Positions 1-64,000 of a stretch of DNA of 64,000 nt are shown piece by piece. The stretch comes from Arthrobacter sp. AQ5-06. Its GTDB lineage: Bacteria > Actinomycetota > Actinomycetes > Actinomycetales > Micrococcaceae. Within the stretch, counting starts at the first letter, position 1. Every line of letters begins with the position of its first letter. The notes beneath the pieces were generated by a model. The model saw only the letters and a program-made list of their open reading frames with translations, was not told where the DNA came from and did not search any database. The stretch covers positions 62,001 through 126,000 of the forward strand of contig NZ_QMKP01000010.1 in the NCBI RefSeq assembly GCF_003287955.1, written 5' to 3'. The position numbers and the translations under genes are program-made.

Positions 1-822
1 TCCCGCCGTCGAACCTCCCTTGAAGGCGCCGAACAGGATGCCGGCCACGCTGCGGCCCATCGCGGCCGCCATGGCCCGGGTGAGGATGGTACCGGAGGCG
101 CCCACCAGCGTGCCTGCCACCACCAGCAGCACGTTGCCCAGCACCACGCCCGACGCTGCAACGGCCAGGCCGGTGAACGCATTCAGGAGCGAGATGACGA
201 TGGGCACGTCCGCTCCGCCCACCGGCAGCACCAGCAGCGCGCCCGCGGCCAAGCCCAGCACCATCAGCAGCACCGCGAGCGCCAGGGAACCGGTCAGGAC
301 GACGGCGACGGCGGTGCCCACCGCTGCGAGCAGCACCGCGGCCATCACCACGGGGAGGCCCGGAAAAACGATGGGCCGGGTGGTCATAAGCTCCTGGAGT
401 TTGGCGAAGGTGACTCCGGAGCCCGCGAAGGAGACGGCCCCCACCAGGAGGGTGAACACAATGGCCAGCCGGACCCAGGGGTCTGCGGTGTGGCTGAGTT
501 CCAGCAGCGCCACCAGGGCTGCGGCGCCGCCGCCCACCCCGTTGAACAGCGCCACCAACTGGGGCATTTGGGTCATCTGTACCCGCCGGGCCACCGGTGC
601 CGCCACCGCTGTCCCCACTGCGATGGCACCGATGATCCAGGGGATGTTGTCCAGCCGGGCGGACAGGAAGACCGTGACGACGGCGAGCAGCGCACCGAAG
701 GCGCCGATGAGGTTGCCGCGGCGGGCAGTCCGGGGCGAACTGAGGCCGCGGAGGGCAAGAATGAAGAACACCGCAGCGGCGAGGTAAAGGAGCGAGGTCC
801 AGACCGGATCGAGGAGGGTCAC
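1..822 (-). CDS. pntB: NAD(P) transhydrogenase subunit beta, partial (C-terminus beyond left edge)
   Basis: Membrane subunit of the proton-translocating transhydrogenase, which couples hydride transfer between NADH and NADP+ to proton movement. The 274 residues present are almost entirely hydrophobic helices, with the motifs QMPQLVALFNGVGGGAAALVA and a later GGADVPIVISLLNAFTGLA stretch typical of PntB domain II. The NADP-binding domain III would lie outside the window. The GTG start at 822 overlaps the pntA2 stop by four bases (GTGA), so the two are translationally coupled. It is the last visible gene of the pntA1-pntA2-pntB operon. The 3' end is not visible, so intactness cannot be judged. 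Confidence 0.93.
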   Translation of the reverse strand, partial: MTLLDPVWTSLLYLAAAVFFILALRGLSSPRTARRGNLIGAFGALLAVVTVFLSARLDNIPWIIGAIAVGTAVAAPVARRVQMTQMPQLVALFNGVGGGAAALVALLELSHTADPWVRLAIVFTLLVGAVSFAGSGVTFAKLQELMTTRPIVFPGLPVVMAAVLLAAVGTAVAVVLTGSLALAVLLMVLGLAAGALLVLPVGGADVPIVISLLNAFTGLAVAASGVVLGNVLLVVAGTLVGASGTILTRAMAAAMGRSVAGILFGAFKGGSTAG

Positions 823-1139
823 TTTGCTTCCTCCTTGCCGGTGGCTTCCTGGCGGACGACGTCCTTGCGGGCACGGAACATGTGCAGCATCCGGTCCGTC
901 ACCACAAAGCCGCCCACCAGGTTGGCGGTGGCCAGCACCACGGCGAGCAGCGCCACGGCCAGGACCCAGGGGTCCGCGGCCTGGCCAGCCACGATGATGG
1001 CGCCCACCAGAATGATGCCGTGGATGGCGTTGGCTCCGGACATCAACGGGGTGTGCAGGGTGCTCGAGACCTTGGAAACCACTTCGAATCCCACAAACAC
1101 CGCCAGCACGGTGACTGTCAGCAGGCTCATGCCGTCCAT
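819..1139 (-). CDS. pntA2: NAD(P) transhydrogenase subunit alpha part 2 (membrane part)
   Basis: A 106-residue membrane protein corresponding to the C-terminal transmembrane part of the alpha subunit, split off as a separate gene as in many actinobacteria and alphaproteobacteria. Three or four hydrophobic helices are visible, with the family-typical STLHTPLMSGANAIHGII stretch near residues 25-45. The ATG at 1139 overlaps the pntA1 stop (TGATG), which fixes this start; a longer upstream reading would overlap pntA1 heavily. It is coupled to pntB by a 4-bp overlap. It probably forms part of the proton channel together with PntB. Confidence 0.94.
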   Translation of the reverse strand: MDGMSLLTVTVLAVFVGFEVVSKVSSTLHTPLMSGANAIHGIILVGAIIVAGQAADPWVLAVALLAVVLATANLVGGFVVTDRMLHMFRARKDVVRQEATGKEEAK

Positions 1140-2377
1140 CAGATTCCCCCCTCCTTCTGGACCCGAACGTGCTGGACCCTGTCGATCTGGACGCCGTCGT
1201 TCTGGACCCGGGGTGCGTGGTCGGGCAGGGCGGGGACAAGCGCCGCCAAAGCCTCGACTGTGGGCAGGTGCCGCACCGCGCCGTCGTGCGTGAGGCACGC
1301 ACCCGCGATCACCTCGTCGTCGAAATCGGGGGCAACGGCACCGTCCCGAATCATCAGGGTCAGCAGGTTGGTCACGTTCTGGGCATACAGCCGGGACGCG
1401 TCTGACGCCATCGCGGACGGCGCGTCCTTCAGCCCCACCAGCGTGACGTGGCCCTGCCCGTCAGCGGTGGGCACCAGGATGTCCTCGCCGGGAACGGCGC
1501 CCTCCACGTTGCCGCCGGACTCAGCCGCGAGGTCGACGACGACGGAACCGGGGCGCATGCCCTGCACCATTTGGCGGCTGACGAGGAGCGGTGCGCGCCT
1601 TCCGGGGACGGCCGCCGTCGTAATCAGGACATCCGCCACTGCGACGTGCGGGGCGAGGAGTTCACGCTGCAGGGCGCCGCGGTCGGCACTGAGTTCGCGG
1701 GCGTATCCGCCCGAAGCCTCCGCCGTTTCCAGATCCAGTTTGATGAACGTGCCGCCCATCGACGCGACCTCGTCAGCGGAGGCGGGCCGGATGTCGTTGG
1801 CAGACACGCGGGCACCCAGCCGTTTCGCGGTGCCGATAGCCTGCAGCCCGGCAACCCCGGCGCCGAGCACCAGCACCCGGGCAGGCGGGACGGTGCCGGC
1901 GGCGGTCATGTACAGCGGGAAGAAGCGCGGCAGCCGGATGGCGGCTTCCAGCACGCAGCGGTAACCGGCGACCAGGGCCTGGGAGCTGAGCGCATCCATG
2001 GACTGGGCCCTGGAGATGCGGGGCACCAGCTCCAGGGCGAAGGCGGTAACGCCGGCCTCCACGAGCGCCTGCACGGTGGCGAGTTCGGACGACGGCGAGG
2101 CAAGGCCTACGGTGACTGTGCCCCTCTTCAGGGCTGCCGCCGTCGGGGGTTCGAGCGGGCGGACGTGGACCAGGACGTCCAGTTCGCCGGGATCCAGGTC
2201 CTGGACGATGCGGGCGCCGGCGCCGGCGTAATCGTGGTCTGAATGGCCGGCTGCGGCCCCGGCGCCTGCCTCGATCAGGACCTCCAGGCCCAGCCCCGCC
2301 AGCTGCTTGACCGTATCCGGCGTAGCGGCCACACGCCGCTCACCCTCATGACGTTCCCGCGGTATGCCCAATTTCAA
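1139..2377 (-). CDS. pntA1: NAD(P) transhydrogenase subunit alpha part 1 (NAD-binding)
   Basis: Soluble NAD(H)-binding domain I of transhydrogenase, 412 residues. It begins MKLGIPRERHEGERRVAATP, the usual N-terminus of the alanine dehydrogenase/PNT family. The second half carries the Rossmann fold with VLVLGAGVAGLQAIGTAKRLGA near residues 165-190. The C-terminal tail after about residue 370 is variable. It is the first gene of the three-gene pnt operon. The upstream 260 bp to the divergent membrane-protein gene should hold its promoter. Start chosen because the family motif begins at this ATG. Confidence 0.94.
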   Translation of the reverse strand: MKLGIPRERHEGERRVAATPDTVKQLAGLGLEVLIEAGAGAAAGHSDHDYAGAGARIVQDLDPGELDVLVHVRPLEPPTAAALKRGTVTVGLASPSSELATVQALVEAGVTAFALELVPRISRAQSMDALSSQALVAGYRCVLEAAIRLPRFFPLYMTAAGTVPPARVLVLGAGVAGLQAIGTAKRLGARVSANDIRPASADEVASMGGTFIKLDLETAEASGGYARELSADRGALQRELLAPHVAVADVLITTAAVPGRRAPLLVSRQMVQGMRPGSVVVDLAAESGGNVEGAVPGEDILVPTADGQGHVTLVGLKDAPSAMASDASRLYAQNVTNLLTLMIRDGAVAPDFDDEVIAGACLTHDGAVRHLPTVEALAALVPALPDHAPRVQNDGVQIDRVQHVRVQKEGGI

Positions 2378-2636
2378 ACCGCCAACTCCCTTACAAAAGA
2401 GTGCGGCAGCGCCTCAGGGTCCGTGCCCATCCGGTTGACCGGCGGGAACTTCGCGGAGCGGCACTGCTGCACGTAGTTGGCTAGAGTCTATGGCCCGGCA
2501 GGCTGCCACGGGAATCGGACCCTCCCGCGACGTGGATAACGATTGAGGGAAAAACGCCATACTCTCCCCGGACGGCCCCATGCCATGTCAGAATGGGCGG
2601 GATTTACCGTATCGGCATCACACATATGGGGGACCC
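2378..2636. other. Divergent intergenic region between pntA1 and a membrane-protein gene
   Basis: About 260 bp between two divergent genes, so promoters for both should lie here. I see no riboswitch-like fold, tRNA or convincing small gene. Short reading frames cover it on both strands but lack ribosome-binding sites and recognisable protein features. Confidence 0.5.
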
Positions 2637-3236
2637 TTGTCAGAGCGCGCAGAATTTGAAGCATCCTTGCCCGGCGGAGAGACCGGGAAAGGCATTCCGG
2701 CCCCACAGTTCGGCCAGCGGGCTCCCGGAACGTTTACTCCTCCGGCGGAAAGCCCGTCCACTTCGGTCCCGCCTGCGCCGCCTGCCGGGCGCGAAGACGT
2801 CCTGCGCGGCGCCGTTTTTGCCCTCGCTGCGGTCCCCTTAGGTGTCATCGCATGGCTGGTCCTGTGGGACCTGGGCTGGATGGCATCACTTGTTGCTTTC
2901 ATCGCTGCTGCAGGTGCCGCCCGTCTGTACGTTCTGGGTACGGGAGGGACAATCAGCCGCCGCGGCGTTTGGGTTGTGGTGGCCCTCACCGTTGTGACGG
3001 TGCTGCTCTCCTTCCTGGGAAGCCTGCTCATTGACGCGGCCAAATTCCTGGGCGGCGGCTCACCGCTGTCCATGCTGGCCGATGCCGAAACCTGGGACCT
3101 TCTGGGCTTCAACCTGGCCACTAATCGGGAACTGGTGGACAGCTACGCCGGCGACTTCCTGCTCGCATTGCTGTTCAGCGCCCTGGGGTGCTTCTTTACA
3201 TTGCGCCAGCTGTTCGCGCAGACCCGCAAGAGCTAG
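2637..3236 (+). CDS. Hypothetical membrane protein, four helices
   Basis: A 199-residue protein with a hydrophilic Pro/Ala-rich N-terminus of about 60 residues, then roughly four transmembrane segments (near residues 60-80, 82-100, 112-135 and 170-188). I do not recognise the family. A TTG start at 2637 (LSERAEFEASLPGG) preceded by GGGGGA is preferred; an ATG further upstream at 2580 would add a 19-residue stretch that does not look protein-like. It stands alone between pntA1 (divergent) and the convergent IclR gene. No function is assigned. Confidence 0.65.
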   Translation: MSERAEFEASLPGGETGKGIPAPQFGQRAPGTFTPPAESPSTSVPPAPPAGREDVLRGAVFALAAVPLGVIAWLVLWDLGWMASLVAFIAAAGAARLYVLGTGGTISRRGVWVVVALTVVTVLLSFLGSLLIDAAKFLGGGSPLSMLADAETWDLLGFNLATNRELVDSYAGDFLLALLFSALGCFFTLRQLFAQTRKS

Positions 3237-3248
3237 CCGGCGGCGGGC

Positions 3249-4061
3249 TTACTGCCGCGCGGTCAGGTCCGCAGAGATCAGCTTCGCCGTGGCGACGATT
3301 TCCCGGGCCACAGCGGCCAGGTACGCCTCCGGGTCCGGCTTGGCAGCTAAGGACTGGGCCTGCAGGGACACGTTCACCGCGGCCACCACCTTGGTTGGCC
3401 CGTCGTAGACGGGAGCGGCAACGGACATTAGCCCGAGCTCAAGCTCCTGGTCCACCAGGCACCAGCCCTGGGCCCGGACCGTGTCCAGCACCGCCAGCAG
3501 CTGGGGGACAGCGTCCAGCGCGCGCGGCGTCAGCGGTTTGATGTCCGCCGCTGCCAGGTAGCCCTTGAGTCCGGCGGGCGGCAGGGCCGCGAGCAGCACC
3601 CTGCCCATGGACGTGGCGTAGGCCGGGAAGCGGGTGCCCACGGTAATGCCCACGTTCATGATGCGGCGCGTGGTCACCCGGGCGATGTAGGCGATCTCCG
3701 TGCCGTCCAACACCGCCGCAGATGTGGATTCGCCCAGCTTGAGGGACAGTTCCTCCAGGTGCGGCTGGGCCAGCTGCGGCAGGGAAAGCCCGCTGAGGTA
3801 GGCATAGCCGAGCTGCAGGACCTTGGCCGTGAGCGCAAACGTCTTACCGTCGGTCCTTACGTAGTCCAGCTCAACGAGTGTGTGGAGAAAACGCCGGGCC
3901 GTGGCTCTGGTCAGGTCCGTCCGGGCCGCCACCTCGGTGAGGGTCATGACCGGGTGGTCGGTATCAAAGGCACGGATCACGGCCAGCCCGCGCGCCAGCG
4001 ACTGCACGTATTGGTCGCTCGCCTGCGGGGCGGCCCGTGAGTCTGCTGCTGCGTTGGTCAT
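3249..4061 (-). CDS. pcaR: IclR-family regulator of the protocatechuate (pca) genes, PcaR-like
   Basis: A 270-residue IclR-family protein. The N-terminal winged helix-turn-helix (about residues 15-75, ALTEVAARTDLTRATARRFLHTL-like) is followed by the effector-binding domain with GTRFPAYATSMGRVLLAALP near residues 140-160. In the PcaR/PobR branch the ligand is usually beta-ketoadipate or a related aromatic-derived acid. The ATG at 4061 is chosen because upstream codons are not conserved in character. It is the last gene of the pca cluster, 108 bp after pcaJ and separated from it by a long inverted repeat, so it could be co-transcribed or separately expressed. It probably activates the pca genes; this is inferred from family and position. 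Confidence 0.85.
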   Translation of the reverse strand: MTNAAADSRAAPQASDQYVQSLARGLAVIRAFDTDHPVMTLTEVAARTDLTRATARRFLHTLVELDYVRTDGKTFALTAKVLQLGYAYLSGLSLPQLAQPHLEELSLKLGESTSAAVLDGTEIAYIARVTTRRIMNVGITVGTRFPAYATSMGRVLLAALPPAGLKGYLAAADIKPLTPRALDAVPQLLAVLDTVRAQGWCLVDQELELGLMSVAAPVYDGPTKVVAAVNVSLQAQSLAAKPDPEAYLAAVAREIVATAKLISADLTARQ

Positions 4062-4077
4062 GGTTACCAATCCTATT

Positions 4078-4144
4078 CGGCGCGAACTGGCAGGTAATCC
4101 CCTCAAAACTTGGGTTTGAGAGGATCTGCTGCCAGTTCGCGCCG
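4078..4144. terminator. Long perfect inverted repeat between pcaJ and pcaR
   Basis: Arms of 16 bp (4078-4093 and 4129-4144, CGGCGCGAACTGGCAG and its complement) enclose 35 bp that hold a smaller nested palindrome of CTCAAA/TTTGAG type. It lies between the pcaJ stop and the pcaR start. It could end or attenuate the pca transcript ahead of pcaR, or be a regulator site. There is no U-tract, so simple intrinsic termination is not certain. Confidence 0.6.
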
Positions 4145-4169
4145 GGGGTGGGGTTAGGTCACGGCTGGC

Positions 4170-4850
4170 TCAACCAGCGACGGCGGCGGCTGACCTGAGC
4201 GGGACGGGCACCAATTCCTGGAGCTCCTCCAGAGTGCAGCCGAACGTCTCGCGGACAGTGACGCCGTCGGGCCCTGTGAGGAAGACGGCCTTGTCCGTGT
4301 ACACGCGCGTCACGCAGCCCACGCCGGTGAGCGGGTACGTGCACGCTTCCACGATCTTCGACGCGCCCTCGCGGGTCAGGAGCGTCATCATCACAAACAC
4401 GTCCTTGGCGCCGGTGGCGAGGTCCATCGCGCCGCCCACGGCGGGAATGGCGTCGGGGGCGCCGGTGTGCCAGTTGGCGAGGTCGCCCGTGGCCGAGACC
4501 TGGAACGCGCCGAGCACGCAGATGTCCAGGTGGCCGCCGCGCATGATCGCGAACGAGTCCGCGTGGTGGAAGTAGGACGCGCCCGGCAGTTCCGTGACGG
4601 GGATCTTGCCGGCGTTGATGAGGTCGCCGTCGATCTCGTCGCCCTCGGCCGCTGGGCCCATGCCCAGCATGCCGTTCTCCGTGTGGAGCGTGATGTTCTG
4701 CTCCGGCTTGAGGTAGTTGGAGACCAGGGTGGGCTGGCCGATGCCGAGGTTCACGAACGAGCCGGGCGCGATGTCGCGGGCCACGAGTTCGGCCAGGTCG
4801 TCGCGGCCAAGGGGCTTGTCGCTGGTCTGAATGCTGGTTGCGATGCTCAT
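4170..4850 (-). CDS. pcaJ: 3-oxoadipate CoA-transferase subunit B
   Basis: Beta subunit of succinyl-CoA:3-oxoadipate CoA-transferase, which activates beta-ketoadipate to its CoA thioester. The 226 residues match the usual length. The active-site region HTENGMLGMGP (near residues 56-66) contains the glutamate that forms the CoA thioester in this family. VNLGIGQPTLV near residue 33 and GGAMDLATGAKDV near residue 138 are also typical. It follows pcaI with a 2-bp gap and is expected to form a heteromer with it. Known relatives also act as acetoacetate CoA-transferases (ScoB); the pca neighbours favour the oxoadipate role. Confidence 0.93.
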   Translation of the reverse strand: MSIATSIQTSDKPLGRDDLAELVARDIAPGSFVNLGIGQPTLVSNYLKPEQNITLHTENGMLGMGPAAEGDEIDGDLINAGKIPVTELPGASYFHHADSFAIMRGGHLDICVLGAFQVSATGDLANWHTGAPDAIPAVGGAMDLATGAKDVFVMMTLLTREGASKIVEACTYPLTGVGCVTRVYTDKAVFLTGPDGVTVRETFGCTLEELQELVPVPLRSAAAVAG

Positions 4851-4852
4851 TG

Positions 4853-5512
4853 TCAGGCCACCTTCACGATGCTGTTGACGTAGATTCCGGGAGTCACGAT
4901 GTTTTCGGGGTCGAGCCCGCCGGTGGGGACAATCTCGGATACCTGGACCACCGTGTGCTTCGCGGCGGCGGCCATGATGGGGCCGAAGTTCCGGGCGGTC
5001 TTGCGGTACACGAGGTTCCCCACGCCGTCGGCCTTCAGGGCCTTGATCAGCGCGACGTCGGCGTGGATGGGGGTTTCGAAGACCTGGCCCCGGCCGTTGA
5101 TGATGCGGGTTTCCTTGCCCTCGGCCAGCATGGTGCCGTAGCCGGTGGGTGTGAAGAATCCGCCGATGCCGGCTCCGGCGGCGCGGATCCGCTCGGCCAG
5201 GTTGCCCTGCGGCACCAGCTCCAGCTCGATCTCACCGGCGTGGTATTTGGCGTCGAAGTGCCAGGAATCGGACTGCCGCGGGAAGGAGCAGATCATCTTC
5301 TTCACCCGGCCCTCCTTGATCAGCAGCGCCAGGCCCTGGTCGCCCTGGCCGGCGTTGTTGTTCACCACGGTCAGGTCCTTGGCGCCGCAGTCCATCAGCG
5401 CGTCGATCAGTTCGAACGGCTGGCCGGCGTTGCCGAACCCGCCGATCATCACGGTGGAGCCGTCCTTGATACCGGAGACGGCCTCGTTTACGGAGTCAAC
5501 AAATGTCAGCAT
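4853..5512 (-). CDS. pcaI: 3-oxoadipate CoA-transferase subunit A
   Basis: Alpha subunit of the 3-oxoadipate CoA-transferase, 219 residues. It shows the family motifs GSTVMIGGFGNAGQP near residues 18-33 and DLTVVNNNAGQGDQGLALL around residues 48-66, with the GGFFTPTGYGTMLAEG block near residue 115. It starts 4 bp after the pcaF stop and ends 2 bp before pcaJ, so all three are one transcription unit. Partner: PcaJ. Confidence 0.93.
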   Translation of the reverse strand: MLTFVDSVNEAVSGIKDGSTVMIGGFGNAGQPFELIDALMDCGAKDLTVVNNNAGQGDQGLALLIKEGRVKKMICSFPRQSDSWHFDAKYHAGEIELELVPQGNLAERIRAAGAGIGGFFTPTGYGTMLAEGKETRIINGRGQVFETPIHADVALIKALKADGVGNLVYRKTARNFGPIMAAAAKHTVVQVSEIVPTGGLDPENIVTPGIYVNSIVKVA

Positions 5513-5516
5513 TTCC

Positions 5517-6731
5517 CTATGCCTTTCCTGTGCTGGTGCCGGTACCGGCCGTTACGTTTTCGAGCACAACGGCGAGGCCCTGGCCCACGCCGATGCAGAT
5601 CGCGGCGACGCCCCAGCGCTCACCGGAGGCTTGCAGGCTCCGGGCCAGGGTGCCCAGGATGCGCGTACCGGACGCGCCGAGGGGGTGGCCCATGGCAAGC
5701 GCGCCGCCGTGCCGGTTCACAATCGAGGGATCGATGCCCCAGGCATTGATGCAGGCCAAGGACTGCGCGGCGAACGCTTCGTTAAGTTCGACGGCGCCCA
5801 CCTGGTCCCAGCCGATGCCCGCCTTCGCGAGGGCCTTGTTCGCGGCCTCCACCGGGGCGTAGCCGAAGAACTGCGGATCGTTGCCGTGCGCGCCGCGGCC
5901 GGCGATGCGGGCCAACGGTTCCAGCCCGAGCAGCCCCGCGGCGGATTCGGAACCGATCCATGCCGCGGAGGCGCCGTCGGACAACGGCGACGCGTTACCC
6001 GCTGTGACCGTGCCGTTCTCGGTGCGGAACACGGTCTTCAGCCCGGCGAGCTTCTCGGCCGAGGAACCGGCCCGGAGGCCTTCGTCGCGGACCAGGTCGG
6101 TGCCCGGCACCGGGGCCACCAGGTTGTCGTAGAACCCCTCGTCCCAGGCGGCGGCGGAGAGGTTGTGCGAGTTCGCGGCGAACTCGTCCTGCTGCTCGCG
6201 CGTCACACCGTACTTCTCGCGAAGCCGCTCAGTAGCCTCGCCCAGGGAGATGGTCCACTCCTTCGGCATGGCCTTGTTCACTAGGCGCCAGCCCAGCGTG
6301 GTGGAAGCCAAGGTCATGTCCCCGGCCGGGTACGGCTTCTCGGTCTTGGGCAGGACCCAGGGGGCCCGGGACATGGATTCGGCGCCGCCCACGAGCATCA
6401 GCTCGGCGTCCCCGGCGTTGATCTGGCGCGAGGCAATGATCGCCGCGTCCAGGGAGGAGCCGCAGAGCCGGTTCACGCTGGTGCCGGGGATCGAGACCGG
6501 CAGGCCGGCCAGCAGGCTGCCCATCCGGGCGATGTTGCGGTTCTCTTCACCGGCGCCGTTGGCGTTGCCGAACACCACCTCATCAATCCGCTCAGGATCA
6601 AGCCCGGGCGCGCGTTTCACCGATTCCTTGATCACGTGCGCGGCAAGGTCATCCGGGCGGACGGCGGCAAGGCCGGAGCCGAACTTGCCGAACGGCGTTC
6701 GGACCGCGTCGTAGATAAAGGCCTGGTTCAT
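5517..6731 (-). CDS. pcaF: Beta-ketoadipyl-CoA thiolase
   Basis: Thiolase of 404 residues that cleaves 3-oxoadipyl-CoA to succinyl-CoA and acetyl-CoA, the last step of the beta-ketoadipate pathway. The nucleophilic cysteine lies in NRLCGSSLDA (about residue 90). The C-terminal motifs NRHGGALAMGHPLGASGTR and CIGVGQGLAVVLE supply the catalytic histidine and second cysteine. It is separated from the upstream pcaC by 107 bp without an obvious terminator and is followed closely by pcaI. A role as a general acetyl-CoA acetyltransferase is possible but less likely in this context. Confidence 0.93.
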   Translation of the reverse strand: MNQAFIYDAVRTPFGKFGSGLAAVRPDDLAAHVIKESVKRAPGLDPERIDEVVFGNANGAGEENRNIARMGSLLAGLPVSIPGTSVNRLCGSSLDAAIIASRQINAGDAELMLVGGAESMSRAPWVLPKTEKPYPAGDMTLASTTLGWRLVNKAMPKEWTISLGEATERLREKYGVTREQQDEFAANSHNLSAAAWDEGFYDNLVAPVPGTDLVRDEGLRAGSSAEKLAGLKTVFRTENGTVTAGNASPLSDGASAAWIGSESAAGLLGLEPLARIAGRGAHGNDPQFFGYAPVEAANKALAKAGIGWDQVGAVELNEAFAAQSLACINAWGIDPSIVNRHGGALAMGHPLGASGTRILGTLARSLQASGERWGVAAICIGVGQGLAVVLENVTAGTGTSTGKA

Positions 6732-6838
6732 GAATGTTCCTCTGATTCTGTCTGACTAAAGCTGTGTGCGTACGGCAGCGGGTTATGCGGCCCCAACTAG
6801 GTAGCAGTAGGTGTCGGTATGAGGGCTCATAACGACAT

Positions 6839-7363
6839 CTATTGCGGCCTGGTTGGGTGGGTGCCGGCGTTGTCCGGGGTGGGGGCCTTGTCCGGGGTGA
6901 ATGCGTCCGTGGCTGTGTTGTCCATTGCTGTGTTATCCATTTCATGGAAAACCTGCTGGGCGGTCTTGAAGGCCGTGTTGGCGGACGGAACACCGCAGTA
7001 AATGGCGGTCTGGAGCAGAATTTCCTTGATTTCGTCCCGGCTCAGGCCGTTCGTGATGGCCGCGCGGATATGCATGGCCAGCTCTTCCCAGTGCCCGTGC
7101 GCCACCATCGCGGTGATGGTCACCGCCGAGCGCATCTGCCGCGAGAGGCCCGGCCGGGTCCAGATGCCACCCCACGCGATCCGCGTGATCATGTCCTGGA
7201 AATCCTCCGTGAACTCGTCCATGTTGGCATTTGCCCGGTCCACATGCGCGGCGCCCAGCACTTCGCGGCGGACTACCATGCCGCCGTCGTAAATCTCCTG
7301 GCTGGTGGCATCCGGCTGGACGACGCCGCTCCGTTCTGCGTTTGGAAGGTCAGTGCCGCTCAC
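6839..7363 (-). CDS. pcaC: 4-carboxymuconolactone decarboxylase with C-terminal extension
   Basis: Converts gamma-carboxymuconolactone to 3-oxoadipate enol-lactone. The core (EIYDGGMVVRREVLGAAHVD through AFKTAQQVFHEMD) matches the 125-135 residue carboxymuconolactone decarboxylase fold with the family HGHWEELAMHIRAA helix. After about residue 145 there is a 28-residue tail, MDNTAMDNTATDAFTPDK..., of low complexity with a short internal MDNTA repeat, not usual in PcaC. The GTG start at 7363 overlaps the pcaD stop by 4 bp. It is not fused to pcaD, unlike the PcaL fusion of Rhodococcus and Streptomyces. Confidence 0.9.
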   Translation of the reverse strand: MSGTDLPNAERSGVVQPDATSQEIYDGGMVVRREVLGAAHVDRANANMDEFTEDFQDMITRIAWGGIWTRPGLSRQMRSAVTITAMVAHGHWEELAMHIRAAITNGLSRDEIKEILLQTAIYCGVPSANTAFKTAQQVFHEMDNTAMDNTATDAFTPDKAPTPDNAGTHPTRPQ

Positions 7364-8178
7364 TTGGCTGCTCCGCGGGATTCGCTCCAGGTGATGAGGG
7401 TCCGCAGCAGTTCGGCGACGTGGGCGGGCGCCTCGGCGGGCGCCAGGTGTGCCACTCCCTCCAGCGTCACAGCATTTGCCGTGCCGCCGCCGGCGGTAAT
7501 CCCATCCACGGTTTCCTGAGCCATCGACGGCGGTGCAACAGTGTCCGCCGCTCCGGCCACTGCCTGCGTGGGGACGGTGATGCTGCCGAGCTCGTCACGG
7601 ACGTCGAAACCGGCCAGCGCTTCGCAGCAGAAAGCGTAGCTGAAGCGGTCGGTGTCGCGGAGGGCGTGCAGGAGCCGGCTGCTCCGCTCCGGTTCACGGT
7701 CCATAAAGCCCGGCGCAAACCAGCGCTCCGCGGAGCCCTGGATCAATACGGGAGTGCCCTGGCTGCGTACGGTTTCAGCACGTTCCAGCCAGGCTTCGGG
7801 CGTGCCGATCTTGGCGCCGGTGCACTGGACGGACAGGCTCTTGAGGCGTTCGCCGTGCTTGATGCCCAGCTGCAGGCCGGTGGCTCCGCCGAGCGAAACC
7901 CCGGCGTAGTGGAAGGCTTCGCCCGGGGCGATCGAGTCCACCAGATCCACCACAGAATCGGCCAGGCCGGCGACGTCAAACGTCTCCGTGGCAGCGGGCG
8001 AGACACCGTGGCCGGGCAGGTCCCAGGCCACAACGTCGTAGTCGTTGCTGAGCAGGCTGGCCGCCTCGGTCCACAGGACGGACGAAGTACCCAGGGAGGG
8101 TCCCAGCACCAGCAGGGGACGTTCGCCAAGGGCCCGTTCGGGCGAAAGCAGAACTGCCTTCAGGGTCGGTTTAGCCAC
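7360..8178 (-). CDS. pcaD: 3-oxoadipate enol-lactonase
   Basis: Alpha/beta hydrolase of 272 residues that hydrolyses beta-ketoadipate enol-lactone to beta-ketoadipate. The nucleophile elbow is GVSLGG (about residue 98), the acid lies in VAGAADTVAP (about residue 216), and the histidine in LEGVAHLAPAEAP near residue 247. The GTG at 8178 (VAKPTLKAVLL) is chosen as start: it overlaps the pcaB stop by 8 bp and agrees with the lactonase N-terminus, whereas longer readings run deep into pcaB. It overlaps pcaC by 4 bp at its end. Confidence 0.9.
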   Translation of the reverse strand: MAKPTLKAVLLSPERALGERPLLVLGPSLGTSSVLWTEAASLLSNDYDVVAWDLPGHGVSPAATETFDVAGLADSVVDLVDSIAPGEAFHYAGVSLGGATGLQLGIKHGERLKSLSVQCTGAKIGTPEAWLERAETVRSQGTPVLIQGSAERWFAPGFMDREPERSSRLLHALRDTDRFSYAFCCEALAGFDVRDELGSITVPTQAVAGAADTVAPPSMAQETVDGITAGGGTANAVTLEGVAHLAPAEAPAHVAELLRTLITWSESRGAAK

Positions 8179-9676
8179 GGTTGGCTCCGTTCTGGTCGGG
8201 GTCTGCTGAGGATCCGGGGTTGGCAGGCAACTGGCTGAAGCGGGAAAAGTCGGGGTAGGCGGCCAGGATACGGCGCGAGATTCCGGCTGCCTGGCCCAGG
8301 TAGCTGGCCGGGTCAAGGAGCTCCGCCAGTTGTCCATCGGAAAGCGTCTCCGCCGGAACGGCCTCGCGGAGCTGCCGGCCGTAGGTGGCGCCCTGTTCCG
8401 CGGCGGGCGCCTGGAGCGTCCGGTCAACCACGGCCTGGAGCTGCTCCTTGCCGCTGCGGCCATCCTGTTCGGCGAGCAGCGGGGCGACTGCGGCGCCCAC
8501 CCCTTCGGCCAGGAGCAGCGGTCCGGCAAGTTCCAGGTTGCGGCGCATGGCGTCGGGCAAAACCTGCAGGCCTTCGGCGAGCTCCCGGAGGTGTCCGGCA
8601 GCGCCGAGTGCCAGGCGGAGAAGCTGGCGCAGGGCCGGCCATTCCGTGTGCCAGGCAGCGTCGGGGCGTTCGTCGTTGAAGGTGGCGGCGGCCAGGTGCA
8701 GCTGGGCCTCCAGCTGGGGTGCCTGGAGGGCGGCGCTGCGGATGAGGACCGACAACACCGGGTTCTGCTTCTGCGGCATGGCCGAGGATACGCCGCGGCC
8801 GGCGGCGCGCGGTTCGGCGAGTTCGGCCACCTCAGGCCGGCTCAGGAACAGGACGTCCGTGGCGATCTTGCCGGCGGCGTCCAGCGCCGAGGCCAAGGCA
8901 TGTCCGAGCGACGTGATGGCCAACCGGTTCGTGTGCCATGGTGCCGGGGCCGTGGCCAGGCCCAGTTGCCGGGCCAGCGAGTCGGCCAGGTCAAACGGGT
9001 TGGTGGCCGAGCCTGCGGTTAGCACGGTTCCGGCGGCCAATGTTCCGGCCGCCCCGCCGAACTGCACCGGGAACTGCGCGTTGCCCAGCTGCCGGCCTGC
9101 GGCTGCCAGCCCGTGGAACCACTGCGCCGCCCGCAGCCCAAACGTAAACGGGAGGGAGTGCTGGGTCAGGCTCCTGCCCACGCCCAGGGTGTCCGCATGC
9201 TGTTCCGCCAAGGAGGCGAGCGCCGCCGTCGTGCATTTCAGATCCGCCAGCAGCGCCTCAACGGTGTTGCGCGCGAGCAGCATCAGGGCCGTGTCCAGCA
9301 CGTCCTGGCTGGTCAGCGAGGTGTGGACCGCCTTCACTGCGCCGATGCGGGCGCCGTCCAGCGCCGCGACGTGCTTCCGCAGGTCTGTCAGCAGCGGGAT
9401 GACGGGGTTGCCGCCGCCCTGCGCCCGGAGCGCGATGTCTGCCGCGTCGTAGCGGCCCGCCTCAGCGGCCGAGGCCACGACGGCGGCGGAACCGGCAGGC
9501 GCCAGGCCCGCCTTCTCCAGCACGGCGGCCCAGCCGGACTCGACGGCGAGGATCGCCGCCAGCACGGCGCGGTCACCGGTCAGCGCCGTCACCAGGGGCG
9601 ACGCCGAGACAGGGCTCAGCAGGCCGACGTCGCCGTCCGCCGCGCTTCCGAAGTAGCCCAAGGCGGCGCCGTTCAC
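8171..9676 (-). CDS. pcaB: 3-carboxy-cis,cis-muconate cycloisomerase
   Basis: Fumarase/argininosuccinase superfamily enzyme that lactonises 3-carboxy-cis,cis-muconate. The superfamily signature SSAMPQKQNPVLS is near residue 275, and TSLTSQDVLDTALML and LTQHSLPFTFGLR are further conserved blocks. The GTG at 9676 overlaps the pcaG stop (GTGA), giving 501 residues, slightly longer than the usual 350-450 because of a C-terminal segment after about residue 440. It sits in the translationally coupled pcaHGBDC chain. An adenylosuccinate-lyase role is excluded by context. Confidence 0.92.
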   Translation of the reverse strand: MNGAALGYFGSAADGDVGLLSPVSASPLVTALTGDRAVLAAILAVESGWAAVLEKAGLAPAGSAAVVASAAEAGRYDAADIALRAQGGGNPVIPLLTDLRKHVAALDGARIGAVKAVHTSLTSQDVLDTALMLLARNTVEALLADLKCTTAALASLAEQHADTLGVGRSLTQHSLPFTFGLRAAQWFHGLAAAGRQLGNAQFPVQFGGAAGTLAAGTVLTAGSATNPFDLADSLARQLGLATAPAPWHTNRLAITSLGHALASALDAAGKIATDVLFLSRPEVAELAEPRAAGRGVSSAMPQKQNPVLSVLIRSAALQAPQLEAQLHLAAATFNDERPDAAWHTEWPALRQLLRLALGAAGHLRELAEGLQVLPDAMRRNLELAGPLLLAEGVGAAVAPLLAEQDGRSGKEQLQAVVDRTLQAPAAEQGATYGRQLREAVPAETLSDGQLAELLDPASYLGQAAGISRRILAAYPDFSRFSQLPANPGSSADPDQNGANRG

Positions 9677-10236
9677 CGGAAGTCCAGGAAGACTGTTTCG
9701 CCCTCGCCCTGCAGGCGGATGTCCCACGTGAGTCCGCCGTCGGGATCGCGGCGGGCAATGAGCGTACGACGACGGTCCGGGTCCAGGGAGCTGAGTAGCG
9801 GGTCCTTGGCGAGGGCTTCGTCGTTCTCCGGCAGGTACACGCGGGTGAATAGCCGGTTCATCAGGCCACGGGCAAACACGGCGACGGAGATGAAGGGTGC
9901 GGCACCGGACTCGGTGGGGCCCGGGTTCACGGTGGTGAAGGTGTACACGCCGGAGTGGCCCACGGAAGCGCGGCCCCAGCCCGTGAAGGTGTAGCCGTCG
10001 CGGACCAGGGAACCGGTCTGCTGCACGATTTTGCCCTCGGCGTCAGGCTGCCAGATCTCCAGGATGGCGTCCGGAATGGTTGCCCCCCCACCGTCAAATA
10101 CGGTGCCCTGGAGGCGGATGGAGCCAGGCGTGCCGGGTGCTAGGAGTTCGTTGTCCTTCTCGAACGGCAGTGCGTAACCGTAGAAGGGGCCGACGGTCTG
10201 GCCGGGGGTGGGAACAAGCTTGGTGGTTGTGCTCAC
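9673..10236 (-). CDS. pcaG: Protocatechuate 3,4-dioxygenase alpha subunit
   Basis: Alpha chain of the intradiol ring-cleaving dioxygenase. The 187 residues start VSTTTKLVPTPGQTVGPFYGYALPF and carry the beta-sandwich blocks LQGTVFDGGGATIPDAILEIWQPDAEG and APFISVAVFARGLMNRLFTRVYLP. This chain lacks the full iron-ligand set, as expected for alpha subunits. I prefer the GTG at 10236, one base after the pcaH stop and preceded by GAGG at good spacing; an ATG at 10248 would overlap pcaH by 11 bp with its Shine-Dalgarno almost touching the start. It pairs with PcaH. Confidence 0.93.
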   Translation of the reverse strand: MSTTTKLVPTPGQTVGPFYGYALPFEKDNELLAPGTPGSIRLQGTVFDGGGATIPDAILEIWQPDAEGKIVQQTGSLVRDGYTFTGWGRASVGHSGVYTFTTVNPGPTESGAAPFISVAVFARGLMNRLFTRVYLPENDEALAKDPLLSSLDPDRRRTLIARRDPDGGLTWDIRLQGEGETVFLDFR

Positions 10237-10237
10237 G

Positions 10238-11020
10238 TTATTCCTCATCTCCTGCTGCGCCGAGCGCCTCGTTTTCGGTCCAGGTCCGCTTGGAACCGGT
10301 GAGGACGATGTCCCAGTTGTAGCCGAGGGCCCATTCGGGTTCGGTCAGGTTGTGGTCGTAGCTGGCCACGAGCCGGTCGCGGGCGTCCTGGTCCACGATG
10401 GACTGGTAGATGGGGTCCAGTGGGAAGAGCTGGTCGCCGGGGAAGTACATCTGGGTGACGATGCGCTGGGTGAACTCCGTGCCGAACATGGAGAAGTGGA
10501 TGTGGGCCGGGCGCCACGCGTTGACGTGGTTCTTCCACGGGTAGGCGCCGGGCTTGATGGTGGTGAACCGGTACGAGCCGTCCGGGCCGGTGATGCAGCG
10601 GCCCACCCCGGTGAAGTTGGGGTCCAGCGGCGCCGGGTGCTGGTCACGTTTGTGGATGTAGCGGCCGGACGCGTTGGCCTGCCAGATTTCCACGAGCTGC
10701 CCGGCCACGGGGCGGCCGTCACCGTCCAGGACCTTGCCGGCCACGATGATCCGCTCACCCTGGGGTTCGCCGTTGTGCTGGATGGTCAGGTCCGCTTCCA
10801 GCGCGTGCACGTCCTGGTGGCCGAACGCCGGCGAGTACAGCTCGATGGTCTCCGGGTCCGCGTGGTGCAGGCTCTTGGTGGGGTGCCGCAGGATGCTGCT
10901 GCGGTAGGGGGCGTAGTCCAGCCGGGGCTGGGTTTCGGCCGGGGCGCCGTCTTTTAGTGCCCGGGCGTAGGCATCGCCCATGGCGTTGATCTCTGCACTG
11001 AGATCCTGCTGTGTCTCCAC
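10238..11020 (-). CDS. pcaH: Protocatechuate 3,4-dioxygenase beta subunit
   Basis: Catalytic beta chain that opens protocatechuate to 3-carboxy-cis,cis-muconate using a non-haem Fe(III). Metal-ligand motifs are present: tyrosines in SGRYIHKRDQHPAPLDPNF and GAYPWKNHVNAW, and histidines in RPAHIHFSMFG. The GTG at 11020 has a strong GGAGG six bases upstream and gives 260 residues, somewhat longer than the roughly 240 typical. It is 73 bp downstream of qsuB, so it may be read through from the shikimate genes or have its own promoter in that gap. Confidence 0.94.
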   Translation of the reverse strand: METQQDLSAEINAMGDAYARALKDGAPAETQPRLDYAPYRSSILRHPTKSLHHADPETIELYSPAFGHQDVHALEADLTIQHNGEPQGERIIVAGKVLDGDGRPVAGQLVEIWQANASGRYIHKRDQHPAPLDPNFTGVGRCITGPDGSYRFTTIKPGAYPWKNHVNAWRPAHIHFSMFGTEFTQRIVTQMYFPGDQLFPLDPIYQSIVDQDARDRLVASYDHNLTEPEWALGYNWDIVLTGSKRTWTENEALGAAGDEE

Positions 11021-11093
11021 TGCGGCCTCCTTTTGTCTGGTTGCTAATGCTGAGTGCTGCATTTGGTTGTTACTGCGGTCGGGTGGTGCTGTC

Positions 11094-13013
11094 TTAGCGG
11101 CGCTGCAGGTAGTCGTACTGGACTGCGTGGCGCACGGGGGCGTTGGGCGCGCCGTAGCCGTCGTAGGCGCCGCGGCGTTCCACCATTTCGAAGAACACAC
11201 TGCCCACAGTGGCTGTATAGAAGTGGAGGAATTCGCCGTCCGCGTCCCGGTCGTACAGCAGGTTCAGTTCCTGCAGCGTGGCCAGGAAGTCCGGTGCCAG
11301 GCCGAAGCGTGCGTCCAGGTCCTCGTAGTAGTTCGCCGGAATCTGCAGGAACTCCAGGCCGCTGGCCTTGCAATCCCTGGCGGTGGCCACCAGGTCATCC
11401 ACGGCGAAAGCGATGTGTTCCTGGTAGGTTTTGCGCTGCTGATTCAGCGGCGCCAGGTTCAGCACCAGCCGCACGGCGCGGTCCCCGGTGGCCATGACCT
11501 GCGAGCGGACCAGGCCGGTGGGGCTGGGCACCTCAGCGAACGGCTGGGGCTCCAGCGCGAGGGCGCTCGTGTAGAAGAGGACGGCCTCGTCGAAATGCTG
11601 CCACGGCTGTGCCAGGTTGACGTGGTCGATCACGGCAGTGGGGCCGGCGGCGGGCTTTTCCAGCCCCTCCCCGAACTCACGGGTCCAGGCCGCGGTGCCG
11701 TCGGAGGTGCCCTGGCACAGGAAGATATCGGTGGAGTCCGGGGCGGCGAAGCCCTGGAACACCTCCTCGTTGGCCTGGCTCTTGCGCGGGACCGCGGGGG
11801 CCTTCAGCTGCTGGGCGCGAGCGGCGGCAATCACGGGTGAGTCGACGTCGAACCCCAAGGCAGCGATAGCAGGAGCGGCGGCGGACGTCGCAATCCCCGT
11901 TGAATCGTCCCGGTCTGCTGGTGCGGTCTCGTTGATGATCACCCGGGCGTGTCCCAAGCTCCAGAGCTGCACGTCCTTGGTGCGGTGCCGGCCGTTGAAC
12001 TCGAACCCCAGCTGGCCCAGCACCGTTTCCAGCCCTTTGGTGTCCGCGGCCCTGACTTCGGCGAAGTTGTAGCCTGCGGGTTCGGTCACCTGCGGGAGGG
12101 TGGCCAGTTCCATCGGATAACGACGGCGGCCCGGGGCCTGCGTGCCACCGGCGGCGCCGGTGATCCCTGCGCCGGAAGGGGCCGGGGCGTTGGCATCCAG
12201 CCACTTGGCGCTCTGTTCCTCCAGCCAGATGAGCGAGCGCATGGCGTCGACGGCGGTGCGCTCCACGTCCGACTGGCGGAAAACGTCGTTGAAGATTTCC
12301 AGTGACACCGGGCCGCTGTACCCCGCCCGGACCACGTGGCCCATGAACTTGGCAAGCTCGAACTGGCCCTCACCCGGGAAAACCCGGTAATGCCGGCTCC
12401 AGGAGAGGACATCCATGGAGAGCTCGGGGGCGTCTGCCACCTGGACGAAGAAAATCTTTTCCGGGTTGAAGGCCTCGATGGGGGCGGTGTCCCAGCTGCG
12501 GGACAGGATGTGGAAGGAATCCAGGCAGGTGCCCAGGTTGGGGTGGTCCACGGCTTCCACGAGCTTGTGGGCGTGCTCGTAGTCGTTGACGTACTTACCC
12601 CAGGCCAACGCTTCGTAGGCAACCTTGACGCCGTGGTCCCCCGCCAACGCAGCCAGATTGCCGAGCTGTTCCACCCGGAGGTCGTCGCTGTCGATGCTGG
12701 CGGTGGCCACATTGGAGCAGACCAGGATGGTGTCCATGCCCAGCCGCGCCATGAGTTTGAATTTTGCTTCGGCGCGCCGGAGGTTGGCGGTGAGGAGGTC
12801 CTCGGACACGCTGTCGAAATCACGGAACGGCTGGTAAAGATCCAGCGTGAGGCCAAGGTCGGCCGCCATCTTGCGGACGTCCTCGGGCGTCAGCGGCGAC
12901 GTAACCAGGTCCTGTTCGAAGATTTCAATGCCGTCAAAGCCCGCGATGGCGCAGGCCTGCATCTTTTCCTTCAGGGTGCCGGAGAGGCAGACCGTGGCGA
13001 TTCCGGTGCGCAT
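11094..13013 (-). CDS. qsuB: 3-dehydroshikimate dehydratase fused to an HPPD-like VOC domain
   Basis: A 639-residue two-domain protein. Residues 1-285 form a xylose-isomerase-like TIM barrel that begins MRTGIATVCLSGTLKEKMQA and has AYEALAWGKYVNDYEHAHK, GTCLDSFHILSR and VSLEIFNDVFRQ, typical of QsuB/QuiC 3-dehydroshikimate dehydratases, which yield protocatechuate. After a Pro/Gly/Ala linker (about 285-305) come two vicinal-oxygen-chelate modules like 4-hydroxyphenylpyruvate dioxygenase, with candidate metal ligands in DHVNLAQPW, EHIAFAVDD and SVFFEMVERR. The start overlaps the aroE stop (TGATG). It links shikimate metabolism to the pca genes directly downstream. Confidence 0.92.
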   Translation of the reverse strand: MRTGIATVCLSGTLKEKMQACAIAGFDGIEIFEQDLVTSPLTPEDVRKMAADLGLTLDLYQPFRDFDSVSEDLLTANLRRAEAKFKLMARLGMDTILVCSNVATASIDSDDLRVEQLGNLAALAGDHGVKVAYEALAWGKYVNDYEHAHKLVEAVDHPNLGTCLDSFHILSRSWDTAPIEAFNPEKIFFVQVADAPELSMDVLSWSRHYRVFPGEGQFELAKFMGHVVRAGYSGPVSLEIFNDVFRQSDVERTAVDAMRSLIWLEEQSAKWLDANAPAPSGAGITGAAGGTQAPGRRRYPMELATLPQVTEPAGYNFAEVRAADTKGLETVLGQLGFEFNGRHRTKDVQLWSLGHARVIINETAPADRDDSTGIATSAAAPAIAALGFDVDSPVIAAARAQQLKAPAVPRKSQANEEVFQGFAAPDSTDIFLCQGTSDGTAAWTREFGEGLEKPAAGPTAVIDHVNLAQPWQHFDEAVLFYTSALALEPQPFAEVPSPTGLVRSQVMATGDRAVRLVLNLAPLNQQRKTYQEHIAFAVDDLVATARDCKASGLEFLQIPANYYEDLDARFGLAPDFLATLQELNLLYDRDADGEFLHFYTATVGSVFFEMVERRGAYDGYGAPNAPVRHAVQYDYLQRR

Positions 13014-13894
13014 CAGGCCGCCACCTCTTCCTTGGCCACAAGCTCCAGGAAATGGCCACGCATGCGTTCCGCGTCGGCTTCCAGCCCGGTGAAAATCCGG
13101 AACGAGTCCGCCGCCTGCCCAACGGCCATGCGGCCGCCGTCCAGGACCTCGCAGCCTTTGGCGCGGGCGCCGCGGACCAGTTCGGTATCGATCGGGCGGT
13201 AGACGATGTCCGCCACCCAGTGCCGCGTTTCCAGCAGGTCCAGGTCCAGCGGGACGCCCGGGTGGGCGGCCATGCCCACGGGCGTGCAGTGCACCAGACC
13301 GTCGGCCAACGGCATCAGCTGCGGCAGCTCCGCCGTCGTACGCGCTGTGACGGTGCTGCCCGGGAAGAAACCGGCCAGCTCTGCGGCGCGTGCCGCGCAG
13401 CGGGCGGGGTCCACGTCCACCAGGTCCAGCGCCTTCACGCCGGCGGTGAGCAGGGCATAGGCGACGGCGGAACCGGCGCCTCCCGCGCCAAGCTGGACAA
13501 CGCGGTCCAGCCGCGCGCCCGGAAGGCCGGAGGCAAGCGCGGCGGCAAAGCCGGAGAAGTCAGTGTTGTGGCCGATGAAGCGGCCGTCCTCGATGACCAC
13601 GGTGTTGACGGCGCCGAGCCTGAAGGCATCCGGCGAGACCTCGTCCAGGTGCGCCAGCACAAGCTGCTTGCACGGATGCGTGATGTTCAGGCCGGTGAAG
13701 CCCAGGCTGCGGGCACTCTTGAGCAGATCCCCCACCGCTTCGCCGGAAAGTCCGAGCTCCAGCAGGTCAATGGGGCGGTAGAGGTAGCGCAGGCCCTGCA
13801 CATCGCCTTCGCGTTCGTGCATGGGGGGAGTGAGTGACGGCATCACGCCGTCGCCGACCAGTCCCACAAGGTAGGACTCAGTTCGATTGCTCAT
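13013..13894 (-). CDS. qsuD: Shikimate/quinate 5-dehydrogenase, catabolic type
   Basis: AroE-family NAD(P)-dependent dehydrogenase of 293 residues. Substrate-binding LTPPMHEREG (near residue 19), the catalytic-lysine region LNITHPCKQLV (near residue 73) and the Rossmann motif VQLGAGGAGSAVAYALL (near residue 140) are visible. Its place at the head of the qsuB-pca operon implies a catabolic role, oxidising shikimate and possibly quinate to the 3-dehydro acids, rather than the aromatic amino acid pathway. Cofactor preference cannot be settled by eye. The start ATG is at 13894 and its promoter should lie in the next 140 bp. Confidence 0.88.
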   Translation of the reverse strand: MSNRTESYLVGLVGDGVMPSLTPPMHEREGDVQGLRYLYRPIDLLELGLSGEAVGDLLKSARSLGFTGLNITHPCKQLVLAHLDEVSPDAFRLGAVNTVVIEDGRFIGHNTDFSGFAAALASGLPGARLDRVVQLGAGGAGSAVAYALLTAGVKALDLVDVDPARCAARAAELAGFFPGSTVTARTTAELPQLMPLADGLVHCTPVGMAAHPGVPLDLDLLETRHWVADIVYRPIDTELVRGARAKGCEVLDGGRMAVGQAADSFRIFTGLEADAERMRGHFLELVAKEEVAA

Positions 13895-14003
13895 CCGGGC
13901 AGCTCCTTTGATACGACACTCGGCGGGCAGCGGCGCTCGAGGCGTCCGCGGCGGGTCGGGTGATAGGGATTACAGTACAACACTTGTTCACTTACCGCAC
14001 GCT

Positions 14004-14020
14004 TGTTCTACATACGAACA
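14004..14020. promoter_or_regulatory. Candidate operator upstream of the qsuD-qsuB-pca operon
   Basis: An inverted repeat TGTTC-N7-GAACA lies 110-126 bp upstream of the qsuD start, inside the 140-bp gap after the IclR gene. A second CTTGTTC half-site occurs about 20 bp away (near 13983). Spacing and symmetry suit an IclR-type dimer, but no consensus was searched. Confidence 0.45.
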
Positions 14021-14034
14021 TTTTGGCGTTCGAT

Positions 14035-14850
14035 TCACCGCTGCGGCAAGCGCGCGGCCAGCTCCGCCGCGGCATCCTGCAGCAGGGGCACATGGGCCAG
14101 CAGGGCTTCCACGCTGAGGCGGAACACGGGAACGGCGGTGGCCAGGGAGGCGAAGGCGTGGCCCTGTGAATTGAGCAGCGGCACAGCCACGGCGCGCATG
14201 CCGTTCTCGTTCTCCTCGTCCATCACGGCATATCCCTGCCGGCGCACCTTCTCGATCTCCGCACGGAAGGCGCTCCGATCCGTCATGGTGTGTTCGGTGA
14301 GGGGTTCCAGCTCGAGCTCCTCAAGCAGCACTTCACGCTCCGAATCCTCGGCAAATGCCACCAGCGCCTTACCGACGGCTGTGGCGTGCAAGGCGCCCAG
14401 ATGCCCGGGATCGCTGGTGACGCGGAAGGACTGCGGGCCGTCCACCTTGTTGACCGTGAGGTGATGGTGGCCGTCGCGGACACTGAGGATGGTGGCCTCC
14501 CCCGTCTGCTCGGTCACGCGACGAAGGACCGGCAGTGCCGTGCCGGCAAATCCGTGATGGTTGGAGACCCGCTGCCCCAGCTGGAAGATCCGCAGGCCCA
14601 GGTGGTAGCGGCGGCCGTCCGGCTCATAGTCCACAAATCCGTCCCGCGTCAGGGATCCCAGCAGGCGGTAGGTGGTACTGAAGGGGAGATGGGCGCGGCG
14701 CGAGATCTCGGCGGCGCTGGCGCCACGCGGCTCGTCACCCAGGAGGACCAGCAGGCCCAAGGCCTTGCCCACCATGTCCGTACGGTCGCTCCTGGGCGTC
14801 TTTGGCTCAGCGGCGACGTCATCGGGCGCTGTGGTTTGATTCACACTCAT
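14035..14850 (-). CDS. IclR-family transcriptional regulator of shikimate/quinate use
   Basis: A 271-residue IclR protein with an N-terminal winged HTH (ASAAEISRRAHLPFSTTYRLLGSLTRDG near residues 40-70) and a GAF-like effector domain (LGALHATAVGKALVAFAE, about residues 150-168). The ATG at 14850 is chosen because the preceding stretch is not protein-like. It lies between the qsuD-qsuB-pca operon and the divergent MHS transporter, so it likely controls one or both. It differs clearly from the PcaR-like protein at 3249-4061, so the cluster has two IclR regulators, perhaps one per half-pathway. Confidence 0.85.
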   Translation of the reverse strand: MSVNQTTAPDDVAAEPKTPRSDRTDMVGKALGLLVLLGDEPRGASAAEISRRAHLPFSTTYRLLGSLTRDGFVDYEPDGRRYHLGLRIFQLGQRVSNHHGFAGTALPVLRRVTEQTGEATILSVRDGHHHLTVNKVDGPQSFRVTSDPGHLGALHATAVGKALVAFAEDSEREVLLEELELEPLTEHTMTDRSAFRAEIEKVRRQGYAVMDEENENGMRAVAVPLLNSQGHAFASLATAVPVFRLSVEALLAHVPLLQDAAAELAARLPQR

Positions 14851-15083
14851 ACGTCGATGTTGCCACATCGTGGGAACTATTTCTAGATGGTGATTATTTT
14901 CTTGACAAGTGACTGCGCTCACAGCCATCATTGCTGTATCGCACAAGTAGCTCCCACCATGTGGCTACTAGCACGGGTCTTTCAACGGACTCCAGCCGCA
15001 CCGCACCAGGCATACACTCAGGCCGCTGCGGCTGCGCCACTCCAGATCCATCCGCGACAATGTCGTCACATCTAAGGAACTCC
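14851..15083. promoter_or_regulatory. Divergent promoter region, IclR regulator / transporter
   Basis: The 233 bp between the divergent regulator and transporter. A TTGACA at 14902-14907 is a candidate -35 element for the transporter, with only a poor -10 (CATCAT) downstream. The sequence is less GC-rich than its flanks. A ribosome-binding AAGGA lies at about 15074. No clear palindrome was identified. Confidence 0.4.
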
Positions 15084-16403
15084 ATGAGCCAGACACTTCC
15101 GTCCGCCGGGCCGGGCACTGTTGCCCCGGCCGGGACGCCAAAGAAAGCAGCCCTTGCCAGCTTCCTGGGCAGCGCCGTCGAATACTACGACTTCTTCATC
15201 TTCGGTTCCGCGGCCGCCCTGATCTTCCCCACGGTGTTCTTCCCGGACGCGGGGGCCAACGCGGCCGTTATGTCCTTCGCCACCTTCGGCTTTGCCTACG
15301 TGGCACGTCCGGTGGGCGCTGTCATCCTGGGCCACTTCGGTGACCGTGTGGGCCGGCGGAAGGTCCTGATGTTCACGCTGCTGCTGATGGGTGCCTCAAC
15401 CTTCATCATTGGCTGCCTGCCCGACTTCAACACCGTGGGCTGGTGGGCTCCGGCCCTGCTGGTGCTGGCGCGGCTTTGCCAGGGCCTCTCCGCCGCCGGC
15501 GAGCAGGCCGGCGCATCCTCGATGACGCTGGAACACGCACCGGACAACCGCCGCTCCTTCTTCACCTCCTGGACCCTCACCGGCACACAGGGCGGCCAGA
15601 TCCTCGCAGCCCTCGTCTTCATCCCCGTTCTCGCCCTCCCGGACGAAATCAAGTACGGCATCGGCTGGCGCATCCCGTTCTGGCTCAGCGCCGTCGTCGT
15701 GATTGTTGCCTTCTTCATCCGGCGCACCCTGCACGAACCCCCCGCCTTTGAGGAAGCCCAGAAGACGGCCCAGATTTCCAAACTTCCTGTAGCCGATCTC
15801 CTCAAGGGACACTGGCGCGACGTTATCCGCGTGGTCTGCTGTGCCTTCATCGCCGCCGTCTCCACCGTGTTCGGCACCCTTGCCATCAGCTACGCCAAGA
15901 CCGTCGCCGGTGTTGACGGCACGACTACGCTCTGGCTGGTAGTCGGCGCCAACCTGGTCGCTTTGGGTACCCAGCCGCTGTTCGGCAAGCTCGCGGACCG
16001 GATCGGCCGCAAACCGGTCTTCATCTACGGTGCCGTGGCCAGCGCCATCCTGACTCCTGTGTTCCTGCTCAGCCTGGAATCAGGCAGCATCCCGCTGATG
16101 TTCCTCGCGGCCATCGGCTTCTTCTCCTTCGGCTATGCGGCCTCCAATGCGGTTTGGCCGTCCTTCTACGCCGAGATGTTCAGCACCAAGGTCCGCTTCT
16201 CCGGCCTGGCGATCGGCACCCAGCTCGGCTTCCTGATGGCAGGCTTCGCCCCGGCGATCGTCGCCGCCATGGGCGGCATCAAGCCCGGCGGCTGGGTCCA
16301 GATCAGCATCTTCACCGGCGTCATCTGCGGCATCTCGGCCATCTCCGCCCTGACGGCCAAGGAGACTTTCAACGTCCCCACCAAGCAGCTCGGCCTCAAG
16401 TAG
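15084..16403 (+). CDS. MHS-family MFS transporter, probable shikimate/quinate uptake
   Basis: A 439-residue twelve-helix transporter. The start FLGSAVEYYDFFIFGSAAALIFP is the usual first helix of the metabolite:H+ symporter family (ShiA, KgtP, ProP relatives). The MFS loop motif GHFGDRVGRRKVL is near residue 95 and its second copy GKLADRIGRKPVF near residue 300. The ATG at 15084 has AAGGA nine bases upstream. It is divergent from the IclR gene and near qsuD/qsuB, so a shikimate- or quinate-type acid is the likely substrate; this is inference from context. Confidence 0.85.
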   Translation: MSQTLPSAGPGTVAPAGTPKKAALASFLGSAVEYYDFFIFGSAAALIFPTVFFPDAGANAAVMSFATFGFAYVARPVGAVILGHFGDRVGRRKVLMFTLLLMGASTFIIGCLPDFNTVGWWAPALLVLARLCQGLSAAGEQAGASSMTLEHAPDNRRSFFTSWTLTGTQGGQILAALVFIPVLALPDEIKYGIGWRIPFWLSAVVVIVAFFIRRTLHEPPAFEEAQKTAQISKLPVADLLKGHWRDVIRVVCCAFIAAVSTVFGTLAISYAKTVAGVDGTTTLWLVVGANLVALGTQPLFGKLADRIGRKPVFIYGAVASAILTPVFLLSLESGSIPLMFLAAIGFFSFGYAASNAVWPSFYAEMFSTKVRFSGLAIGTQLGFLMAGFAPAIVAAMGGIKPGGWVQISIFTGVICGISAISALTAKETFNVPTKQLGLK

Positions 16404-16450
16404 GGGCTGGCACAGCGGGAAGCTGACGTTCCTGCCCAGTTGCTTACCGG

Positions 16451-16485
16451 AAAGCCCGGCGCGTCCCAGGACACGCCGGGCTTTT
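16451..16485. terminator. Intrinsic terminator after the MHS transporter
   Basis: Hairpin with arms AAAGCCCGGCG and CGCCGGGCTTT followed by TTTT, 48 bp after the transporter stop. It may act on both strands, since ligC converges from the other side. Confidence 0.85.
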
Positions 16486-16607
16486 CCGCGCCCTGGGGAC
16501 GGAGCAACTGGGCTGGAACGCACGGTCGCAAACTTACCGGCGCAAACTTATGGACAAAACGTACGACGGCGGGCGGCGGGACTGGGTGCAGCCGGTGAAC
16601 GGAGCGT

Positions 16608-17693
16608 CTAGGGCCGCCCGGTCTCCAGCACCGAGGCGAGGTCAAAGTTCACAGGCTCCTCGAGCTGACCGTAGGTGCACGACCCGGGGTCCCGGTCCGG
16701 CCGCCAGCGGGAGAACTGGGCGGTATGTCGGAAACGCTCACCTTCCATGTGGTCGTACCTGACCTCCACCACGAGTTCGGGCCGGAGCGGCACAAAGGAC
16801 AGGTCCTTGCCGGCGCTCCAGCGGCTGCCTTCGGATTTCCGCGGCGTCCGTTCGCCTTCCTCCTGCTTGGCCCATGCCCATGGATGCCCGTCGAAGTCGG
16901 TGACCAGCGGCTGCAGCTGTTCAAAAAGCTCCTGCCGGCGCTTCATCGGGAAGGCTCCGATCACGCCCACACTGGCCAGGCCGCCGTCGTCCTTGTACAG
17001 GCCGAGCAGGAGTGATCCGATGGCATCCGGGCCGCTCTTGTGCACCCGGTACCCGGCCACCACGCAGTCGGCCGTTCGTTCGTGCTTGATTTTGAACATC
17101 ACACGCTTGTCCGGCTGGTAGCTGCCGTCCAGAGGCTTGGCCACAATCCCGTCCAAACCGGCACCTTCGAACCGCCGGAACCACTGCTCGGCGGTGGCCT
17201 TGTCCTGGGTTGCCGCGGTGACGTGGACGGGCGCCTTGCTGCCGGCGAGCGCCTTTTCCAGCGCTGCCCGTCGCTCGGCGAAGGGCCGGCCGGTGTAGTC
17301 ATCGTCGTCCAGGGCCAGCAGGTCGAAGGCCACAAACTTGGCGGGGGTCTGTTCGGCGAGGAGCTTCACCCGGCTGGCGGCGGGATGGATGCGCTGCTGC
17401 AGGGCGTCAAAGTCCAGCCGGTCCCCGGAAGCCCCCACCAGGACAATTTCGCCGTCCAGGACGCAGCGGGGCGGCAGGTTCTCCTTCAGGGCTTCCACAA
17501 GCTCGGGAAAGTACCGGGTCATGGGCTTTTCGTTGCGGCTTCCGATCTCCAGCTCATCGCCGTCGCGGAAAATAATGGACCGGAACCCGTCCCACTTTGG
17601 CTCATAGCTGAGGGCCCCGTCGGGCATTCCGCTGACGGCCTTGGCGAGCATAGGCGGGACGGGAGGCATCACAGGAAGTTGCATAGTGCCCAT
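16608..17693 (-). CDS. ligC: ATP-dependent DNA ligase, LigC type
   Basis: A 361-residue ATP-dependent DNA ligase. The nucleotidyl-transfer lysine is in motif I, YEPKWDGFR (about residue 33). Further motifs are EIGSRN (III-like), VLDGEIV (IIIa), AFDLLALD (IV-like), LDGIVAKPLDGSYQPD and VMFKIKHERTADCVV (V). An OB-fold domain with FPMKRRQELFEQL and VVEVRYDHMEGERFRH follows. The length matches mycobacterial LigC (about 360). It lacks the polymerase and nuclease domains of LigD, and no Ku gene is next to it. An in-frame ATG three codons inside (17684) is an alternative start. Stand-alone gene; a base-excision-repair role is known for mycobacterial LigC. Confidence 0.92.
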   Translation of the reverse strand: MGTMQLPVMPPVPPMLAKAVSGMPDGALSYEPKWDGFRSIIFRDGDELEIGSRNEKPMTRYFPELVEALKENLPPRCVLDGEIVLVGASGDRLDFDALQQRIHPAASRVKLLAEQTPAKFVAFDLLALDDDDYTGRPFAERRAALEKALAGSKAPVHVTAATQDKATAEQWFRRFEGAGLDGIVAKPLDGSYQPDKRVMFKIKHERTADCVVAGYRVHKSGPDAIGSLLLGLYKDDGGLASVGVIGAFPMKRRQELFEQLQPLVTDFDGHPWAWAKQEEGERTPRKSEGSRWSAGKDLSFVPLRPELVVEVRYDHMEGERFRHTAQFSRWRPDRDPGSCTYGQLEEPVNFDLASVLETGRP

Positions 17694-17923
17694 TGTTGCC
17701 CGGGAGGCCCGCCGGCGGTAGGTCCCAACGGCCAGAATGCCCAGCTGAAGGCCCCGTCGGGGTTTGGCCCCTGGCGCTCTCCGGATCCCCTGATGCCGGC
17801 GGAAACGCAGCGATCGCGGAAAACTAACCGGCTCCTAACGTTGAGGAAACCAAGGCGCAACATTGCCCCGCCACACTGGGAGTGCCGGCAAGCGCAGGCA
17901 CCAGCTCCAGCCAGGAGGCCCCC

Positions 17924-18160
17924 ATGTTGAAGGAAGCCAAAGCCCATGTAACAAGAGTCCGCGCCCTGGACCAGCTCCACCGCGGCGATGAAATCGAAGC
18001 CCGCCTCTCGGTGGGCCCCAGCTACGACGACGTGGTTATCCGCCGCGGCCGTGTCCAGGAAACAGCACCGGGAATCGGCGTTGTCTGGATCATGGACCAT
18101 CACACCGGCTCGCGGAAAGCGATCAATACCGACGAATGCAGCGTGTGGCGGATCGCCTGA
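17924..18160 (+). CDS. Small conserved-looking hypothetical protein
   Basis: A 78-residue soluble protein, MLKEAKAHVTRVRALDQLHRGDEI..., with alternating polar and hydrophobic stretches suggesting a small beta-barrel (EIEARLSVGPSYDDVVIRRGRVQE, GIGVVWIMDHHTGSRKAINTDECSVWRI). The ATG at 17924 has a strong AGGAGG six bases upstream, which supports a real gene. I do not recognise the family. It is flanked by divergent ligC and the convergent MoaD-like gene, with no operon partner. Confidence 0.7.
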   Translation: MLKEAKAHVTRVRALDQLHRGDEIEARLSVGPSYDDVVIRRGRVQETAPGIGVVWIMDHHTGSRKAINTDECSVWRIA

Positions 18161-18272
18161 GCCTGTTTTGCGGTCCCGGGCGCAGAAGCTTCCTCATGGA
18201 ATCTTGCACCGCGACGGCGGGCGCAGTCAGTCAGGACTGCCCGCCGGACCGCCCCCGCGAGATGCTTCGGCC

Positions 18273-18560
18273 CTAGCCTCCGGCCACCGACTGGATGACC
18301 AGCACTTCCTGCCCGGGCGACACCTCGGTTTCCAGGCCCTGGAGCCGGCGCACTTCGTCGCCAGCAACGTAAATATTCACATACCGGCGAAGTGCTCCCG
18401 TTTCGTCCCGCAGCCGCCTGGCCAGCACCGGGTAATCCCCGGTCACCGAATCCAGCAGGCTTCCCACCGTCACCGTCCCTTTGGAGGGCGCAGTCAGGAT
18501 GGACTGCCCGCCGGCCAGCGGCTGGAGGATGCTGGGAAGTACCACGCTGATGTCAGGCAC
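18273..18560 (-). CDS. MoaD/ThiS-family ubiquitin-like protein
   Basis: A 95-residue beta-grasp protein ending in ...EVLVIQSVAGG, with the terminal di-glycine used by MoaD/ThiS proteins as sulfur carriers. Other family marks are ILTAPSKGTVTVGSLLDSV and YVNIYVAGDEVRRLQGLET. The GTG at 18560 overlaps the end of the BNR-repeat gene by 8 bp, so the two are translationally coupled. No MoeB/ThiF-type activating enzyme, MoaE or JAB-type protease is nearby, so its role (molybdopterin, thiamin, another sulfur carrier, or protein tagging) cannot be told here. Confidence 0.85.
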   Translation of the reverse strand: MPDISVVLPSILQPLAGGQSILTAPSKGTVTVGSLLDSVTGDYPVLARRLRDETGALRRYVNIYVAGDEVRRLQGLETEVSPGQEVLVIQSVAGG

Positions 18561-19689
18561 CGCGGGCCGCTGACGTTTCCGGAACCGCCAGTCCCGCCCC
18601 GGAGACCACGGCGGCGCGGACACACAGGACGTCCGGGAGATGACTGACAACTTCAGCAAACGTCTCCCCTTCATCCGCGCTTGCGTACACCATGCCGCCG
18701 CGCGTTCCGAAGTAGACGCCTGCCGGTTCTGCCGAATCCACCGCTGCAGCATCCCGGAGGACGCTGTTGTACTCGTGCTCCGACAGTCCTGCATCGAGCC
18801 TCTTCCAAGTACCGCCGGCGTCGTCCGTTCGGTGCACGGCAAGCTTTCCTTCCGGCGGGATCCGCTCGCCGTCGGCCTTGAGCGGGACAACCCAGGCGGT
18901 TCCTTCCCGCCGCGGATGCGTCAGCATCACAAAACCGAAGTCGGCCGGGAGGCCTTCGGCGATGGAGTTCCAGTTTTCGCCGTTGTCATCCGTGCGGTAG
19001 ACGCCGTGATGGTTCTGCGCGTACAGCCGTCCTTCCACCGCAGCATCCGCCGCGATCTTGTGGACGCACTGGCCGAACTCAGGGTTGGGGTCCGGCATGA
19101 AGTAGGCCGAAATGCCTTTGTTGCGGGGCTCCCAGGACGCGCCGCCGTCGAGCGAGCGGTACACACCGCCGGTGCTCATGGCGACGTGGACGTTGTCCCC
19201 GGCCGGATTCACCACGATGGAGTGGGCGGCTGCGCCGCCGTAGCCCGCACCCCAGTCGCTGCGGTGAGGATGATCCCACAGCCCGCGGTTGAGTTCGAAA
19301 TGCTCGCCGCCATCGGTGGATTTCCAGACCGAAATCGGTTCGGCACCTGCCCACACCACTCCTGGCCGCGACTCTGCGTCCGGGTAGATCTGCCAGATGC
19401 GCTCCACTGCCGCGCCTGTGTCTGAGGGAAACGTGATGGCGCCCTGTTCGGGTTCGGTCCAGGTGGCGCCAAGGTCATCGGAGTGGGCCACCGTCGGGCC
19501 CCAGTGCTCGGACCTGACGCCAACCATGATCCGCGTACGGCCGTCCCGCGTGTCAATCCCGATGCTGGGGATTTCGCTCATCAGGAAATGCGGGCCGGAG
19601 AAGGACCATTGCTTCCGGTCCTGGCTGGTGGCCAGCCAGAGGCCTTTTTTGGTCCCGATCGCTAAGACATAGTTCTCTTCGGTTGCCAT
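18553..19689 (-). CDS. BNR/sortilin-type beta-propeller protein
   Basis: A 378-residue cytosolic-looking protein with no signal peptide. Repeated Asp-box-like segments (SDDLGATW, STDGGEHF, SLDGGASW, TDDNGENW, TDDAGGTW, SADEGETF) spaced about 50-60 residues apart indicate a six- or seven-bladed BNR/sialidase-type propeller. The sialidase catalytic residues are not evident, so an enzymatic role is not claimed. The ATG at 19689 (MATEENYVLAIGTKKGLW) is taken as start because the blades begin directly after it. It is coupled by an 8-bp overlap to the MoaD-like gene. Confidence 0.85.
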   Translation of the reverse strand: MATEENYVLAIGTKKGLWLATSQDRKQWSFSGPHFLMSEIPSIGIDTRDGRTRIMVGVRSEHWGPTVAHSDDLGATWTEPEQGAITFPSDTGAAVERIWQIYPDAESRPGVVWAGAEPISVWKSTDGGEHFELNRGLWDHPHRSDWGAGYGGAAAHSIVVNPAGDNVHVAMSTGGVYRSLDGGASWEPRNKGISAYFMPDPNPEFGQCVHKIAADAAVEGRLYAQNHHGVYRTDDNGENWNSIAEGLPADFGFVMLTHPRREGTAWVVPLKADGERIPPEGKLAVHRTDDAGGTWKRLDAGLSEHEYNSVLRDAAAVDSAEPAGVYFGTRGGMVYASADEGETFAEVVSHLPDVLCVRAAVVSGAGLAVPETSAARGA

Positions 19690-19792
19690 GCACCCCATGC
19701 AACCACCTCGGCCGGAGGGCCGCAACGCTTTTGTTCGCTATGTGGACTGGTCCGAGTGTGTTGGTCCGGGGTGGCCGTGCCGGCGGCGCCTG

Positions 19793-19993
19793 TCAGTCGA
19801 CGAATTCGGACTGCGTCTCAATGAAATCCCAGTCGGCTTCCGTGAGGACTGCCACCGGGGTGCCCGGATGCGGCCCGCCGGCTTCGGCGATGCCCTGCAG
19901 CACCGGGAGCGGCAGTTCCGCCGCGCGGAGGTTTTCCCGCAGCCATTCCTTAGTTTCCAGGTTCAGATCCAGCCACCACATGTAGATTTCCAT
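19793..19993 (-). CDS. Small hypothetical protein
   Basis: A 66-residue protein beginning MEIYMWWLDLNLETKEWLRENLRA and ending LTEADWDFIETQSEFVD. Composition is acidic and amphipathic, with no membrane segment. AGGTG lies 11 bases before the ATG at 19993. A longer frame adds 23 residues without protein-like character. Family not recognised. It lies about 100 bp upstream of the BNR gene on the same strand and may be co-transcribed with it. Confidence 0.55.
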   Translation of the reverse strand: MEIYMWWLDLNLETKEWLRENLRAAELPLPVLQGIAEAGGPHPGTPVAVLTEADWDFIETQSEFVD

Positions 19994-20268
19994 GCCGGTC
20001 ACGCACCTTTCGTATGCTCCAACGTTAGGCGCCGCCGTGGCCACGTTCAAGGGTGGCAACACTCCAGTAGCGGGCTCCCATTTCCGCGTACAAGCAGGTA
20101 TCGCCGCAGGTCAATGGGACAAAAAGACGAGTACACGGTACCCGCGACTGCCTCTTGCGGCCGCCCTAGCCTGAAGTGACAAGCAAGTTGACCGTGCTGC
20201 TGGGGCACTCAGAGTCACCGCTACTCCCCCTCATCATGGTTCGTTTTAGACAATCTGGGGAGAAAACA

Positions 20269-20991
20269 ATGAAACGTACCTTTGCAACACTGGGAGTTAT
20301 TGGGCTGGGGCTAATCAGTCTGACAGCACCAGCCATGGCTGCTCCTAATATGGTCACCGTCTGCCACGACGGCGCACAAACCGGAACGGGCTGGCGCGCG
20401 ATTCAATTAAACGTGAACGGCCTGGCCGGCCACGACGAGCATCCCACCGACATCATTCCGCCGAACACGTCCGTACCAGGGGGGCTGAACTGGACGAACG
20501 CCGGAAAGATAACCTATATCGCCAACTGTGCCCCGCTGCCTCCGGGTGAGGAGCCTCCGGTCTATCCGCCTGTCGACCCACCCGTCGTCGTCGTGGTCGA
20601 TCCTCCAGCCGTCGTGGTGGACCCACCCGTCGTGGTCGATCCTCCAGCCGTCGTGGTGGACCCACCCGTCGTGGTCGATCCTCCAGCCGTCGTGGTGGAC
20701 CCACCCGCCGTGGTTGAAACGCCGGTGGTTGAGTCAGCGGTCGTTGTCCAGACGCCGGTCACCACAGTCACCCCCACCGTGCAGACCCCCGCCGCACCGG
20801 CGACGGTACAGATGCCGGCCGGCACCGGGGCATCGGCTGCCAGCCAGGGCACCAACCAGGGCTTCAACGCGCAGACCGCAGTGGGCGGAGCTGAGAGTGC
20901 TCCTACCTGGCTCGCGGGCCTGGGCGTGATGCTCGGCGCCGGTGCACTGGTGGCCGTGCGCCGCAGGTCCCTGGAACCAAAGGCAGACTAG
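20269..20991 (+). CDS. Secreted VVDPP-repeat surface protein with C-terminal membrane anchor
   Basis: A 240-residue exported protein. The signal peptide MKRTFATLGVIGLGLISLTAPAMA is cleaved before APNMVT. A globular part of about 60 residues has two cysteines (VTVCHDG and IANCAPL) that could pair. A Pro/Val-rich stalk (residues about 100-165) is built from VVDPPAV-type repeats, then a Thr/Pro/Gln-rich linker. The C-terminus is a membrane helix (LAGLGVMLGAGALVAV) with an RRRSLEPKAD tail, the layout of a sortase substrate, but no LPxTG is visible ahead of the helix. GGGGAG precedes the ATG. A sortase gene follows downstream. Confidence 0.8.
   Translation: MKRTFATLGVIGLGLISLTAPAMAAPNMVTVCHDGAQTGTGWRAIQLNVNGLAGHDEHPTDIIPPNTSVPGGLNWTNAGKITYIANCAPLPPGEEPPVYPPVDPPVVVVVDPPAVVVDPPVVVDPPAVVVDPPVVVDPPAVVVDPPAVVETPVVESAVVVQTPVTTVTPTVQTPAAPATVQMPAGTGASAASQGTNQGFNAQTAVGGAESAPTWLAGLGVMLGAGALVAVRRRSLEPKAD
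20595..20711 (+). repeat. 39-bp in-frame tandem repeat (VVDPP stalk)
   Basis: Three near-perfect copies of a 39-bp unit encoding VVDPPAVVVDPPV. At this level of DNA identity the unit could expand or contract by slippage, which would change stalk length. The last copy diverges (PPAVVETPV). Confidence 0.9.
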
Positions 20992-21022
20992 GCCCCAGCT
21001 CGGACTGGGCCGAGCTGACCGC

Positions 21023-21056
21023 AGGGCGCCCCGCCAACTCAAGGCGGGGCGCCCTT
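21023..21056. terminator. Hairpin between the repeat protein and the sortase gene
   Basis: Arms AGGGCGCCCCGCC and GGCGGGGCGCCCT around a 7-base loop, followed only by a short TTCC. It lies 31 bp after the stop of the repeat protein and 36 bp before the sortase start, so it could end or attenuate the transcript between them. Confidence 0.7.
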
Positions 21057-21092
21057 CCTGTAAGCACACTTTCCAACAGCCTGAGGAGCATC

Positions 21093-21836
21093 GTGGCAAA
21101 GCAAACCGGACGGCACGAAGTGCCGAAACGGCTCCGCGGCTGGAACCGCGGAGACATCGCCATCCTGGCCTGCGGTGTCCTGGGCTTCCTGTCCTTCACG
21201 TTCGGTGGACCGCTGCTGGACCAGCATGGGCCCGCAACGCCGGGAACAACCACCGCAGCCTACTCTTCCGGAACGTCGTCGATCCAACTGCCGTTGCCCC
21301 TGGCCGTTTCGGGCCTTCCGGCCGCACCGTCTGCACCGTCTGCATCCGTGCCAGCTGCAGCGGCGCCCGTGGCCACCGGGCCGGTCCTCCCGGAGGCTTC
21401 GGCCCCGAAGCGGATCGTCTATCCGAAAGCCGCGATGGACACGGCCGTGCATCCGCTGACGCCGGACAGCACCGCCGTCGAGAACCAGACAATCGTGCCG
21501 CCCACCACCATGGACGGGTACTGGCTGACGCCGTTCGGGACTCCCGGCAACGGGTCGGGCAACACCACGTACATCATCGGGCACAGCTGGGAGGGCCGGG
21601 ACGCCCCGTTCAACCATCTCAGCTCCGCTGCCGTCGTTGGCGACACGTTCGAGGTCGTCACCGCAACCGGCACCATCGCTTACCGCGTGGACAGCGTCAC
21701 CACCTATCTCAAGGACAGCCTCAAGGACAGCCCCATCTGGGACATCGTGCCCAGCCGTGTGGTCCTGATCAGCTGCTACACGGAAGACCCGTGGGGGAAA
21801 AACGTGGTGGTCTCGGCGTCGCCCGCTGCCGGCTGA
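21093..21836 (+). CDS. Sortase-like protein (class E/F type) lacking an evident catalytic arginine
   Basis: A 247-residue membrane-anchored protein. A basic N-terminus is followed by one helix (AILACGVLGFLSFTFGG, about residues 27-43), a long Ala/Pro/Ser linker, and a sortase barrel from about residue 125. The catalytic histidine is in TYIIGHSWEG (about residue 167) and the cysteine in VVLISCYTEDPWGKNVVV (about residue 230). The arginine that normally follows the cysteine is not seen; lysine occupies GKNVVV. The GTG at 21093 has GAGGAG upstream. The adjacent VVDPP protein is a candidate substrate. Confidence 0.8.
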   Translation: MAKQTGRHEVPKRLRGWNRGDIAILACGVLGFLSFTFGGPLLDQHGPATPGTTTAAYSSGTSSIQLPLPLAVSGLPAAPSAPSASVPAAAAPVATGPVLPEASAPKRIVYPKAAMDTAVHPLTPDSTAVENQTIVPPTTMDGYWLTPFGTPGNGSGNTTYIIGHSWEGRDAPFNHLSSAAVVGDTFEVVTATGTIAYRVDSVTTYLKDSLKDSPIWDIVPSRVVLISCYTEDPWGKNVVVSASPAAG

Positions 21837-21906
21837 CACGTCCATGCTGACACGTCGACGCGCCGGGCGCCTGTTCAAGTGGCGCCAGGCGGCACAGAAT
21901 GGCCTT

Positions 21907-22425
21907 ATGAGTCCAGAACGTTTCAGTGGCCCGCCTCCACTCTTGGTCGGTTTGCTGCCCGATCAGCATCCGGAGGTACTGAAGACCGCAACCTCCCTCG
22001 CAGCCAAACTGTCTGCGCCGCTGCTGTGCGCCTATGTTGACGAGGCCAGCTACCTCGTGGAATGGGATCCGACCAGATCCGCGCACCGGCTGTCGCTTCA
22101 CCCGGACAAGGACGACGACGATATCCGCTCGGTCACCTCCGGCCTCAGGGCGGTGATCGAGCGAGCCGTGGCCAACGCCGCGACTTCGGGCGCCACCGTG
22201 GATTGGACCCTGCGGACCTTGGCGGGGGATCCGGGCCGCGCACTGGCCCGTCTCGCCGCGGAAAGCAACTCCCCCATGATCGTCGTGGGAACGTCGGAGC
22301 GGGGGCTGACCCACCGGATCTCCGAATTGCTCAACGGATCAGTTGGACTCTGGCTGACGCATCATCAGAGCCGGCCAGTGCTGGTGGTTCCCTACCGGAG
22401 GCCGGCGCACGAGGACCGCGAATAG
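21907..22425 (+). CDS. Universal stress protein (UspA) family protein
   Basis: A 172-residue single-domain USP. It begins PPLLVGLLPDQHPEVLKTATSLAAKL and ends with the ATP-binding-like region MIVVGTSERGLTHRISELLNGSVGLWLTHHQSRPVLVVP (residues 125-163), which keeps the G-x(9)-G-S pattern only approximately. The ATG at 21907 is chosen because the preceding codons are Arg-rich and unlike the fold. Function in stress survival is known for the family only in general. It is 70 bp after the sortase gene. Confidence 0.8.
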   Translation: MSPERFSGPPPLLVGLLPDQHPEVLKTATSLAAKLSAPLLCAYVDEASYLVEWDPTRSAHRLSLHPDKDDDDIRSVTSGLRAVIERAVANAATSGATVDWTLRTLAGDPGRALARLAAESNSPMIVVGTSERGLTHRISELLNGSVGLWLTHHQSRPVLVVPYRRPAHEDRE

Positions 22426-22580
22426 CTCCCATCCGGCGCCGCGAACGGGACCGCTCGGGGTGCGAAATAGTAAAGCGAAAGTAGTTATTCGAGGTGGTGG
22501 CGTACGGCCATACTGGCGAGTAAGCTAATTCAAGCAGAGTGATCCGGCCGATCAGCCGGGGAAGAATCTGCCCAAAGACT

Positions 22581-22625
22581 GCTCCGGAGTGCGTATCCCC
22601 CAATAACGCACTCCGGAGCTTTTTT
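22581..22625 (+). terminator. Strong intrinsic terminator
   Basis: 14-bp perfect arms (GCTCCGGAGTGCGT and its complement) around an ATCCCCCAATA-type loop, followed by TTTTTT. The U-tract is on the plus strand. Confidence 0.92.
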
Positions 22626-22679
22626 GTGCCCTCCCACAACCTCACCTGCCAGGGTCGTGGCAAGCTTCCCCGAATTTGA

Positions 22680-22722
22680 TACCCCCAGGGGGTACTTGCC
22701 ATATACCCCCACCGGGTATATG
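22680..22722. promoter_or_regulatory. Two CsoR-type operators ahead of csoR-copZ-copA
   Basis: Site 1 (22680-22694) is the palindrome TACCCCC-A-GGGGGTA. Site 2 (22700-22722) has 9-bp arms CATATACCC and GGGTATATG around CCACC. Both match the G/C-tract inverted-repeat style of copper-sensing CsoR operators. Site 2 ends 9 bp before the csoR start, so bound repressor would cover the promoter/leader. Confidence 0.85.
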
Positions 22723-22730
22723 TTGGCAGC

Positions 22731-23078
22731 ATGGAAACATCGCAGGAAACCTTGGCCACATCCACTGGTGCCGCCCCGGCGCCTTCGCATGGCTACACGG
22801 CGAACAAAGAGGCATACCTGCGCAGGCTCAAGCGCATCGAGGGCCAGGTCCGCGGCATCGCCCGGATGGTGGATGAGGACAAATACTGCATCGACATCCT
22901 GACCCAGGTCTCCGCGGTCACCAAAGCGCTTCACGCCGTGAGCCTGGGGCTCGTGGAGGAGCACATCGGCCACTGCGTAGTGGGTGCCGCCGCGGAACCT
23001 GACCCTGACCTTCGCGCTGAAGCCATCGACGTCAAAGTCAAGGAAGCGGCAGAGGCCATCGGCCGTCTCCTGCGCTGA
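22731..23078 (+). CDS. csoR: Copper-sensing repressor CsoR
   Basis: A 115-residue four-helix-type repressor of the CsoR/RcnR family. The copper ligands are visible: Cys in DKYCIDIL (about residue 58), His in KALHAVSLG (about residue 83) and Cys in IGHCVVGA (about residue 92). The helix YLRRLKRIEGQVRGIARMV is the family's DNA-contacting N-terminal helix. An N-terminal tail of about 25 residues is extra. Cu(I) binding should release the two palindromes immediately upstream and induce copZ and copA. First gene of the operon. Confidence 0.93.
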   Translation: METSQETLATSTGAAPAPSHGYTANKEAYLRRLKRIEGQVRGIARMVDEDKYCIDILTQVSAVTKALHAVSLGLVEEHIGHCVVGAAAEPDPDLRAEAIDVKVKEAAEAIGRLLR

Positions 23079-23146
23079 GCACCGCCCACTGACAAGCGAA
23101 CACCCATCAGGCCGGCCACCGCCGGTCCCCTTCAAAGGAGCCCGCC

Positions 23147-23377
23147 ATGAGTACCACCTCCACCACCGTCAATGTGTCCGGTATGACCTGCGGCCACTGC
23201 ATTTCGTCTGTCAGCGAGGAACTTGAATCGCTCGCCGGGGTCGAAACGATCGACGTCGACCTCAACGCCGGGGGCATTTCCACCGTCACCATCACCTCAA
23301 GCCAGGAGCTGTCGCCGTCCGAGATCGGCGAAGCGGTCGCCGAAGCCGGCTACCTGGTTGTTGCCAACGACGCGTAA
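23147..23377 (+). CDS. copZ: Copper chaperone, HMA domain
   Basis: A 76-residue heavy-metal-associated protein with the metal site GMTCGHC near residues 13-19 and the ferredoxin-like beta-alpha-beta-beta-alpha-beta pattern (VETIDVDLNAGGISTVTI). It would carry Cu(I) to the CopA ATPase. AAAGGAG lies upstream of the ATG. It is 68 bp after csoR and 24 bp before copA. Confidence 0.94.
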   Translation: MSTTSTTVNVSGMTCGHCISSVSEELESLAGVETIDVDLNAGGISTVTITSSQELSPSEIGEAVAEAGYLVVANDA

Positions 23378-23401
23378 CGCTGTCCGATCGGGGATCCCAT
23401 C

Positions 23402-25792
23402 ATGAGCACAGACCATCTCCGTCACCAGACCCAAATCCGGGTGGTTGAACTGGACATTGAGGGCATGACCTGCGCCTCCTGCGTGAACCGCGTGGAAAAG
23501 AAGCTAGGCAAGCTCGACGGCGTCGAAGCCTCCGTTAACCTCCCGCTGGAATCGGCCCACGTCACCGTCCCGGCCGGCATCACGGACCAGCAGATTGTGG
23601 ACGCCGTCAACGCCACGGGCTACAAGGCAACGGTCCGCCTCCCGCGCTATCCGAGCCAAAGTTCCGGCCACGGAACCGACACGCTCGGCCGCCGGGTAGG
23701 AACGGGCGAGCATGCCGCGCATAACGCCGATGGCGCCGCGCCTGGTGACTACCTGCAACACGGCGGGACCGCTGGCACGCCCAGCCACATGTCCCACGGC
23801 CCCGCCGCAGCCCAGCTGAGGCCAAGACTGCTGCTCGCCGCGGCGCTTACCCTCCCCGTCCTTGCGATTTCGATGGTTCCGGCACTGCAGTTTCCCAACT
23901 GGGGCTGGGTAGCCGGGGCCTTGGCACTTCCGGTAGTCAGCTGGGCGGCCTGGCCCTTCCACCGCGCTGCGGCCGTCAATGCGCGCCACCTGGCGTCCAC
24001 CATGGACACGCTGGTGTCGATTGGCGTCGCTGCCGCCTACGCCTTCAGCGTGTGGCAACTCGCCATCGATCCCAGCATGACCGAGCAGCCGGCCATGGCC
24101 GGAATGGAGTCCGCCGGCCTCTACTTCGAAGTGGCCGCCGTGGTCACCACCTTCCTGCTCCTGGGCCGGTTCCTCGAAGCCAACGCGAAGCAAAAGGCCG
24201 GCGACGCCCTCAAGGCGTTGCTGAACCTCGGAGCCAAGGACGCCACCATCCTTCACCACGGCTCCGAACATAAAGTCCCCGCCGATCAGCTCCGCGTGGG
24301 AGACGTCGTGGTGGTCCGCCCCGGCGAAAAAATCGCCACGGACGGAGAGGTGATCGACGGGATTTCAGCTGTGGACGCGTCCCTGCTGACCGGCGAATCC
24401 GTCCCGGTGGAGGTGGAGCCCGGGAGCAAAGTCACCGGCGCCACCATCAACACTTCCGGCCGGCTGCTGGTCCGGGCCACACGCGTGGGCTCCGAAACCA
24501 CGCTGGCACAGATGGCCCGGCTGGTCTCGCAGGCGCAGACCGGCAAAGCCCCCATCGCCCGCCTCGCCGACCGGATCAGCGCCGTCTTTGTCCCCATAGT
24601 TCTTGCCCTCGCCGTGCTCACGTTTGCGCTGTGGCTCGCCTTCAGTGGTCAGGTGATTGAGCCTGCCGAGCTCAGGGCCGCTTTTACCGCCGCAGTCACT
24701 GTCCTGGTCATCGCTTGCCCGTGCGCCCTGGGGCTTGCCACTCCCGTGGGACTGCTCACCGGAACCGGCCGGGGAGCCCAGTTGGGCATCCTGATTAAGG
24801 GCCCGCAGGTCCTCGAAGACACCCGCACGGTGGACACCATCCTGCTCGACAAGACCGGCACCGTCACCACCGGAAAACTCGCCGTGGGCAACACTCTCGC
24901 GTTTGACGGTTACCAGGGCGAGGAAGTGCTGCGGCTCGCCGGCGCCGTCGAAGCAGCATCGGAGCACCCGATCGCACACGCCATCGCGGCCGCGGCTGTT
25001 GCGGCGCAAACAGGGCACGACGACGGCGGGCGGCTCCCCGCCGTCGAACACTTCCGTTCGGCACCAGGCGGCGGAGTGGTGGGAACCGCTGAAGGGCGAG
25101 TGATCCTGGCGGGCCGCACCGGCTGGCTCACGGAGAATAGCGTCCGCCCTTCCGGCACGCAGATGGAGGCGCTGGCCGAGGCGGAAGCCACCGGCGCCAC
25201 GGCCATCTGGGTGGCGGTGGACGGCACCCCTGCCGGAATCATCAGTCTCCGCGACACCGTGAAGCCGGGATCCTCGGAAGCTGTGGCAAAGCTAAAGAAG
25301 CTCGGGTTGCGCCCCATTCTGCTGACCGGGGACAACGCCGCGGTGGCCGCGCAGGTCGCTGCCGCCGTCGGCATTTCCCACGACGATGTTTATGCGGGTG
25401 TTCTGCCTGCCGGGAAGGTCGACGCCGTCCGTCGGCTCCAGGCGGGCGGGGCCATTGTGGCGATGGCCGGCGACGGCGTGAATGACGCCGCCGCGCTGGC
25501 GCAGGCTGACCTGGGCATCGCCATGGGATCCGGTACCGATGTGGCCATCGAGGCGGCGGACCTCACCGTCATGGGCAATGACTTGGGACAGGTGGCACAG
25601 GCCATCGAATTGTCCCGGCGGACGCTGGCCACCATCAAGACCAACCTGTTCTGGGCGTTCTTCTATAACGCCATCGGCATTCCCGTGGCCGCCCTGGGCC
25701 TTTTGAACCCGATGATTGCCGGTGCCGCGATGGCGGCGAGTTCCGTCCTGGTGGTGGCCAACTCGCTCCGACTGCGCAGCTTCGGCAAGTAG
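23402..25792 (+). CDS. copA: Cu(I)-exporting P1B-type ATPase
   Basis: A 796-residue copper efflux ATPase. One HMA domain with GMTCASC (residues 21-27), then a His-rich linker (residues about 90-140, HGTDTLG, EHAAHNADG, QHGG, MSHGP). Membrane part with the transport motif CPCALGLATP (about residue 440); actuator motif TGES; phosphorylation motif DKTGT (about residue 483); SEHPIAHAI and GDGVNDAAAL in the nucleotide/P domains. All catalytic motifs are intact. Expressed with copZ under CsoR. The His-rich linker may add a second metal-binding region. Confidence 0.95.
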   Translation: MSTDHLRHQTQIRVVELDIEGMTCASCVNRVEKKLGKLDGVEASVNLPLESAHVTVPAGITDQQIVDAVNATGYKATVRLPRYPSQSSGHGTDTLGRRVGTGEHAAHNADGAAPGDYLQHGGTAGTPSHMSHGPAAAQLRPRLLLAAALTLPVLAISMVPALQFPNWGWVAGALALPVVSWAAWPFHRAAAVNARHLASTMDTLVSIGVAAAYAFSVWQLAIDPSMTEQPAMAGMESAGLYFEVAAVVTTFLLLGRFLEANAKQKAGDALKALLNLGAKDATILHHGSEHKVPADQLRVGDVVVVRPGEKIATDGEVIDGISAVDASLLTGESVPVEVEPGSKVTGATINTSGRLLVRATRVGSETTLAQMARLVSQAQTGKAPIARLADRISAVFVPIVLALAVLTFALWLAFSGQVIEPAELRAAFTAAVTVLVIACPCALGLATPVGLLTGTGRGAQLGILIKGPQVLEDTRTVDTILLDKTGTVTTGKLAVGNTLAFDGYQGEEVLRLAGAVEAASEHPIAHAIAAAAVAAQTGHDDGGRLPAVEHFRSAPGGGVVGTAEGRVILAGRTGWLTENSVRPSGTQMEALAEAEATGATAIWVAVDGTPAGIISLRDTVKPGSSEAVAKLKKLGLRPILLTGDNAAVAAQVAAAVGISHDDVYAGVLPAGKVDAVRRLQAGGAIVAMAGDGVNDAAALAQADLGIAMGSGTDVAIEAADLTVMGNDLGQVAQAIELSRRTLATIKTNLFWAFFYNAIGIPVAALGLLNPMIAGAAMAASSVLVVANSLRLRSFGK

Positions 25793-25796
25793 GTGC

Positions 25797-26069
25797 TCAG
25801 GCGGTGCCGAAGCGCACCGCCGCGCGGGCCTTCGCCTTGGCGGCCTCTTCTTCCCGGTCTTTGGCGGGAGCGTGGGTGACCAGCGAATCCAGCATGTGCT
25901 GGGTGATGTGGGCGATCTCGTGCACCGCCGCTTCGAAGGCGTCTTCGTTGGCCTTGGACGGCCTGGTGCTGCCGCTGACCTTGCGCACATACTGCAGCGC
26001 GGCGGCATGCACTTCCTCAGAGGTGGCATGCGGTTCGTAATTGTGGAGGGTTCGGATATTCCGGCACAT
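25797..26069 (-). CDS. DUF2277 family protein
   Basis: A 90-residue protein, MCRNIRTLHNYEPHATSEEVHAAALQYVRK..., matching the DUF2277 family in its start (MCRNI..L.NFEPPAT-like) and its VHEIAHITQHMLDSL helix. The function of the family is not established. It converges on copA with only 4 bp between the stops and is not part of the copper operon. The C-terminal helix is lysine/arginine-rich. Confidence 0.85.
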   Translation of the reverse strand: MCRNIRTLHNYEPHATSEEVHAAALQYVRKVSGSTRPSKANEDAFEAAVHEIAHITQHMLDSLVTHAPAKDREEEAAKAKARAAVRFGTA

Positions 26070-26282
26070 ACAGCCATGCTAGGCTCTGGAACGCCTCGGA
26101 TCGACCCCCAGCCCTCTACTGGATGCGGGTCCCGCGCCCATGGGGAGTGGTGCATGGGCAGCGGTGCCCATCGACAGTGTTTTGTGGCCGGGATAGGTTC
26201 TAGGTAATGGATCTTCCGGATGAGCCGGGGGCCGCTGGGGATGCCGATCTGGATCGGATCCAAGACAACGAGGAGAAAACTG

Positions 26283-26546
26283 ATGGCTATTTGGGGCGCA
26301 GATGTAGAACAGCTCAGGACTCTTGGCAGCAAGCTGCAGGCCGGTGCTGGCGAGATCGAGCAGCAGAGGTCCAACCTGTCCCGCGTGCTGGACAGCACCA
26401 ACTGGGAAGGCCCTGACGCCACCCACTTCCGCGGCGAATGGTCAGGCACGCACACCGCGGCTCTGAACCAGGTCATCCAGGCGCTGAAGGATGCCGGCCA
26501 GAAGGCCACCAAGAACGCCAACGAGCAGGACCAGGCTTCACGCTAA
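26283..26546 (+). CDS. WXG100-family protein
   Basis: An 87-residue helical hairpin protein with the turn motif NWEGP (about residues 41-45), so W-x-G is present. The N-terminus MAIWGADVEQLRTLGSKLQAGAGEIEQQRSNL and the second helix ALNQVIQALKDAGQ match the ESAT-6/WXG100 fold. A C-terminal YxxxD/E export signal is not visible. GAGGAG precedes the ATG at 26283. No EccC-type ATPase or other type VII secretion gene is in the window. A strong hairpin follows, so it is monocistronic. Confidence 0.88.
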   Translation: MAIWGADVEQLRTLGSKLQAGAGEIEQQRSNLSRVLDSTNWEGPDATHFRGEWSGTHTAALNQVIQALKDAGQKATKNANEQDQASR

Positions 26547-26562
26547 CCGCAGAAGCTCAAAC

Positions 26563-26600
26563 GCGGGGGCCCGGACACAGCACAGTGTCCGGGCCCCCGC
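26563..26600 (+). terminator. Strong hairpin after the WXG100 gene
   Basis: 16-bp perfect arms (GCGGGGGCCCGGACAC and complement) with a 6-base loop, 16 bp after the stop. No strong U-tract, but the stem is very stable, and it may serve the convergent EamA gene too. Confidence 0.85.
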
Positions 26601-26662
26601 GGCATTTAACGGCTGTGCCACCGGGCTGTGGCACCTGTCCTTCAGGGCAAGGCACCCTGCAC

Positions 26663-27667
26663 TCAGGGCACAGGTTCGACGTCGTTCGCGTGGTCCAGCG
26701 GGGCGGGCGTCCCGCCAGCAGCCGCCGGGGTGCCGGAGCGCAGCTCGTCCAGCCGGACCAGAACGACCCCGCCGACAATGAGGACGCCGCCCAGGAGTTG
26801 GATGGCGCCGGGCAGCTCACCCAGAAGCAGCCATGCCCAGATCACGGCGAACAGCACCTCGGTCAGCGAGACGAAGGACGCAACTTTGGAGCCGAGGGCG
26901 CGGGCAGCGACAATGCCGGAAACGTACGCCAGGACTGTTGCCAGAATGACCAGGCCACCCAAGGAGACCCACCAGGGCGTGATCCAGGATCCAAGCCTGG
27001 TATCCGCGGTGCTGAAGGCCATGGGAAGCAGTCCCGTGGCGGCCGCCAGCCACATGACGGCTGCCCCCACCAGCAGCCCGACGGACGCAAGGACGATGGG
27101 CGGCAGGGAATCATTCTCCTTGGCCGTGATGAAGAAGTAGATGGCAAGGCATACGGCAGCGGCCATCCCCCACAGGACCCCGACAATGTCGATCTTGACC
27201 GTTCCCGTGAGGTCCAGCACGAGGACCAGGCCGCCGAGGGACAGCACTGTTCCGCCGAAGGTCAACGCCCGTGGCCGCTTCCTGCTGGCTCCCCATAGCC
27301 AAAGCACGATGAGGACGGGAGCCAGGTATTCAAGCAACAGCGCTACGCCCACGGAAAGGCGGGCTACGGCGTTGAAGTAGAACAGCTGGCACGCGGCCAC
27401 ACCGATCAGGCCAAAAAGGCCGATGGTGACCCAGTTGTCGCGCAGCTGGTACCACCGTCCGCGCAAAGCCAGAATCGCAGGAATGGCGAGAATCAGCGCA
27501 GCACCGGTCAGGCGGGCCGTCACGGCAGCGCCCGGGGACCAGCCGGTTTCCAGGAGCGCCTTGGCGAATGAGCCGGAGAGCCCGAAGACAGCAGAAGAGA
27601 ACAACGCGATTCCAAGACCGGAGCCAAGGAATCCGCCCGCGGCTACGGGGTTAGGGGCGGCAGTCAC
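26663..27667 (-). CDS. EamA/DMT-superfamily exporter
   Basis: A 334-residue protein with ten hydrophobic helices arranged as two EamA repeats (first from FSSAVFGLSGSFAKALLETGWSP, second from WGMAAAVCLAIYFFITAKE). It belongs to the drug/metabolite transporter superfamily; the substrate is unknown. The GTG at 27667 begins the protein. It is divergent from the CGNR regulator with a 71-bp gap, a common pairing that suggests the regulator controls it. Confidence 0.88.
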   Translation of the reverse strand: MTAAPNPVAAGGFLGSGLGIALFSSAVFGLSGSFAKALLETGWSPGAAVTARLTGAALILAIPAILALRGRWYQLRDNWVTIGLFGLIGVAACQLFYFNAVARLSVGVALLLEYLAPVLIVLWLWGASRKRPRALTFGGTVLSLGGLVLVLDLTGTVKIDIVGVLWGMAAAVCLAIYFFITAKENDSLPPIVLASVGLLVGAAVMWLAAATGLLPMAFSTADTRLGSWITPWWVSLGGLVILATVLAYVSGIVAARALGSKVASFVSLTEVLFAVIWAWLLLGELPGAIQLLGGVLIVGGVVLVRLDELRSGTPAAAGGTPAPLDHANDVEPVP

Positions 27668-27738
27668 CGACGCCTCCTGTCAGGAGTAAAGTAGGGTAAT
27701 GGTCCTGACCCTACGCCCAGCCCCAGTAAGGAGTCAAG

Positions 27739-28284
27739 ATGGTCTTTGCCCCTGACACCGAAATAGCTCTGCGCACCGTGGTCAACCTGATCAACACCGC
27801 CGCCAACGGCCATGAATCACTCGCCACGGTGGCGGACCTGGATCACTTCCTTCAGTCCGAAGGGTTCAGTGGATCCCGCGCCGGCGACGCAGCGGAAGTG
27901 GCAAGTGTCCACGAACTGCGCAGCCGGCTTGCCGCCCTGTGGACTGCAGACGAAGACTCTGCCGTGGCGGGCGTCAACAGCCTGTTGCGCGAGGCGAACG
28001 CACTCCCCCAGCTGATGAAACACGATGAGTGGGACTGGCATCTGCACGCCACTGCCAGGGACGCGCCGCTGGCAGAGCGCATGGGCACTGAAGCTGCCAT
28101 GGCCCTGGTGGACGTCATCCGGAGCAAGGAGATGGACCGCCTGCTGGTGTGCGAGGCCGAGGACTGCGATGCCATGGTTTTGGACCTCAGCCGCAACCGG
28201 TCCAAACGGTATTGCGACACCGGGAACTGCGCCAACCGCGCGCACGTGGCAGCGTACCGCGCGCGGCAGGCTACGGTTCGCTGA
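27739..28284 (+). CDS. ABATE/CGNR zinc-finger regulator
   Basis: A 181-residue protein with an N-terminal ABATE domain and a C-terminal CGNR zinc-finger-like region: LLVCEAEDCDAMVLDLSRNRSKRYCDTGNCANRAHVAAYRAR (about residues 135-176), with cysteines in CEAEDC and CDTGNC. CGNR proteins are regarded as putative transcription factors. AAGGAG lies upstream of the ATG. It is divergent from the EamA exporter, which it probably regulates. Confidence 0.88.
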   Translation: MVFAPDTEIALRTVVNLINTAANGHESLATVADLDHFLQSEGFSGSRAGDAAEVASVHELRSRLAALWTADEDSAVAGVNSLLREANALPQLMKHDEWDWHLHATARDAPLAERMGTEAAMALVDVIRSKEMDRLLVCEAEDCDAMVLDLSRNRSKRYCDTGNCANRAHVAAYRARQATVR

Positions 28285-28320
28285 GCCAGGGCCGGGCCCG
28301 GCGCGCGAGGAGCAGGCGGG

Positions 28321-28692
28321 CTAGGAGTCGCTGGTGCCGGGACTGTCAGCGTCCGGAGACTCAGGGGCGCCGCTGGCCTGGCTTGGGCCGTGTCCCCCGA
28401 ATCCATGCGACGGCTTCCGCGCTGAACTCAGGTTGACGCCGGATCCCTTGCCCAGGTGTTCGGCGTTCTCCTTGTGGCTCATGGCCAGCATGGCGGCGAT
28501 CACCAGCGTGACGATGAACGCGATGCCGGCGCCCGTGAAGGCGAGGTCGAACCGCGGGGTCTTCGCGCTGCCGCCGGAGGCGAAGATCAGCACCGCGACG
28601 AAGGCGAGGACGGCCCAGAACGCAGAGAACATCAGCGGCCCCTTCACCGAGGTCCGCAGATTGCGCGGTTTTCCTGGTTTCTGGTCTGCCAA
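28321..28692 (-). CDS. Hypothetical membrane protein, two helices
   Basis: A 123-residue protein with helices at about residues 20-40 (FSAFWAVLAFVAVLIFAS) and 52-72 (FTGAGIAFIVTLVIAAMLAM), a basic N-terminus and a Ser/Gly/Pro-rich C-terminal tail of about 50 residues. No family recognised. It lies 37 bp downstream of the convergent CGNR gene, and its promoter would be in the 110 bp before the next membrane gene on the same strand. Confidence 0.7.
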   Translation of the reverse strand: MADQKPGKPRNLRTSVKGPLMFSAFWAVLAFVAVLIFASGGSAKTPRFDLAFTGAGIAFIVTLVIAAMLAMSHKENAEHLGKGSGVNLSSARKPSHGFGGHGPSQASGAPESPDADSPGTSDS

Positions 28693-28801
28693 GATAGTTC
28701 CTCTCCTACAGCCATGCCGGACGGGCGTGCTGGTTTCGAATGTGTACGGGGGGTCGTTCCGGGCGTGTTTTCTACGCCGGGTAGAACCTTTTGCTTCTAG
28801 T

Positions 28802-29392
28802 TTACGGCTTCGCGGAGGCGGGCCGGGAATCGTGCCTTAGCGTCAGCCCGGACAGGACCCACAGCACACCGGAGATGATGGCCCCGCCGCCGGCGACGCC
28901 AAGCAGGGCATGGGCTCCGAGGCTAATGAAAAAGGGCAGGAAGGCCGCAGTACCAAGGCCGATGACGCCCGAGGCCAGCCAGTCGCGGGCCAGCATATGC
29001 CGGCCGCGATACCGGATTCCGCAGTACAGCTCAGCCGCCCCGGCCAGGCCAAGTCCCAGCGCCGCGACGACGCCGAAGACGCGGTCCCCGTGAAGCAGTA
29101 CCAAGGCAACACCTGCGCCTGCCAGGGCGGCCCCTGCGGCGGAGAGGATTTTGCCGGGCATGCGGTCACGCGGGTAGCCGGTCTTCGGGATGGCCCAGAG
29201 CACCAGCAGGCCCGTGACCAGCAGATACAGCCCGCCGGACCAGCCCATGACCTGGAGCGATGGTCCAGCCCAGAAAATGGTCACGGCACCGAACACCAGT
29301 GCGGCCATGGCCCGGAGCAGTACCGGCTTCCACAGGTCTGCCTGCTGGGCGGTGCCTGCGGGAGCATCTGCGGGTGTCAATGGTTGGTTCAC
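28802..29392 (-). CDS. Six-helix membrane protein, DUF308/HdeD-like layout
   Basis: A 196-residue protein with six hydrophobic segments and short loops, starting after a hydrophilic N-terminus of about 25 residues (LLRAMAALVFGAVTIFWAGPSLQVMGW). The pattern of three helix pairs resembles DUF308/HdeD-type proteins, but I cannot assign it by motif. It precedes the two-helix protein on the same strand and follows the MATE gene by 25 bp, so these may form a loose operon. Confidence 0.7.
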   Translation of the reverse strand: MNQPLTPADAPAGTAQQADLWKPVLLRAMAALVFGAVTIFWAGPSLQVMGWSGGLYLLVTGLLVLWAIPKTGYPRDRMPGKILSAAGAALAGAGVALVLLHGDRVFGVVAALGLGLAGAAELYCGIRYRGRHMLARDWLASGVIGLGTAAFLPFFISLGAHALLGVAGGGAIISGVLWVLSGLTLRHDSRPASAKP

Positions 29393-29417
29393 CGGTCCAG
29401 TTTAGTGGCCGCCAGCC

Positions 29418-30770
29418 CTATGGCGAACCCAGCACCATCCAGCGGTCCGACCGGGCGCGCAGGCCCAGCGTCACAGCCCGGGCGGCCATATAGCCCAGCG
29501 CAAAGGCGGCCCACAGCCAAACTAGGCCTGCAGCTGCGGACATGCCGGAGACGGCAACGGCCACGAGCATGGGGACGTAGGCGGCGAGGTTGACCACGCC
29601 CGCCAGCGCCAGGTACTTGGCGTCGCCGGCGCCGATCAGCACCCCATCCAGGACAAAAACATAACCGGCAACGGGCTGACCGGCGGCCAGGATCCACAGA
29701 GCGTATATCAGCACGGACTGGACGCCGGCGTCGGAAGTGAACAGCGCCCCCGCCCAAGGCGCAGCGACGGCCAGCAGGGCTCCCGTAACCACGCCGAATC
29801 CGACACCCCAGCGGATCATTGTCCGGGTCAGGTGCCGCGCCCTGACGGGGTTGGATGCGCCCAGTTCCTTGCCGATCAGAGCCTGGGCGGCGATGGCAAG
29901 GGCATCGAGGGCAAAAGCGAGGAACGAGAAGATGGTCATGGCCAGCTGGTGCGCCGCCAGGTTGACGGCACCTTGCCCCGTGACCACAAAAACCGTGGCC
30001 AGGATGGCAATACGCAGGCTCAGCGTGCGGAGCATGAGCCACGAACCGATCCGGGTCATCGCGCGGATACCGCTCCAGTCGGGCCACAGGCTGATGCCGT
30101 GCCGGGCAGCATTTCGATGGACAGTCACCAGATAGACGGCCGCCATGGCCCATTGCGCCACGCTGGTGCCTGCCGCCGAGCCTGCAACGGACCAGTCCAG
30201 CCCGTAGACCAGCCACAGGTTGAGGACAATATTCAGGGCAAAGCCTGCGGTGGCCACGAGCAGCGGTGTCCTGGTGTCCTGCAATCCGCGGAGGACGCCC
30301 GTGCCCGCAAATATGAGCAGCATTGCCACCAGACCGGGCATGGACCAGCGCAGATAGTCAACAGCGAATGAACGCACGGCACCCTCAGCGCCCATCAGGG
30401 ACACCAGCGGTTCAGCGGCCCAGAATCCGGCCACCGCCAGCACTATGCCCAACAGGAGTGCCAGCCAGACCCCGTCGCGCCCTGCGGCGAGTGCCTTGCC
30501 CAACTGGCCGTGTCCCATCGCGCGGGCCACCGCCGGGGTGGTGGAGTAGGCGAGGAAGATCATCAGGCCGACGGCGGTGTGCAGCACGGCGGAGGCGAGC
30601 CCCACGCCGGCCAGCTGGGCCACGCCAAGATGGCCCACGATGGCCGAATCCGCGAGCAGGAACAGCGGTTCGGCGATCAGAGCGCCGAACGCCGGCACGG
30701 CGAGCCGCAGGATTTCCCGGGCATGGCCGGCGGGACGCTGCACGGCAGCCGGGGCGGATTGGTTGGGCAC
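29418..30770 (-). CDS. MATE-family efflux transporter, DinF-like
   Basis: A 450-residue twelve-helix transporter of the MATE family. The start REILRLAVPAFGALIAEPLFLLADSAIVGHLG is characteristic of DinF-like members, followed by LAGVGLASAVLH and, in the second half, the pseudo-symmetric AHQLAMTIFSFLAFALDALAIAAQALIGKELGA. Substrates are probably cationic drugs or metabolites exported with Na+ or H+, which sequence alone cannot settle. First gene of a possible three-gene membrane-protein unit. Confidence 0.88.
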   Translation of the reverse strand: MPNQSAPAAVQRPAGHAREILRLAVPAFGALIAEPLFLLADSAIVGHLGVAQLAGVGLASAVLHTAVGLMIFLAYSTTPAVARAMGHGQLGKALAAGRDGVWLALLLGIVLAVAGFWAAEPLVSLMGAEGAVRSFAVDYLRWSMPGLVAMLLIFAGTGVLRGLQDTRTPLLVATAGFALNIVLNLWLVYGLDWSVAGSAAGTSVAQWAMAAVYLVTVHRNAARHGISLWPDWSGIRAMTRIGSWLMLRTLSLRIAILATVFVVTGQGAVNLAAHQLAMTIFSFLAFALDALAIAAQALIGKELGASNPVRARHLTRTMIRWGVGFGVVTGALLAVAAPWAGALFTSDAGVQSVLIYALWILAAGQPVAGYVFVLDGVLIGAGDAKYLALAGVVNLAAYVPMLVAVAVSGMSAAAGLVWLWAAFALGYMAARAVTLGLRARSDRWMVLGSP

Positions 30771-30858
30771 AGTTTCAGCCTAACGGCCGGCACCGACCAC
30801 CTGGCGGCTCTGCTTCCGTAACACCGGAAGTCATGACAAAGGTCACAATGACGTGCGG

Positions 30859-30878
30859 TTAGTTGACACTTCAACTAA
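30859..30878. promoter_or_regulatory. Perfect MarR-type palindrome upstream of doxX
   Basis: Arms TTAGTTGA and TCAACTAA around CACT, 20 bp before the doxX start. It includes a TTGACA that could be the -35 element. The TTGA-N4-TCAA core is typical for MarR-family repressors of redox- or phenol-sensing type. No MarR gene is adjacent. Confidence 0.75.
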
Positions 30879-30898
30879 TGATCGAGGAGACTCGATTT

Positions 30899-31333
30899 AT
30901 GAATCAGTCACGCCTTACCACCACCGCCATCACCGTCCTGCGCGTCATCCTTGGCTTCCTCTTCGCCGCCCACGGCTGGCAGAAGTTCAACGAATGGACC
31001 ATCGCCGGCACCCAGGCCGCGTTCGCCCAGATGGGTGTGCCCGCAGCCAACGTGTCAGCACCCCTCATTGCAGGCCTCGAACTTGCCGGCGGCATTGCCC
31101 TCATCCTGGGCGCGCTCAGCCGCGTGGTGGCTGCCCTGCTGGCCGTAAACATGATCGGCGCCCTCTTCCTGGTGCACGCCTCGGCAGGAGTCTTCGCTGA
31201 CAAGGGCGGGTACGAGCTGGTGCTGCTCCTGGGCACTGCCGCCCTGGCACTCGCACTCACCGGAGCCGGCCGCGTGTCAGTGGACCGCGTCCTGTTCGGC
31301 CGCAAGGGCTCCAAACTGGCAGTCCTCGCGTAA
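30899..31333 (+). CDS. DoxX-family membrane protein
   Basis: A 144-residue four-helix protein of the DoxX/DoxD family. It has the family features LRVILGFLFAAHGWQKF near the N-terminus and LIAGLELAGGIALILGALSRVVAALLAVNMIGALF in the middle. Bacterial DoxX proteins are linked to thiol/oxidative stress membrane complexes, but this one's role is open. GAGGAG precedes the ATG at 30899. The palindrome just upstream suggests MarR-type repression. A strong terminator follows, so it is monocistronic. Confidence 0.88.
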   Translation: MNQSRLTTTAITVLRVILGFLFAAHGWQKFNEWTIAGTQAAFAQMGVPAANVSAPLIAGLELAGGIALILGALSRVVAALLAVNMIGALFLVHASAGVFADKGGYELVLLLGTAALALALTGAGRVSVDRVLFGRKGSKLAVLA

Positions 31334-31356
31334 GGCGGACTCTCACAAAGGAACGC

Positions 31357-31406
31357 AAAGCCCGACGGTGGACAGGCACCCAGGTGCCGGTCCGCCGTCG
31401 GGCTTT
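31357..31406. terminator. Bidirectional intrinsic terminator
   Basis: Arms AAAGCCCGACGGTGGAC and GTCCGCCGTCGGGCTTT with an inner GGCACC/GGTGCC stem. A-tract and T-tract on opposite ends let it serve both doxX and the convergent aztD remnant. Confidence 0.9.
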
Positions 31407-31428
31407 AACGTCCTTAGCTGGCAGAACG

Positions 31429-32279
31429 TCAGCCGATAACTCCGGTCAGTTCGTTGGCGGCGCGTTCCAGGACGGCGCTCTTGACCACCTTCCCGCGTTC
31501 AGGTCGACGGCGTGGATGGTGGAGGTGGCCGGCAGCTCACTGCGTCCCTGCCCGCCGTCTCCGTCCGGCGCGCTCAGCAGCGCCAGGCCGTTGCGGCCTT
31601 CCTCGTTGCCAAGCGTGACCAGCAGCTTGCCATCCTCCATCTGCACAGCCACGCCATGATGGGCTGTCGGCGCGGTGTAGGTGCTGGTCGCGGGCAGGCC
31701 GGTCTTGAGTGCGTCCGTCAGCGCGGCCGGATCAAATATTTCCACCTTGCCCGACCCGTCATGGAAGAGAACCGTCTGCCCGCCGTGGTTGACCACATGG
31801 CCGGCCTTGTTGGCGCGGAACGCCCGGTCCATCAGCCGCGGTGCGGCGACATAGAAGTGTCCATGGTCGCCATGCGCCTCAGTCCACACGCCGGCGTCAA
31901 AGACGCGGAAGGAATCTCCGGTGGACACCAGGACGTGCCGGCCGTCGCCTGCCGGACTGAGACGGTTGAATCCCTCCAAGGGCGCTTCCCCCACTGTCCG
32001 CAGTGTTTTGGCGTCAAGAACCGTAATACCTGCATCGTGGGTCAGGATCAGCCGCGGGGCTGGCGCTTGGGACTCTTTTGCCTCGCGGCCTTCGGCGGTG
32101 GTACTGCCGGCCGAATTGGTGTTTGTCGTTGGTAAGGGTCCAGCGTCCGTGCCGGGCGCTCCCCCGCACGCCGAGAGGAGAAGTGCGGAAGCCGCGAGCA
32201 CCGCCGGGAACGTCCGGGGGTGTCGTCGGGGGAAGGGGAACTTGGGTTGAGATTTGAGCATGTTGCTAATGATACTCAT
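31429..32279 (-). pseudogene. aztD: Decayed AztD-like zinc-chaperone lipoprotein (internal deletion plus frameshift)
   Basis: The first 235 or so residues are a clear AztD-type periplasmic zinc metallochaperone: lipobox ALLLSACGG, then GITVLDAKTLRTVGEAPLEGFNRLSPAGDGRHVLVSTGD, the metal-region HGDHGHFYVAAPRLMD, and HHGVAVQMEDGKLLVTLGNEE. Family members run to about 400 residues. Here RSEL is joined near 31535 directly to the C-terminal PATSTIHAVDLNAG, so about 120 codons, including the cysteine-bearing propeller blades, seem lost. Near 31495 a 1-base loss shifts the frame; restoring it gives KVVKSAVLERAANELTGVIG ending at 31429. The reading as it stands stops at 31446 after 277 residues. No aztABC genes are adjacent. 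Confidence 0.7.
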
Positions 32280-32280
32280 T
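32268..32280. promoter_or_regulatory. Zur-like site overlapping the aztD start
   Basis: AATGA-TAC-TCATT is a perfect 5-bp palindrome in the style of actinobacterial Zur boxes. It overlaps the ATG at 32279; an in-frame ATG at 32261 may be the true start, which would place the site just upstream. Confidence 0.55.
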
Positions 32281-32344
32281 CTAATTTATGCCCTTGCGTC
32301 AGTCCCGTCCCTCCGGTAACACGACATCTCAGTAAGATCGCAGC

Positions 32345-33313
32345 ATGACTGAGACCGCGGCCAATTCCGTAACCCTCCGCTTCCTGGCTGCCCCCACGGA
32401 TGTGGGCCACAGCGGCTCGGTGGATGCGGGGACCGTCCTCGAATGGGTGGACAAGGCTGCGTACGCTGCCGCCGTGGGCTGGGCCAAGTCCTACTGCGTC
32501 ACCGCCTACGTGGGCAACATCCACTTCGCGGACCCGGTGAACAGCGGCGACATGGTGGAGGTGGAGGCCACCATCGTCTACACGGGACGCTCCTCCATGC
32601 ACATCCGGACCGTCGTCTCCTCAGGCGATCCCAAGGGCGGGCCTGCCACGATGCGCAGCCAGTGCATGGTGATCTTTGTGGCGGTCGGCGACAACGGCAA
32701 GCCGATACCCGTCAAACAGTTCGAACCGGTCACGGCAGCGGAGATCGAACAGCGCGACCACGCCCTTGCGCGGATCAAGGTCCGTGAACGGATCGTCGAA
32801 GCCATGAACGCCCAGGAATATACCGACGCCGGGACCGCCGAACGCGTGACGCTGCGGTTCATGGCCGCCCCCACGGACGTGAACTGGGGCGGGAAAGTGC
32901 ACGGCGGAATCGTGATGAAGTGGATCGACGAAGCCGCCTATGTCTGCGCGTCCCGCTACTGCGGAATGGACACCGTGGCGGTGTTCTCCGGTGGCGTGCG
33001 CTTTTACCGGCCCCTGCTGATCGGCCATATGGTGGAGGTCGAGGCCAGGCTGGTCTACACCGGGACCAAAGGCATGCACATCGCCGTACACGTGCGCTCC
33101 GGCGACCCGAAGGGCAAGGAGCTGACCCTCACCACGTATTGCCTCACGGTGATGGTGGCGCGCGACGCCGACGGCAACTCGGTGCCCGTCCCCGGCTGGG
33201 TGCCGGTCTCGGCAGAGGACAAGCGGCTTCATGGCCACGCCCGCGAACTGCTCGAAATCCGTGGGACGGCCCCGGGGAACCGGCTGCCCAACCACCTGCT
33301 GGGGCAGGGCTAA
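32345..33313 (+). CDS. Tandem hot-dog acyl-CoA thioesterase
   Basis: A 322-residue protein with two copies of the cytosolic acyl-CoA hydrolase (BACH-like) hot-dog domain. Repeat 1 (residues 8-140) has FLAAPTDVGHSGSVDAGTVLEWVDKAAYAAA; repeat 2 (about 168-295) has FMAAPTDVNWGGKVHGGIVMKWIDEAAYVCA. The second repeat keeps the usual N-x-x-G-x-x-H-G-G pattern, while the first has S/D replacements, so the two halves are probably not equally active. It hydrolyses acyl-CoA thioesters in known relatives; chain length is unknown. Divergent from the aztD remnant. Confidence 0.88.
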   Translation: MTETAANSVTLRFLAAPTDVGHSGSVDAGTVLEWVDKAAYAAAVGWAKSYCVTAYVGNIHFADPVNSGDMVEVEATIVYTGRSSMHIRTVVSSGDPKGGPATMRSQCMVIFVAVGDNGKPIPVKQFEPVTAAEIEQRDHALARIKVRERIVEAMNAQEYTDAGTAERVTLRFMAAPTDVNWGGKVHGGIVMKWIDEAAYVCASRYCGMDTVAVFSGGVRFYRPLLIGHMVEVEARLVYTGTKGMHIAVHVRSGDPKGKELTLTTYCLTVMVARDADGNSVPVPGWVPVSAEDKRLHGHARELLEIRGTAPGNRLPNHLLGQG

Positions 33314-33376
33314 GCCAGCGGGAACCACCTGCTGGGGCTGGGCTGAGCCAGCCAGCCAGCCCCTGCGGGAACAGGC

Positions 33377-34759
33377 CTAGAAGCCGCTGCCTCCGGCGTC
33401 GGCCGCCATGTTGGCGAAGCGCGAGTAGTGGCCCTGGAATGCCACCACAATGTCCTTGGTGGGGCCGTTACGGTGCTTGGCGATCAGGATGTCCGCCTCG
33501 CCCGCACGCGGGGATTCCTTGTCATAGACGTCCTCACGGTGCAGCAGGATGACCATGTCCGCATCCTGCTCGATGGAGCCGGATTCACGCAGGTCAGAGA
33601 CCATGGGCCGCTTGTCCTGGCGCTGCTCGGAGCCACGGTTGAGCTGTGACAGGGCGATGACCGGGACCTGGAGTTCCTTGGCCAGCAGCTTGAGCGCACG
33701 GGAGAACTCGGAGACTTCCTGCTGGCGTGACTCCACTTTCTTGCCGGAGCTCATGAGCTGCAGGTAATCCAGGATCACGAGCTTCAGGTCATGCTGCTGC
33801 TTGAGGCGGCGGCACTTGGCCCTGATTTCCATCAGCGACATGTTCGGGCTGTCATCGATGAAGAGCGGGGCATCATTCATCCGGCCCATGGTGGTGGCAA
33901 TCTTGGACCATTGCTCGTCCTTGATGGTGCCCTTGCGAAGGTCCTGCAGGCCGATGGTTGCTTCGGCGGACAACAGGCGCATCGCGATTTCGTTCCGGCC
34001 CATTTCGAGCGAGAACATGACCGTGGCCAGGTTGTTTTTGATGGCCGCCGAGCGGGCGAAGTCCAGGGCGAACGTGGACTTTCCGACGGCGGGGCGGGCG
34101 GCGATGACGATCATCTGTCCCGGGTGCAGTCCATGGGTGAGTTCGTCGAGTTCGTAGAACCCGGTGGGCACACCGGTCATGCCTTCCCCGCGGTGTCCGG
34201 ACGCTTCGATCTCGTCCACCGTGGATTCCATGACGTCCTTGAGGACCACGTAGTCCTCTGCTGTGCGCCGCTCCGCCACGGCGTAAACCTCGGCCTGCGC
34301 CTGGTTGACCAGGTCCTCCACCTCGCCGTCGGAGCCATATCCCAGCTGGACGATCTTGGTGCCCGCGTTGACGAGCCGGCGCAGAATGGCGCGCTCTGCC
34401 ACGATCTCGGCGTAGTAGCCGGCATTGGCGGCCGTAGGGACGGTCTGGATGAGCTCGTGCAGGTAGGCGGGGCCGCCGATCCTGTTGATCTCCGCGCGCT
34501 TGGTCAGTTCGTCCGAAACGGTGACGGCATCTGCCGGCTCGCCGCGGCCGTAGAGGTCGATGATCGCCTCGTAGATGGTCTCGTGAGCAGGCCGGTAGAA
34601 GTCCTGGCCGCGGAGGATTTCCACAACGTCCGCGATGGCGTCCTTGGACAGCATCATGCCGCCGAGGACGGACTGCTCGGCGGGAATGTCCTGGGGTGGC
34701 TTCCGGCTGCCTTCTGATCCGCGGGTACCCTCGATCGAGTCCAGGTGCGTTACTGACAA
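33377..34759 (-). CDS. dnaB: Replicative DNA helicase DnaB
   Basis: A 460-residue hexameric 5'-3' helicase. The N-terminal domain begins PPQDIPAEQSVLGGMMLSKDAIADV. The RecA-like motor has Walker A ARPAVGKSTFALDFARS (about residue 225), the Walker B-like LKLVILDYLQLMSSG, and PVIALSQLNRGSEQRQDKRPMVSDLRESGSIEQDADMV. No intein interrupts it. It converges with the thioesterase gene. Its upstream region is the DnaA-box-rich spacer, which may tie its expression to DnaA. The ribosomal-protein/ssb block is 4 kb away on the same strand. Confidence 0.96.
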   Translation of the reverse strand: MSVTHLDSIEGTRGSEGSRKPPQDIPAEQSVLGGMMLSKDAIADVVEILRGQDFYRPAHETIYEAIIDLYGRGEPADAVTVSDELTKRAEINRIGGPAYLHELIQTVPTAANAGYYAEIVAERAILRRLVNAGTKIVQLGYGSDGEVEDLVNQAQAEVYAVAERRTAEDYVVLKDVMESTVDEIEASGHRGEGMTGVPTGFYELDELTHGLHPGQMIVIAARPAVGKSTFALDFARSAAIKNNLATVMFSLEMGRNEIAMRLLSAEATIGLQDLRKGTIKDEQWSKIATTMGRMNDAPLFIDDSPNMSLMEIRAKCRRLKQQHDLKLVILDYLQLMSSGKKVESRQQEVSEFSRALKLLAKELQVPVIALSQLNRGSEQRQDKRPMVSDLRESGSIEQDADMVILLHREDVYDKESPRAGEADILIAKHRNGPTKDIVVAFQGHYSRFANMAADAGGSGF

Positions 34760-35434
34760 AGCTGCCGTCCTCCGTAGTGTGCCGCGTCATGATGCGGCGA
34801 GTAAGTCATTTACCTGCCGGATGCCCTCCTGTGGGACCTCCACGGGACGGCATGCGTTCAGGTCTATCAGCGGCCACCGACAATGAAGTCCGGCGGGCCC
34901 GATTGAAATCTGCGCAACGCGCGTGGGAGTTATCCCCATGCTCCGCAAGTTATCCACAGAATACGCGCCGCAGCGGCTGGACCAAGGGCCTCCACTGCGG
35001 CGAAAGCACATGTCCACGACAGCGTCATAGCGCCCCAAAAGCAGGTATCCCGCAACGGTAGCCGCCACCGCCCCAGCGTCCAAGCCCACAAACCCGGAGG
35101 GCTGTGGACAACCTGTGCACTAATGGGCATAGCTTGTGCACAGCCTGTGGGTGAACCTGTGGAAACAAAAAAACTTTTGCCGCATACAAGCGTCTGACCT
35201 GCGAAAACGCTCGTCGAGCATGTGGACTAAATTCTTTTTTTCCTAACCTTCATCCACAGCTTACGGCGCGGCGCTGTTGAAAGATCTGCCTTTCCAAGCG
35301 CCTCAACCGCCGATTCATGCCCCCAAGGTGATGAGACCCACACCGCCCGGCATATTTTGACGCCACGGCAAATCGTCTGTATGCAACGGCAGGAATGTGC
35401 TGTGGATAACGGGCATCTGACATAAGCTCTGACT
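34760..35434. promoter_or_regulatory. DnaA-box-rich intergenic region upstream of dnaB
   Basis: A 675-bp non-coding spacer. DnaA-box 9-mers (TTATCCACA) are perfect at 34950-34958 and, inverted, at 35401-35409. One-mismatch copies are at 34930-34938, 35103-35111 (inverted) and 35250-35258. Weaker ones are at 35134-35142, 35158-35166 and 35221-35229. Two A/T-rich runs (about 35161-35177 and 35227-35248) stand out from the high-GC background. Divergent promoters for dnaB and the L7/L12-like pair must also lie here. No protein-coding gene is supported. Confidence 0.75.
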
Positions 35435-35890
35435 ATGGGCGACGTACTGATGGTGTTTCTGCCGGCCGGCGTGTTGGCGGCAATAATTTGGGCACTCACG
35501 ACAGCCCTCAGACCGCGTGATTCCGGGACCTCCGACGCCGAGAAGTACCAGCAGGACCTGGCCAGGCGCTCTGCGGAGCACTATGCCGAGCAGGTGCGGG
35601 TGGCAACAGCCGTGCGTGCCCGCCTCGAAGCCAACACCCGGCCCAGCCAGAACGAACAGCAGCAGTCGCAGCAGGAAGACCATGCCCGGGCAGCACGCCG
35701 CGGGCAGTCCGGATCGGGTGCCGGCCAGTATGGCTACGCGGCGCTGCCCGGCGGCTCTCTGGACCCTCAGCTGGCCATGCAGTTGCAGACGATGGCGCAC
35801 GACGGGCATAAGATCCAGGCCATCAAACTCCTCCGCCAGGCAACCCAAACGGACCTGGCGACAGCCAAAAAGTATGTAGATCGGCTTTAG
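35435..35890 (+). CDS. Membrane-anchored protein with L7/L12-like C-terminal domain (first of pair)
   Basis: A 151-residue protein with one N-terminal membrane helix (MVFLPAGVLAAIIWALTTA, residues 6-24), a Gln/Glu/Arg-rich linker predicted to be helical or disordered, and a C-terminal segment HDGHKIQAIKLLRQATQTDLATAKKYVDRL resembling the ribosomal L7/L12 C-terminal motif (K-I-x-x-I-K-x-x-R-x-x-T-x-x-x-L-x-x-A-K). It is 2 bp upstream of the next gene, which shares this layout. The function is unknown. The helix may tether an L7/L12-like domain to the membrane. Confidence 0.75.
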   Translation: MGDVLMVFLPAGVLAAIIWALTTALRPRDSGTSDAEKYQQDLARRSAEHYAEQVRVATAVRARLEANTRPSQNEQQQSQQEDHARAARRGQSGSGAGQYGYAALPGGSLDPQLAMQLQTMAHDGHKIQAIKLLRQATQTDLATAKKYVDRL

Positions 35891-35892
35891 AA

Positions 35893-36462
35893 ATGGAATC
35901 GCTCGTGATCCCCGTTATTATCCTGGCGGTCGTGGCCGCCGGAGTTGCACTGGCAGCCCGGGCGGTCAGCAGGCGGCAGGCGGCCGTCAAGCAGGCCGGT
36001 ACCGCCCCGGCGCCGGATCCGGTTGAGGTGGCCCGCCTGTCCGCCGCCAAGCTCTCTGAGGACCAGCACCGCAGGTTGTACGCGCTCATTGCCCAGGGAC
36101 AGGCGATGGCGGCCATCAAGCTGTACTACGAGGCCACCGGAGTCGGCCTGCGGGCATCCCGGGACGCGGTGGGGGCGTTGGCCGCCCATCCGCAGGCCTA
36201 CCGCAGCCCTGCGGCTGAAGCGGCGGAGGCAGAGCCCGACGACGACACGCCCCAGCGGTTCCCCTACCGCTACCGCGCCATTGCCAGCAAGGGCGACGTG
36301 ACGCGTGAGGTCAGCAGCAACATGCTCAACGACGAGATCTACGGCCGCATCCGCACGCTGGCGCGCAGTGGCGACACCGAAGGCGCCGCCACTGCCCTGA
36401 CCAGGCACTCGGACATCTCCCTGAAGCAGGCACGCGAGTTCATCGCCCTCCTGGACGACTAG
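35893..36462 (+). CDS. Membrane-anchored protein with two L7/L12-like segments (second of pair)
   Basis: A 189-residue protein with an N-terminal helix (LVIPVIILAVVAAGVALAARA) and two segments like the L7/L12 C-terminal domain: LIAQGQAMAAIKLYYEATGVGLRASRDAVGAL (residues 65-96) and LARSGDTEGAATALTRHSDISLKQAREFIALL (about 155-187). An acidic Ala/Glu/Pro linker separates them. It starts 2 bp after its partner, so they form an operon. No known function. The tandem arrangement suggests duplication and fusion of the same small module. Confidence 0.75.
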   Translation: MESLVIPVIILAVVAAGVALAARAVSRRQAAVKQAGTAPAPDPVEVARLSAAKLSEDQHRRLYALIAQGQAMAAIKLYYEATGVGLRASRDAVGALAAHPQAYRSPAAEAAEAEPDDDTPQRFPYRYRAIASKGDVTREVSSNMLNDEIYGRIRTLARSGDTEGAATALTRHSDISLKQAREFIALLDD

Positions 36463-36513
36463 GCTCCGTGACCCCCCGGGCACTCAGCCGGGGCACAGCG
36501 CCCCCTCCGGCTG

Positions 36514-36792
36514 TCAGAAGTCGAAAAGGTCTCCCAGCCAGCCTTCCTTCTTTTTGGGCCGCCGGCGGTCGTCGTCGCGGTCATACCCCGGCTTGTCAGC
36601 AGGAGCAGGCGCCGCGGCCGCCGGGCGCGGCGTCGTCGGAGCGCTGCCACCCATGGCATCGTTGGCGCGGTCGATGATCTTGTCCAGCTCACCCCGGTCA
36701 AGCCAGACGCCACGGCACTGCGGGCAGTAATCGATCTCTACGCCGCTGCGTTCGCTCATGATCAGGTCAATTGAATCCACAGGACACTTCAT
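36514..36792 (-). CDS. TFIIB-type zinc-ribbon protein
   Basis: A 92-residue protein, MKCPVDSIDLIMSERSGVEIDYCPQCRGVWLDRGELDKIID, typical of the zf-TFIIB family: a zinc ribbon with CPxD and CPxCxGxWLDxGEL. An Ala/Pro-rich linker follows, then a charged C-terminus (DRDDDRRRPKKKEGWLGDLFDF). The ATG at 36792 is chosen because the zinc ribbon begins at residue 3. The partner is unknown. It converges with the L7/L12-like pair and lies 67 bp downstream of the FMN reductase gene on the same strand. Confidence 0.82.
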   Translation of the reverse strand: MKCPVDSIDLIMSERSGVEIDYCPQCRGVWLDRGELDKIIDRANDAMGGSAPTTPRPAAAAPAPADKPGYDRDDDRRRPKKKEGWLGDLFDF

Positions 36793-36859
36793 GTTCCGGT
36801 CAACGACCGGGGAGACCGAATCGTTCGGCAGCCGGAGGCCCGGGACGGACGGCCGCGCC

Positions 36860-37486
36860 TTAGCGTCCGCCGGAAATGCCCGCCAGGAGCTGCTCGAACG
36901 GCAGGGACGCCAAGGCCGCCGGCTTGCGGCCGGACTGCTCCCCCGCCAGAAGGGCGGCAAACTCGGTCGCCGCACGGTCGATCCGCGACGATAGGGGCGA
37001 GCCGCCGTCGTCCGTATTTCCCCAGTCCTGGGGGCCAGCGAAAACGGCCGTAGCGGCTATCCTGGTGCGCAGGTAGCTGAACAGCGGGCGCATCGCGTAC
37101 TCGAGAACCATCTGGTGGCGGTCCGTACCGCCGGTGGCGCCCAGCAGGACAGCCTTCCCGTCCAGGGACTTGGGGTCCAGGACGTCAATGAAGGACTTGA
37201 ACAAGCCGCTGTAGGAGGCGCTGAACACCGGCGTGACGGCAATGATGCCATCGGACGCGTCCACGCCGGCAATGACATCTGCCAGGCGCGGGGCCGCATA
37301 GCCGGTCACAAAGTTGTGGGCGATGTCCACCGCGAGGTCCCGGAGCTCAACGACTTCAACCGTCACCTCGAAACCCGCATCGGCGAGGCGGTGCTCTGCG
37401 GCTGCGGCGAGCTGGTCGGCGAGCAGCCTGCTCGTGGACGGCACGCCCAGGCCGGCGGACAGTACGGCGATGCGGCGGGTTTCCAC
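36860..37486 (-). CDS. NADPH-dependent FMN reductase, CE1759 type
   Basis: A 208-residue flavodoxin-fold protein. RRIAVLSAGLGVPSTSRLLADQLA forms the FMN phosphate-binding start, ITVTPVFSASYSGLFKSFIDVLDP-like residues 80-105 cover the isoalloxazine-binding loop, and LLGATGGTDRHQMVLEYAMRPLF completes the core. It matches the actinobacterial CE1759-type FMN reductases, which probably supply reduced flavin or reduce quinones. The physiological acceptor is not known. Monocistronic or co-transcribed with the downstream zinc-ribbon gene. Confidence 0.85.
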   Translation of the reverse strand: METRRIAVLSAGLGVPSTSRLLADQLAAAAEHRLADAGFEVTVEVVELRDLAVDIAHNFVTGYAAPRLADVIAGVDASDGIIAVTPVFSASYSGLFKSFIDVLDPKSLDGKAVLLGATGGTDRHQMVLEYAMRPLFSYLRTRIAATAVFAGPQDWGNTDDGGSPLSSRIDRAATEFAALLAGEQSGRKPAALASLPFEQLLAGISGGR

Positions 37487-37575
37487 GTGGACTCCTGAGG
37501 TTCGGTACAGCCAATGTTACATGTGTTTGCATGCATTTGGGTAACCGGTGGCTGCCCGCGTTTATTCCACGGGCG

Positions 37576-38436
37576 CTAGAGCGCAACTGTGCCGCTGATG
37601 CACGTGGTGGAACTGCCGCCCACCCAGACGTCTTCCCGGACAGCATTCACGTGGACGCGCCCCGCCCGGCCAAGCACGGTGCCCTGCGCGGCCGTATACG
37701 AAGACGGCCCACGGCCACTGCCGATCAGCCATTGCGCAGCGCCTGCATTGAAGCTCCCCGTGACGGGATCCTCGGCCGCCGCGTCTCCCGGGATGAAGGT
37801 CCGAACCTCAAAGTCAGTTACGGCGTCCGCAGCATGCGGCCCGATCACGCCCACTTTCAGGCCATCCAGGGCGGCGTAGTCGGGCCGGATGTCCAGGACC
37901 TGCCGGGCGGACCCGAGCAGGACGCCGATCCATTCCGGCCCGTTGACCAGCCACGACGCCTCCAGAAGCGCCTCACGGGGCAAGCGCAGGCCAGCAGCGA
38001 TCCGCGCCAGGTCCGCTTCCGCCACCGGTCCGGAGCGCGTCAGGGGCGGCGCAGCGAATGCCAGCCGTCCGCCGTCGCGCTTTACGCGGACCAGGCCGGC
38101 CGCGCATTCCTGGACCAGGACCCCGTCCTGCTTCGGGACGCCGCCGGCATCGAGCCACGCGTGCGCCGACCCCAACGTGGGATGCCCGGCAAAGGGAAAC
38201 TCCTCGTGGCCGGTGAAAATGCGGACCCGGTAGTCGGCATCGGGATGTGTCGGCGGCAGGAGGAAAGTGGTCTCTGAGAGGTTCGTCCAGTTGGCGAAAC
38301 GCTGCATCTGTTCCGTGCTGAGGCCTACGGCATCACCAACCACTGCGAGCGGATTGCCCCGGTAGGGTTCGTCCGTGAAGACGTCCACCTGGGTGAACGG
38401 ACGACGGCGGCGCGCGGGGGAAGGATTCTGGCTCAC
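37576..38436 (-). CDS. PhzF-family isomerase/epimerase
   Basis: A 286-residue PhzF-like protein. It has the N-terminal VDVFTDEPYRGNPLAVVGDA and the family catalytic-glutamate region LSETTFLLPP (about residue 55), then RIFTGHEEFPFAGHPTLGSAHAW, and in the second half EDPVTGSFNAGAAQWL. PhzF relatives isomerise aromatic or diene acids; in organisms without a phenazine cluster the substrate is unknown. No phenazine genes are present in the window. It stands alone on the minus strand. Confidence 0.87.
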   Translation of the reverse strand: MSQNPSPARRRRPFTQVDVFTDEPYRGNPLAVVGDAVGLSTEQMQRFANWTNLSETTFLLPPTHPDADYRVRIFTGHEEFPFAGHPTLGSAHAWLDAGGVPKQDGVLVQECAAGLVRVKRDGGRLAFAAPPLTRSGPVAEADLARIAAGLRLPREALLEASWLVNGPEWIGVLLGSARQVLDIRPDYAALDGLKVGVIGPHAADAVTDFEVRTFIPGDAAAEDPVTGSFNAGAAQWLIGSGRGPSSYTAAQGTVLGRAGRVHVNAVREDVWVGGSSTTCISGTVAL

Positions 38437-38501
38437 CGCCGCAGGCTATCACCCCGAGCGGCCTGGCTGACACGCCTGCCGCGGGGCGGGAGACTACCGG
38501 C

Positions 38502-38708
38502 ATGACGGAAAACAAGACCCAGCCCACCGACCGCACCGCTGAGGACTTCCTGGCGGCGGTGGAACACCCGGTACGCAGCGAGGACGGGTTCGAACTGTTG
38601 GACCTCATGCGGCAGAGCTGCACCAGCCCTGACCTCGGCGCGAGGCACAGAAAACCCCCGCTGCCGGTGACGGCAACGGGGGTTTTCGTGCAGTTCAGGA
38701 CTGCGTAG
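38502..38708 (+). pseudogene. Truncated DUF1801-family remnant
   Basis: The first 37 or so residues (MTENKTQPTDRTAEDFLAAV...GFELLDLMRQ) match the start of DUF1801 proteins, which are normally about 130-145 residues. After that the sequence is unrelated and runs into the inverted repeat of the rplI terminator, giving an artificial 68-residue frame. The 3' two-thirds appear lost, perhaps by a deletion ending beside rplI. Confidence 0.6.
38651..38686 (-). terminator. Terminator of the rpsF-ssb-rpsR-rplI operon
   Basis: Arms AAAACCCCCGCTGCCG and CGGCAACGGGGGTTTT with a GTGA loop (one mismatch), 31 bp after the rplI stop. The T-tract is on the minus-strand transcript. Confidence 0.92.
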
Positions 38709-38717
38709 CCGGAAAGG

Positions 38718-39170
38718 CTACTTGCCCGCGACTACGTTGAGTTCGATCACAGCGGCAACGTCAGCGTGAAGACGGACGTTGGCCTGGTAGGAACCAACCG
38801 ACTTGATGTGAGTCGGCAGTTCAACCTTGCGCTTGTCGATGCGGCCAAGGCCAGCGGCCTCAACAGCGTCAGCGACGTCGGCCTGCTTGACGGTGCCGAA
38901 CAGGCGTCCGGTCTCGCCAGCCTTGACGACGAGCTTGACCGGCTTGGCGGAGAGTGCAGCGGCCTGCTTCTGAGCATCTTCCAGGGAAGCGTGCTCGCGG
39001 GCGGCGCGGGCAGCCTTGATGGACTCAACCTGCTTCTCGCCACCCTTGGACCAGGTCAGGGCGAAGTTGCGGGGCAGCAGGTAGTTACGTGCGTAACCGT
39101 CCTTAACCTCGACAACGTCGCCAGCAGCACCGAGACCGGTTACTTCGTGGGTCAGAATGAGCTTTGCCAT
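38718..39170 (-). CDS. rplI: 50S ribosomal protein L9
   Basis: A 150-residue L9 with the conserved N-terminal domain [38 protein letters not shown], the long connecting helix (residues 42-74) and the C-terminal RNA-binding domain ([43 protein letters not shown]). Last gene of the ribosomal/ssb operon, 17 bp after rpsR. Confidence 0.98.
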
Positions 39171-39187
39171 GTTAGTTAATCCCTTCC

Positions 39188-39427
39188 CTAACCGCGGCCA
39201 GCGCCGGAGTAAGGCAGCAGTGCAACTTCGCGGGCGTTCTTGATTGCCTGGGCGATTTTGCGCTGTTCCTGCACCGTGACGCCGGTGACGCGACGGGCGC
39301 GGATCTTTCCGCGGTCGGAGATGAACTTGCGCAGCAATGCTACGTCCTTGTAGTCGATGACAGTGATGTCAGCGGCCTTCAAGGGGTTGGACTTTGGTTT
39401 GGGCTTACGGAGTTCAGCCTTAGCCAT
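39188..39427 (-). CDS. rpsR: 30S ribosomal protein S18
   Basis: A 79-residue S18. [49 protein letters not shown] is the conserved core. It lacks cysteine ligands, so it is the zinc-independent (C-minus) form as far as can be seen. It lies 129 bp after ssb and 17 bp before rplI. Confidence 0.98.
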
Positions 39428-39556
39428 CGTGGAGCTCCTATTCTATGGAGCCCGTGGATATTGATCCACGGGATGGTGGTGGTCCGACGGCGGCAGTCGC
39501 GTCAGGTGCCCTGCGGCACCTTCGGCGGTCCCGGCGTCGGGCCTAAATGATTGGTT

Positions 39557-40138
39557 TTAGAAGGGAGGTTCGGAATCGGGGCCGTTGCCCCAGCCACCGC
39601 CTGCATTGGAGACACCGGGCGTTGCCCAGGGATCCTCCTGTGCAGCCTGCTGGTTGCCGCCACCGAAGCTTCCACCGGAGTTGCCGCCCTGGTTTCCACC
39701 AGAGTTGCCGCCTCCGAAGCCACCGCCGCTGTTGCCGCCGCCGAAGCCACCCTGACCACCCTGACCGCCGGAGCGCTGGGTGCGGTTGACCTTGGCATTG
39801 GCGTAACGCAGGCTCGGGCCGATTTCATCGACTTCGAGCTCGATAACGGTGCGCTTTTCGCCTTCTTTTGTTTCGTAGGAACGGCTCTTCAAACGGCCGG
39901 AAACGATCACGCGCATGCCCTTGGTGAGGGACTCGGCGACGTTCTCGGCTGCTTCACGCCAGACCGCTGCGCGGAGGAACAGGGTTTCCCCGTCCTTCCA
40001 CTCATTGGACTGGCGGTCAAAGGTGCGCGGGGTGGAAGCGATGGTGAAGTTCGCTACTGCCGAACCTGACGGTGTGAACCGCAATTCCGGGTCATTGGTG
40101 AGATTACCGATGACCGTAATGGTGGTTTCGCCTGCCAT
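39557..40138 (-). CDS. ssb: Single-stranded DNA-binding protein
   Basis: A 193-residue SSB. The OB fold covers about residues 1-110 ([38 protein letters not shown] and [43 protein letters not shown]). A Gly/Asn/Gln-rich flexible linker (FGGGNSGG repeats) follows, with the acidic tip DSEPPF, slightly different from the usual DDDIPF, that recruits partner proteins. It lies between rpsF and rpsR, the standard order. Confidence 0.97.
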
Positions 40139-40211
40139 CTACTGCCTCCTTGTTCGATCCTGGGTGAAGAATTCGATCCTGCGGGGTAAAGAATGAAGAT
40201 CGGAGCTGAAA

Positions 40212-40517
40212 CTACTCAGCAACAACCTTCTGCTCTTCGGGGCGGGTGATCTTGGTGCGCATGATGGTCTCGTTAAGAGACAGCTGGCGGTCAAGTTCCT
40301 TGGCGGTGTCCGGCTTGGCGGTGAAGTTCACCACGGCGTAGATACCTTCGGACTTCTTCTTGATTTCGTAAGCCAGTCGACGACGGCCCCAGATGTCAAC
40401 CTTTTCGATGGTTCCACCATCGTTGGTGATGACGTTCAGGAACTTCTGAAGCGACGGCTCAACGGTACGCTCTTCGACCTCGGGGTCGATGATTACCATC
40501 AATTCGTAAGGACGCAT
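40212..40517 (-). CDS. rpsF: 30S ribosomal protein S6
   Basis: A 101-residue S6 starting [21 protein letters not shown] and containing [31 protein letters not shown]. The ATG at 40517 lies 11 bases after a strong AAAGGAGG; a GTG twelve bases upstream sits too close to that Shine-Dalgarno to be used. First gene of the rpsF-ssb-rpsR-rplI operon. Confidence 0.97.
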
Positions 40518-41110
40518 ATGTGAACCCACCTCCTTTGGGCTAAGCGGTTACGGCATTTCCGTAACAGGAGGTTCATTTGCGATGCCGTGCGATGCCCGGC
40601 CAACAGAACGGAGGCAGGGCGCAGCACAGACTTCAATATCTTAGTGCATTTGGACCGGATAGGCGATTCGCGCTTGACTCAAGGCTAGGCGCCGTGGTCC
40701 TGGAGCGGAAGCCGTGATGCGCGTATGTGGAAAACTTCCCAACAAGCGGCTGGACGAAGCCGTGACCGCTTGTTACGCCTGGCCGAAATCCATGGCGCAG
40801 GACCGGGCGGATATCGTCCGGCGGCTGACGCAGCTCCTACATATTCGTACCGTCATCCCGGCCGCCACCATCAACCCGGGGCTGGGACTGGCGGCCTCAT
40901 GAGACCCCCAACCGCCCTCCGGTTCGAGGCATAAAGTCTCTGGTGCCCGCAGCGGAACAGGTCTATATTGGCAAGAACGGCTGGGTACCGTACTGGACGC
41001 AAGGAGGCGGCCAGGAAAGCCGGTCCGCGTGTCGCGCAAGCGGCTGGATGGACCCAGGATTTTGGATAGAGCAAGCAGTTCGGTCTCCTTCTTCGATGGA
41101 TGGGGACCAC
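40518..41110. other. Long divergent intergenic region, rpsF / LuxR regulator
   Basis: 593 bp with the rpsF promoter on the minus strand; a TAAGAT-like -10 is seen near 40640. The LuxR-regulator promoter is on the plus strand. Short open frames in 40710-41110 have no ribosome-binding sites or protein-like features. No structured RNA was recognised. Confidence 0.5.
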
Positions 41111-43804
41111 ATGTCGTTAATAGGCCGAAGCAGGGAATTGGACCGGATACTCTCCGTAATCCGGGGTCCTAACGATTCAGCCCTCAAGGTAGTGGGCAGG
41201 CGCGGGACGGGTAAATCCGCCCTCCTCGCCGAGATTCCCCGCCTCTCCGATGTCCGCACCGTCTTCCTGACGGCGAGTGCCTCAGAGTCCGACTGGCCGC
41301 TCTCGGGCCTCACCGCGCTCCTGACCGGCATCGATGACCCCGTCCTCAACCGCTTCGCCGACGAACTGCTGCGCGATTCCACTGGCGCCATGGACGTCCC
41401 CACTGTCTCCACCCTGCTGCTCAACGGACTGCACCAGCGCTCGTCGTCCCGGACGGTCATTGTCATCGATGACGCCGACCAACTGGACCCCAGCAGCCAG
41501 GCGGTGATCGGCTACTTGGCGCGCCGGCTGACCGGAACGGACATGGCGCTGTTTATGAGCGTGCGGGAAGAGACAGCCGATAGCCCGTTCGCATCCCTTC
41601 CCGCCCTCCAGTTGGCGCCGCTGAACTACAACGACACGGTCCGCATGCTGGAGGCCATTCCGGCCCGGCAGACCGCGACGGCGGCGGTCCACGCAGTCGC
41701 CGCTGCCACCCAAGGGAACCCGCTCGCCGCCGTCGAGCTTTTTACGCTGCTGCTGGAACGTGTGGCAGACGGAAAATACGCGCTGCCGGTTCCGCTGCCC
41801 GGCCAGGGAAGCTTCGAAGCGGAGTTCGCTGCCACCGTGGGGGGACTCTCGCCTGTCGCGAAGCAGGTCCTTGACCTGCTTTCGCTGTCCTGCCGCAGCG
41901 ATATCGCCACCTTGGAAAGAGCCTATGACCAGCTCTGGGGCGGGGTCGACGAACTGCTGGCACAGGGCATGGTAGGCAGGTCCGGGCCGCATCTGAGGAT
42001 CCAGGACCAGTTGCTCCGGGGCTACGTGTATGCGGCCATGACACCGGCAACGCGGACCGCCAGCCACCGGGCCATGGCGGCAGCGGCGGAACCCGCGGAT
42101 CCCTATGCGCACCGCTGGCACCTGAGCTTTACCGCTTTGGAACGGCAGACCCCGTTTGGGCTGCTCCGCCTTGCCGTTGACCTAATCCGGAGCGGCGAAG
42201 TGCCCTTCGCCGTCGAATACGTTGAACGGGCCCTGACCATCAACCCGTGGGAAGCGGAGACGGCTGCGAGGCTCACCACCGTGGCCGAGCTGCTGCTGAA
42301 CCGGGGTGAATTCGTCTACGCCAAGCGCTACCTGGACTGGGCGCAGCGCGTGACGCGGAACCCTGCCCTGATCCTTCGGCTGACAGGCCTCGCCTTCGAG
42401 ATCCAGTTCATCCAGGGCGGCACCGTGCGCTCCAGCATGGTGCTCCGGCTGGTGAAGGAGTTTGGGCAGCACGATCCGGCCTTCGCTAACCGCCTGCTCG
42501 TGGCCGGCGCGCTCTATTATGCGGACCGCTGGGAGCTTGCGGATGCCACCAGCCTGCTGCGGTACGCCGAGGAGTTCAAGGACCACGCCTCACCGGACTG
42601 TCTGGCCCTGGCGGAGAGCGCCAGGCATCTCATCGAAGCGATCAGCGGGACACCGGAGGAGATCGGCCGCAAGCCCGACGGCGGGAACGAAACGGTTGCC
42701 ACCCTTCTGGTTCAGGGCCGTGCGCTGAGCTATGCCGAACACCATGTCGCCGCCCAGGAGGCCTTTGCCCGGGTGCGGAACTTCCAGGAGGCAAACACCG
42801 TCAACTGGCGGGAAACCGCGGAGTTCCTCGCAGTGGACAATGAAATCCGGGCGGGGAACGTCCGGAAGGCGGTGAAACTGATCGAAGATCTTGAGCTCGC
42901 AGAACCGGAAACTAAATACCACCGTGGAATGCGGCACGTCTTCCGGGTCTGGCGGGCCAACACGATCGGAAACGAGGAACTCGCCCGCACCTACGCGACG
43001 GACGCCCAGCACTTCTCAGGGGCGGAAAGCCACCCTGCGATTACGGCGCAGCTGGCCGCGTGCCAGGGGCATTTTGCCCTTATGCGGGGAAACCTCGCCA
43101 ATGCGTTCGCGCAGCTGTCGCGGGCAGGGGAGATAGGCCAGGCTTTCAGCAACCCTACGCTGCTGCGCTGCGAGTCCGATCTGGTGGAAGTCCTGGTCCG
43201 GCTGGGCCGGCACAGGGAAGCCGCCCAGGCGCTGTGGCACCTGGAAAGCCAGGCAGTTGGCCTGCGTTCGCCCTGGCTCATGATGGCTGTTGCCCGGAGC
43301 CGGGCGATGCTGGCCGACGGTGAGCAGTCGCTCCAGCTGTTCAGTGACGCCCTCGCCGGCAAAAACCCCCAGGAATCACTGCTGGAACGCGCCAGGACAC
43401 TGCTGTGCTACTCCGAACGTCTCGGCGCCTTCGGCCGCCTCCGGAGCGCCCGGGACGGTCTGCTTCGAGCGAAAGTGATGTTCGACGAAGCCGGGGCCTA
43501 CGCGTGGGCCCAGCACGTCGACTCGCTGCTGCTCGACGAACGTGTGGAACCGGCAGGTGCCCCCGGCAACCCCGCGATCGTGATGCTTGCAGACCACGAA
43601 CGTGTGCTGGTGCGCATGGTGGCCCGCGGGATGCGGAACAAGGAAATCGCGGCCACCCTGTATGTCTCTGTCCGGACCGTGGAAGTGCGCCTCACCGCGA
43701 TTTACCGGAAACTCGGAGTGGAATCACGCGCCCAGCTGACAGCCCTCGCAACGGGAAAGGAAGCCGCGCAGGCCCAGGAACAATTCGTCCTTCCCATCCT
43801 CTAG
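41111..43804 (+). CDS. Large ATP-binding LuxR-family (LAL-type) regulator
   Basis: An 897-residue regulator. The N-terminal AAA-type ATPase begins MSLIGRSRELDRILSVIRG and has Walker A VGRRGTGKSALL (about residue 34) and Walker B-like VIVIDDADQLDP (about residue 118). A long helical-repeat middle follows (residues about 350-800). A C-terminal LuxR HTH (ADHERVLVRMVARGMRNKEIAATLYVSVRTVEVRLTAIYRKLGV) ends the protein. The ATG at 41111 is chosen because the GRSRE motif starts there with GGGGA before it; an ATG at 41096 is an alternative. It lies just before the surface-polysaccharide genes and may control them. The inducer is unknown. Confidence 0.88.
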   Translation: MSLIGRSRELDRILSVIRGPNDSALKVVGRRGTGKSALLAEIPRLSDVRTVFLTASASESDWPLSGLTALLTGIDDPVLNRFADELLRDSTGAMDVPTVSTLLLNGLHQRSSSRTVIVIDDADQLDPSSQAVIGYLARRLTGTDMALFMSVREETADSPFASLPALQLAPLNYNDTVRMLEAIPARQTATAAVHAVAAATQGNPLAAVELFTLLLERVADGKYALPVPLPGQGSFEAEFAATVGGLSPVAKQVLDLLSLSCRSDIATLERAYDQLWGGVDELLAQGMVGRSGPHLRIQDQLLRGYVYAAMTPATRTASHRAMAAAAEPADPYAHRWHLSFTALERQTPFGLLRLAVDLIRSGEVPFAVEYVERALTINPWEAETAARLTTVAELLLNRGEFVYAKRYLDWAQRVTRNPALILRLTGLAFEIQFIQGGTVRSSMVLRLVKEFGQHDPAFANRLLVAGALYYADRWELADATSLLRYAEEFKDHASPDCLALAESARHLIEAISGTPEEIGRKPDGGNETVATLLVQGRALSYAEHHVAAQEAFARVRNFQEANTVNWRETAEFLAVDNEIRAGNVRKAVKLIEDLELAEPETKYHRGMRHVFRVWRANTIGNEELARTYATDAQHFSGAESHPAITAQLAACQGHFALMRGNLANAFAQLSRAGEIGQAFSNPTLLRCESDLVEVLVRLGRHREAAQALWHLESQAVGLRSPWLMMAVARSRAMLADGEQSLQLFSDALAGKNPQESLLERARTLLCYSERLGAFGRLRSARDGLLRAKVMFDEAGAYAWAQHVDSLLLDERVEPAGAPGNPAIVMLADHERVLVRMVARGMRNKEIAATLYVSVRTVEVRLTAIYRKLGVESRAQLTALATGKEAAQAQEQFVLPIL

Positions 43805-43971
43805 GACACCGGCTGGGGCAACGGGCGCTGCAGGTACCCGCAATTCCCGCATTGTTCCCTGCCGGTGCCCACACAACCGCCTGCTTTCCCCGCCGGAACG
43901 GCATGCATCCCGCTAATTTTGCAGTACGGAATGCACAGACCCCGGCAGCGAAAAGTGGGAAGGACGCGGAC

Positions 43972-44007
43972 ATGAGAACGGTCACCAGAAAGGCCGGTAC
44001 CAGGTGA
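43972..44007 (+). CDS. Possible 11-residue leader peptide overlapping the aminotransferase start
   Basis: A tiny frame ATG...TGA encoding MRTVTRKAGTR. GGGAAGGA lies 7 bases upstream, a better ribosome-binding site than that of the aminotransferase itself. Its TGA overlaps the GTG start at 44004, so translation could be coupled. It might simply be chance; no attenuator hairpins are evident. Confidence 0.35.
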   Translation: MRTVTRKAGTR

Positions 44008-45167
44008 CAGCGGAAACCGTCCTGGCCCGCATCAACGTCATGGAACCCTGGCTCGGCGACGACGAAACCCGCGCCGTAGCGGACGTCCTCGCCTCCGGCA
44101 TACTGGCGCAGGGCCCGAAAGTGAAGGCGTTCGAGGCGCAGTTCAGCGCCCTGCACGAGGTGCGCCACGCCGTGGCGACTTCCAGCGGTACCACCGCACT
44201 TCATTTAGCGCTGGTAGTGGCCGGAATCGGCCCAGGCGACGACGTCGTTGTACCGTCGCTGGCTTTCATTGCTACAGCGAATGCTGTTACGTACGTCGGG
44301 GCGCGGCCGGTGTTCTGCGATGTAGATCCCGTAACCGGCACGGTGACTGGATCTACGATCCGGGCGGCGATGACCCTTGACACCCGTGCAGTAATTGTTG
44401 TGGACCAGGGCGGTGTACCCGTTGACCTGGAACCGGTCCGCGAGCTGTGTGAACGTCACGAAATCACCGTGGTTGAAGACGCCGGTTGCGCTGTGGGTTC
44501 TCAATACAAGGGCCGGCCAGTGGGTACCGGCGCGGACGTTGCCGTGTGGTCGTTCCACCCGGACAATGTTCTGACCACGGGCGAAGGCGGCATGCTGACA
44601 ACCCACCGGGCGGACTGGGCAGCACGGGCCCGGAGCCTCCGCACCCATTCCGTGAACGTGCCCGCGGCGGACCGCCGCCGATCCCGCATGGCCGCGCCGG
44701 AGGTGTACGTCGAAGTTGGTTTCGATTACCAGATGACGGATCTGCAGGCCGCCATCGGCATTGTGCAGCTGGGCCGGCTGCGCGAGATCGTGGCGCGCCG
44801 CCGGGAGATCGCCGCACGTTATGAGGCAGGCCTTTCCGGCCTGGCCGGGCTCCGGTTCGTGGCCGACCCACCGTACGGTACCACCAACTTCCAGTCCTTC
44901 TGGCTCGAAGTCCTCCCGGGCTTCGCCACGGACCGCGAAGGGCTCCTGGCCCGTCTGGCCGATGCCGGAATTTCGGCGCGCCGCGGCGCCATGGCGGCAC
45001 ACCGTCAGCCTGCCTACCGGTGGCGCGATACGGGTAACGCAGGGCTCCAGACCACCGAACGGCTGACCGACCGGACCCTGGTTCTCCCGATTTTCCACGG
45101 CCTGGACAACGTGGGCCTGAACCGGGTCATGAACAGCGTACGGGCGGCCGCCGGGGTACGCCGGTGA
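44004..45167 (+). CDS. DegT/DnrJ/EryC1-family aminotransferase homologue with Asn in place of the PLP lysine
   Basis: A 387-residue protein of the sugar-aminotransferase fold (PglE/ArnB-like). It has ILAQGPKVKAFEAQFSALHEV, ATSSGTTALHLAL (phosphate binding), VVPSLAFIATANAVTYVGARPVFCDVDP and EDAGCAVGSQYKGRPVGT. The Schiff-base motif, normally SFHPxK followed by TTGEGG, reads SFHPDNVLTTGEGG, with Asn188 (codon AAT, 44565-44567) where lysine should be. The protein is otherwise full length and intact. It cannot act as a normal transaminase. It may be inactive, or do other PLP chemistry like ColD-type dehydratases, which have His there. A decayed PglD-type gene overlaps its end by 4 bp. Confidence 0.85.
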   Translation: MTAETVLARINVMEPWLGDDETRAVADVLASGILAQGPKVKAFEAQFSALHEVRHAVATSSGTTALHLALVVAGIGPGDDVVVPSLAFIATANAVTYVGARPVFCDVDPVTGTVTGSTIRAAMTLDTRAVIVVDQGGVPVDLEPVRELCERHEITVVEDAGCAVGSQYKGRPVGTGADVAVWSFHPDNVLTTGEGGMLTTHRADWAARARSLRTHSVNVPAADRRRSRMAAPEVYVEVGFDYQMTDLQAAIGIVQLGRLREIVARRREIAARYEAGLSGLAGLRFVADPPYGTTNFQSFWLEVLPGFATDREGLLARLADAGISARRGAMAAHRQPAYRWRDTGNAGLQTTERLTDRTLVLPIFHGLDNVGLNRVMNSVRAAAGVRR

Positions 45168-45594
45168 GCGAACTGGAGCTGATCGCAGCCAGCGGGCTGG
45201 CCCGGGAAGTCCTGACCATGGTCCGCGCCAGCGGGCAGTACGACGTCGTCGGGCTGCCCGACGACGTCAAGGAAATGGCCGGCGTCACCCTGGACGGCGC
45301 GCCGGTGCTGGGGACCATCGTGACTCTGACAGCCTCCGTCACGCTCGGGCCCATGTGGTGGCCATGCCGTCCGTGACCTTTACGCACGACGACGTGGCGG
45401 ATTTCGCGACGTTCGCGGCCGGTGTGTCGCTGGGCGGGGAGTCCGGATCGGCCGGGCGGCCTGCCTGGGGCTGAACTGCAGCGTCCGTGAACGGACGTCG
45501 GTGGGGTCATACGCCACTGTGGGCAGTTTTAAGCAACGTGCCCGACGGCGAAACGTGGGTCGGCGTCCCGGCCCACCTCACCGAACACGGATAG
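45164..45594 (+). pseudogene. Decayed PglD/NeuD-type sugar O/N-acyltransferase
   Basis: Three separated pieces of one acetyltransferase in different frames. From 45164: ELELIAASGLAREVLTMVRASGQYDVVGLPDD, then DGAPVLG, the PglD-like N-terminal Rossmann part. From about 45355: [30 protein letters not shown], the left-handed beta-helix start. Near 45534-45594: NVPDGETWVGVPAHLTEHG and a stop, the usual C-terminal end. The sequence between is shortened and out of frame; the intact family is about 200-215 residues. It probably worked with the adjacent aminotransferase in amino-sugar (bacillosamine-like) synthesis. Confidence 0.75.
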
Positions 45595-45734
45595 GCGAGC
45601 GCCAGAAGCGCCGGGCGCAAGGGGGCGCTCCGCAGAAGTAACTTCCGTTACACGATTGTGATTATTCGCGTCCGGTCCTGTACGGTCGATCGGTGGGCCG
45701 CCCCAGCCGGCCCCAATCCCGGATGACGTCTAAC

Positions 45735-45885
45735 TCTGCCACCTTCGGGATCCACTAGGTTTCAGGCAGAGGCGGGGGACCCGAGTGTCTCGGGCATGGC
45801 AGAAACATGCCCTCGGGGTGAAGCCGCTTTGCGCGGCCGGATGACCTCATCCGAACCCGACAGCTAACTCCGCAGGCGTTGAGAG
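45735..45885 (+). ncRNA. ydaO/yuaA-type cyclic di-AMP riboswitch
   Basis: The leader of the GH16 gene contains the conserved blocks of the ydaO motif in order: GGCGGGGGACCCGAG, GGGGTGAAGCCGC, CCGAACCCGACAGCTAAC and CCGCAGGCGTTGAGAGG. Hairpins join them (GCATGGCAGAAACATGC and GGATGACCTCATCC). In actinobacteria this riboswitch turns off cell-wall hydrolase and resuscitation-factor genes when c-di-AMP binds. The exact ends are approximate. Confidence 0.9.
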
Positions 45886-45895
45886 GTAATCACCC

Positions 45896-47008
45896 ATGTC
45901 TGCATCCAATGATCAGCCGCGCACCGACGCGCGCCCTCAAACCCAAGAAGCCGCGGCGCCTACCCAGCGCCGCGCGCTATTGAAGAAGTCCCCGAACCGA
46001 GCACGGTCCCGGCAGGTTATGACCCTGACAGCGGCCGCACTGGTCGCCCTGCTGGGTGTTGTCTCCCTAGGCCAGGTCACCGAACAGGCGCCCCAAAGCG
46101 CCGAGTTGAGCCGCGTCGCGGACACGTCCAGCCGGGCCGAGGCCCCGGGGCAGGTCAAGCGCAACACCAGCCCCACGCCGGCACTGCCGGCCACGGACCC
46201 GACGCCTGTTGCAACCACGGAACCTGCACCTTCACCCGAAACGTCGACAGCTGCGCCCGCACCAGCCCCGACCACGACCGCCACCGCCACCGCCACCACA
46301 GCTGCGCCGGAGCCGACACCCGTTGTGGCACCACTGGCCTCAACCGGCGCCCTGCCTGTGGGCGTCCCCGGGGCCTGGACCATGGCATTTTCGGACGAGT
46401 TCAACGGCACGGGCCTTGATGCCGCCAAATGGTCGAACTGCTGGTTCTCCCCCACATGCGGCACCATGAACAAGGTGACCACCAGCCCCGGCAACGTCGC
46501 TGTCGCCGGGGGCAACCTCGTCCTATCTTTGGCATCGTCGAGCTCAGGTGCGCTGGTCTCCACGAACCCGCGCGGCGGAGCCGGTACCGGCTACGAATTC
46601 ACAACGGGCTATGTCGAGGCCCGGATCAAGTTCCCCGGCGACGGCACGAACCTCTACAACTGGCCTGCGTTCTGGACAAACGGCCAGTCGTGGCCCACCA
46701 ATGGCGAGAATGACATCGCGGAGGTCCTGAGCGGCAAGATGACCGTGAATTATCACTCAACATCCGGCGCCCACAACCAGGGGACCGTTCCCGGCGACTG
46801 GGGCAACAATTTCCACACCTTCGGCCTGCACCGGACGGCGAACTCCTCGGACGTCTACTTCGACGGCGTCAAGGTGAAGTCCTACTCCACCGACGACGGC
46901 GGCGCACCGCAGTACATCGTCCTCAATGTCGGCGCGTCGGGAAGCAGCCCGGCGGCGTACGGAGCTGCGTCGCAGGTCCAGGTTGATTACGTGCGGGCCT
47001 GGAAGTAA
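45896..47008 (+). CDS. Exported glycoside hydrolase family 16 protein under riboswitch control
   Basis: A 370-residue protein. It has a long basic N-terminus with a signal/anchor helix (VMTLTAAALVALLGVVSLGQV, about residues 41-61), a Pro/Thr/Ala-rich linker (about 85-150), and a C-terminal GH16 beta-jelly-roll (FSDEFNGTGLDAAKWSNCWF onward). The catalytic motif E-x-D-x-x-E is intact as GENDIAEV (about residue 270), and WPAFWTNG supplies substrate aromatics. It likely cuts or transfers beta-1,3/1,4-glucan-type polymers at the cell surface. It starts 10 bp after the c-di-AMP riboswitch and is followed by a terminator. Confidence 0.88.
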   Translation: MSASNDQPRTDARPQTQEAAAPTQRRALLKKSPNRARSRQVMTLTAAALVALLGVVSLGQVTEQAPQSAELSRVADTSSRAEAPGQVKRNTSPTPALPATDPTPVATTEPAPSPETSTAAPAPAPTTTATATATTAAPEPTPVVAPLASTGALPVGVPGAWTMAFSDEFNGTGLDAAKWSNCWFSPTCGTMNKVTTSPGNVAVAGGNLVLSLASSSSGALVSTNPRGGAGTGYEFTTGYVEARIKFPGDGTNLYNWPAFWTNGQSWPTNGENDIAEVLSGKMTVNYHSTSGAHNQGTVPGDWGNNFHTFGLHRTANSSDVYFDGVKVKSYSTDDGGAPQYIVLNVGASGSSPAAYGAASQVQVDYVRAWK

Positions 47009-47026
47009 ACAGCGTCGCTACGGTGA

Positions 47027-47064
47027 GCGGACGACGGCGGGACCTCCCGCCGTCGTCCGCTTTC
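47027..47064 (+). terminator. Intrinsic terminator after the GH16 gene
   Basis: 16-bp perfect arms (GCGGACGACGGCGGGA and complement) with a 2-base spacer and a short T-tract, 18 bp after the stop. Confidence 0.9.
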
Positions 47065-47157
47065 TATTTATCGCCTGCTTCCCTTAATACTGTGTAAAAT
47101 CCGCAGTCTTCGGTGCGGGACCGGCGGAACGTTTCGCCACTCCCGTAAACTCTTGCA

Positions 47158-48324
47158 ATGAAGCTTCTGTACATCACAGAAAGCGTGCCCAACCGGGACC
47201 CCATGCTGGGGGACGGCAGTTCCATGATTCCGTTCGAGGTGCTGCTGAACCTTCCCGGAGAAGTGGCAGTGACGCTTCTGACCTTCGCCGGACCGGTGGG
47301 CGTGCCGGCCGAAATCAGGTCGCGCTGTAAGGCCGTGCATGTGATGCCCACGCGCAGCCGCGCCTGGGCCACCGTCCTGTCCGTCTTTGGCCTGACCGGG
47401 CTCGGAAAGCACGAGCGGTCCACCGCCAAAGCTATTGCCATCGCGGGACAACTCTCCGGCCAACACGACGCCACCCTGATCCATGGTCCGCACGCCCTGT
47501 TCCTGGCCAAGTCGGTGAGCGGCCCGCTGGTTTTGCAGACTGTGGATCCTTGGTCGGTCCGCGCCGCGATGGACACTGCCATTGCCGGCACCCTCCGCCC
47601 GGCCTACCGCGCCCGTGAGTTCCTTGCCCTCCTTGCCGAACGGCGCTTGCCGTCGCGGGCGCGGCTCCTCACCGTGGGCGCCGCGGATGCGCTCACCTGG
47701 TCGGAGCGGCTGGCGCGGCCCGTCAGGAGCGTTCCCAACGGGGCCGAGGAGTCGGTGCGCGAAGCCGCCAGACAGAACTGTCCCGTGGCCTGTTTTGTTG
47801 GCAGCCTGAACTACGGTCCAAACATCGACAGCGCAAACGTCCTGATCAGGAAGATCGCCCCACTCGTGTGGCAACAGGTTCCGGATGCCAGGTTTGTGCT
47901 CGCGGGCCGGCGCCCCGATGCCTCAATACAAGCCCTGGCCGGCCCCCGCGTGGAGGTCCTCGCCAACGTGCCGTCAGTCCTGGAGGTCTTCCACTCCGCG
48001 GACGTCGCAGTCTTTCCCGACGAACACGGTGTCGGCATCCGGAACTCCGTGCGCGAAGCCCTTGCCGCCGGCCTCCCGGTGGTAGCGACGCCGGTGGCCG
48101 CCCGCGAGCAGGAACCCCACCCCTTGCTGGCCGTCGAACCGGACACGGAGGGGTTCGTGGATCACGTAGTGCGGCGGCTGACCGCGCCCGGACGGCACCG
48201 GACCCCACCCGCTGGCGGGTCCGTCAGAACGTGGCGGACTGTTGCCGAGGACTATCTGGACGAGGTGGGCGGCGCGATCCGGTCCGGCGGCACCGGCCTC
48301 CCGTCCGGAAAGTCACCAGCATGA
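47158..48324 (+). CDS. Glycosyltransferase, GT4-like (GT-B fold)
   Basis: A 388-residue glycosyltransferase. The N-terminus MKLLYITESVPNRDPMLGDGSSM is acceptor-domain-like. The C-terminal donor domain has VACFVGSLNYGPNIDSANVLIRKIAPLVWQQVPDARFVLAGRRPD and the conserved end DVAVFPDEHGVGIRNSVREALAAGLPVVATPVA, where a Glu/Val-Gly-rich loop replaces the classic E-x7-E. It resembles the family annotated as sugar transferases in PEP-CTERM/EpsH-type exopolysaccharide loci. It overlaps the flippase gene by 4 bp (ATGA). Confidence 0.82.
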   Translation: MKLLYITESVPNRDPMLGDGSSMIPFEVLLNLPGEVAVTLLTFAGPVGVPAEIRSRCKAVHVMPTRSRAWATVLSVFGLTGLGKHERSTAKAIAIAGQLSGQHDATLIHGPHALFLAKSVSGPLVLQTVDPWSVRAAMDTAIAGTLRPAYRAREFLALLAERRLPSRARLLTVGAADALTWSERLARPVRSVPNGAEESVREAARQNCPVACFVGSLNYGPNIDSANVLIRKIAPLVWQQVPDARFVLAGRRPDASIQALAGPRVEVLANVPSVLEVFHSADVAVFPDEHGVGIRNSVREALAAGLPVVATPVAAREQEPHPLLAVEPDTEGFVDHVVRRLTAPGRHRTPPAGGSVRTWRTVAEDYLDEVGGAIRSGGTGLPSGKSPA

Positions 48325-49772
48325 CGTACGCACCCGGGGATCTGACCCGGACCGGTGTCCGCGGCGCAGCGTGGCAGGGGCTGGCCTTCGTCGCCGGAAA
48401 GATGATTGTCCTGGGCACCACCATCGTCCTGGCCCGGCTGCTGTCCCCCGAGGAGTACGGCCTGGTGGCACTGGCGCTGGTCCTCATGGCCTACGCCGAA
48501 ACCGTTGCCGACGCCGGAGTGGCACAGGCGCTGGTCTATTTGCCGCGTACAGCCGTCATTGCGCGCTCCGCCTTGTTCATTTCCGTGCTGCTCGGAGCGG
48601 TCCTGGCCTCCGCCGCCGTCCTGGCCGCGCCCTGGATCGCAGGCCTTTTCAACCTTCCGGACGCGGCGCCCCTCGTCCAGGTGCTGGGGGTTTCGGTGTT
48701 GGCCACGTCCTTCGGGGCGGTCCCGGAAGCCCTGCTGCGACGGGACCTGAAGTTCAAGCCGCTGACCGCAGCTCCCGTGATCCGGGCCGCCACCATGGGA
48801 TCGGTGACCCTGGTTCTGGCGTTCACGGGCCACGGCGCGTTGTCACTGGCCGTCGGCACGGCTGCGGGGTCCGTGGCCTATGCGCTCACGTGCTGGTTCC
48901 TGGTCCGCAGGAATGCGCCTTGGCAGATCTGGCGGGTGGGCAGGGACGCACTCCGGGCAAACATTGCCTACGGGGCACCCGTGGCGGGAAGCAGCCTGCT
49001 GGCCCGGCTGATTTTCGACGTCGACTACCTCATCATCGGGCTGTTGTTGGGAGCGCAGGCTCTGGGCTACTACACGTTGGCCTTCCGGCTTCCGGAGGCC
49101 CTGATCCTCAACGTCTTCTTTATACTCTCCACCGTCCTTTTCCCGCTCTACGCGCAGGTGCGCACGGATCCGGACAGGCTCCGCGACGGCTATCTGAAAA
49201 GCGTCCAGATCCAGTCCCTGTACGGGGTCACTGCCGGCGTGGGCCTGGCCGTCCTGGCACCGGTCCTGGTCCCCCTCCTTTTCGGCCAGAAATGGACCGA
49301 CGCTGTGCTGCCACTGGTCTTCCTGGCCCTGTACGCTGCCGTGCGGTCGCTGGGCGCGGGCGCCAACGACGTGTACAAGGCGCTCGGACGGCCCGGGCTC
49401 TCCATCGCAATCTCCATCGTCCGGCTCGTGATTCTCGTGCCAGTCCTGCTGGTCGCCGCGCAGTGGGGCATCGTTGGCGTGGCAGCTGCGCAGCTTGCCA
49501 CGGCCTTTGTTTTCGCCTGCGGAATGCAGGCGGTCGCAGCCGGGGTGATCAAGATCAGGGCACGGCGCTTGGTGCGCGCCGCCGTGCCAGGCGTGGTCTG
49601 TGGGGCTGCTGTGGCAGGGGCCGGCCTGGTCACGTTGGCCCTCCCGATCCTTGGTCCCTTGGTAACGACGGCCGTCGTCATGCTTCTGTCCGTCGGCCTG
49701 GTTTACGCGATTCTGCGCCTGGGATTCCCGTCCTTGTACCGTGAGCTCCTGCAGTTCCTAAGGCGTGTCTGA
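48321..49772 (+). CDS. Polysaccharide flippase, Wzx/MOP family
   Basis: A 483-residue protein with about fourteen membrane segments. The start DLTRTGVRGAAWQGLAFVAGKMIVLGTTIVLARLLSPEEYGLVALA is diagnostic of polysaccharide exporters (PST/Wzx branch of the MOP superfamily), and RLPEALILNVFFILSTVLFPLYAQ is a further family block. It would move lipid-linked repeat units across the membrane. It is coupled to the GT4 gene and converges on the minus-strand polysaccharide operon, with 16 bp between the stops. Confidence 0.88.
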   Translation: MTYAPGDLTRTGVRGAAWQGLAFVAGKMIVLGTTIVLARLLSPEEYGLVALALVLMAYAETVADAGVAQALVYLPRTAVIARSALFISVLLGAVLASAAVLAAPWIAGLFNLPDAAPLVQVLGVSVLATSFGAVPEALLRRDLKFKPLTAAPVIRAATMGSVTLVLAFTGHGALSLAVGTAAGSVAYALTCWFLVRRNAPWQIWRVGRDALRANIAYGAPVAGSSLLARLIFDVDYLIIGLLLGAQALGYYTLAFRLPEALILNVFFILSTVLFPLYAQVRTDPDRLRDGYLKSVQIQSLYGVTAGVGLAVLAPVLVPLLFGQKWTDAVLPLVFLALYAAVRSLGAGANDVYKALGRPGLSIAISIVRLVILVPVLLVAAQWGIVGVAAAQLATAFVFACGMQAVAAGVIKIRARRLVRAAVPGVVCGAAVAGAGLVTLALPILGPLVTTAVVMLLSVGLVYAILRLGFPSLYRELLQFLRRV

Positions 49773-49788
49773 CACGCACGCTTGGGCT

Positions 49789-50802
49789 CTATGGCCGCTG
49801 GCCTTGCACCGCGTGGCGCCAGAGCCAGAAGTCCCGGTCGGACACCACGGCCTGACGGAGCTTTTCTGTTCCGTGGGCGGCCTCGGCCTGACCCGCCAGC
49901 CTGAACGCCAGCGTGGCCGCGGACCTGGCCCAGGTTGCGATGACCAGCAGCGGAATCAGCGCAGCATCCACCCCGCGCAGGTCCAGGTGGCCGGCGAGGT
50001 GTGCCAGTGCCCACCCGCCCGGGCCGAACGCCTTCTCAAACGCCGCGAGCTGGCTGGCGCGGTCGAAAGCCAGTTCGCTTGATTCACTCAAGTACTGGAG
50101 GTAAAAGACCAGGTCATGCCCGGGAACGCCGTCGGTGCGGGCCCGTTCCCAGTCGACCACCTGCAACCCTTGGTGGGGCTTGAGGAAGAGATTGGGGTGG
50201 CTCAAATCGCCATGCTCGACGACGGCGGGCAGCTGGATGTGACGCAGCGGCGCCAGTATCTCGTGGGTCCGTTCCACCAGTGCCATGATCTCGACTTCCT
50301 GGGACACGAGTCCTGTGAGCGCCTTCAGCGGATGGCTGATGGTCCGGTCGTACCAGCCGTCGTTCAGGGCGGCAGCCTGCGTGCACGGCAAGGCGTCCAC
50401 AAAGGCAGTGCCCGCGCTGACGGCGCCAGCCAGATCCGCCGCCACCTGTCGGGGGTCCAGGGGTACTCCTGTCACCGCGGTTTCGACGAGCACCGTGTGG
50501 GCGCCGACGTCGCAGACGGTCACCACCTGCGGGACACCGATGACGGACCTTGCAGCACCCGTGTTGAGCTGCCTCAGGACGTCGGCTTCATGGCGCACGC
50601 TGTCGTTCTCGCCAGGCTGCCGCGGCACCTTGACCACGAGGCTGGGTTCGTTGGCTCCAGCCGCAAATACCAGGGCCACCACATGCTTGGATGTGACAAA
50701 CTTGGGCGTCAGCAGGACGCTTTCCCAGCGGCTGCCTATCCCGTATTTGTCCAGCTCGAGCTCCTCGTAATGCTCGACCAGGAAACGGTCGACGAAAGTC
50801 AT
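49789..50802 (-). CDS. APH/choline-kinase-fold phosphotransferase
   Basis: A 337-residue kinase of the aminoglycoside phosphotransferase fold. An ATP-binding N-lobe (LVVKVPRQPGEND and HEADVLRQLN), the catalytic loop VVEHGDLSHPNLFL (about residue 205, Brenner-type HGDxxxxN) and the metal-binding DWE (about residue 225) are intact. Antibiotic resistance is unlikely given the setting: it is the last gene of a polysaccharide operon and overlaps the fusion protein's stop by 4 bp (ATGA). A sugar, choline-like or lipid substrate kinase is more plausible. Confidence 0.82.
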   Translation of the reverse strand: MTFVDRFLVEHYEELELDKYGIGSRWESVLLTPKFVTSKHVVALVFAAGANEPSLVVKVPRQPGENDSVRHEADVLRQLNTGAARSVIGVPQVVTVCDVGAHTVLVETAVTGVPLDPRQVAADLAGAVSAGTAFVDALPCTQAAALNDGWYDRTISHPLKALTGLVSQEVEIMALVERTHEILAPLRHIQLPAVVEHGDLSHPNLFLKPHQGLQVVDWERARTDGVPGHDLVFYLQYLSESSELAFDRASQLAAFEKAFGPGGWALAHLAGHLDLRGVDAALIPLLVIATWARSAATLAFRLAGQAEAAHGTEKLRQAVVSDRDFWLWRHAVQGQRP

Positions 50803-52685
50803 TGCGGCTCCGCGGGTGGGCGCCGGCCTGTGACGGTTCCTTCCGGAACAGCCAAGTCAAACACGCCCAGGAGCAGTGCCAGCCGTGCGGCAAAGGCCTT
50901 GGCTGCACCGAAGCGGACATCCTTGTGCAGTGCCAGGGTGTCCCTGATCGCCGCTGCTGACGCCGCAGGAACGATGCGGGTGGTCTGGTCCAGTGACGGC
51001 GCATCCCAGTAGACGCTGACGTCCTGGTAGCCGCTGCGGACGAACGCGTTTTTCCAGCCTTTCAGGGTGCGGGGCCCGGACCTTTGGAACAGCGAACGCC
51101 GGGCCTCGACGCACATCCAGCCGCCGGATTCCACCGCGGCTGAGGCAGACCTGAAGGCCGCCAGATCGGGAACGGTGAGGAGCACAACGCCGTAGGTCCT
51201 GCCATGGTCCCCGTGTTGGTCCGGTGGAAGGACCGCCGCTGAGGGGTCCAGCAAGTGGAGGGCGGACGCCATTTCGGGGCCGGTCGCACCGCCATACGCC
51301 ACGCTTCGGGGCTGGAGGTCAGGGAGCAGGAACCGCCAGTCCATCAGCTGCCACAGGTGCAATGACAGGGCGTCGGCTCCTTCCTCGTCGGGCCCGTCGC
51401 CGGGACGCTGCCCGGCCCCCAGCGCCGGTGAGAGCCGGCGCCACACCAGCCCGGTCGACTGGCCGAGGACGCGCTCCGGGGCCTGGGCGGCGTCGATGAC
51501 GGTGCTGCCCGGCAGCTGGGCGGCAAGGTTCCGATACGCCAGCCGCCAGCCCTCCAGGATTTCAGGTGAGTGCTCACCCTTCCTGTCGAACATGACCTGG
51601 CCGGGAACATCGAGGACCAGCAAGAGGTCAGGAGGCCGCACCACCGCAAAGGCAATGGCATTCGTGGCCTTCGCCAGGATGCCGCCCACGGCGCCGTTCG
51701 AGGCACCGCCCGTGCCGGCCCCGGGCAGCAGGGCGTCATAGGGCACCCGGTCCATCAGCACCAGCCGGCCAAGCAGGCTCCAGAACCTGGCCAGCAACCC
51801 GCCGCGGACCGCCCGGTAGATCTTCTTGACGGTGCGTCCGCCAGGAACCTTGCCGAACCAGGAGTCCCAAGGGCCCGCCCCCCACATGCCCATGTACACA
51901 TACTTGGTGGGCAGGGGTAAGGCTGCCTGAAGTCCGCGGAGCAGCGTGGTCTTACCCGCGCCGTCGGGAGCCATCACCCCCACCACTGGCCCCTTGTCCT
52001 GGAGCCGGGCGCCGAGCAGCCGAAGACCCCGGTGCCTTGCGGCGACCAGCCGCGGTACTGCCGGGGCCCAGGCCCACCTGGCCGTGATCGCGGCCGCAAC
52101 GGCCGGCACGTCGTCGAACCTGCCCGTCCGGACCAACTCCAGGACGTTCGCGGCTGTGCCCGGCCCCACGCGGCTGTCAACAAAGCCGGCAAGGGAGTCA
52201 TGGGCCGAAGCAGCGGCGGCCGCATTCCGGGCTGCCGCCATTCGGGGTGGCGCGATCCTCCCTTTGTCCAGGAACAGGTGGAGCAACTGCAGCCAGGCCT
52301 GATCCGGCAGCGCAGGGAGCCACAACGGGCCGCTCCGCACGCGCCCGCCCAAACAGCGCCGAGCCAATGGGGTCCGCCATTGCTGATATGGCCCGAAAGT
52401 TATGTCCGAAACAATATCCAGCTTCACCCAGGCGTTGGTCCTGGCGGAATAACAGAAGTAGAAGCGATGGCTGCCGTGGCCCGGTGCCAGGATACGGCGG
52501 AAGCCGGCGGCTTCCAGCAGCTTGTCCAGAACCGGGAGCAACTCGCTGGCGACAAGAATGTCCACATCGCCGGCGGGACGGGCCAGGTCATCTTCCCCCC
52601 GGAGCAGGAGCCACGGTAGGCCGGTCCCGTCGAGGGCGTTCAAGGCGGCAGCGAGATTGGGTTCAATTGCCGGCGCCTGTTCCAT
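50799..52685 (-). CDS. Three-part protein: nucleotidyltransferase-like, thymidylate-kinase-like P-loop, methyltransferase-like
   Basis: A 628-residue protein. Residues about 10-120 resemble a minimal nucleotidyltransferase (LPWLLLRGEDDLARPAGDVDILVASEL). Residues about 230-430 are a thymidylate-kinase-like P-loop domain with Walker A VMAPDGAGKTTLLRGL and FDRKGEHSPEILEGWRLAYRNLA. Residues about 440-600 look like a degenerate class I methyltransferase (QLMDWRFLLPDLQPRSVAYGG, VESGGWMCVEARRSLFQRSGPRTLKGWKNAFVRSGYQDVSVYWDAP). The ATG at 52685 is 4 bp after the upstream stop; an ATG at 52706 is an alternative. Function unknown; the neighbours imply modification of a surface glycan or its nucleotide donor. 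Confidence 0.75.
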   Translation of the reverse strand: MEQAPAIEPNLAAALNALDGTGLPWLLLRGEDDLARPAGDVDILVASELLPVLDKLLEAAGFRRILAPGHGSHRFYFCYSARTNAWVKLDIVSDITFGPYQQWRTPLARRCLGGRVRSGPLWLPALPDQAWLQLLHLFLDKGRIAPPRMAAARNAAAAASAHDSLAGFVDSRVGPGTAANVLELVRTGRFDDVPAVAAAITARWAWAPAVPRLVAARHRGLRLLGARLQDKGPVVGVMAPDGAGKTTLLRGLQAALPLPTKYVYMGMWGAGPWDSWFGKVPGGRTVKKIYRAVRGGLLARFWSLLGRLVLMDRVPYDALLPGAGTGGASNGAVGGILAKATNAIAFAVVRPPDLLLVLDVPGQVMFDRKGEHSPEILEGWRLAYRNLAAQLPGSTVIDAAQAPERVLGQSTGLVWRRLSPALGAGQRPGDGPDEEGADALSLHLWQLMDWRFLLPDLQPRSVAYGGATGPEMASALHLLDPSAAVLPPDQHGDHGRTYGVVLLTVPDLAAFRSASAAVESGGWMCVEARRSLFQRSGPRTLKGWKNAFVRSGYQDVSVYWDAPSLDQTTRIVPAASAAAIRDTLALHKDVRFGAAKAFAARLALLLGVFDLAVPEGTVTGRRPPAEPQ

Positions 52686-52689
52686 GGCA

Positions 52690-53559
52690 TCAGGGCGCGT
52701 AGGCATACTGCACCGCCCAATCAATCTGCAAATGCCCGGACGTTCCTGCAGCGGGATAGGTTCCGTTGGCGCGGTCCGAGGTCTCAGCCTGCAATGTCCA
52801 CCGCATCGGAGTATCGGGAACTCCTGACGGCAGCGTCGTCTGATCGATGAGTCGGCCGTCGAAGAGCCACTGGACCTTCCCGGGTGTCCACTCCGTCGTC
52901 GCCACATGCCAATCGCCCGGTCCTGTAGGCGTAAAGATGCGCTCCGGAGGATCGAACTTCATCGCGCCGATGGCCAGTGAGCCCTTTACCGCTGAGCCGC
53001 CGTAAAGGGGCCCATCGAGTCCACCCTCGGGCCAGTCAATTTCACCTTCATTCCAGTTATCGCTGACCGGCCACAAAAGAAAGGCAATTTTGTAACCGGG
53101 CATGGAATCGTATCTGAATCGGATGGAGTACCGGCCATATGTTTGCCCAATATAACCAAAGGGAATGACGCTCGCCACCCGCGGGGAGCCGGCTGCAGCA
53201 TGGAGAAAGTAGTCCAGTGTTCCATCACTTACTGAAAGGACTTCATCCGGCGCGTATGACCCTCTGCCCGAGCTGTCGGCGAAGCCGGAATATCCCCTCA
53301 TTTCAGCGCCGTAGACATCGCCCACCCTTCCTGGGCTTGCCACCGTCGTAAAATCCTGCGCACCCGTCTGCTTCCATCCAGGAAGATCACCCACGGGCAT
53401 TTCTGTCGACCTTCCTGTGATCAGGGCTGGAATCCAGACTGCCACCGCAATTAGTGCGGCTGCCGCCGCAATGGCAGGCCCAAGACGTTTGCGGAACAGG
53501 GAGCTCCTAACCTGCTGACTTGAATCTATAGATCCTGACCGTATCGTTGCTGAAGACAT
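52690..53559 (-). CDS. Membrane-anchored glycoside hydrolase family 16-like protein
   Basis: A 289-residue protein with an N-terminal helix (LGPAIAAAAALIAVAVWIPALI) and a GH16 jelly roll. The catalytic motif EGEIDWPEG (E-x-D-x-x-E) is intact, preceded by GYKIAFLLWPVSDNWN and followed by DWHVATTEWTPGKVQWLFDGRLI. The ATG at 53559 is preferred; it overlaps the end of the upstream membrane-protein gene by 53 bp, and no later start is available. It may trim or link the polymer made by this operon, as lichenase/licheninase-like or transglycosylase enzymes do. It differs strongly from the GH16 protein at 45896. Confidence 0.82.
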   Translation of the reverse strand: MSSATIRSGSIDSSQQVRSSLFRKRLGPAIAAAAALIAVAVWIPALITGRSTEMPVGDLPGWKQTGAQDFTTVASPGRVGDVYGAEMRGYSGFADSSGRGSYAPDEVLSVSDGTLDYFLHAAAGSPRVASVIPFGYIGQTYGRYSIRFRYDSMPGYKIAFLLWPVSDNWNEGEIDWPEGGLDGPLYGGSAVKGSLAIGAMKFDPPERIFTPTGPGDWHVATTEWTPGKVQWLFDGRLIDQTTLPSGVPDTPMRWTLQAETSDRANGTYPAAGTSGHLQIDWAVQYAYAP

Positions 53560-55771
53560 TCTCGACACCGACTCCATTCTCAAGCAGACCCTCCAGCTCC
53601 GGCAAATATTCGGCCTCAAAGCGCTTCTTTTCTACCGCCTGACGTTTTTGTTCCTCAGAAATAATTACGTAGTTGTTTTCCGCTCCGCGCAGGTGGTCAG
53701 CGTATGCGCGCAATCCTTCAACGCTGATATTTCCATCGGCACGCCTGAAATAGTCGACCAGGGACGACACACTTCCCCATTTGAGATAGTGCGGGTAATT
53801 TGGTCCCACGAGAAGGGGGAAGAAATACTTCGTATCAAAAACGAGGTCGCCGGATTTGGTGTTCACATCAAGCCATTGGCTAGCGACGACGTCGTCTTTG
53901 GAAACGCGGTAATCCGCCTCAGGCTGGAAGTGCACCACGGTGAACAGCATGGCCATTGCAACAAGACTGGCACTCGCACCAATGACCGCCCTGCGGGTCC
54001 GCACGGGGCCGGACCAGAACAGCCAGGCAATGCCTATGGAAAGCCAGGGCAAGGCGAAGAGGAAGACCCTGAAGCGCGCCTCGCCGCCGTACGACTGCGC
54101 CAGCAGTCCCAGTGTCGGAGCGAAGGCCAGCCAGGCAACAACCAGGGTGGTGCGCACGTGGCCATGCAGCAAACGGCGGATAAAGCCCGCAACTGCCAGG
54201 ACGCCGGTGCCCAGCGTGAGGACCACAGCCAAGTGTGCCAGGGTCTGGCCGGTCAGCACCCAGGCGCCCAAGGTCAGCGGGTCGGTGGCCGGCGGTTTGT
54301 AGCCCGTGTTGGCGAATATGTTGAAGCCGCTGAAGAGTCCGTATTTTCCTTTGACATAGGCAAGGTTGGGAATAAAGTATGCCAGCGGTAGTGCGAGCAT
54401 TGCCGGACCCAACCAACGCGGCCTGAAATAGCCTGACATAAAGAGGGGGAATAGCCCCAGGACCGCCAAGTAGGGCGTCAACTGATGACTGACTACAATC
54501 ACTGCCTGAATTATCAGAATGGCCACACATGCCACAAGTTGCCCCGGAGAACCGGGCCGTTCCCAGATGCTGGGTATGGTCATCGGGTGTCGCTGCTTCA
54601 CCCGTTGCACCATTCGCGAATTCCTGATCCGCTTTTCGAAGCCGGCCATCCACTTGAAAGGTACCCCCCTCAGGAAGGTCAGGGCGATGAGGCACATGGC
54701 GAGGTACAGGGAGTAGGAATAGGACTGCGGGGCGTAGTAATTCTGGTTCACCCAATTGGCAAGGGTGAACACTAGCGTTGCAGTCCAATAGACGCGCGCC
54801 CTGTCGGAGATCGTACGCACGATCGCGAGGACAAGAACCGCATCGACCAGGGCAAATCCGGTTTCGGCCCACGCAGCGTAGTCAAGGGCGTTCCGATATC
54901 CCATCACTTCGCCCAGGTAGGCACTGAGGGCAAAAAAGCCAGGCCAACGGTTGTAGATGTCTATCGAGGGATCCACTTGCCCGGTGGCCGAGATGAAGTT
55001 CGTGACGGCGATGTGCTTGTAGGTCCAGGGAAACCGGGGGACCTCGGCGAGCAGGCCAGCTGACGAATAGAGGACAACGACGAGGCTGGAGAATGCGGCG
55101 CTCATCAGCAGGGTTGAGAACGTCTTCCTGGCCACAATGCCGCAAACACACGTCCCCACTATGAGCCCCACGGCGATGTACCAGGCGAGCGGGAGCTCGG
55201 GTAGCAGCCCGAAGTCGCCCAGCCTCCCGTTTCCAGCAGTGGCCAGCCCATAGACCCACAGGTCAGCCGCCGCAGCGAGGCTCAGCCAAGGCACCAACGC
55301 ATTGAACCGGGAGCGCCCATGCGGTTCCCGTCCTCCGGCGGCGCTGGGCCGGGGGCCCCCTGGTGCGGCGCCCCGAACGAAGGTTCCCGGCAAGTAGGGG
55401 CCTGGCTTCAGGACGATGAAGCAGACTGAGGCAAGGACGATGACGGCCGCCCCCTGGCGGGGATACCAGAACCCTGTCCACGCCATCGCCAAGGCCAGGG
55501 TGGTGTAGACCGCGGCGCTGGCAGCCACCGTCCAGACAAGCCGGGACGCCCGGTCCGCGGCGGGAAGCCGGGACAGCACCACCCACCCCGGCAACGCCAG
55601 GCACACCACAAGCTTGAAGGCAGCCAAAGGTGCTCCGCCGATGTCCATGAGGATCAGGAAAGCCGCAGCCAGTCCGAGTACCGCCAGCGCGGCGTCGAAG
55701 TACCGTGGCCGCCTTGCCGACGTTTGCGGGTGCGGCAGCGGGGAAACATCATCTCGGATTAGCAGAGCCAT
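53507..55771 (-). CDS. Large polytopic membrane protein, putative polymerase or GT-C glycosyltransferase
   Basis: A 754-residue protein with about fourteen to sixteen membrane helices. A periplasmic-type C-terminal tail of about 120 residues (YRVSKDDVVASQWLDVNTKSGDLVFDTKYFFP onward) follows. The pattern of a large hydrophobic body plus a soluble C-terminus recalls GT-C enzymes or Wzy-like polymerases. The loop HIAVTNFISATGQVDPSIDIYNRWPGFFALSAYLGE could hold the acidic catalytic residues, but no diagnostic motif was recognised. The ATG at 55771 has AGGAGG 8 bases upstream. It follows the GT2 gene by 72 bp in the operon. Confidence 0.8.
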   Translation of the reverse strand: MALLIRDDVSPLPHPQTSARRPRYFDAALAVLGLAAAFLILMDIGGAPLAAFKLVVCLALPGWVVLSRLPAADRASRLVWTVAASAAVYTTLALAMAWTGFWYPRQGAAVIVLASVCFIVLKPGPYLPGTFVRGAAPGGPRPSAAGGREPHGRSRFNALVPWLSLAAAADLWVYGLATAGNGRLGDFGLLPELPLAWYIAVGLIVGTCVCGIVARKTFSTLLMSAAFSSLVVVLYSSAGLLAEVPRFPWTYKHIAVTNFISATGQVDPSIDIYNRWPGFFALSAYLGEVMGYRNALDYAAWAETGFALVDAVLVLAIVRTISDRARVYWTATLVFTLANWVNQNYYAPQSYSYSLYLAMCLIALTFLRGVPFKWMAGFEKRIRNSRMVQRVKQRHPMTIPSIWERPGSPGQLVACVAILIIQAVIVVSHQLTPYLAVLGLFPLFMSGYFRPRWLGPAMLALPLAYFIPNLAYVKGKYGLFSGFNIFANTGYKPPATDPLTLGAWVLTGQTLAHLAVVLTLGTGVLAVAGFIRRLLHGHVRTTLVVAWLAFAPTLGLLAQSYGGEARFRVFLFALPWLSIGIAWLFWSGPVRTRRAVIGASASLVAMAMLFTVVHFQPEADYRVSKDDVVASQWLDVNTKSGDLVFDTKYFFPLLVGPNYPHYLKWGSVSSLVDYFRRADGNISVEGLRAYADHLRGAENNYVIISEEQKRQAVEKKRFEAEYLPELEGLLENGVGVENVFSNDTVRIYRFKSAG

Positions 55772-55843
55772 CGGCGCAACCTCCTGGGTTTGGTGTGAGT
55801 GAATATCCAGCCTGATTCCCATGAACGAGTCCAAGGGGCCCAT

Positions 55844-57154
55844 TCATGACGTCTTGGCAGCCCCCGCCCAGCGTTCAAGGAGATAGTTGAGCGGTCCGCG
55901 CGCCAGGGAGTACAGCTCCAGCCGCAACACCTGGGCGAGTTGCTGATCCCAGGAATCATGGCCAAGGCCGGGCTCCGCTGCCGGCCGGCGTGATGTGCCC
56001 GCGCTTTGCAGGAAATTCCAGGCGACGCGCGGAGTGCGGGCCAGCGCCAGCCGGGCCGTGTGAGGGTTCAGGAGGATTTTGGTGAGCCAGGCACCAAGTC
56101 CGCTGCCATAGCCGCGGGCCTGGGCGCTCAGTTCCTCCAGGCCACCACGGTGGCGGTGCCAGGCAATCGCGGACGGCTGAACCACCAGGCTGTATCCCTC
56201 AAGGATCACCCGGGTGAACATGTCAATGTCTTCACCCCCGCCGGTGCGGGTTCCGACTCCCAAAGCGTTGTCGAAGCCGCCCAGGCTCAGTGCCGTGCGG
56301 CGATCCAGCGCGAAATTCGCACCCGTTCCGAAAGCGCCGGGACAGAAGGGGAACTTCGGAAGTCCTTTGGGCGGATCGGCTAAGGAGTAGATCTTGGGCG
56401 CAACGCTTTTGGACCAGCTGACGCGGTCATCGAAGTATCCCTGCGCCGGCGACCGCAGTTCGCCGGCCGGCACGAGTCCCGTGACACAGGCCGTGCCTGG
56501 CATGCGATCGAAACCAGCGGCGATTTCGTGCAACCACGCCTCGTCGACAACGACGTCGTCATCGGTGAAGGCGACGATGTCGCCCTGTGCGCGACGGAGG
56601 CCCGCATTCCGTGCCTTGGAGAGCCCCGGGGCAGGCTCGGTGATGAGCGTCATCCGGGGGTCGTCAAACTCGTCGCGCACCATATTGGCGGTTTCGGCAG
56701 TCCTTGGCGCATTGTCCACCACCAGTACATCGAAATTTGGGTAGCCAAGATCCAGGATGGCAGTCAGGGCCCCCCGGAGCAGTGCGGCCCGGTCCCGCGT
56801 GCAGACGACAACCGTGACGGACGGAGTTGATGACACTCCGGGGGCCACTGGTGTAACGGCCGGAAGGCCCGCGACAGCCTCCTCCAGAACCGCCCTCTCA
56901 AGCATCCCTCCGGTGGCCTCCACATCCACGAAGCCTCGGACAGCGGTCCCTTGGCGCACCAAAAGCCGTGCACGGTCGTAGCCTGCGTGGTTGAGCAACT
57001 GCAATCGGGTGTGATCGGAGAGGCGATCCAGATCAACGGCGCCGATCCACCGGGCTCCCGACCACTCCGGCGCGGCGGCGCTGTCCATAGCCGGTGCCAA
57101 CTGAAAGGCAGACCGCTCCTCGAAAGGCATGAGCTCACCAACACGCTCACTCAC
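55844..57154 (-). CDS. Family 2 glycosyltransferase
   Basis: A 436-residue GT2 with an N-terminal extension of about 120 residues resembling mycofactocin/actinobacterial sugar transferases, then the GT-A core: PSVTVVVCTRDRAALLRGALTAIL, the donor motif AFTDDDVVVDEAWL (about residue 225), and GGGEDIDMFTRVILEGY with the acid base. No membrane helix. The GTG at 57154 overlaps the upstream gene's stop (GTGA) and is preceded by GGAGG, which decides the start. Confidence 0.87.
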   Translation of the reverse strand: MSERVGELMPFEERSAFQLAPAMDSAAAPEWSGARWIGAVDLDRLSDHTRLQLLNHAGYDRARLLVRQGTAVRGFVDVEATGGMLERAVLEEAVAGLPAVTPVAPGVSSTPSVTVVVCTRDRAALLRGALTAILDLGYPNFDVLVVDNAPRTAETANMVRDEFDDPRMTLITEPAPGLSKARNAGLRRAQGDIVAFTDDDVVVDEAWLHEIAAGFDRMPGTACVTGLVPAGELRSPAQGYFDDRVSWSKSVAPKIYSLADPPKGLPKFPFCPGAFGTGANFALDRRTALSLGGFDNALGVGTRTGGGEDIDMFTRVILEGYSLVVQPSAIAWHRHRGGLEELSAQARGYGSGLGAWLTKILLNPHTARLALARTPRVAWNFLQSAGTSRRPAAEPGLGHDSWDQQLAQVLRLELYSLARGPLNYLLERWAGAAKTS

Positions 57155-58149
57155 TGAACTTCCCTCCACGGTGCGCCTACAAGGGCAGTCCCGGACCGCG
57201 GGCGGCCCTCGACGTGGGCTATCCGGCGTCCGCGTACGTACCCGGCTGCGGTGCATGCCAGGACCGCAATGACAGCGCCCGCCCGACCCAGCCCCTGTGG
57301 GTTGTCGCCCCGGCCCCAATCGCGCACTCCCGCAAATACGGCCCGTGGCAGGACGCTGCGCACGTACCGCCGTTCCGGGCCCAGAGCCCGTTTGTGGCCT
57401 ACCACCCGGCTGACCTGGGCTTTGGAGATCCCTTCGGACCAGGAACGCGACAGCATGTAGCGCACTGTCCCCCTGTCCGCCGGCACGTGGTGGCGTACCA
57501 CAGCCGCAGGTTCATAGACGATCCGTGATCCAGGTGCGCCCATCTTGGAGCGGATGCAGATCTCTGTCTCCTCGCAGCCGAAGGGCAAGGTGCCCTGGCG
57601 TCCCAGCGAGATGTTGAAGCCGCCAACCTGACGGAGGACTTCAAGCCGGAAGGACATGTTTGCGCCGATGACATTCCGGACTTCGGAAGCCACCTTGGGC
57701 ATTCCGCGGTGGCTGCATCCGACGATCCAGTCGAGCTCTTCCCCGAAGTAGCCCGGCCGGCCCGTTTCCCACACCGGTTCGACGCGTCCGCCGACGGCCA
57801 GCACGTCAGGATCGTCGTAAAAGGCAAGCAGCCGTTCAAGCCAGTCCGGCGCGGCCTCGGCATCATCGTCAAGGAAGGCCACAATGTCTGAGTCCGCCAG
57901 GCCGACGCCGGTGTTGCGTGCTCCGGAAAGCCCGCGGGGTCCGCTGCTCTCCACCACCGTCACGTCATCGACGATCTCGATGAGCCGCTCGTAGAGGTCC
58001 TCGTTGTGGTCAATCACCACCAGGACTTCCTGGGGGGCAACTGACTGGGCCCGGACAGACTCTATGACGTCCAGCAAGAGGTCCCAGCGCCGTTCAGTGT
58101 AGGCACAAATGACGATCGACACGGTGGGACCTGCAATGCGATCCAGCAT
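57151..58149 (-). CDS. Family 2 glycosyltransferase
   Basis: A 332-residue GT2. It shows VSIVICAYTERRWDLLLDVIESVRAQ, the nucleotide/metal motif IVAFLDDDAEAAPDWLERLLAFYDD (about residue 95) and CEETEICIRSKM (acceptor acid). A C-terminal helix (AGAVIAVLACTAAGYVRGR) may anchor it to the membrane. The ATG at 58149 has GGGGAGG five bases upstream and begins 1 bp after the previous gene's stop. It overlaps the next GT2 gene by 4 bp. Confidence 0.88.
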   Translation of the reverse strand: MLDRIAGPTVSIVICAYTERRWDLLLDVIESVRAQSVAPQEVLVVIDHNEDLYERLIEIVDDVTVVESSGPRGLSGARNTGVGLADSDIVAFLDDDAEAAPDWLERLLAFYDDPDVLAVGGRVEPVWETGRPGYFGEELDWIVGCSHRGMPKVASEVRNVIGANMSFRLEVLRQVGGFNISLGRQGTLPFGCEETEICIRSKMGAPGSRIVYEPAAVVRHHVPADRGTVRYMLSRSWSEGISKAQVSRVVGHKRALGPERRYVRSVLPRAVFAGVRDWGRGDNPQGLGRAGAVIAVLACTAAGYVRGRRIAHVEGRPRSGTALVGAPWREVQ

Positions 58150-58150
58150 G

Positions 58151-58966
58151 CTAGCCTCCCCGAACCAGGGAGAGGACTGTCTTGGGGTCCGTGGGCGTCC
58201 TCGGGAAGCTGACATTTGCGTAGGTATACTTCACCCGGCGGAGCGCTTCGGGCCTGGCACCGGCGGTGGGCGCCTCCCACATGGTGCATTCGCGTACCAG
58301 CGTGCCCAGTACCCGCCACCCGTCGCGGAACGTCTGCAGATTCGACGCGCCGGAGATGCGGTCCAGCTCCAGGCTGGGGACTTCTGCAATCCGCAGACCG
58401 GCCTTGGCCGCATGGACAATCAGCTCGGTCTCAATTTCAAAGCCGTCCGATTCCAGCTGCAGGATCTCCAGGCATTCCCGTCGAAACGCTATGTATCCAT
58501 AGCAAAGGTCGGAGTAGTTGCTGTGCAGGACCGCGTTGGCCAGCCCGGTCAGCGCGCGGTTGCCTGCCTTCCTGAGGCGGGTGAGGTCTTCCGACCCTCC
58601 TCCCGTGACGTGGCGTGAGCCTTTAACGAAGTCGTAATCGTGCTGGAGCGGAGAAACAAACCAGCCAATCTCTTGGGGATCCATGCTCCCATCCGCGTCC
58701 AGCATGACGATGATGTCTCCTGAGGCTGCAGCAAACCCGGAGCGAAGGGCCACGCCCTTTCCCTTGCGCTGCTCATTGACGATGACGAGGTCGTCGCGGA
58801 TTGCTTGTGCTACGCCCACTGTGTTGTCCGTGGAACGGCCATCGACGATCACAACCTCGTCCACATACGAGGGCATCCGACGAAGGACCCACGGAATATT
58901 TTTCGCTTCGTTCAGGGTTGGGATGACGACGCTGACTGTGGCCCTAGCGGCTTCTATAGCCGGCAT
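58151..58966 (-). CDS. Family 2 glycosyltransferase, polyprenyl-phosphate type
   Basis: A 271-residue GT2 of the dolichol-phosphate-mannose-synthase type: TVSVVIPTLNEAKNIPWVLRRMPSYVDEVVIVDGRSTDNT, IIVMLDADGSMDPQEI (DxD, about residue 90) and KAGNRALTGLANAVLHSNYSDLCYGYIAFRRE. It may charge an undecaprenyl-phosphate carrier or start the repeat unit. The ATG at 58966 is preferred since the fold begins nine residues later; a GTG at 59014 would add 16 residues. First gene of the minus-strand polysaccharide operon. Confidence 0.87.
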   Translation of the reverse strand: MPAIEAARATVSVVIPTLNEAKNIPWVLRRMPSYVDEVVIVDGRSTDNTVGVAQAIRDDLVIVNEQRKGKGVALRSGFAAASGDIIVMLDADGSMDPQEIGWFVSPLQHDYDFVKGSRHVTGGGSEDLTRLRKAGNRALTGLANAVLHSNYSDLCYGYIAFRRECLEILQLESDGFEIETELIVHAAKAGLRIAEVPSLELDRISGASNLQTFRDGWRVLGTLVRECTMWEAPTAGARPEALRRVKYTYANVSFPRTPTDPKTVLSLVRGG

Positions 58967-59425
58967 CGAGAATGTAATTGGGAGCTGGGTGGAAATGGAC
59001 AAATACCTCACCACTTCATGACGTTTGCGGATTTAGTCAACTCCGCGTCCGACCAAGGAGTCGGCCGCGGCATTAGCGCTTTATCCGGTCATGGGTCTGG
59101 TCTCTGGCCCCAGCTCTCATTAGCCTTCGACTCTGGCCGTAGGAAAGAGCCTATTGGGGGCATGATGCGGCTGTCACCAGTAGCAGGTACTCAGTTTTGA
59201 GCGCCGCATAAACGTTACCTACCCAAGTACAGGGATTATCTGCGGGCCCAAATATTAGGTATAGGGGTTCTCATTCCGCCCACAATTTAGGTATAGGGGA
59301 ATTCATTGCGCGGCCTCCCTGCCCGGGCATAGACTTGTCGCCTAACTGGGGTTTGACCGCTGCTTCTGGGCCAGCGCGCTAAACCGGACCTCAGGCTGAC
59401 GTTTTTCAGGCGCCCAGGAGTCCGG
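58967..59425. promoter_or_regulatory. Divergent regulatory region with a 32-bp-spaced direct repeat
   Basis: About 460 bp between the GT2 operon and the PKD-protein gene, visibly richer in A/T than the genes around. Two direct copies of TTAGGTATAGGGG (59255-59267 and 59287-59299), each followed three bases later by TCATT, are offset by exactly 32 bp, about three helical turns. This suggests a cooperative activator site. No gene or structured RNA was recognised. Confidence 0.6.
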
Positions 59426-61660
59426 ATGAAGACTGATCGTACCGTCAGGTGGCTGAGCCAAACGCTCATCACGGCAATGATCGTGGCGGGATCCCTCCTG
59501 GCTACATCCCCGGTGGCATCGGCTGACCCGACCTACGGCACGGCGAGCCTGAGCTATTCGGGCGTAAGCAACCCGCCGACGTCGGACAAGCCCCAGAGCA
59601 AGCTGTGGTGGAACGACGGTTCCTGGTGGGCGGACATGTGGACGTCCGGCAGCGGCTGGAGCATCTACCGGCTGGACCGCCCCACGGGCACCTGGATTGA
59701 CACCGGGGTAGTGAACGACACCCGTGCCAACACCCTGGCCGACACACTCTGGGACGGCAGCCATCTGTACATTGCCTCGCACGTAGTCACGATATCCGGA
59801 GATGGAACACCCAACCCCTCGCGGTCAGATCAACCCGCAAAGCTGTACCGGTACAGCTACTCCAGCGGAACCTACACGCTGGACAGTGGGTTCCCGACCG
59901 TGATCACGAACAACAGCAGTGAGTCGATGACCATCGATGAGGACACCACCGGCGCACTCTGGGCCACGTGGACGCAGGTCGCCGGCAATTCGACCTCGGG
60001 CTTCACCAATGCCGTCTATGTCAACTACTCCGCGCCTGGAGGCACTAGCTGGGCGGCACCATTCGTGATCCCTGTCTCCAACCCGAATCCTGCACCTGAT
60101 GACATCTCAGCCGTCGTGGCGTACGGCCAGAAGAAGATCGGGGTGATGTGGAGCGACCACCTCACCGGGTCCGTGAACTGGGCAACCCGCACCGACGGAA
60201 CGTCCCCGACGGCGTCCTCGTCGTGGAACCTGCAGCCGGCGATCCAAGGCAAGGGGCAGGCCGACGACCACCTGAACCTCAAAACGCTGCAGGCCGACAC
60301 AACCGGGCGGGTCTTCGCCGCGGTAAAAACCAGCCTAAACGACACATCCTCCGACCCGACCCTGCCCCAGCTGCAGCTGCTCGTCTTCAAACCCGGCACC
60401 GGATCCTTCTCCAAGTCCACTATTTCCACGGTGGGTGACTGTGTTTCGCGCCCGCAGATTTTGCTGGACACCCAAAACAATCTCGTCCACGCTTTCCAGA
60501 CGGCACCATCGACGTCGGTCAGCGGCTGCGCGTATTCCGGGGTGGCAGGCAGCATCTACGAAAAAACCGCCTCCATGGACAACCCCGTCTTCAGATCCGG
60601 CCGTGGCACCCCGGTCATCCAGGACGCCGCCTCCCCCAACATTAACAATGTGACCACCACCAAGCAGAGCGTGAACAGCACCACCGGCCTCGTTGTCATG
60701 GCCAGCGACAACGTAGCCAAGCGCTACTGGTTCGCTGACAGGAGCCTGGGTCCGCCAACGCCAACACCCTCGCCCGTAGCGTCTTTCACGGCCACACCCA
60801 CCACCGGTACCGCCCCGCTGGCCGTCAGCTTCACCGACACCTCGACCGGCGCTCCGACCTCCTGGTCCTGGACATTCGGCGACGGCGGCACGTCTACGGC
60901 CCAGAATCCCCCACACACCTACTCCGAGGCCGGCACGTACACCGCGACGCTGACCGCCACCAACAGCGGCGGCTCAACCTCCGCCACCTCAACCATCACG
61001 GTGGATCCAGCCACTCCAGCGACCGGGGTGACTATGGTCAACTCAACCACCACCTATTCAGGAACAGCCTCCACGGCGGTGTCACTGACCGCGCCCTCCG
61101 GCACCCAAGCGGGTGACGTGCTGATCGCGTCGATCACCGCGGACTTGAATCCCTCGATGGCGTCCGTCCCGGCCGGCTGGACACCCATCGTGAACGCCCT
61201 GTCCATCAATAGCTCGTCGACCTCCGGCGCCCGGGCGTTCGCCTACTACCACGTCGTGGGCGCGTCCGACCCGTCAAGCTACACCTGGACCTTAAGCACG
61301 GCAGTGAAGTGGGGCGGCGGCCTGACCGCCTACCGCGGCGTCAACAACACAACACCGCTGGACAGCCCTGTCGCCACCGCTGTTGACACAAGCTACACGG
61401 CAACCAGCATCACCGCTCCGAGCATCACCACGGCCAGCAACGGCGCGATGCTGATCGGCGGCGTCGGGTGCGATTGCGCATCACCTGTCGTATCTCCACC
61501 AAGCGGCTGGACCGAGCGCTGGGAAGCTGCCGGTGGCCAGATCGCGGAACAGGCTGACAAAGTCCAGGTAACGGCAGGGGCCAGCGGCACCGCCACCTGG
61601 ACGTTCAGCTCGGCCCGGACCGTTGCGGCTTGGCGGACCGCCCTAAAACCGGCGAGCTGA
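59426..61660 (+). CDS. Large secreted PKD-domain protein
   Basis: A 744-residue exported protein. A signal peptide (SQTLITAMIVAGSLLATSPVASA, cleaved near residue 33) is followed by an N-terminal beta-rich domain of about 410 residues with propeller-like repeats (LWWNDGSWWADMW, ALWATWTQV, KKIGVMWSDH). A Pro/Thr linker precedes a PKD domain (residues about 452-532: SFTATPTTGTAPLAVSFTDTS, WSWTFGDGG). A C-terminal beta-sandwich of about 200 residues begins VTMVNSTTTYSGTAS. No membrane anchor or LPxTG. It is divergent from the polysaccharide operon and probably binds or decorates the polymer; activity unknown. Confidence 0.85.
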   Translation: MKTDRTVRWLSQTLITAMIVAGSLLATSPVASADPTYGTASLSYSGVSNPPTSDKPQSKLWWNDGSWWADMWTSGSGWSIYRLDRPTGTWIDTGVVNDTRANTLADTLWDGSHLYIASHVVTISGDGTPNPSRSDQPAKLYRYSYSSGTYTLDSGFPTVITNNSSESMTIDEDTTGALWATWTQVAGNSTSGFTNAVYVNYSAPGGTSWAAPFVIPVSNPNPAPDDISAVVAYGQKKIGVMWSDHLTGSVNWATRTDGTSPTASSSWNLQPAIQGKGQADDHLNLKTLQADTTGRVFAAVKTSLNDTSSDPTLPQLQLLVFKPGTGSFSKSTISTVGDCVSRPQILLDTQNNLVHAFQTAPSTSVSGCAYSGVAGSIYEKTASMDNPVFRSGRGTPVIQDAASPNINNVTTTKQSVNSTTGLVVMASDNVAKRYWFADRSLGPPTPTPSPVASFTATPTTGTAPLAVSFTDTSTGAPTSWSWTFGDGGTSTAQNPPHTYSEAGTYTATLTATNSGGSTSATSTITVDPATPATGVTMVNSTTTYSGTASTAVSLTAPSGTQAGDVLIASITADLNPSMASVPAGWTPIVNALSINSSSTSGARAFAYYHVVGASDPSSYTWTLSTAVKWGGGLTAYRGVNNTTPLDSPVATAVDTSYTATSITAPSITTASNGAMLIGGVGCDCASPVVSPPSGWTERWEAAGGQIAEQADKVQVTAGASGTATWTFSSARTVAAWRTALKPAS

Positions 61661-61675
61661 CGGGGCCAGGCTTCC

Positions 61676-63007
61676 TTAGGCTGCTGTCCGGAAGAACAGT
61701 TCCGTCACCGTTGCCAGCCGGTGCGGGTCAGCGACGCCGCAGAGCTCCCGGGCGGAGTGCATGGACAGCAGGGGCACGCCCACGTCCACTGTGCGGATTC
61801 CGAGGCGGGTGGCGGTCAGCGGCCCGATGGTGGAGCCGCAGGGCATCACATTGTTGGACACAAATTCCTGGTACGGCACCTTCGCCTCCCCGCACAGCCT
61901 GGCCCAGAACGCCGCGCCGGGGGCGTCGGTCGCGTACCGCTGGTTGGCATTGATCTTCAGCAGCGGCCCGCCGTTCAGCACCGGGTGGTTCGCGGGATCG
62001 TGACGTTCCGCGTAGTTGGGGTGGACGGCATGCCCGGCATCCGCAGAGACACAGAACGACGCCGCCAGCGCCTGCCGCCGCTGGCTCACCGTGGCCCCCA
62101 GGCCGTCGGAGATCCGCACCAGCACGTCTTCGAGGATGGGCCCGCAGGCCCCGGAGCGCGAATTGGAGCCGATTTCCTCGTGGTCGAACGCCGCTAGGAC
62201 GGCGATCGGCGCCCCGGCGCCAGCGCCGCCAGAAACAGAAGAAGCACCGTGCGCGATCAGCGCCGCCAGCCCGGCGTGGGTCGCCGAGAGGTTGTCCAGC
62301 CGCCCGGAGGCGAAAAACTCTCCCTTGCCCCCGAAAACCACAGGTGCCTGCGTGTCTGCAATAACGACGTCGTACCCGCCAATCTCCGCAGCATTAACGG
62401 ACGCATCAGGCACGTGGGACGCCAAAACACCCAGCAGATCAAAATCCGCAGGATTGCCCAGGCCCCACACCGGGTTCATGTGCCGCTGCTTGTCCAGCGT
62501 GAGGCCGTCGTTCACGGCACGGTCCAGGTGGATGGCCAGCTGCGGGAAGCGGAGCATCGGTCCGGTGGCGGTGAGGTGTTCGGTGCCGTCCAGCATGACC
62601 AGCCGGCCCGCCAGCTGAAGTTCGCGGTCCAGCCAGGAGTTGAGCAGCGGCCCGCCGTAGACCTCCACCCCGGCCTGCAGCCAGCCGAAGGCTCCCGTGG
62701 TGGGCTTGGGCTTGAGCTTGAACGACGGGGAGTCCGTGTGCGCGCCGACGATGTTGAACCCGGTGGTGGGTCCGGCGCCTTCCGGGACCACCCAGGCGAT
62801 CAGCGCGCCGTCGCGGACCAGATAGAACGATCCGGTCCCGCCGGTCCAGGGCTCACGCTCGTCCAGACCCGTGAACCCTGCGGCGTCCAGCCGCCGGGCG
62901 GCCTCGTGGACGGCGTGGAAGCTCGACGGCGATGCGCTGACGTACGCGCCAAGGTCCTGGATGTGGTCAACGGCACTGGAGGCGTCGGCACTGGAGAGGG
63001 AAGGCAT
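61676..63007 (-). CDS. apeB: M18-family aspartyl aminopeptidase
   Basis: A 443-residue zinc aminopeptidase of family M18. Metal and catalytic motifs are intact: GAHTDSPSFKLKPKP (about residue 90), SGRLDNLSATHAGL (about residue 235), AAFDHEEIGSNSRSGA (about residue 270) and LLSMHSAREL near the C-terminus. It removes N-terminal acidic residues in characterised relatives. It converges on the PKD-protein gene with 15 bp between the stops and is not obviously linked to the polysaccharide genes. Confidence 0.93.
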   Translation of the reverse strand: MPSLSSADASSAVDHIQDLGAYVSASPSSFHAVHEAARRLDAAGFTGLDEREPWTGGTGSFYLVRDGALIAWVVPEGAGPTTGFNIVGAHTDSPSFKLKPKPTTGAFGWLQAGVEVYGGPLLNSWLDRELQLAGRLVMLDGTEHLTATGPMLRFPQLAIHLDRAVNDGLTLDKQRHMNPVWGLGNPADFDLLGVLASHVPDASVNAAEIGGYDVVIADTQAPVVFGGKGEFFASGRLDNLSATHAGLAALIAHGASSVSGGAGAGAPIAVLAAFDHEEIGSNSRSGACGPILEDVLVRISDGLGATVSQRRQALAASFCVSADAGHAVHPNYAERHDPANHPVLNGGPLLKINANQRYATDAPGAAFWARLCGEAKVPYQEFVSNNVMPCGSTIGPLTATRLGIRTVDVGVPLLSMHSARELCGVADPHRLATVTELFFRTAA

Positions 63008-63017
63008 GGTTCCGAGT

Positions 63018-63254
63018 CTAGATGGTCACATTGAGCCCGGCCGTGTAGCCGGCGGAGGCCGACCCGGTCATGGTGGCCAGCTGGTAGATGCCGCCGTCGT
63101 CCCCGAAGACGTTGTCCGACTGCAGCGTGGTACTGGCCATGTTGCTGACACTGGCCTCGTAGTTGGGAGTGGCGTAGACGTCGTCGAAGGCGGCCTTGGT
63201 CAGGGCGATCTGAAATACCGCCAGCACCTGCCCGGCGGCCGTGGCGTTGCTCAT
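63018..63254 (-). CDS. Doubtful small hypothetical protein
   Basis: A 78-residue frame MSNATAAGQVLAVFQIALTKAAFDDVYATPNYE... ending YTAGLNVTI. Composition is protein-like (balanced, few Arg/Pro runs). There is no good ribosome-binding site before the ATG at 63254, and no family is recognised. It is 10 bp upstream of the M18 gene on the same strand. Confidence 0.4.
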   Translation of the reverse strand: MSNATAAGQVLAVFQIALTKAAFDDVYATPNYEASVSNMASTTLQSDNVFGDDGGIYQLATMTGSASAGYTAGLNVTI

Positions 63255-63386
63255 GGACTCGAATGGTGGACAGATCGAACTCAAGGCCGCGGTCGTGGTT
63301 GGGGTGGGGAATTTGGTTGCTCACCGCTCCATCCAACGCGCCCCGCCTATCCTCTGCATAGGCCTTTCCTGCGCGGAACCTGTGCG

Positions 63387-64000
63387 TCAGTAGTCAGGAT
63401 TGCTCGGGACCACCAGGCCGGTCTCGTAGGCGTAAACCACTGCCTGGACCCGGTCGCGCAGGTGGAGCTTGGTCAGGATCCGGCGGACGTGGGTCTTCAC
63501 CGTTGCTTCGGACAGGAAATACCGGTGCGCGATTTCGGCGTTGGAGAGGCCCTCCGCCATGGCTTCGAGCATTTCGGTTTCGCGCGGGGTGAGGTCTTCG
63601 AGCAGGGGGTCCCGCGGTGGGGCGGAGGGGGCCGGCACGGCAGCGCCGCGGACATACGTCTCCAGCAGCCGTTGCGTGACACGCGGTGCCACCACGGCAT
63701 CCCCGCTGGCCACCACCCGGACGGCGCTGACCAGGTCCGACGGCGCCACGTCCTTGAGGAGGAAGGCGGACGCGCCTGCCTGGAGCCCGGCGAACGCGTA
63801 TTCGTCCACGTCGAAGGTGGTGAGGATGATGATCCGGGCGCAGGATCCGGAGGCCGTGATGGCGCGGGTTGCCTCGATGCCGTCCAGCACGGGCATCCGG
63901 ACGTCCATCAGCACCACATCGGGGTTCAGGTCGCGGACCAGCCGCACCGCCTCGGCACCGTCGGAGGCCTCGCCCACAATATGCAGGTCTTCCTCGCCCT
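63387..64000 (-). CDS. NarL/FixJ-type response regulator, partial (N-terminus beyond right edge)
   Basis: The visible part has a receiver domain with the phosphoacceptor aspartate in DVVLMDVRMPVLDG, the conserved threonine in IIILTTFDVDEYAFAGLQ and the lysine in AFLLKDVAP. A Pro-rich linker is followed by a LuxR-type HTH (LTPRETEMLEAMAEGLSNAEIAHRYFLSEATVKTHVRRILTKL). The reading frame stays open to position 64000 (GEEDLHIVGEASDG upstream), so the first 15-25 residues are missing. The partner histidine kinase would be further right. Target genes unknown. Confidence 0.93.
   Translation of the reverse strand, partial: GEEDLHIVGEASDGAEAVRLVRDLNPDVVLMDVRMPVLDGIEATRAITASGSCARIIILTTFDVDEYAFAGLQAGASAFLLKDVAPSDLVSAVRVVASGDAVVAPRVTQRLLETYVRGAAVPAPSAPPRDPLLEDLTPRETEMLEAMAEGLSNAEIAHRYFLSEATVKTHVRRILTKLHLRDRVQAVVYAYETGLVVPSNPDY

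Follow-up and report, generated by a model that had tools for sequence, protein, structure and literature searches.

An old and widespread gene pair joins a putative CysO-like sulfur carrier to a seven-bladed Asp-box propeller

Why a small ubiquitin-like protein ending in two glycines should be encoded in overlap with a β-propeller is the question raised by a locus of Arthrobacter sp. AQ5-06, contained in the 64,000-nucleotide stretch of DNA analysed here (the window). The two genes are on the minus strand, with the propeller gene first and the small carrier gene after it, and their reading frames overlap by 8 bp at 18553-18560, as the preliminary description had it. The propeller frame runs from an ATG at 19689 to a stop codon that ends at 18553 and encodes 378 amino acids; the carrier frame runs from a GTG at 18560 to a stop codon at 18273-18275 and encodes 95 amino acids, with the C-terminus ...VLVIQSVAGG. 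On our reading of its N-terminus, which bears no evident signal peptide, the propeller is probably cytosolic. The features that the argument draws on are these:

18273..18560, minus strand: putative CysO-like sulfur-carrier protein of the ThiS/MoaD family, 95 aa, GTG start (Pfam ThiS, CysO structures, β-grasp model)
18276..18281, minus strand: codons of the C-terminal Gly94-Gly95, invariant in a 31-row alignment
18553..18560, minus strand: 8-bp overlap of the carrier and propeller reading frames (start and stop positions)
18553..19689, minus strand: seven-bladed Asp-box (BNR) β-propeller of the PDB 3b7f family, 378 aa (Pfam BNR, 3b7f, Foldseek)
19009..19062, minus strand: subset of invariant propeller residues from His210 (19060-19062) to His227 (19009-19011), with Gln225 between, each in 85/85 propellers
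19222..19224, minus strand: codon of the invariant His156 (85/85 aligned propellers)
19645..19647, minus strand: codon of Lys15, the sole near-invariant lysine of the propeller (83/85 aligned propellers)

The window neighbours scanned with Pfam comprise MFS, DNA ligase, Usp and metal repressor matches together with open reading frames without a hit; a linked PLP cysteine synthase, as in the CysO/CysM pathway, was not found among them. The earlier statement that no MoaE, ThiG, E1 or JAB gene lies nearby is right for the window, and all of these occur elsewhere in the genome; a sub-cut-off ThiF match (22 bits, C1:75409) inside the window was left uncounted. About 100 bp upstream of the propeller, an 89-aa open frame (19793-20062, minus strand) has no Pfam match and was not seen as a wide neighbour of the pair. 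The frame at 20176-20991 (plus strand), likewise free of Pfam matches, encodes proline/valine-rich repeat units (VVVDPPAVVVDPP...) and, C-terminally, a hydrophobic stretch; its product has the look of a protein that is secreted or exposed at the surface. At 22731-25792 (plus strand), a metal-sensitive transcriptional repressor (Pfam PF02583) comes before two frames judged by their sequence, one for a small metal-binding-like protein and one of 796 aa that is P-type-ATPase-like; together they are a probable copper-export cluster.

With the carrier as query, the propeller was found directly upstream at 80/80 Arthrobacter-group loci, all of them close relatives, and all 80 carriers end in VAGG; an in-frame start makes the same 8-bp overlap possible in 41/80, and in most of the others the gap between the genes ranges from a few bases to a few tens. 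A sample of 198 genomes of the order holds the propeller in 23, a carrier recognized by the clade profile in 26 and both in 22, the two genes being always adjacent in these 22 genomes with the carrier downstream (co-occurrence table 22/1/4/171, Fisher p 4e-24, a statistic that ignores kinship). The 23rd propeller genome (G324, locus L294) also has an adjacent carrier, recovered by a second profile, which brings the pairing to 23/23; re-scanned with this second profile, 22 order loci (the window's own excluded) all have carriers ending exactly in Gly-Gly. Across the phylum, 80/296 sampled genomes have a propeller match. These provided 88 propeller places outside the window's own genome, 80 of which were fetched; the eight omitted were seven weak paralogues and a fragment in G245 that does adjoin a carrier. 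After exclusion of five fetched loci whose propellers score 51-66 bits and lack a carrier, 61/75 strong loci are linked, with the carrier downstream in 33, upstream in 16 and fused to the propeller in 12. The 14 unlinked strong loci are eight of a Streptomyces-like family (f5), five of family f45 and one at a contig end, where the label “Streptomyces-like” leans partly on the named plasmid record L210, which groups there in the propeller tree.

The preliminary description had left it to be checked whether the pairing is conserved across actinobacteria or whether the two genes usually lie apart. The phylum-wide count speaks for conservation, and the reach of the pair exceeds the actinobacteria. 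Among 12 plasmid records fetched out of 25 (ten from Pseudomonadota, one from Streptomyces and one from Nonomuraea), 7/10 Pseudomonadota loci have a carrier upstream, all ending in x-Gly-Gly; three Rhodobacterales loci lack it, as does the Streptomyces plasmid (L210), for a total of 4/12 unlinked plasmid loci. The genes are thus paired, rather than usually apart, in the close relatives (80/80), the order (23/23), the phylum (61/75) and the Pseudomonadota plasmids (7/10). The plasmid-borne pairs (L203, L205, L207, L208, L212, L213, L214) have the reversed gene order and sit on large plasmids or secondary replicons of Pseudomonadota, one of them on a Pseudomonas aeruginosa plasmid. A search of viral contigs for the pair returned one pattern match and no relative.

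The arrangement of the pair has changed repeatedly. Mapped onto an 85-row propeller tree, it (downstream, upstream, fused or none) must have changed at least seven times, the fused state alone needing two changes and the absence of a carrier alone four; because of these changes, the link between carrier and propeller can be said to have outlived rearrangement. The pair is real, old and widespread, and the functional link between its members is strongly supported by its survival through gene-order changes and fusion and by near-perfect co-occurrence in the order. When the 924 genes called at 85 loci (L121-L200 plus five of the 80 Arthrobacter-group loci) were compared all against all, no third gene proved as widespread as the propeller; the neighbour cluster that ranks next spans 22 loci and looks like a mixed superfamily. 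No E1, E2 or JAB gene recurred as a neighbour of the pair at these 85 loci, and small third partners could be missed because the crude gene caller required 70 aa and codon bias.

The Gly-Gly motif accompanies the link. Outside the Arthrobacter-group set it is present in 67/69 linked carriers, at the exact C-terminus in 39, followed by 1-5 extra residues in 15, with one longer tail, and internal in 12/12 fusions; the stop codon lies 0 to 5 residues away in 54/55 two-gene forms that keep the motif. Of the two carriers without it, one is truncated by a contig end and the other comes from Nonomuraea. The linked carrier of Nonomuraea gerenzanensis (L211:5084-5380) ends in PALA, which may reflect a lost tail, a frame error or a carrier-free partner role. 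In all 12 fusions the carrier is N-terminal to the propeller and Gly-Gly is retained inside the chain. The fused chains (L142, L143, L144, L145, L147, L148, L149, L150, L159, L161, L168, L170) have an internal Ile/Val-Ser-Gly-Gly. Within the clade that holds both fused and upstream forms, the boundary falls at Gly-Gly: upstream genes end 0-5 residues past it, apart from one longer tail, and fused chains continue. A precedent is MoaX of Mycobacterium tuberculosis, which is reported to be cut between Gly82 and Ser83 and to need both glycines for function (PMC4326299). By analogy, the natural fusions are candidates for MoaX-like processing, and we infer that the fused carrier-propellers would be cut after Gly-Gly.

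To which family the carrier belongs was addressed by profiles, structures and a model. It matches Pfam ThiS at 35.4 bits (cut-off 22.5). Among solved chains it is closest to CysO of M. tuberculosis (3dwg, E 9e-13) and to the CysO of Amycolatopsis (4n6e, E 1.6e-9), with next in line a Thermus MoaD-related protein, a molybdopterin converting factor subunit (2m19) and SAMP1. A model built from 29 Arthrobacter-group sequences, close relatives only, adopts a β-grasp with a pLDDT of 82 that falls to about 50 over the last five residues, and its top Foldseek matches are 3dwg, 3dwm and 4n6e, with CysO first (E 6.5e-7). The β-grasp fold, the C-terminal Gly-Gly and the presence of an E1-type enzyme in the cell place the protein, as a putative carrier, with the ThiS/MoaD/CysO sulfur carriers. 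Three narrower assignments were rejected: i) MoaD of Moco synthesis, for the cell has its own moaD/moaA/moaE on contig C11 and the pair is linked neither to MoaE nor to Moco genes, ii) CysO of the CysM pathway, for no PLP cysteine synthase was found among the window neighbours scanned, and iii) the SAMP1 equivalog (NCBIfam NF041918), against which the carrier scores 50 bits where the curated cut-off is 60. The label “MoaD” of the preliminary description therefore needs narrowing: membership of the ThiS/MoaD family stands, and identity with true moaD does not. In a carrier tree of 96 rows and 94 columns, from which four linked carriers were omitted as partial or weak, monophyly of the propeller-linked carriers is neither supported nor rejected (p-AU 0.83); the tree is short and badly resolved because it has too few columns.

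The rest of the genome was queried for what could charge such a carrier. It has three ThiS-family matches only, of which the window carrier is the third, separate from MoaD and ThiS. The first paralogue adjoins a gene read as moaA-like, with MoaE 5 kb away (C11); the second adjoins ThiG, with a ThiF+rhodanese (MoeZ-like) protein near (C2). With all three matches accounted for, no CysO-CysM pair was seen in the genome. Leaving aside a CBASS operon, there is no good E1 but the MoeZ-like protein. That operon (L275:2808-7119, on contig C2 of the same genome, G000, outside the window) encodes a CD-NTase (SMODS), a fused E1-E2 and a JAB-TIR-SAVED effector. Both the second good E1 of the genome and its single Prok-JAB match lie in this operon; a dedicated conjugation system made up of this second E1 and JAB was considered and rejected on the Pfam and PADLOC assignments of CD-NTase, E1-E2 and JAB-TIR-SAVED. 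Since the only other good E1 belongs to CBASS, the MoeZ-like protein is the candidate charger, if the carrier is charged at all. Among 30 pair-bearing genomes picked by hand, a ThiF protein is present in 30/30 and a Prok-JAB match in 23/30, none having been found in the other 7/30. Those without a match are 7/8 tested genomes of the window's order, and 22/22 tested outside the order have one. A Prok-JAB match occurs in 14/14 genomes with tailed or fused carriers vs 9/16 with exact Gly-Gly (Fisher p 0.007), a trend that kinship may explain, because all seven genomes without a match belong to the window's order, and that was kept out of the supporting evidence.

The propeller matches Pfam BNR at 43.4 bits (cut-off 27) and Sortilin-Vps10 at 37.3 bits (cut-off 33), and has one sequence match in the PDB, 3b7f from Ralstonia eutropha (YP_299179.1, reut_b4987; E 7e-71). 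The similarity is full-length (residues 8-360, 353 residues), and the alignment with 3b7f shows the invariant residues. In a 2009 survey of Asp-box propellers, 3b7f is listed as seven-bladed with the function “Not known”, and the passages on it there mention no link to a carrier (PMC2716378). A low-confidence model of the window propeller (pLDDT 62.8, top Foldseek match 3b7f), built from close relatives only, was used only for strand positions. An alignment of 85 rows (the window, 73 phylum loci and 11 plasmid loci, with L177 and L188 omitted as partial or at a contig end and L214 for its split reading frame) contains eleven polar or aromatic residues outside the Asp boxes that are conserved in at least 83/85 propellers. 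Eight of them, namely Trp99, Trp146, His156, Ser172, His210, Gln225, His227 and Arg312, occur in 85/85; Thr13 and Arg232 occur in 84/85 and Lys15 in 83/85.

In the propeller topology, the starts of the inner strands and the B-C turns face the same side. Judged from the modelled strand positions, most of the invariant residues would lie on one face, at inner-strand starts or B-C turns; Trp99 falls in a stretch of the model with pLDDT <50 and Trp146 between two such stretches. The FRIP motif, which marks sialidases, has no likeness in any of the propellers (0/85), and of the acids outside the Asp boxes none is invariant, the best being D273 (74/85) and D318 (73/85). This casts doubt on the sialidase and hydrolase names that databases give to the family. 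In unlinked propellers the residue set is retained, and at the thresholds applied only positions 122 and 162 differ, in a comparison of 16 unlinked rows that includes L193 (linked in fact) and omits L210 (unlinked); the putative pocket therefore needs no adjoining carrier gene.

The reading that we regard as marginally probable is that the pair forms a two-protein sulfur-delivery module, in which a CysO-type carrier is charged by a MoeZ-type E1 and the propeller is the acceptor-side partner. The MoeZ-type E1-rhodanese would adenylate the C-terminal glycine of the carrier and convert it to a thiocarboxylate. In fused or tailed forms, a protease would first cut after Gly-Gly, as in MoaX. The Gly-Gly tail would then enter the mouth of the propeller's central channel, where a predicted pocket of His156, His210, His227, Gln225, Ser172, Trp99, Trp146 and Arg312, with the near-invariant Lys15, may hold the tail and a small substrate or metal, and sulfur would pass from the carrier to the bound substrate. 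Directly established among these elements are the existence and age of the pair, its occurrence as a fusion, the retained Gly-Gly, the presence of an E1 and the invariant residues; the thiocarboxylate, the substrate and the contact between carrier and propeller are what we infer. Counting against the reading are the loci that lack a linked carrier (14/75 strong phylum loci and 4/12 plasmid loci), given that unlinked propellers retain the residue set, and the linked Nonomuraea carrier that ends in PALA. Between the two roles that the preliminary description had offered for the propeller, partner of a sulfur carrier or target of a tag, the former has proved the better half, with CysO of M. tuberculosis and Amycolatopsis as the nearest solved relatives and an internal Gly-Gly in the fusions that matches that of the cleaved MoaX. 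A more specific form of the proposal is possible and is put forward tentatively: the propeller would itself be an enzyme with a protein thiocarboxylate as sulfur donor, its cluster of His156, His210 and His227, perhaps metal-binding, passing sulfur to a metabolite or cofactor.

Genomes with an unlinked propeller bear on who uses these carriers. In them, carriers of the same clade adjoin two kinds of PLP enzyme, and operons that combine ThiS/MoaD proteins with cysteine synthase and JAB have been published (PMC1779556). As carriers of the clade thus adjoin their likely users, the propeller would be the user of the window carrier. In Streptomyces-like genomes, two further clade carriers lie beside PLP enzymes (L246:149-1773 and L261:1498-2729), one of them threonine-synthase-like and one cysteine-synthase-like by sequence. 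Other carriers of the clade are held by 13/13 tested genomes with an unlinked propeller, and we would guess that Streptomyces-type genomes serve the propeller by these in trans.

The strongest rival to sulfur delivery, although an unlikely one, is that the propeller is a non-covalent receptor of the Gly-Gly tail and that the complex scaffolds, regulates or assists folding, with no sulfur chemistry involved. It ranks first among the rivals because sortilin and Ycf48 propellers bind peptide tails: the sortilin propeller reportedly binds the C-terminal tail of progranulin (PMC3115958), and YCF48 was solved with a bound D1 peptide. Fusions with an internal Gly-Gly would then need no cleavage. However, a tail receptor explains neither the exact Gly-Gly of sulfur carriers, nor the stop codon so close to it in nearly all two-gene forms (0 to 5 residues, 54/55), nor the His/Gln/Arg/Lys set of the propeller.

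That the β-grasp protein is instead conjugated to lysines in the manner of SAMPs, with the propeller as main target or ligase-like partner, is improbable, and tagging of the propeller is less likely than sulfur delivery. The carrier does score 50 bits against the NCBIfam SAMP1 model and Lys15 is near invariant (83/85), but this score is below the curated cut-off of 60, CysO is closer than SAMP1, none of the recurrent neighbours of the pair is E2- or JAB-like, and JAB was not found in 7/30 pair-bearing genomes. The tagging-target half of the preliminary description has gained no positive evidence, with K15 as the single conserved propeller lysine and no E1, E2 or JAB gene as a recurrent neighbour.

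Mec+ acts on the amide at the C-terminus of CysO, and the propeller could by comparison be a processing or unloading enzyme that hydrolyses the carrier thiocarboxylate or a C-terminal amide, releasing sulfide or a small thiol compound. Three invariant histidines with Gln and Arg would suit a metal or acid-base hydrolytic site, and 7/8 tested pair-bearing genomes of the window's order gave no Prok-JAB match; yet 22/22 tested pair-bearing genomes outside the order have such a match and a metal in the propeller is only putative, and we consider this role quite improbable. Very improbable is a sialidase or other glycoside hydrolase with an incidental carrier neighbour, which has the database names exo-alpha-sialidase and glycosyl hydrolase on its side, and against it a FRIP-like motif in 0/85 propellers, no acid outside the Asp boxes conserved beyond 74/85, and linkage and fusion far in excess of chance.

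How does a sulfur-delivery module of this kind compare with known systems? The known acceptors of protein thiocarboxylate carriers are a handful: thiazole, molybdopterin, cysteine, thiosugars and tRNA. In Amycolatopsis orientalis the carriers form a shared pool, and BexX is a thiosugar enzyme related to ThiG and not a propeller. The BexX/CysO complex of this organism (PDB 4n6e) resembles the pair in that a CysO-type carrier is bound to an acceptor enzyme. CysO of M. tuberculosis, which works with CysM and Mec+, is nearest to the window carrier by sequence and fold and ends in AGG, and its gene adjoins that of an acceptor enzyme (PMC1779556), as the window carrier adjoins the propeller; the partner is a PLP cysteine synthase there and a propeller here, where no Mec+ gene adjoins. 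MoaD-MoaE and the fused MoaX likewise combine a carrier with a partner, also by N-terminal fusion with an internal Gly-Gly, whereas MoaE is unrelated to the propeller and the window genome has its own moaD/moaA/moaE elsewhere. On the propeller side, sortilin Vps10 and Ycf48 are Asp-box propellers too; theirs hold peptide tails and are not known to be linked to sulfur carriers, and sortilin has ten blades vs the seven of 3b7f (PMC2716378).

Literature searches found no paper on a MoaD/ThiS protein paired with a BNR or sialidase-like propeller. The conserved carrier, with the propeller as its only recurring partner, names a new acceptor protein and offers a function for 3b7f, a structural-genomics orphan released in 2007; it also suggests that the labels “exo-alpha-sialidase” and “glycosyl hydrolase” on the propeller family are wrong. 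The fusions and the loci without a linked carrier are natural tests of how carrier, partner and Gly-Gly processing evolved. If the enzyme proposal is true, the propellers would constitute a class of sulfur-transfer enzyme not described so far, spread over at least two phyla and sometimes made as a self-contained fusion cut after Gly-Gly. Set beside CysO-CysM, MoaD-MoaE and BexX/CysO, carrier-partner modules are known and the propeller as partner is, as far as searched, new; its old and widespread pairing suggests a so far undescribed user of protein-delivered sulfur.

Follow-up and report, generated by a model that had tools for sequence, protein, structure and literature searches.

A GH16 gene of Arthrobacter sp. 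AQ5-06 is preceded by a leader that, judged from its sequence, is almost certainly a real c-di-AMP switch for this gene. The class of the riboswitch is canonical, and no report of this type of target was found in the open-access literature. The full explanation that is proposed here, which has a good probability of being correct, is that a ydaO-class c-di-AMP riboswitch acts as a translational OFF switch on a secreted GH16 enzyme, which would be co-regulated with envelope hydrolases. The features on which this explanation is based, all of them in the window (the whole stretch of 64,000 nucleotides that was analysed), are collected in Table 1.

The Rfam search matches RF00379, the c-di-AMP (ydaO/yuaA) family, over the full length of the model on the forward strand at 45743-45892, with 66.0 bits (E 4.6e-13) against a gathering threshold of 38 bits. 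RF00379 is the sole Rfam family over threshold in the 64 kb window, a rerun with lax filters returned the identical score, and the match ends three bases 5' of the GH16 gene. The preliminary description of this DNA had reported a complete set of ydaO blocks and had named the Rfam ydaO-yuaA covariance model as a check, and both points are borne out, as the score is high over the whole model and the blocks GGGGGACCC, GGGGUGAA, and CGAACCCGACAGCUAA are all found, invariant or near-invariant over 13 orthologous leaders. A chance match is ruled out by the 66-bit score together with the conservation in 13 species. The genome contains one diadenylate cyclase domain, in a 384-residue frame consistent with DisA, which makes c-di-AMP plausible as the ligand. 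The score, the 13-species leader, the covarying helices, and the encoded DisA thus lend good support to the earlier proposal that the riboswitch controls the GH16 gene. The distance of 10 bp to the start codon given at that time fits the spacing of the Shine-Dalgarno sequence, but 15-17 nt separate the end of the last aptamer helix from the ATG. Likewise, the proposed start at 45735 is nearer to the true 5' edge than the 45743 of Rfam, but the aptamer begins about 10 nt earlier.

Table 1. Features of the GH16 locus and its leader (positions in the window).
Feature	Position	Strand	Evidence or remark
MtrA-type direct repeat GTTAC-N6-GTGAT	45647-45662	+	Conserved in 13/13 ortholog promoters
Likely -10 element TACGGT	45681-45686	+	Promoter prediction
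True P1 5' strand GACGUC	45725-45730	+	Pairs with GGCGUU 45875-45880
Hairpin CUCUGCC/GGCAGAG	45734-45740 / 45765-45771	+	Covaries across 66 actinobacterial leaders
P2 5' strand GCGGGG	45772-45777	+	Pairs with CUCCGC 45868-45873
Lineage-specific extension hairpin GGGCAUG/CAUGCCC	45792-45812	+	79% of cells paired in 13 GH16 leaders
Helix GGG/CCC	45816-45818 / 45856-45858	+	Encloses hairpins 45824-45836 and 45839-45852
Putative pseudoknot loop CCUC	45845-45848	+	Complements GAGG of Shine-Dalgarno, 45883-45886
Shine-Dalgarno GAGAGG	45881-45886	+	Invariant in 13 orthologs; ends 9 nt before ATG
GH16 enzyme, secreted or membrane-anchored, 370 aa	45896-47008	+	PF00722 38.9 bits, cut-off 22
Intrinsic terminator after GH16	47025-47062	+	17-pair stem and T-rich tail
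Glycosyltransferase group 1, conserved neighbour	47158-48324	+	Adjoins GH16 in most species
Polysaccharide flippase (PF13440), conserved neighbour	48321-49772	+	Paired with the glycosyltransferase in most species
Three GT2 genes	55844-58966

The Rfam start leaves out the 5' strand of P1 and most of the hairpin at 45734-45771. The P1 strand ends 3 nt 5' of the CUCUGCC hairpin arm, and at the outermost position of P1 that was examined, 26 leaders have CG, 15 have UA, and 14 have AU (55 of 66), with a mismatch in the other 11. The hairpin itself occurs in at least six versions among the 66 distinct actinobacterial leaders (CUCUGCC/GGCAGAG, CCCUGCC/GGCAGGG, CCCUGUC/GACAGGG, CACUGCC/GGCAGUG, UAUUGCC/GGCAAUA, and UCCUGCU/AGCAGGA); its percentage of pairing is inflated because the arms were picked by complementarity, which affects neither its fixed spacing from P1 nor the P1 counts. 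With the upstream P1 strand and the covarying hairpin, the switch spans approximately 45725-45886. Across the 13 GH16 leaders, a structure that combines the Rfam helices with the extension hairpin and the pseudoknot leaves 90% of the cells paired, compared to 38-45% when it is slid by 1-3 columns. Pairs altered on both sides number only five in the GH16 leaders alone, since these leaders are similar; in the extension hairpin, two pairs are altered in this way.

The survey of other Arthrobacter that had been suggested finds the leader before orthologous GH16 genes in 13 species-level Arthrobacter/Pseudarthrobacter genomes (L038 and L116 are apparently duplicates of L008 and L040). An ortholog of this type is present in 5 of 101 sampled genomes of the genus, including the present one, so the pairing is kept in its clade and accessory in the genus. 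None of a further 75 GH16 loci from the genus and family has its own leader, which rules out a general pairing of GH16 with the riboswitch; the sister GH16 genes (L010-L015 and L174) lack one. Of the 197 Micrococcaceae genomes sampled, 157 contain the riboswitch itself. A single match near a GH16 gene, at L140, was rejected as a leader owned by GH16, as it belongs to the intervening NlpC/P60 gene. At this locus (L140/L178, G265:C9, approximately 113270-116850), the riboswitch leads an M23-NlpC/P60 pair, and some 450 bp 3' of this pair, in the same orientation, follows a GH16 gene of the lipoprotein type that belongs to a different subgroup, possibly a second, independent link of GH16 to the c-di-AMP riboswitch regulon. 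In Pseudarthrobacter sp. Fe7 (L043, from 4559), the GH16 frame is interrupted behind an intact leader, by either real decay or an assembly error.

The product of the gene was described as an exported GH16 protein, and its sequence agrees with this. A hydrophobic segment at about residues 42-60, predicted to serve in export or anchoring, is followed by a Pro/Thr-rich linker and a catalytic domain (about 150-370), whose motif ENDIAE (E271, D273, and E276) aligns to GEIDIME of PDB 6xof. The active-site motif ExDxxE is intact, and it is invariant in eight aligned orthologs. Its designation as a beta-glucan/galactan-type enzyme stands at the level of the family only, the nearest solved relatives being endo-beta-1,3(4)-glucanases and laminarinases, to which sequence similarity in PDB profile matches is weak. 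The AlphaFold model (mean pLDDT 31.6) is too poor for a fold search.

The strong terminator 3' of the gene, an equivalent of which is found in 9 of the 10 orthologs read, makes GH16 a single-gene unit. The polysaccharide-locus setting was rightly recognized: the neighbours in Table 1 are accompanied by a second GH16 gene (52690-53619, minus strand, PF00722 30.7 bits), which has no riboswitch and lies apparently within an operon of the opposite strand. In orthologs with enough flanking sequence, the glycosyltransferase-flippase pair is located downstream of GH16, with the exception of YD4 (L039), and upstream there is either a DegT aminotransferase gene or the rpsF-ssb-rpsR-rplI region. After the DegT aminotransferase gene of the window, a PglD-type acetyltransferase gene (45164-45592) is apparently broken, with a 70-residue N-terminal piece in frame and a remainder that seems to continue in another frame.

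Transcription of the GH16 gene, predicted to start near 45693, would begin at a promoter with an MtrA-type box that is common to two wall-hydrolase-type genes. The direct repeat of this box resembles the MtrA consensus published for Streptomyces and Corynebacterium (PMC5650626, PMC3353115), the genome has an MtrA gene (393.7 bits, curated cut-off 300), and MtrA may occupy the box. The pattern GTNACNNNAWTGTGAY-N14-20-TGTANSGT has exactly three matches in the 4.14 Mb genome, each before an RF00379 copy, and the genes behind it are those for GH16, NlpC/P60, and the AggPromo_Cterm protein; the reversed pattern, used as a control, has none. As the pattern was built from these promoters, the finding is one of exclusivity, not presence. 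The combination of MtrA and riboswitch has a precedent in nlpC of Corynebacterium glutamicum, which is under the control of both (PMC9960051).

Four copies of RF00379 are present in this genome, before the genes for GH16, an M23 peptidase, an NlpC/P60 peptidase, and the AggPromo_Cterm protein, and elsewhere in the family, the genes behind the copies examined encode wall hydrolases or one Pro/Thr-rich protein. To our knowledge, the actinobacterial genes with a c-di-AMP riboswitch are nearly all related to the cell wall, and the characterized ones encode peptidoglycan hydrolases. As far as the search reached, the preliminary description was correct in setting GH16 apart from the known targets of this regulon, and no report of a c-di-AMP riboswitch with GH16, a glycoside hydrolase, or Arthrobacter was found in the open-access literature. 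An Rpf identity of the gene behind one copy (L004) was considered and is not supported, as NCBIfam gives AggPromo_Cterm (115 bits) and Pfam and PDB give nothing convincing. The riboswitch of this gene (G000:C43:180191-180352, minus strand) reads CAUCU at the block that is CAGCU almost without variation elsewhere, and it may bind the ligand differently. The promoter box and riboswitch in common with wall-hydrolase-type genes argue that GH16 is co-regulated with the envelope hydrolases, and, with the leader conserved before GH16 in 13 species, control by c-di-AMP probably extends beyond peptidoglycan-cutting enzymes, to one that acts on a different sugar polymer of the surface. Of the earlier interpretation, the link between turgor sensing and glycan remodelling is the inferred half.

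In the proposed mechanism, the ligand-bound aptamer would, at high c-di-AMP, close P1 and hold a loop-tail pseudoknot, within which the loop CCUC would pair with the Shine-Dalgarno GAGAGG and block ribosome loading; at low c-di-AMP, the Shine-Dalgarno would be exposed and the GH16 enzyme produced. The CCUC appears to occupy the position of the pseudoknot in the solved ydaO aptamer, in whose printed sequence CUCCUUCG faces CGAAGGAG (PMC5393176). The CCUC/GAGG complement is retained in 11 of the 13 GH16 leaders and lost in the sisters L041 and L042, where CCUC is replaced (GGCAAC and GGCAGC, respectively) and the aptamer core and the Shine-Dalgarno are retained. Over 58 distinct leaders, the native loop-tail complementarity exceeds all 20,000 permutations, which ignore relatedness; the GH16 class adds little to this signal, and GH16 loops show no preference for their own tails. 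Folded without ligand or pseudoknot, the 218-nt leader shows no excess of stability over its shuffles (z -1.44). No terminator-like element is found anywhere between the aptamer and the ATG, and the aptamer tail leads straight into the Shine-Dalgarno. The missing terminator and the ability of CCUC to pair with GAGAGG make a translational OFF switch the most likely mode, and control through the pseudoknot itself is, on these sequence features, a fairly likely one.

A functional riboswitch that acts on transcription elongation by premature termination, instead of on ribosome access, is unlikely, even if premature termination was reported for the rpfA riboswitch of Streptomyces coelicolor (PMC10117811) and, with a terminator, for Firmicutes. 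Both the aptamer-to-ATG stretch, which is devoid of an intrinsic terminator, and the tail running directly into the Shine-Dalgarno speak against it, and so does the nlpC riboswitch of C. glutamicum, which represses translation and leaves the transcript unchanged, and for which pairing of the RBS by a CTCC element was proposed (PMC9960051). This translational precedent, together with the loop-tail complementarity, favours translational OFF control, rpfA notwithstanding. A leader that has decayed or no longer switches, and survives only as a source of a ribosome-binding site, is highly improbable: the pseudoknot loop is gone in two orthologs, the Fe7 ortholog has a broken GH16 frame with its leader intact, and related GH16 genes manage without a leader, but against this stand the full-length 66-bit match, core blocks that are invariant although the ortholog proteins diverge by up to 39%, compensatory changes in the helices, and a promoter box that is intact in every ortholog.

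For the substrate of the enzyme, the probabilities are closer. An endogenous envelope glycan has about an even chance of being the substrate; GH16 would then trim a polysaccharide of the surface, or an exported one, or turn it over, and this might be the polymer handled by the adjoining glycosyltransferase and flippase, much as a parallel with the rhizobial ExoK/ExsH enzymes might suggest (PMC1403797). A serious rival, if a somewhat doubtful one, is that GH16 scavenges external beta-glucan of plants, fungi, or algae and that its control by c-di-AMP reflects the osmotic or growth state, which would suit the laminarinases and endo-beta-1,3(4)-glucanases among its closest solved relatives, the soil-dwelling habit of Arthrobacter, and the accessory status of the gene in the genus (5 of 101 genomes). 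A promoter box and riboswitch in common with wall-hydrolase-type genes are less easily reconciled with scavenging, as is the glycosyltransferase-flippase pair adjoining GH16 in most species. Co-regulation with envelope hydrolases and the neighbouring genes therefore tip the balance towards a surface glycan of the cell itself.

A maximum-likelihood tree built from 90 leaders places all 13 of those before GH16 in a single group (98/57). Its sister is a pair of leaders that precede a Pro/Thr-rich membrane protein in which no domain is recognized (98/89), and both nest within the AggPromo leaders (joint clade 100/100). The two genus members concerned (L056, 1501-2760, and L060) carry this RF00379 leader of the same lineage before a protein of 368-440 residues. 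In the protein tree, the leader state must have changed twice, for instance once by gain and once by loss. The simplest reading would be that the promoter-riboswitch cassette was transferred once from the AggPromo gene lineage, which, as the leader alignment is short, we infer from the tree. A broader and more tentative reading is that c-di-AMP and MtrAB might govern the turnover of a non-peptidoglycan surface glycan via GH16. The cassette, composed of the MtrA-type promoter box, the aptamer, and the Shine-Dalgarno clamp, would have reached GH16 in a single copying event from a hydrolase gene of the aggregation-promoting-factor-like kind, and the clamp would later have been lost in two descendant species that retained the aptamer. 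The leader is a compact model for how a new gene recruits a riboswitch and for the possible direct masking of a ribosome-binding site by the ligand-stabilized pseudoknot of an aptamer, a question for which natural leaders with and without the pseudoknot exist.

Among known systems, nlpC of C. glutamicum (cg2402) is alike in the class of its riboswitch, the lack of a terminator, the proposed translational OFF control with pairing of the RBS, the additional regulation by MtrA, and a product that is a secreted wall hydrolase; it differs in that its target is an NlpC/P60 peptidase at the head of an operon, and it was tested experimentally, whereas the present target is a GH16 single-gene unit (PMC9960051). 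The ydaO-type riboswitch of S. coelicolor rpfA belongs to the same class and also precedes the gene of an actinobacterial secreted hydrolase, but this is an Rpf muralytic enzyme, and the reported control is by premature transcription termination (PMC10117811). With ydaO (kimA) of Bacillus subtilis, the leader has in common the aptamer blocks and the position of the loop-tail pseudoknot (RF00379), whereas the Bacillus target is a potassium importer under terminator-based control; compared to it, the covarying 5' hairpin is longer in the actinobacterial copies, and their tail doubles as the Shine-Dalgarno. The rhizobial ExoK and ExsH, endoglycanases linked to a polysaccharide cluster and acting on exopolysaccharide that the cell itself makes, offer a functional analogy, and riboswitch control of them is not described in the review (PMC1403797).
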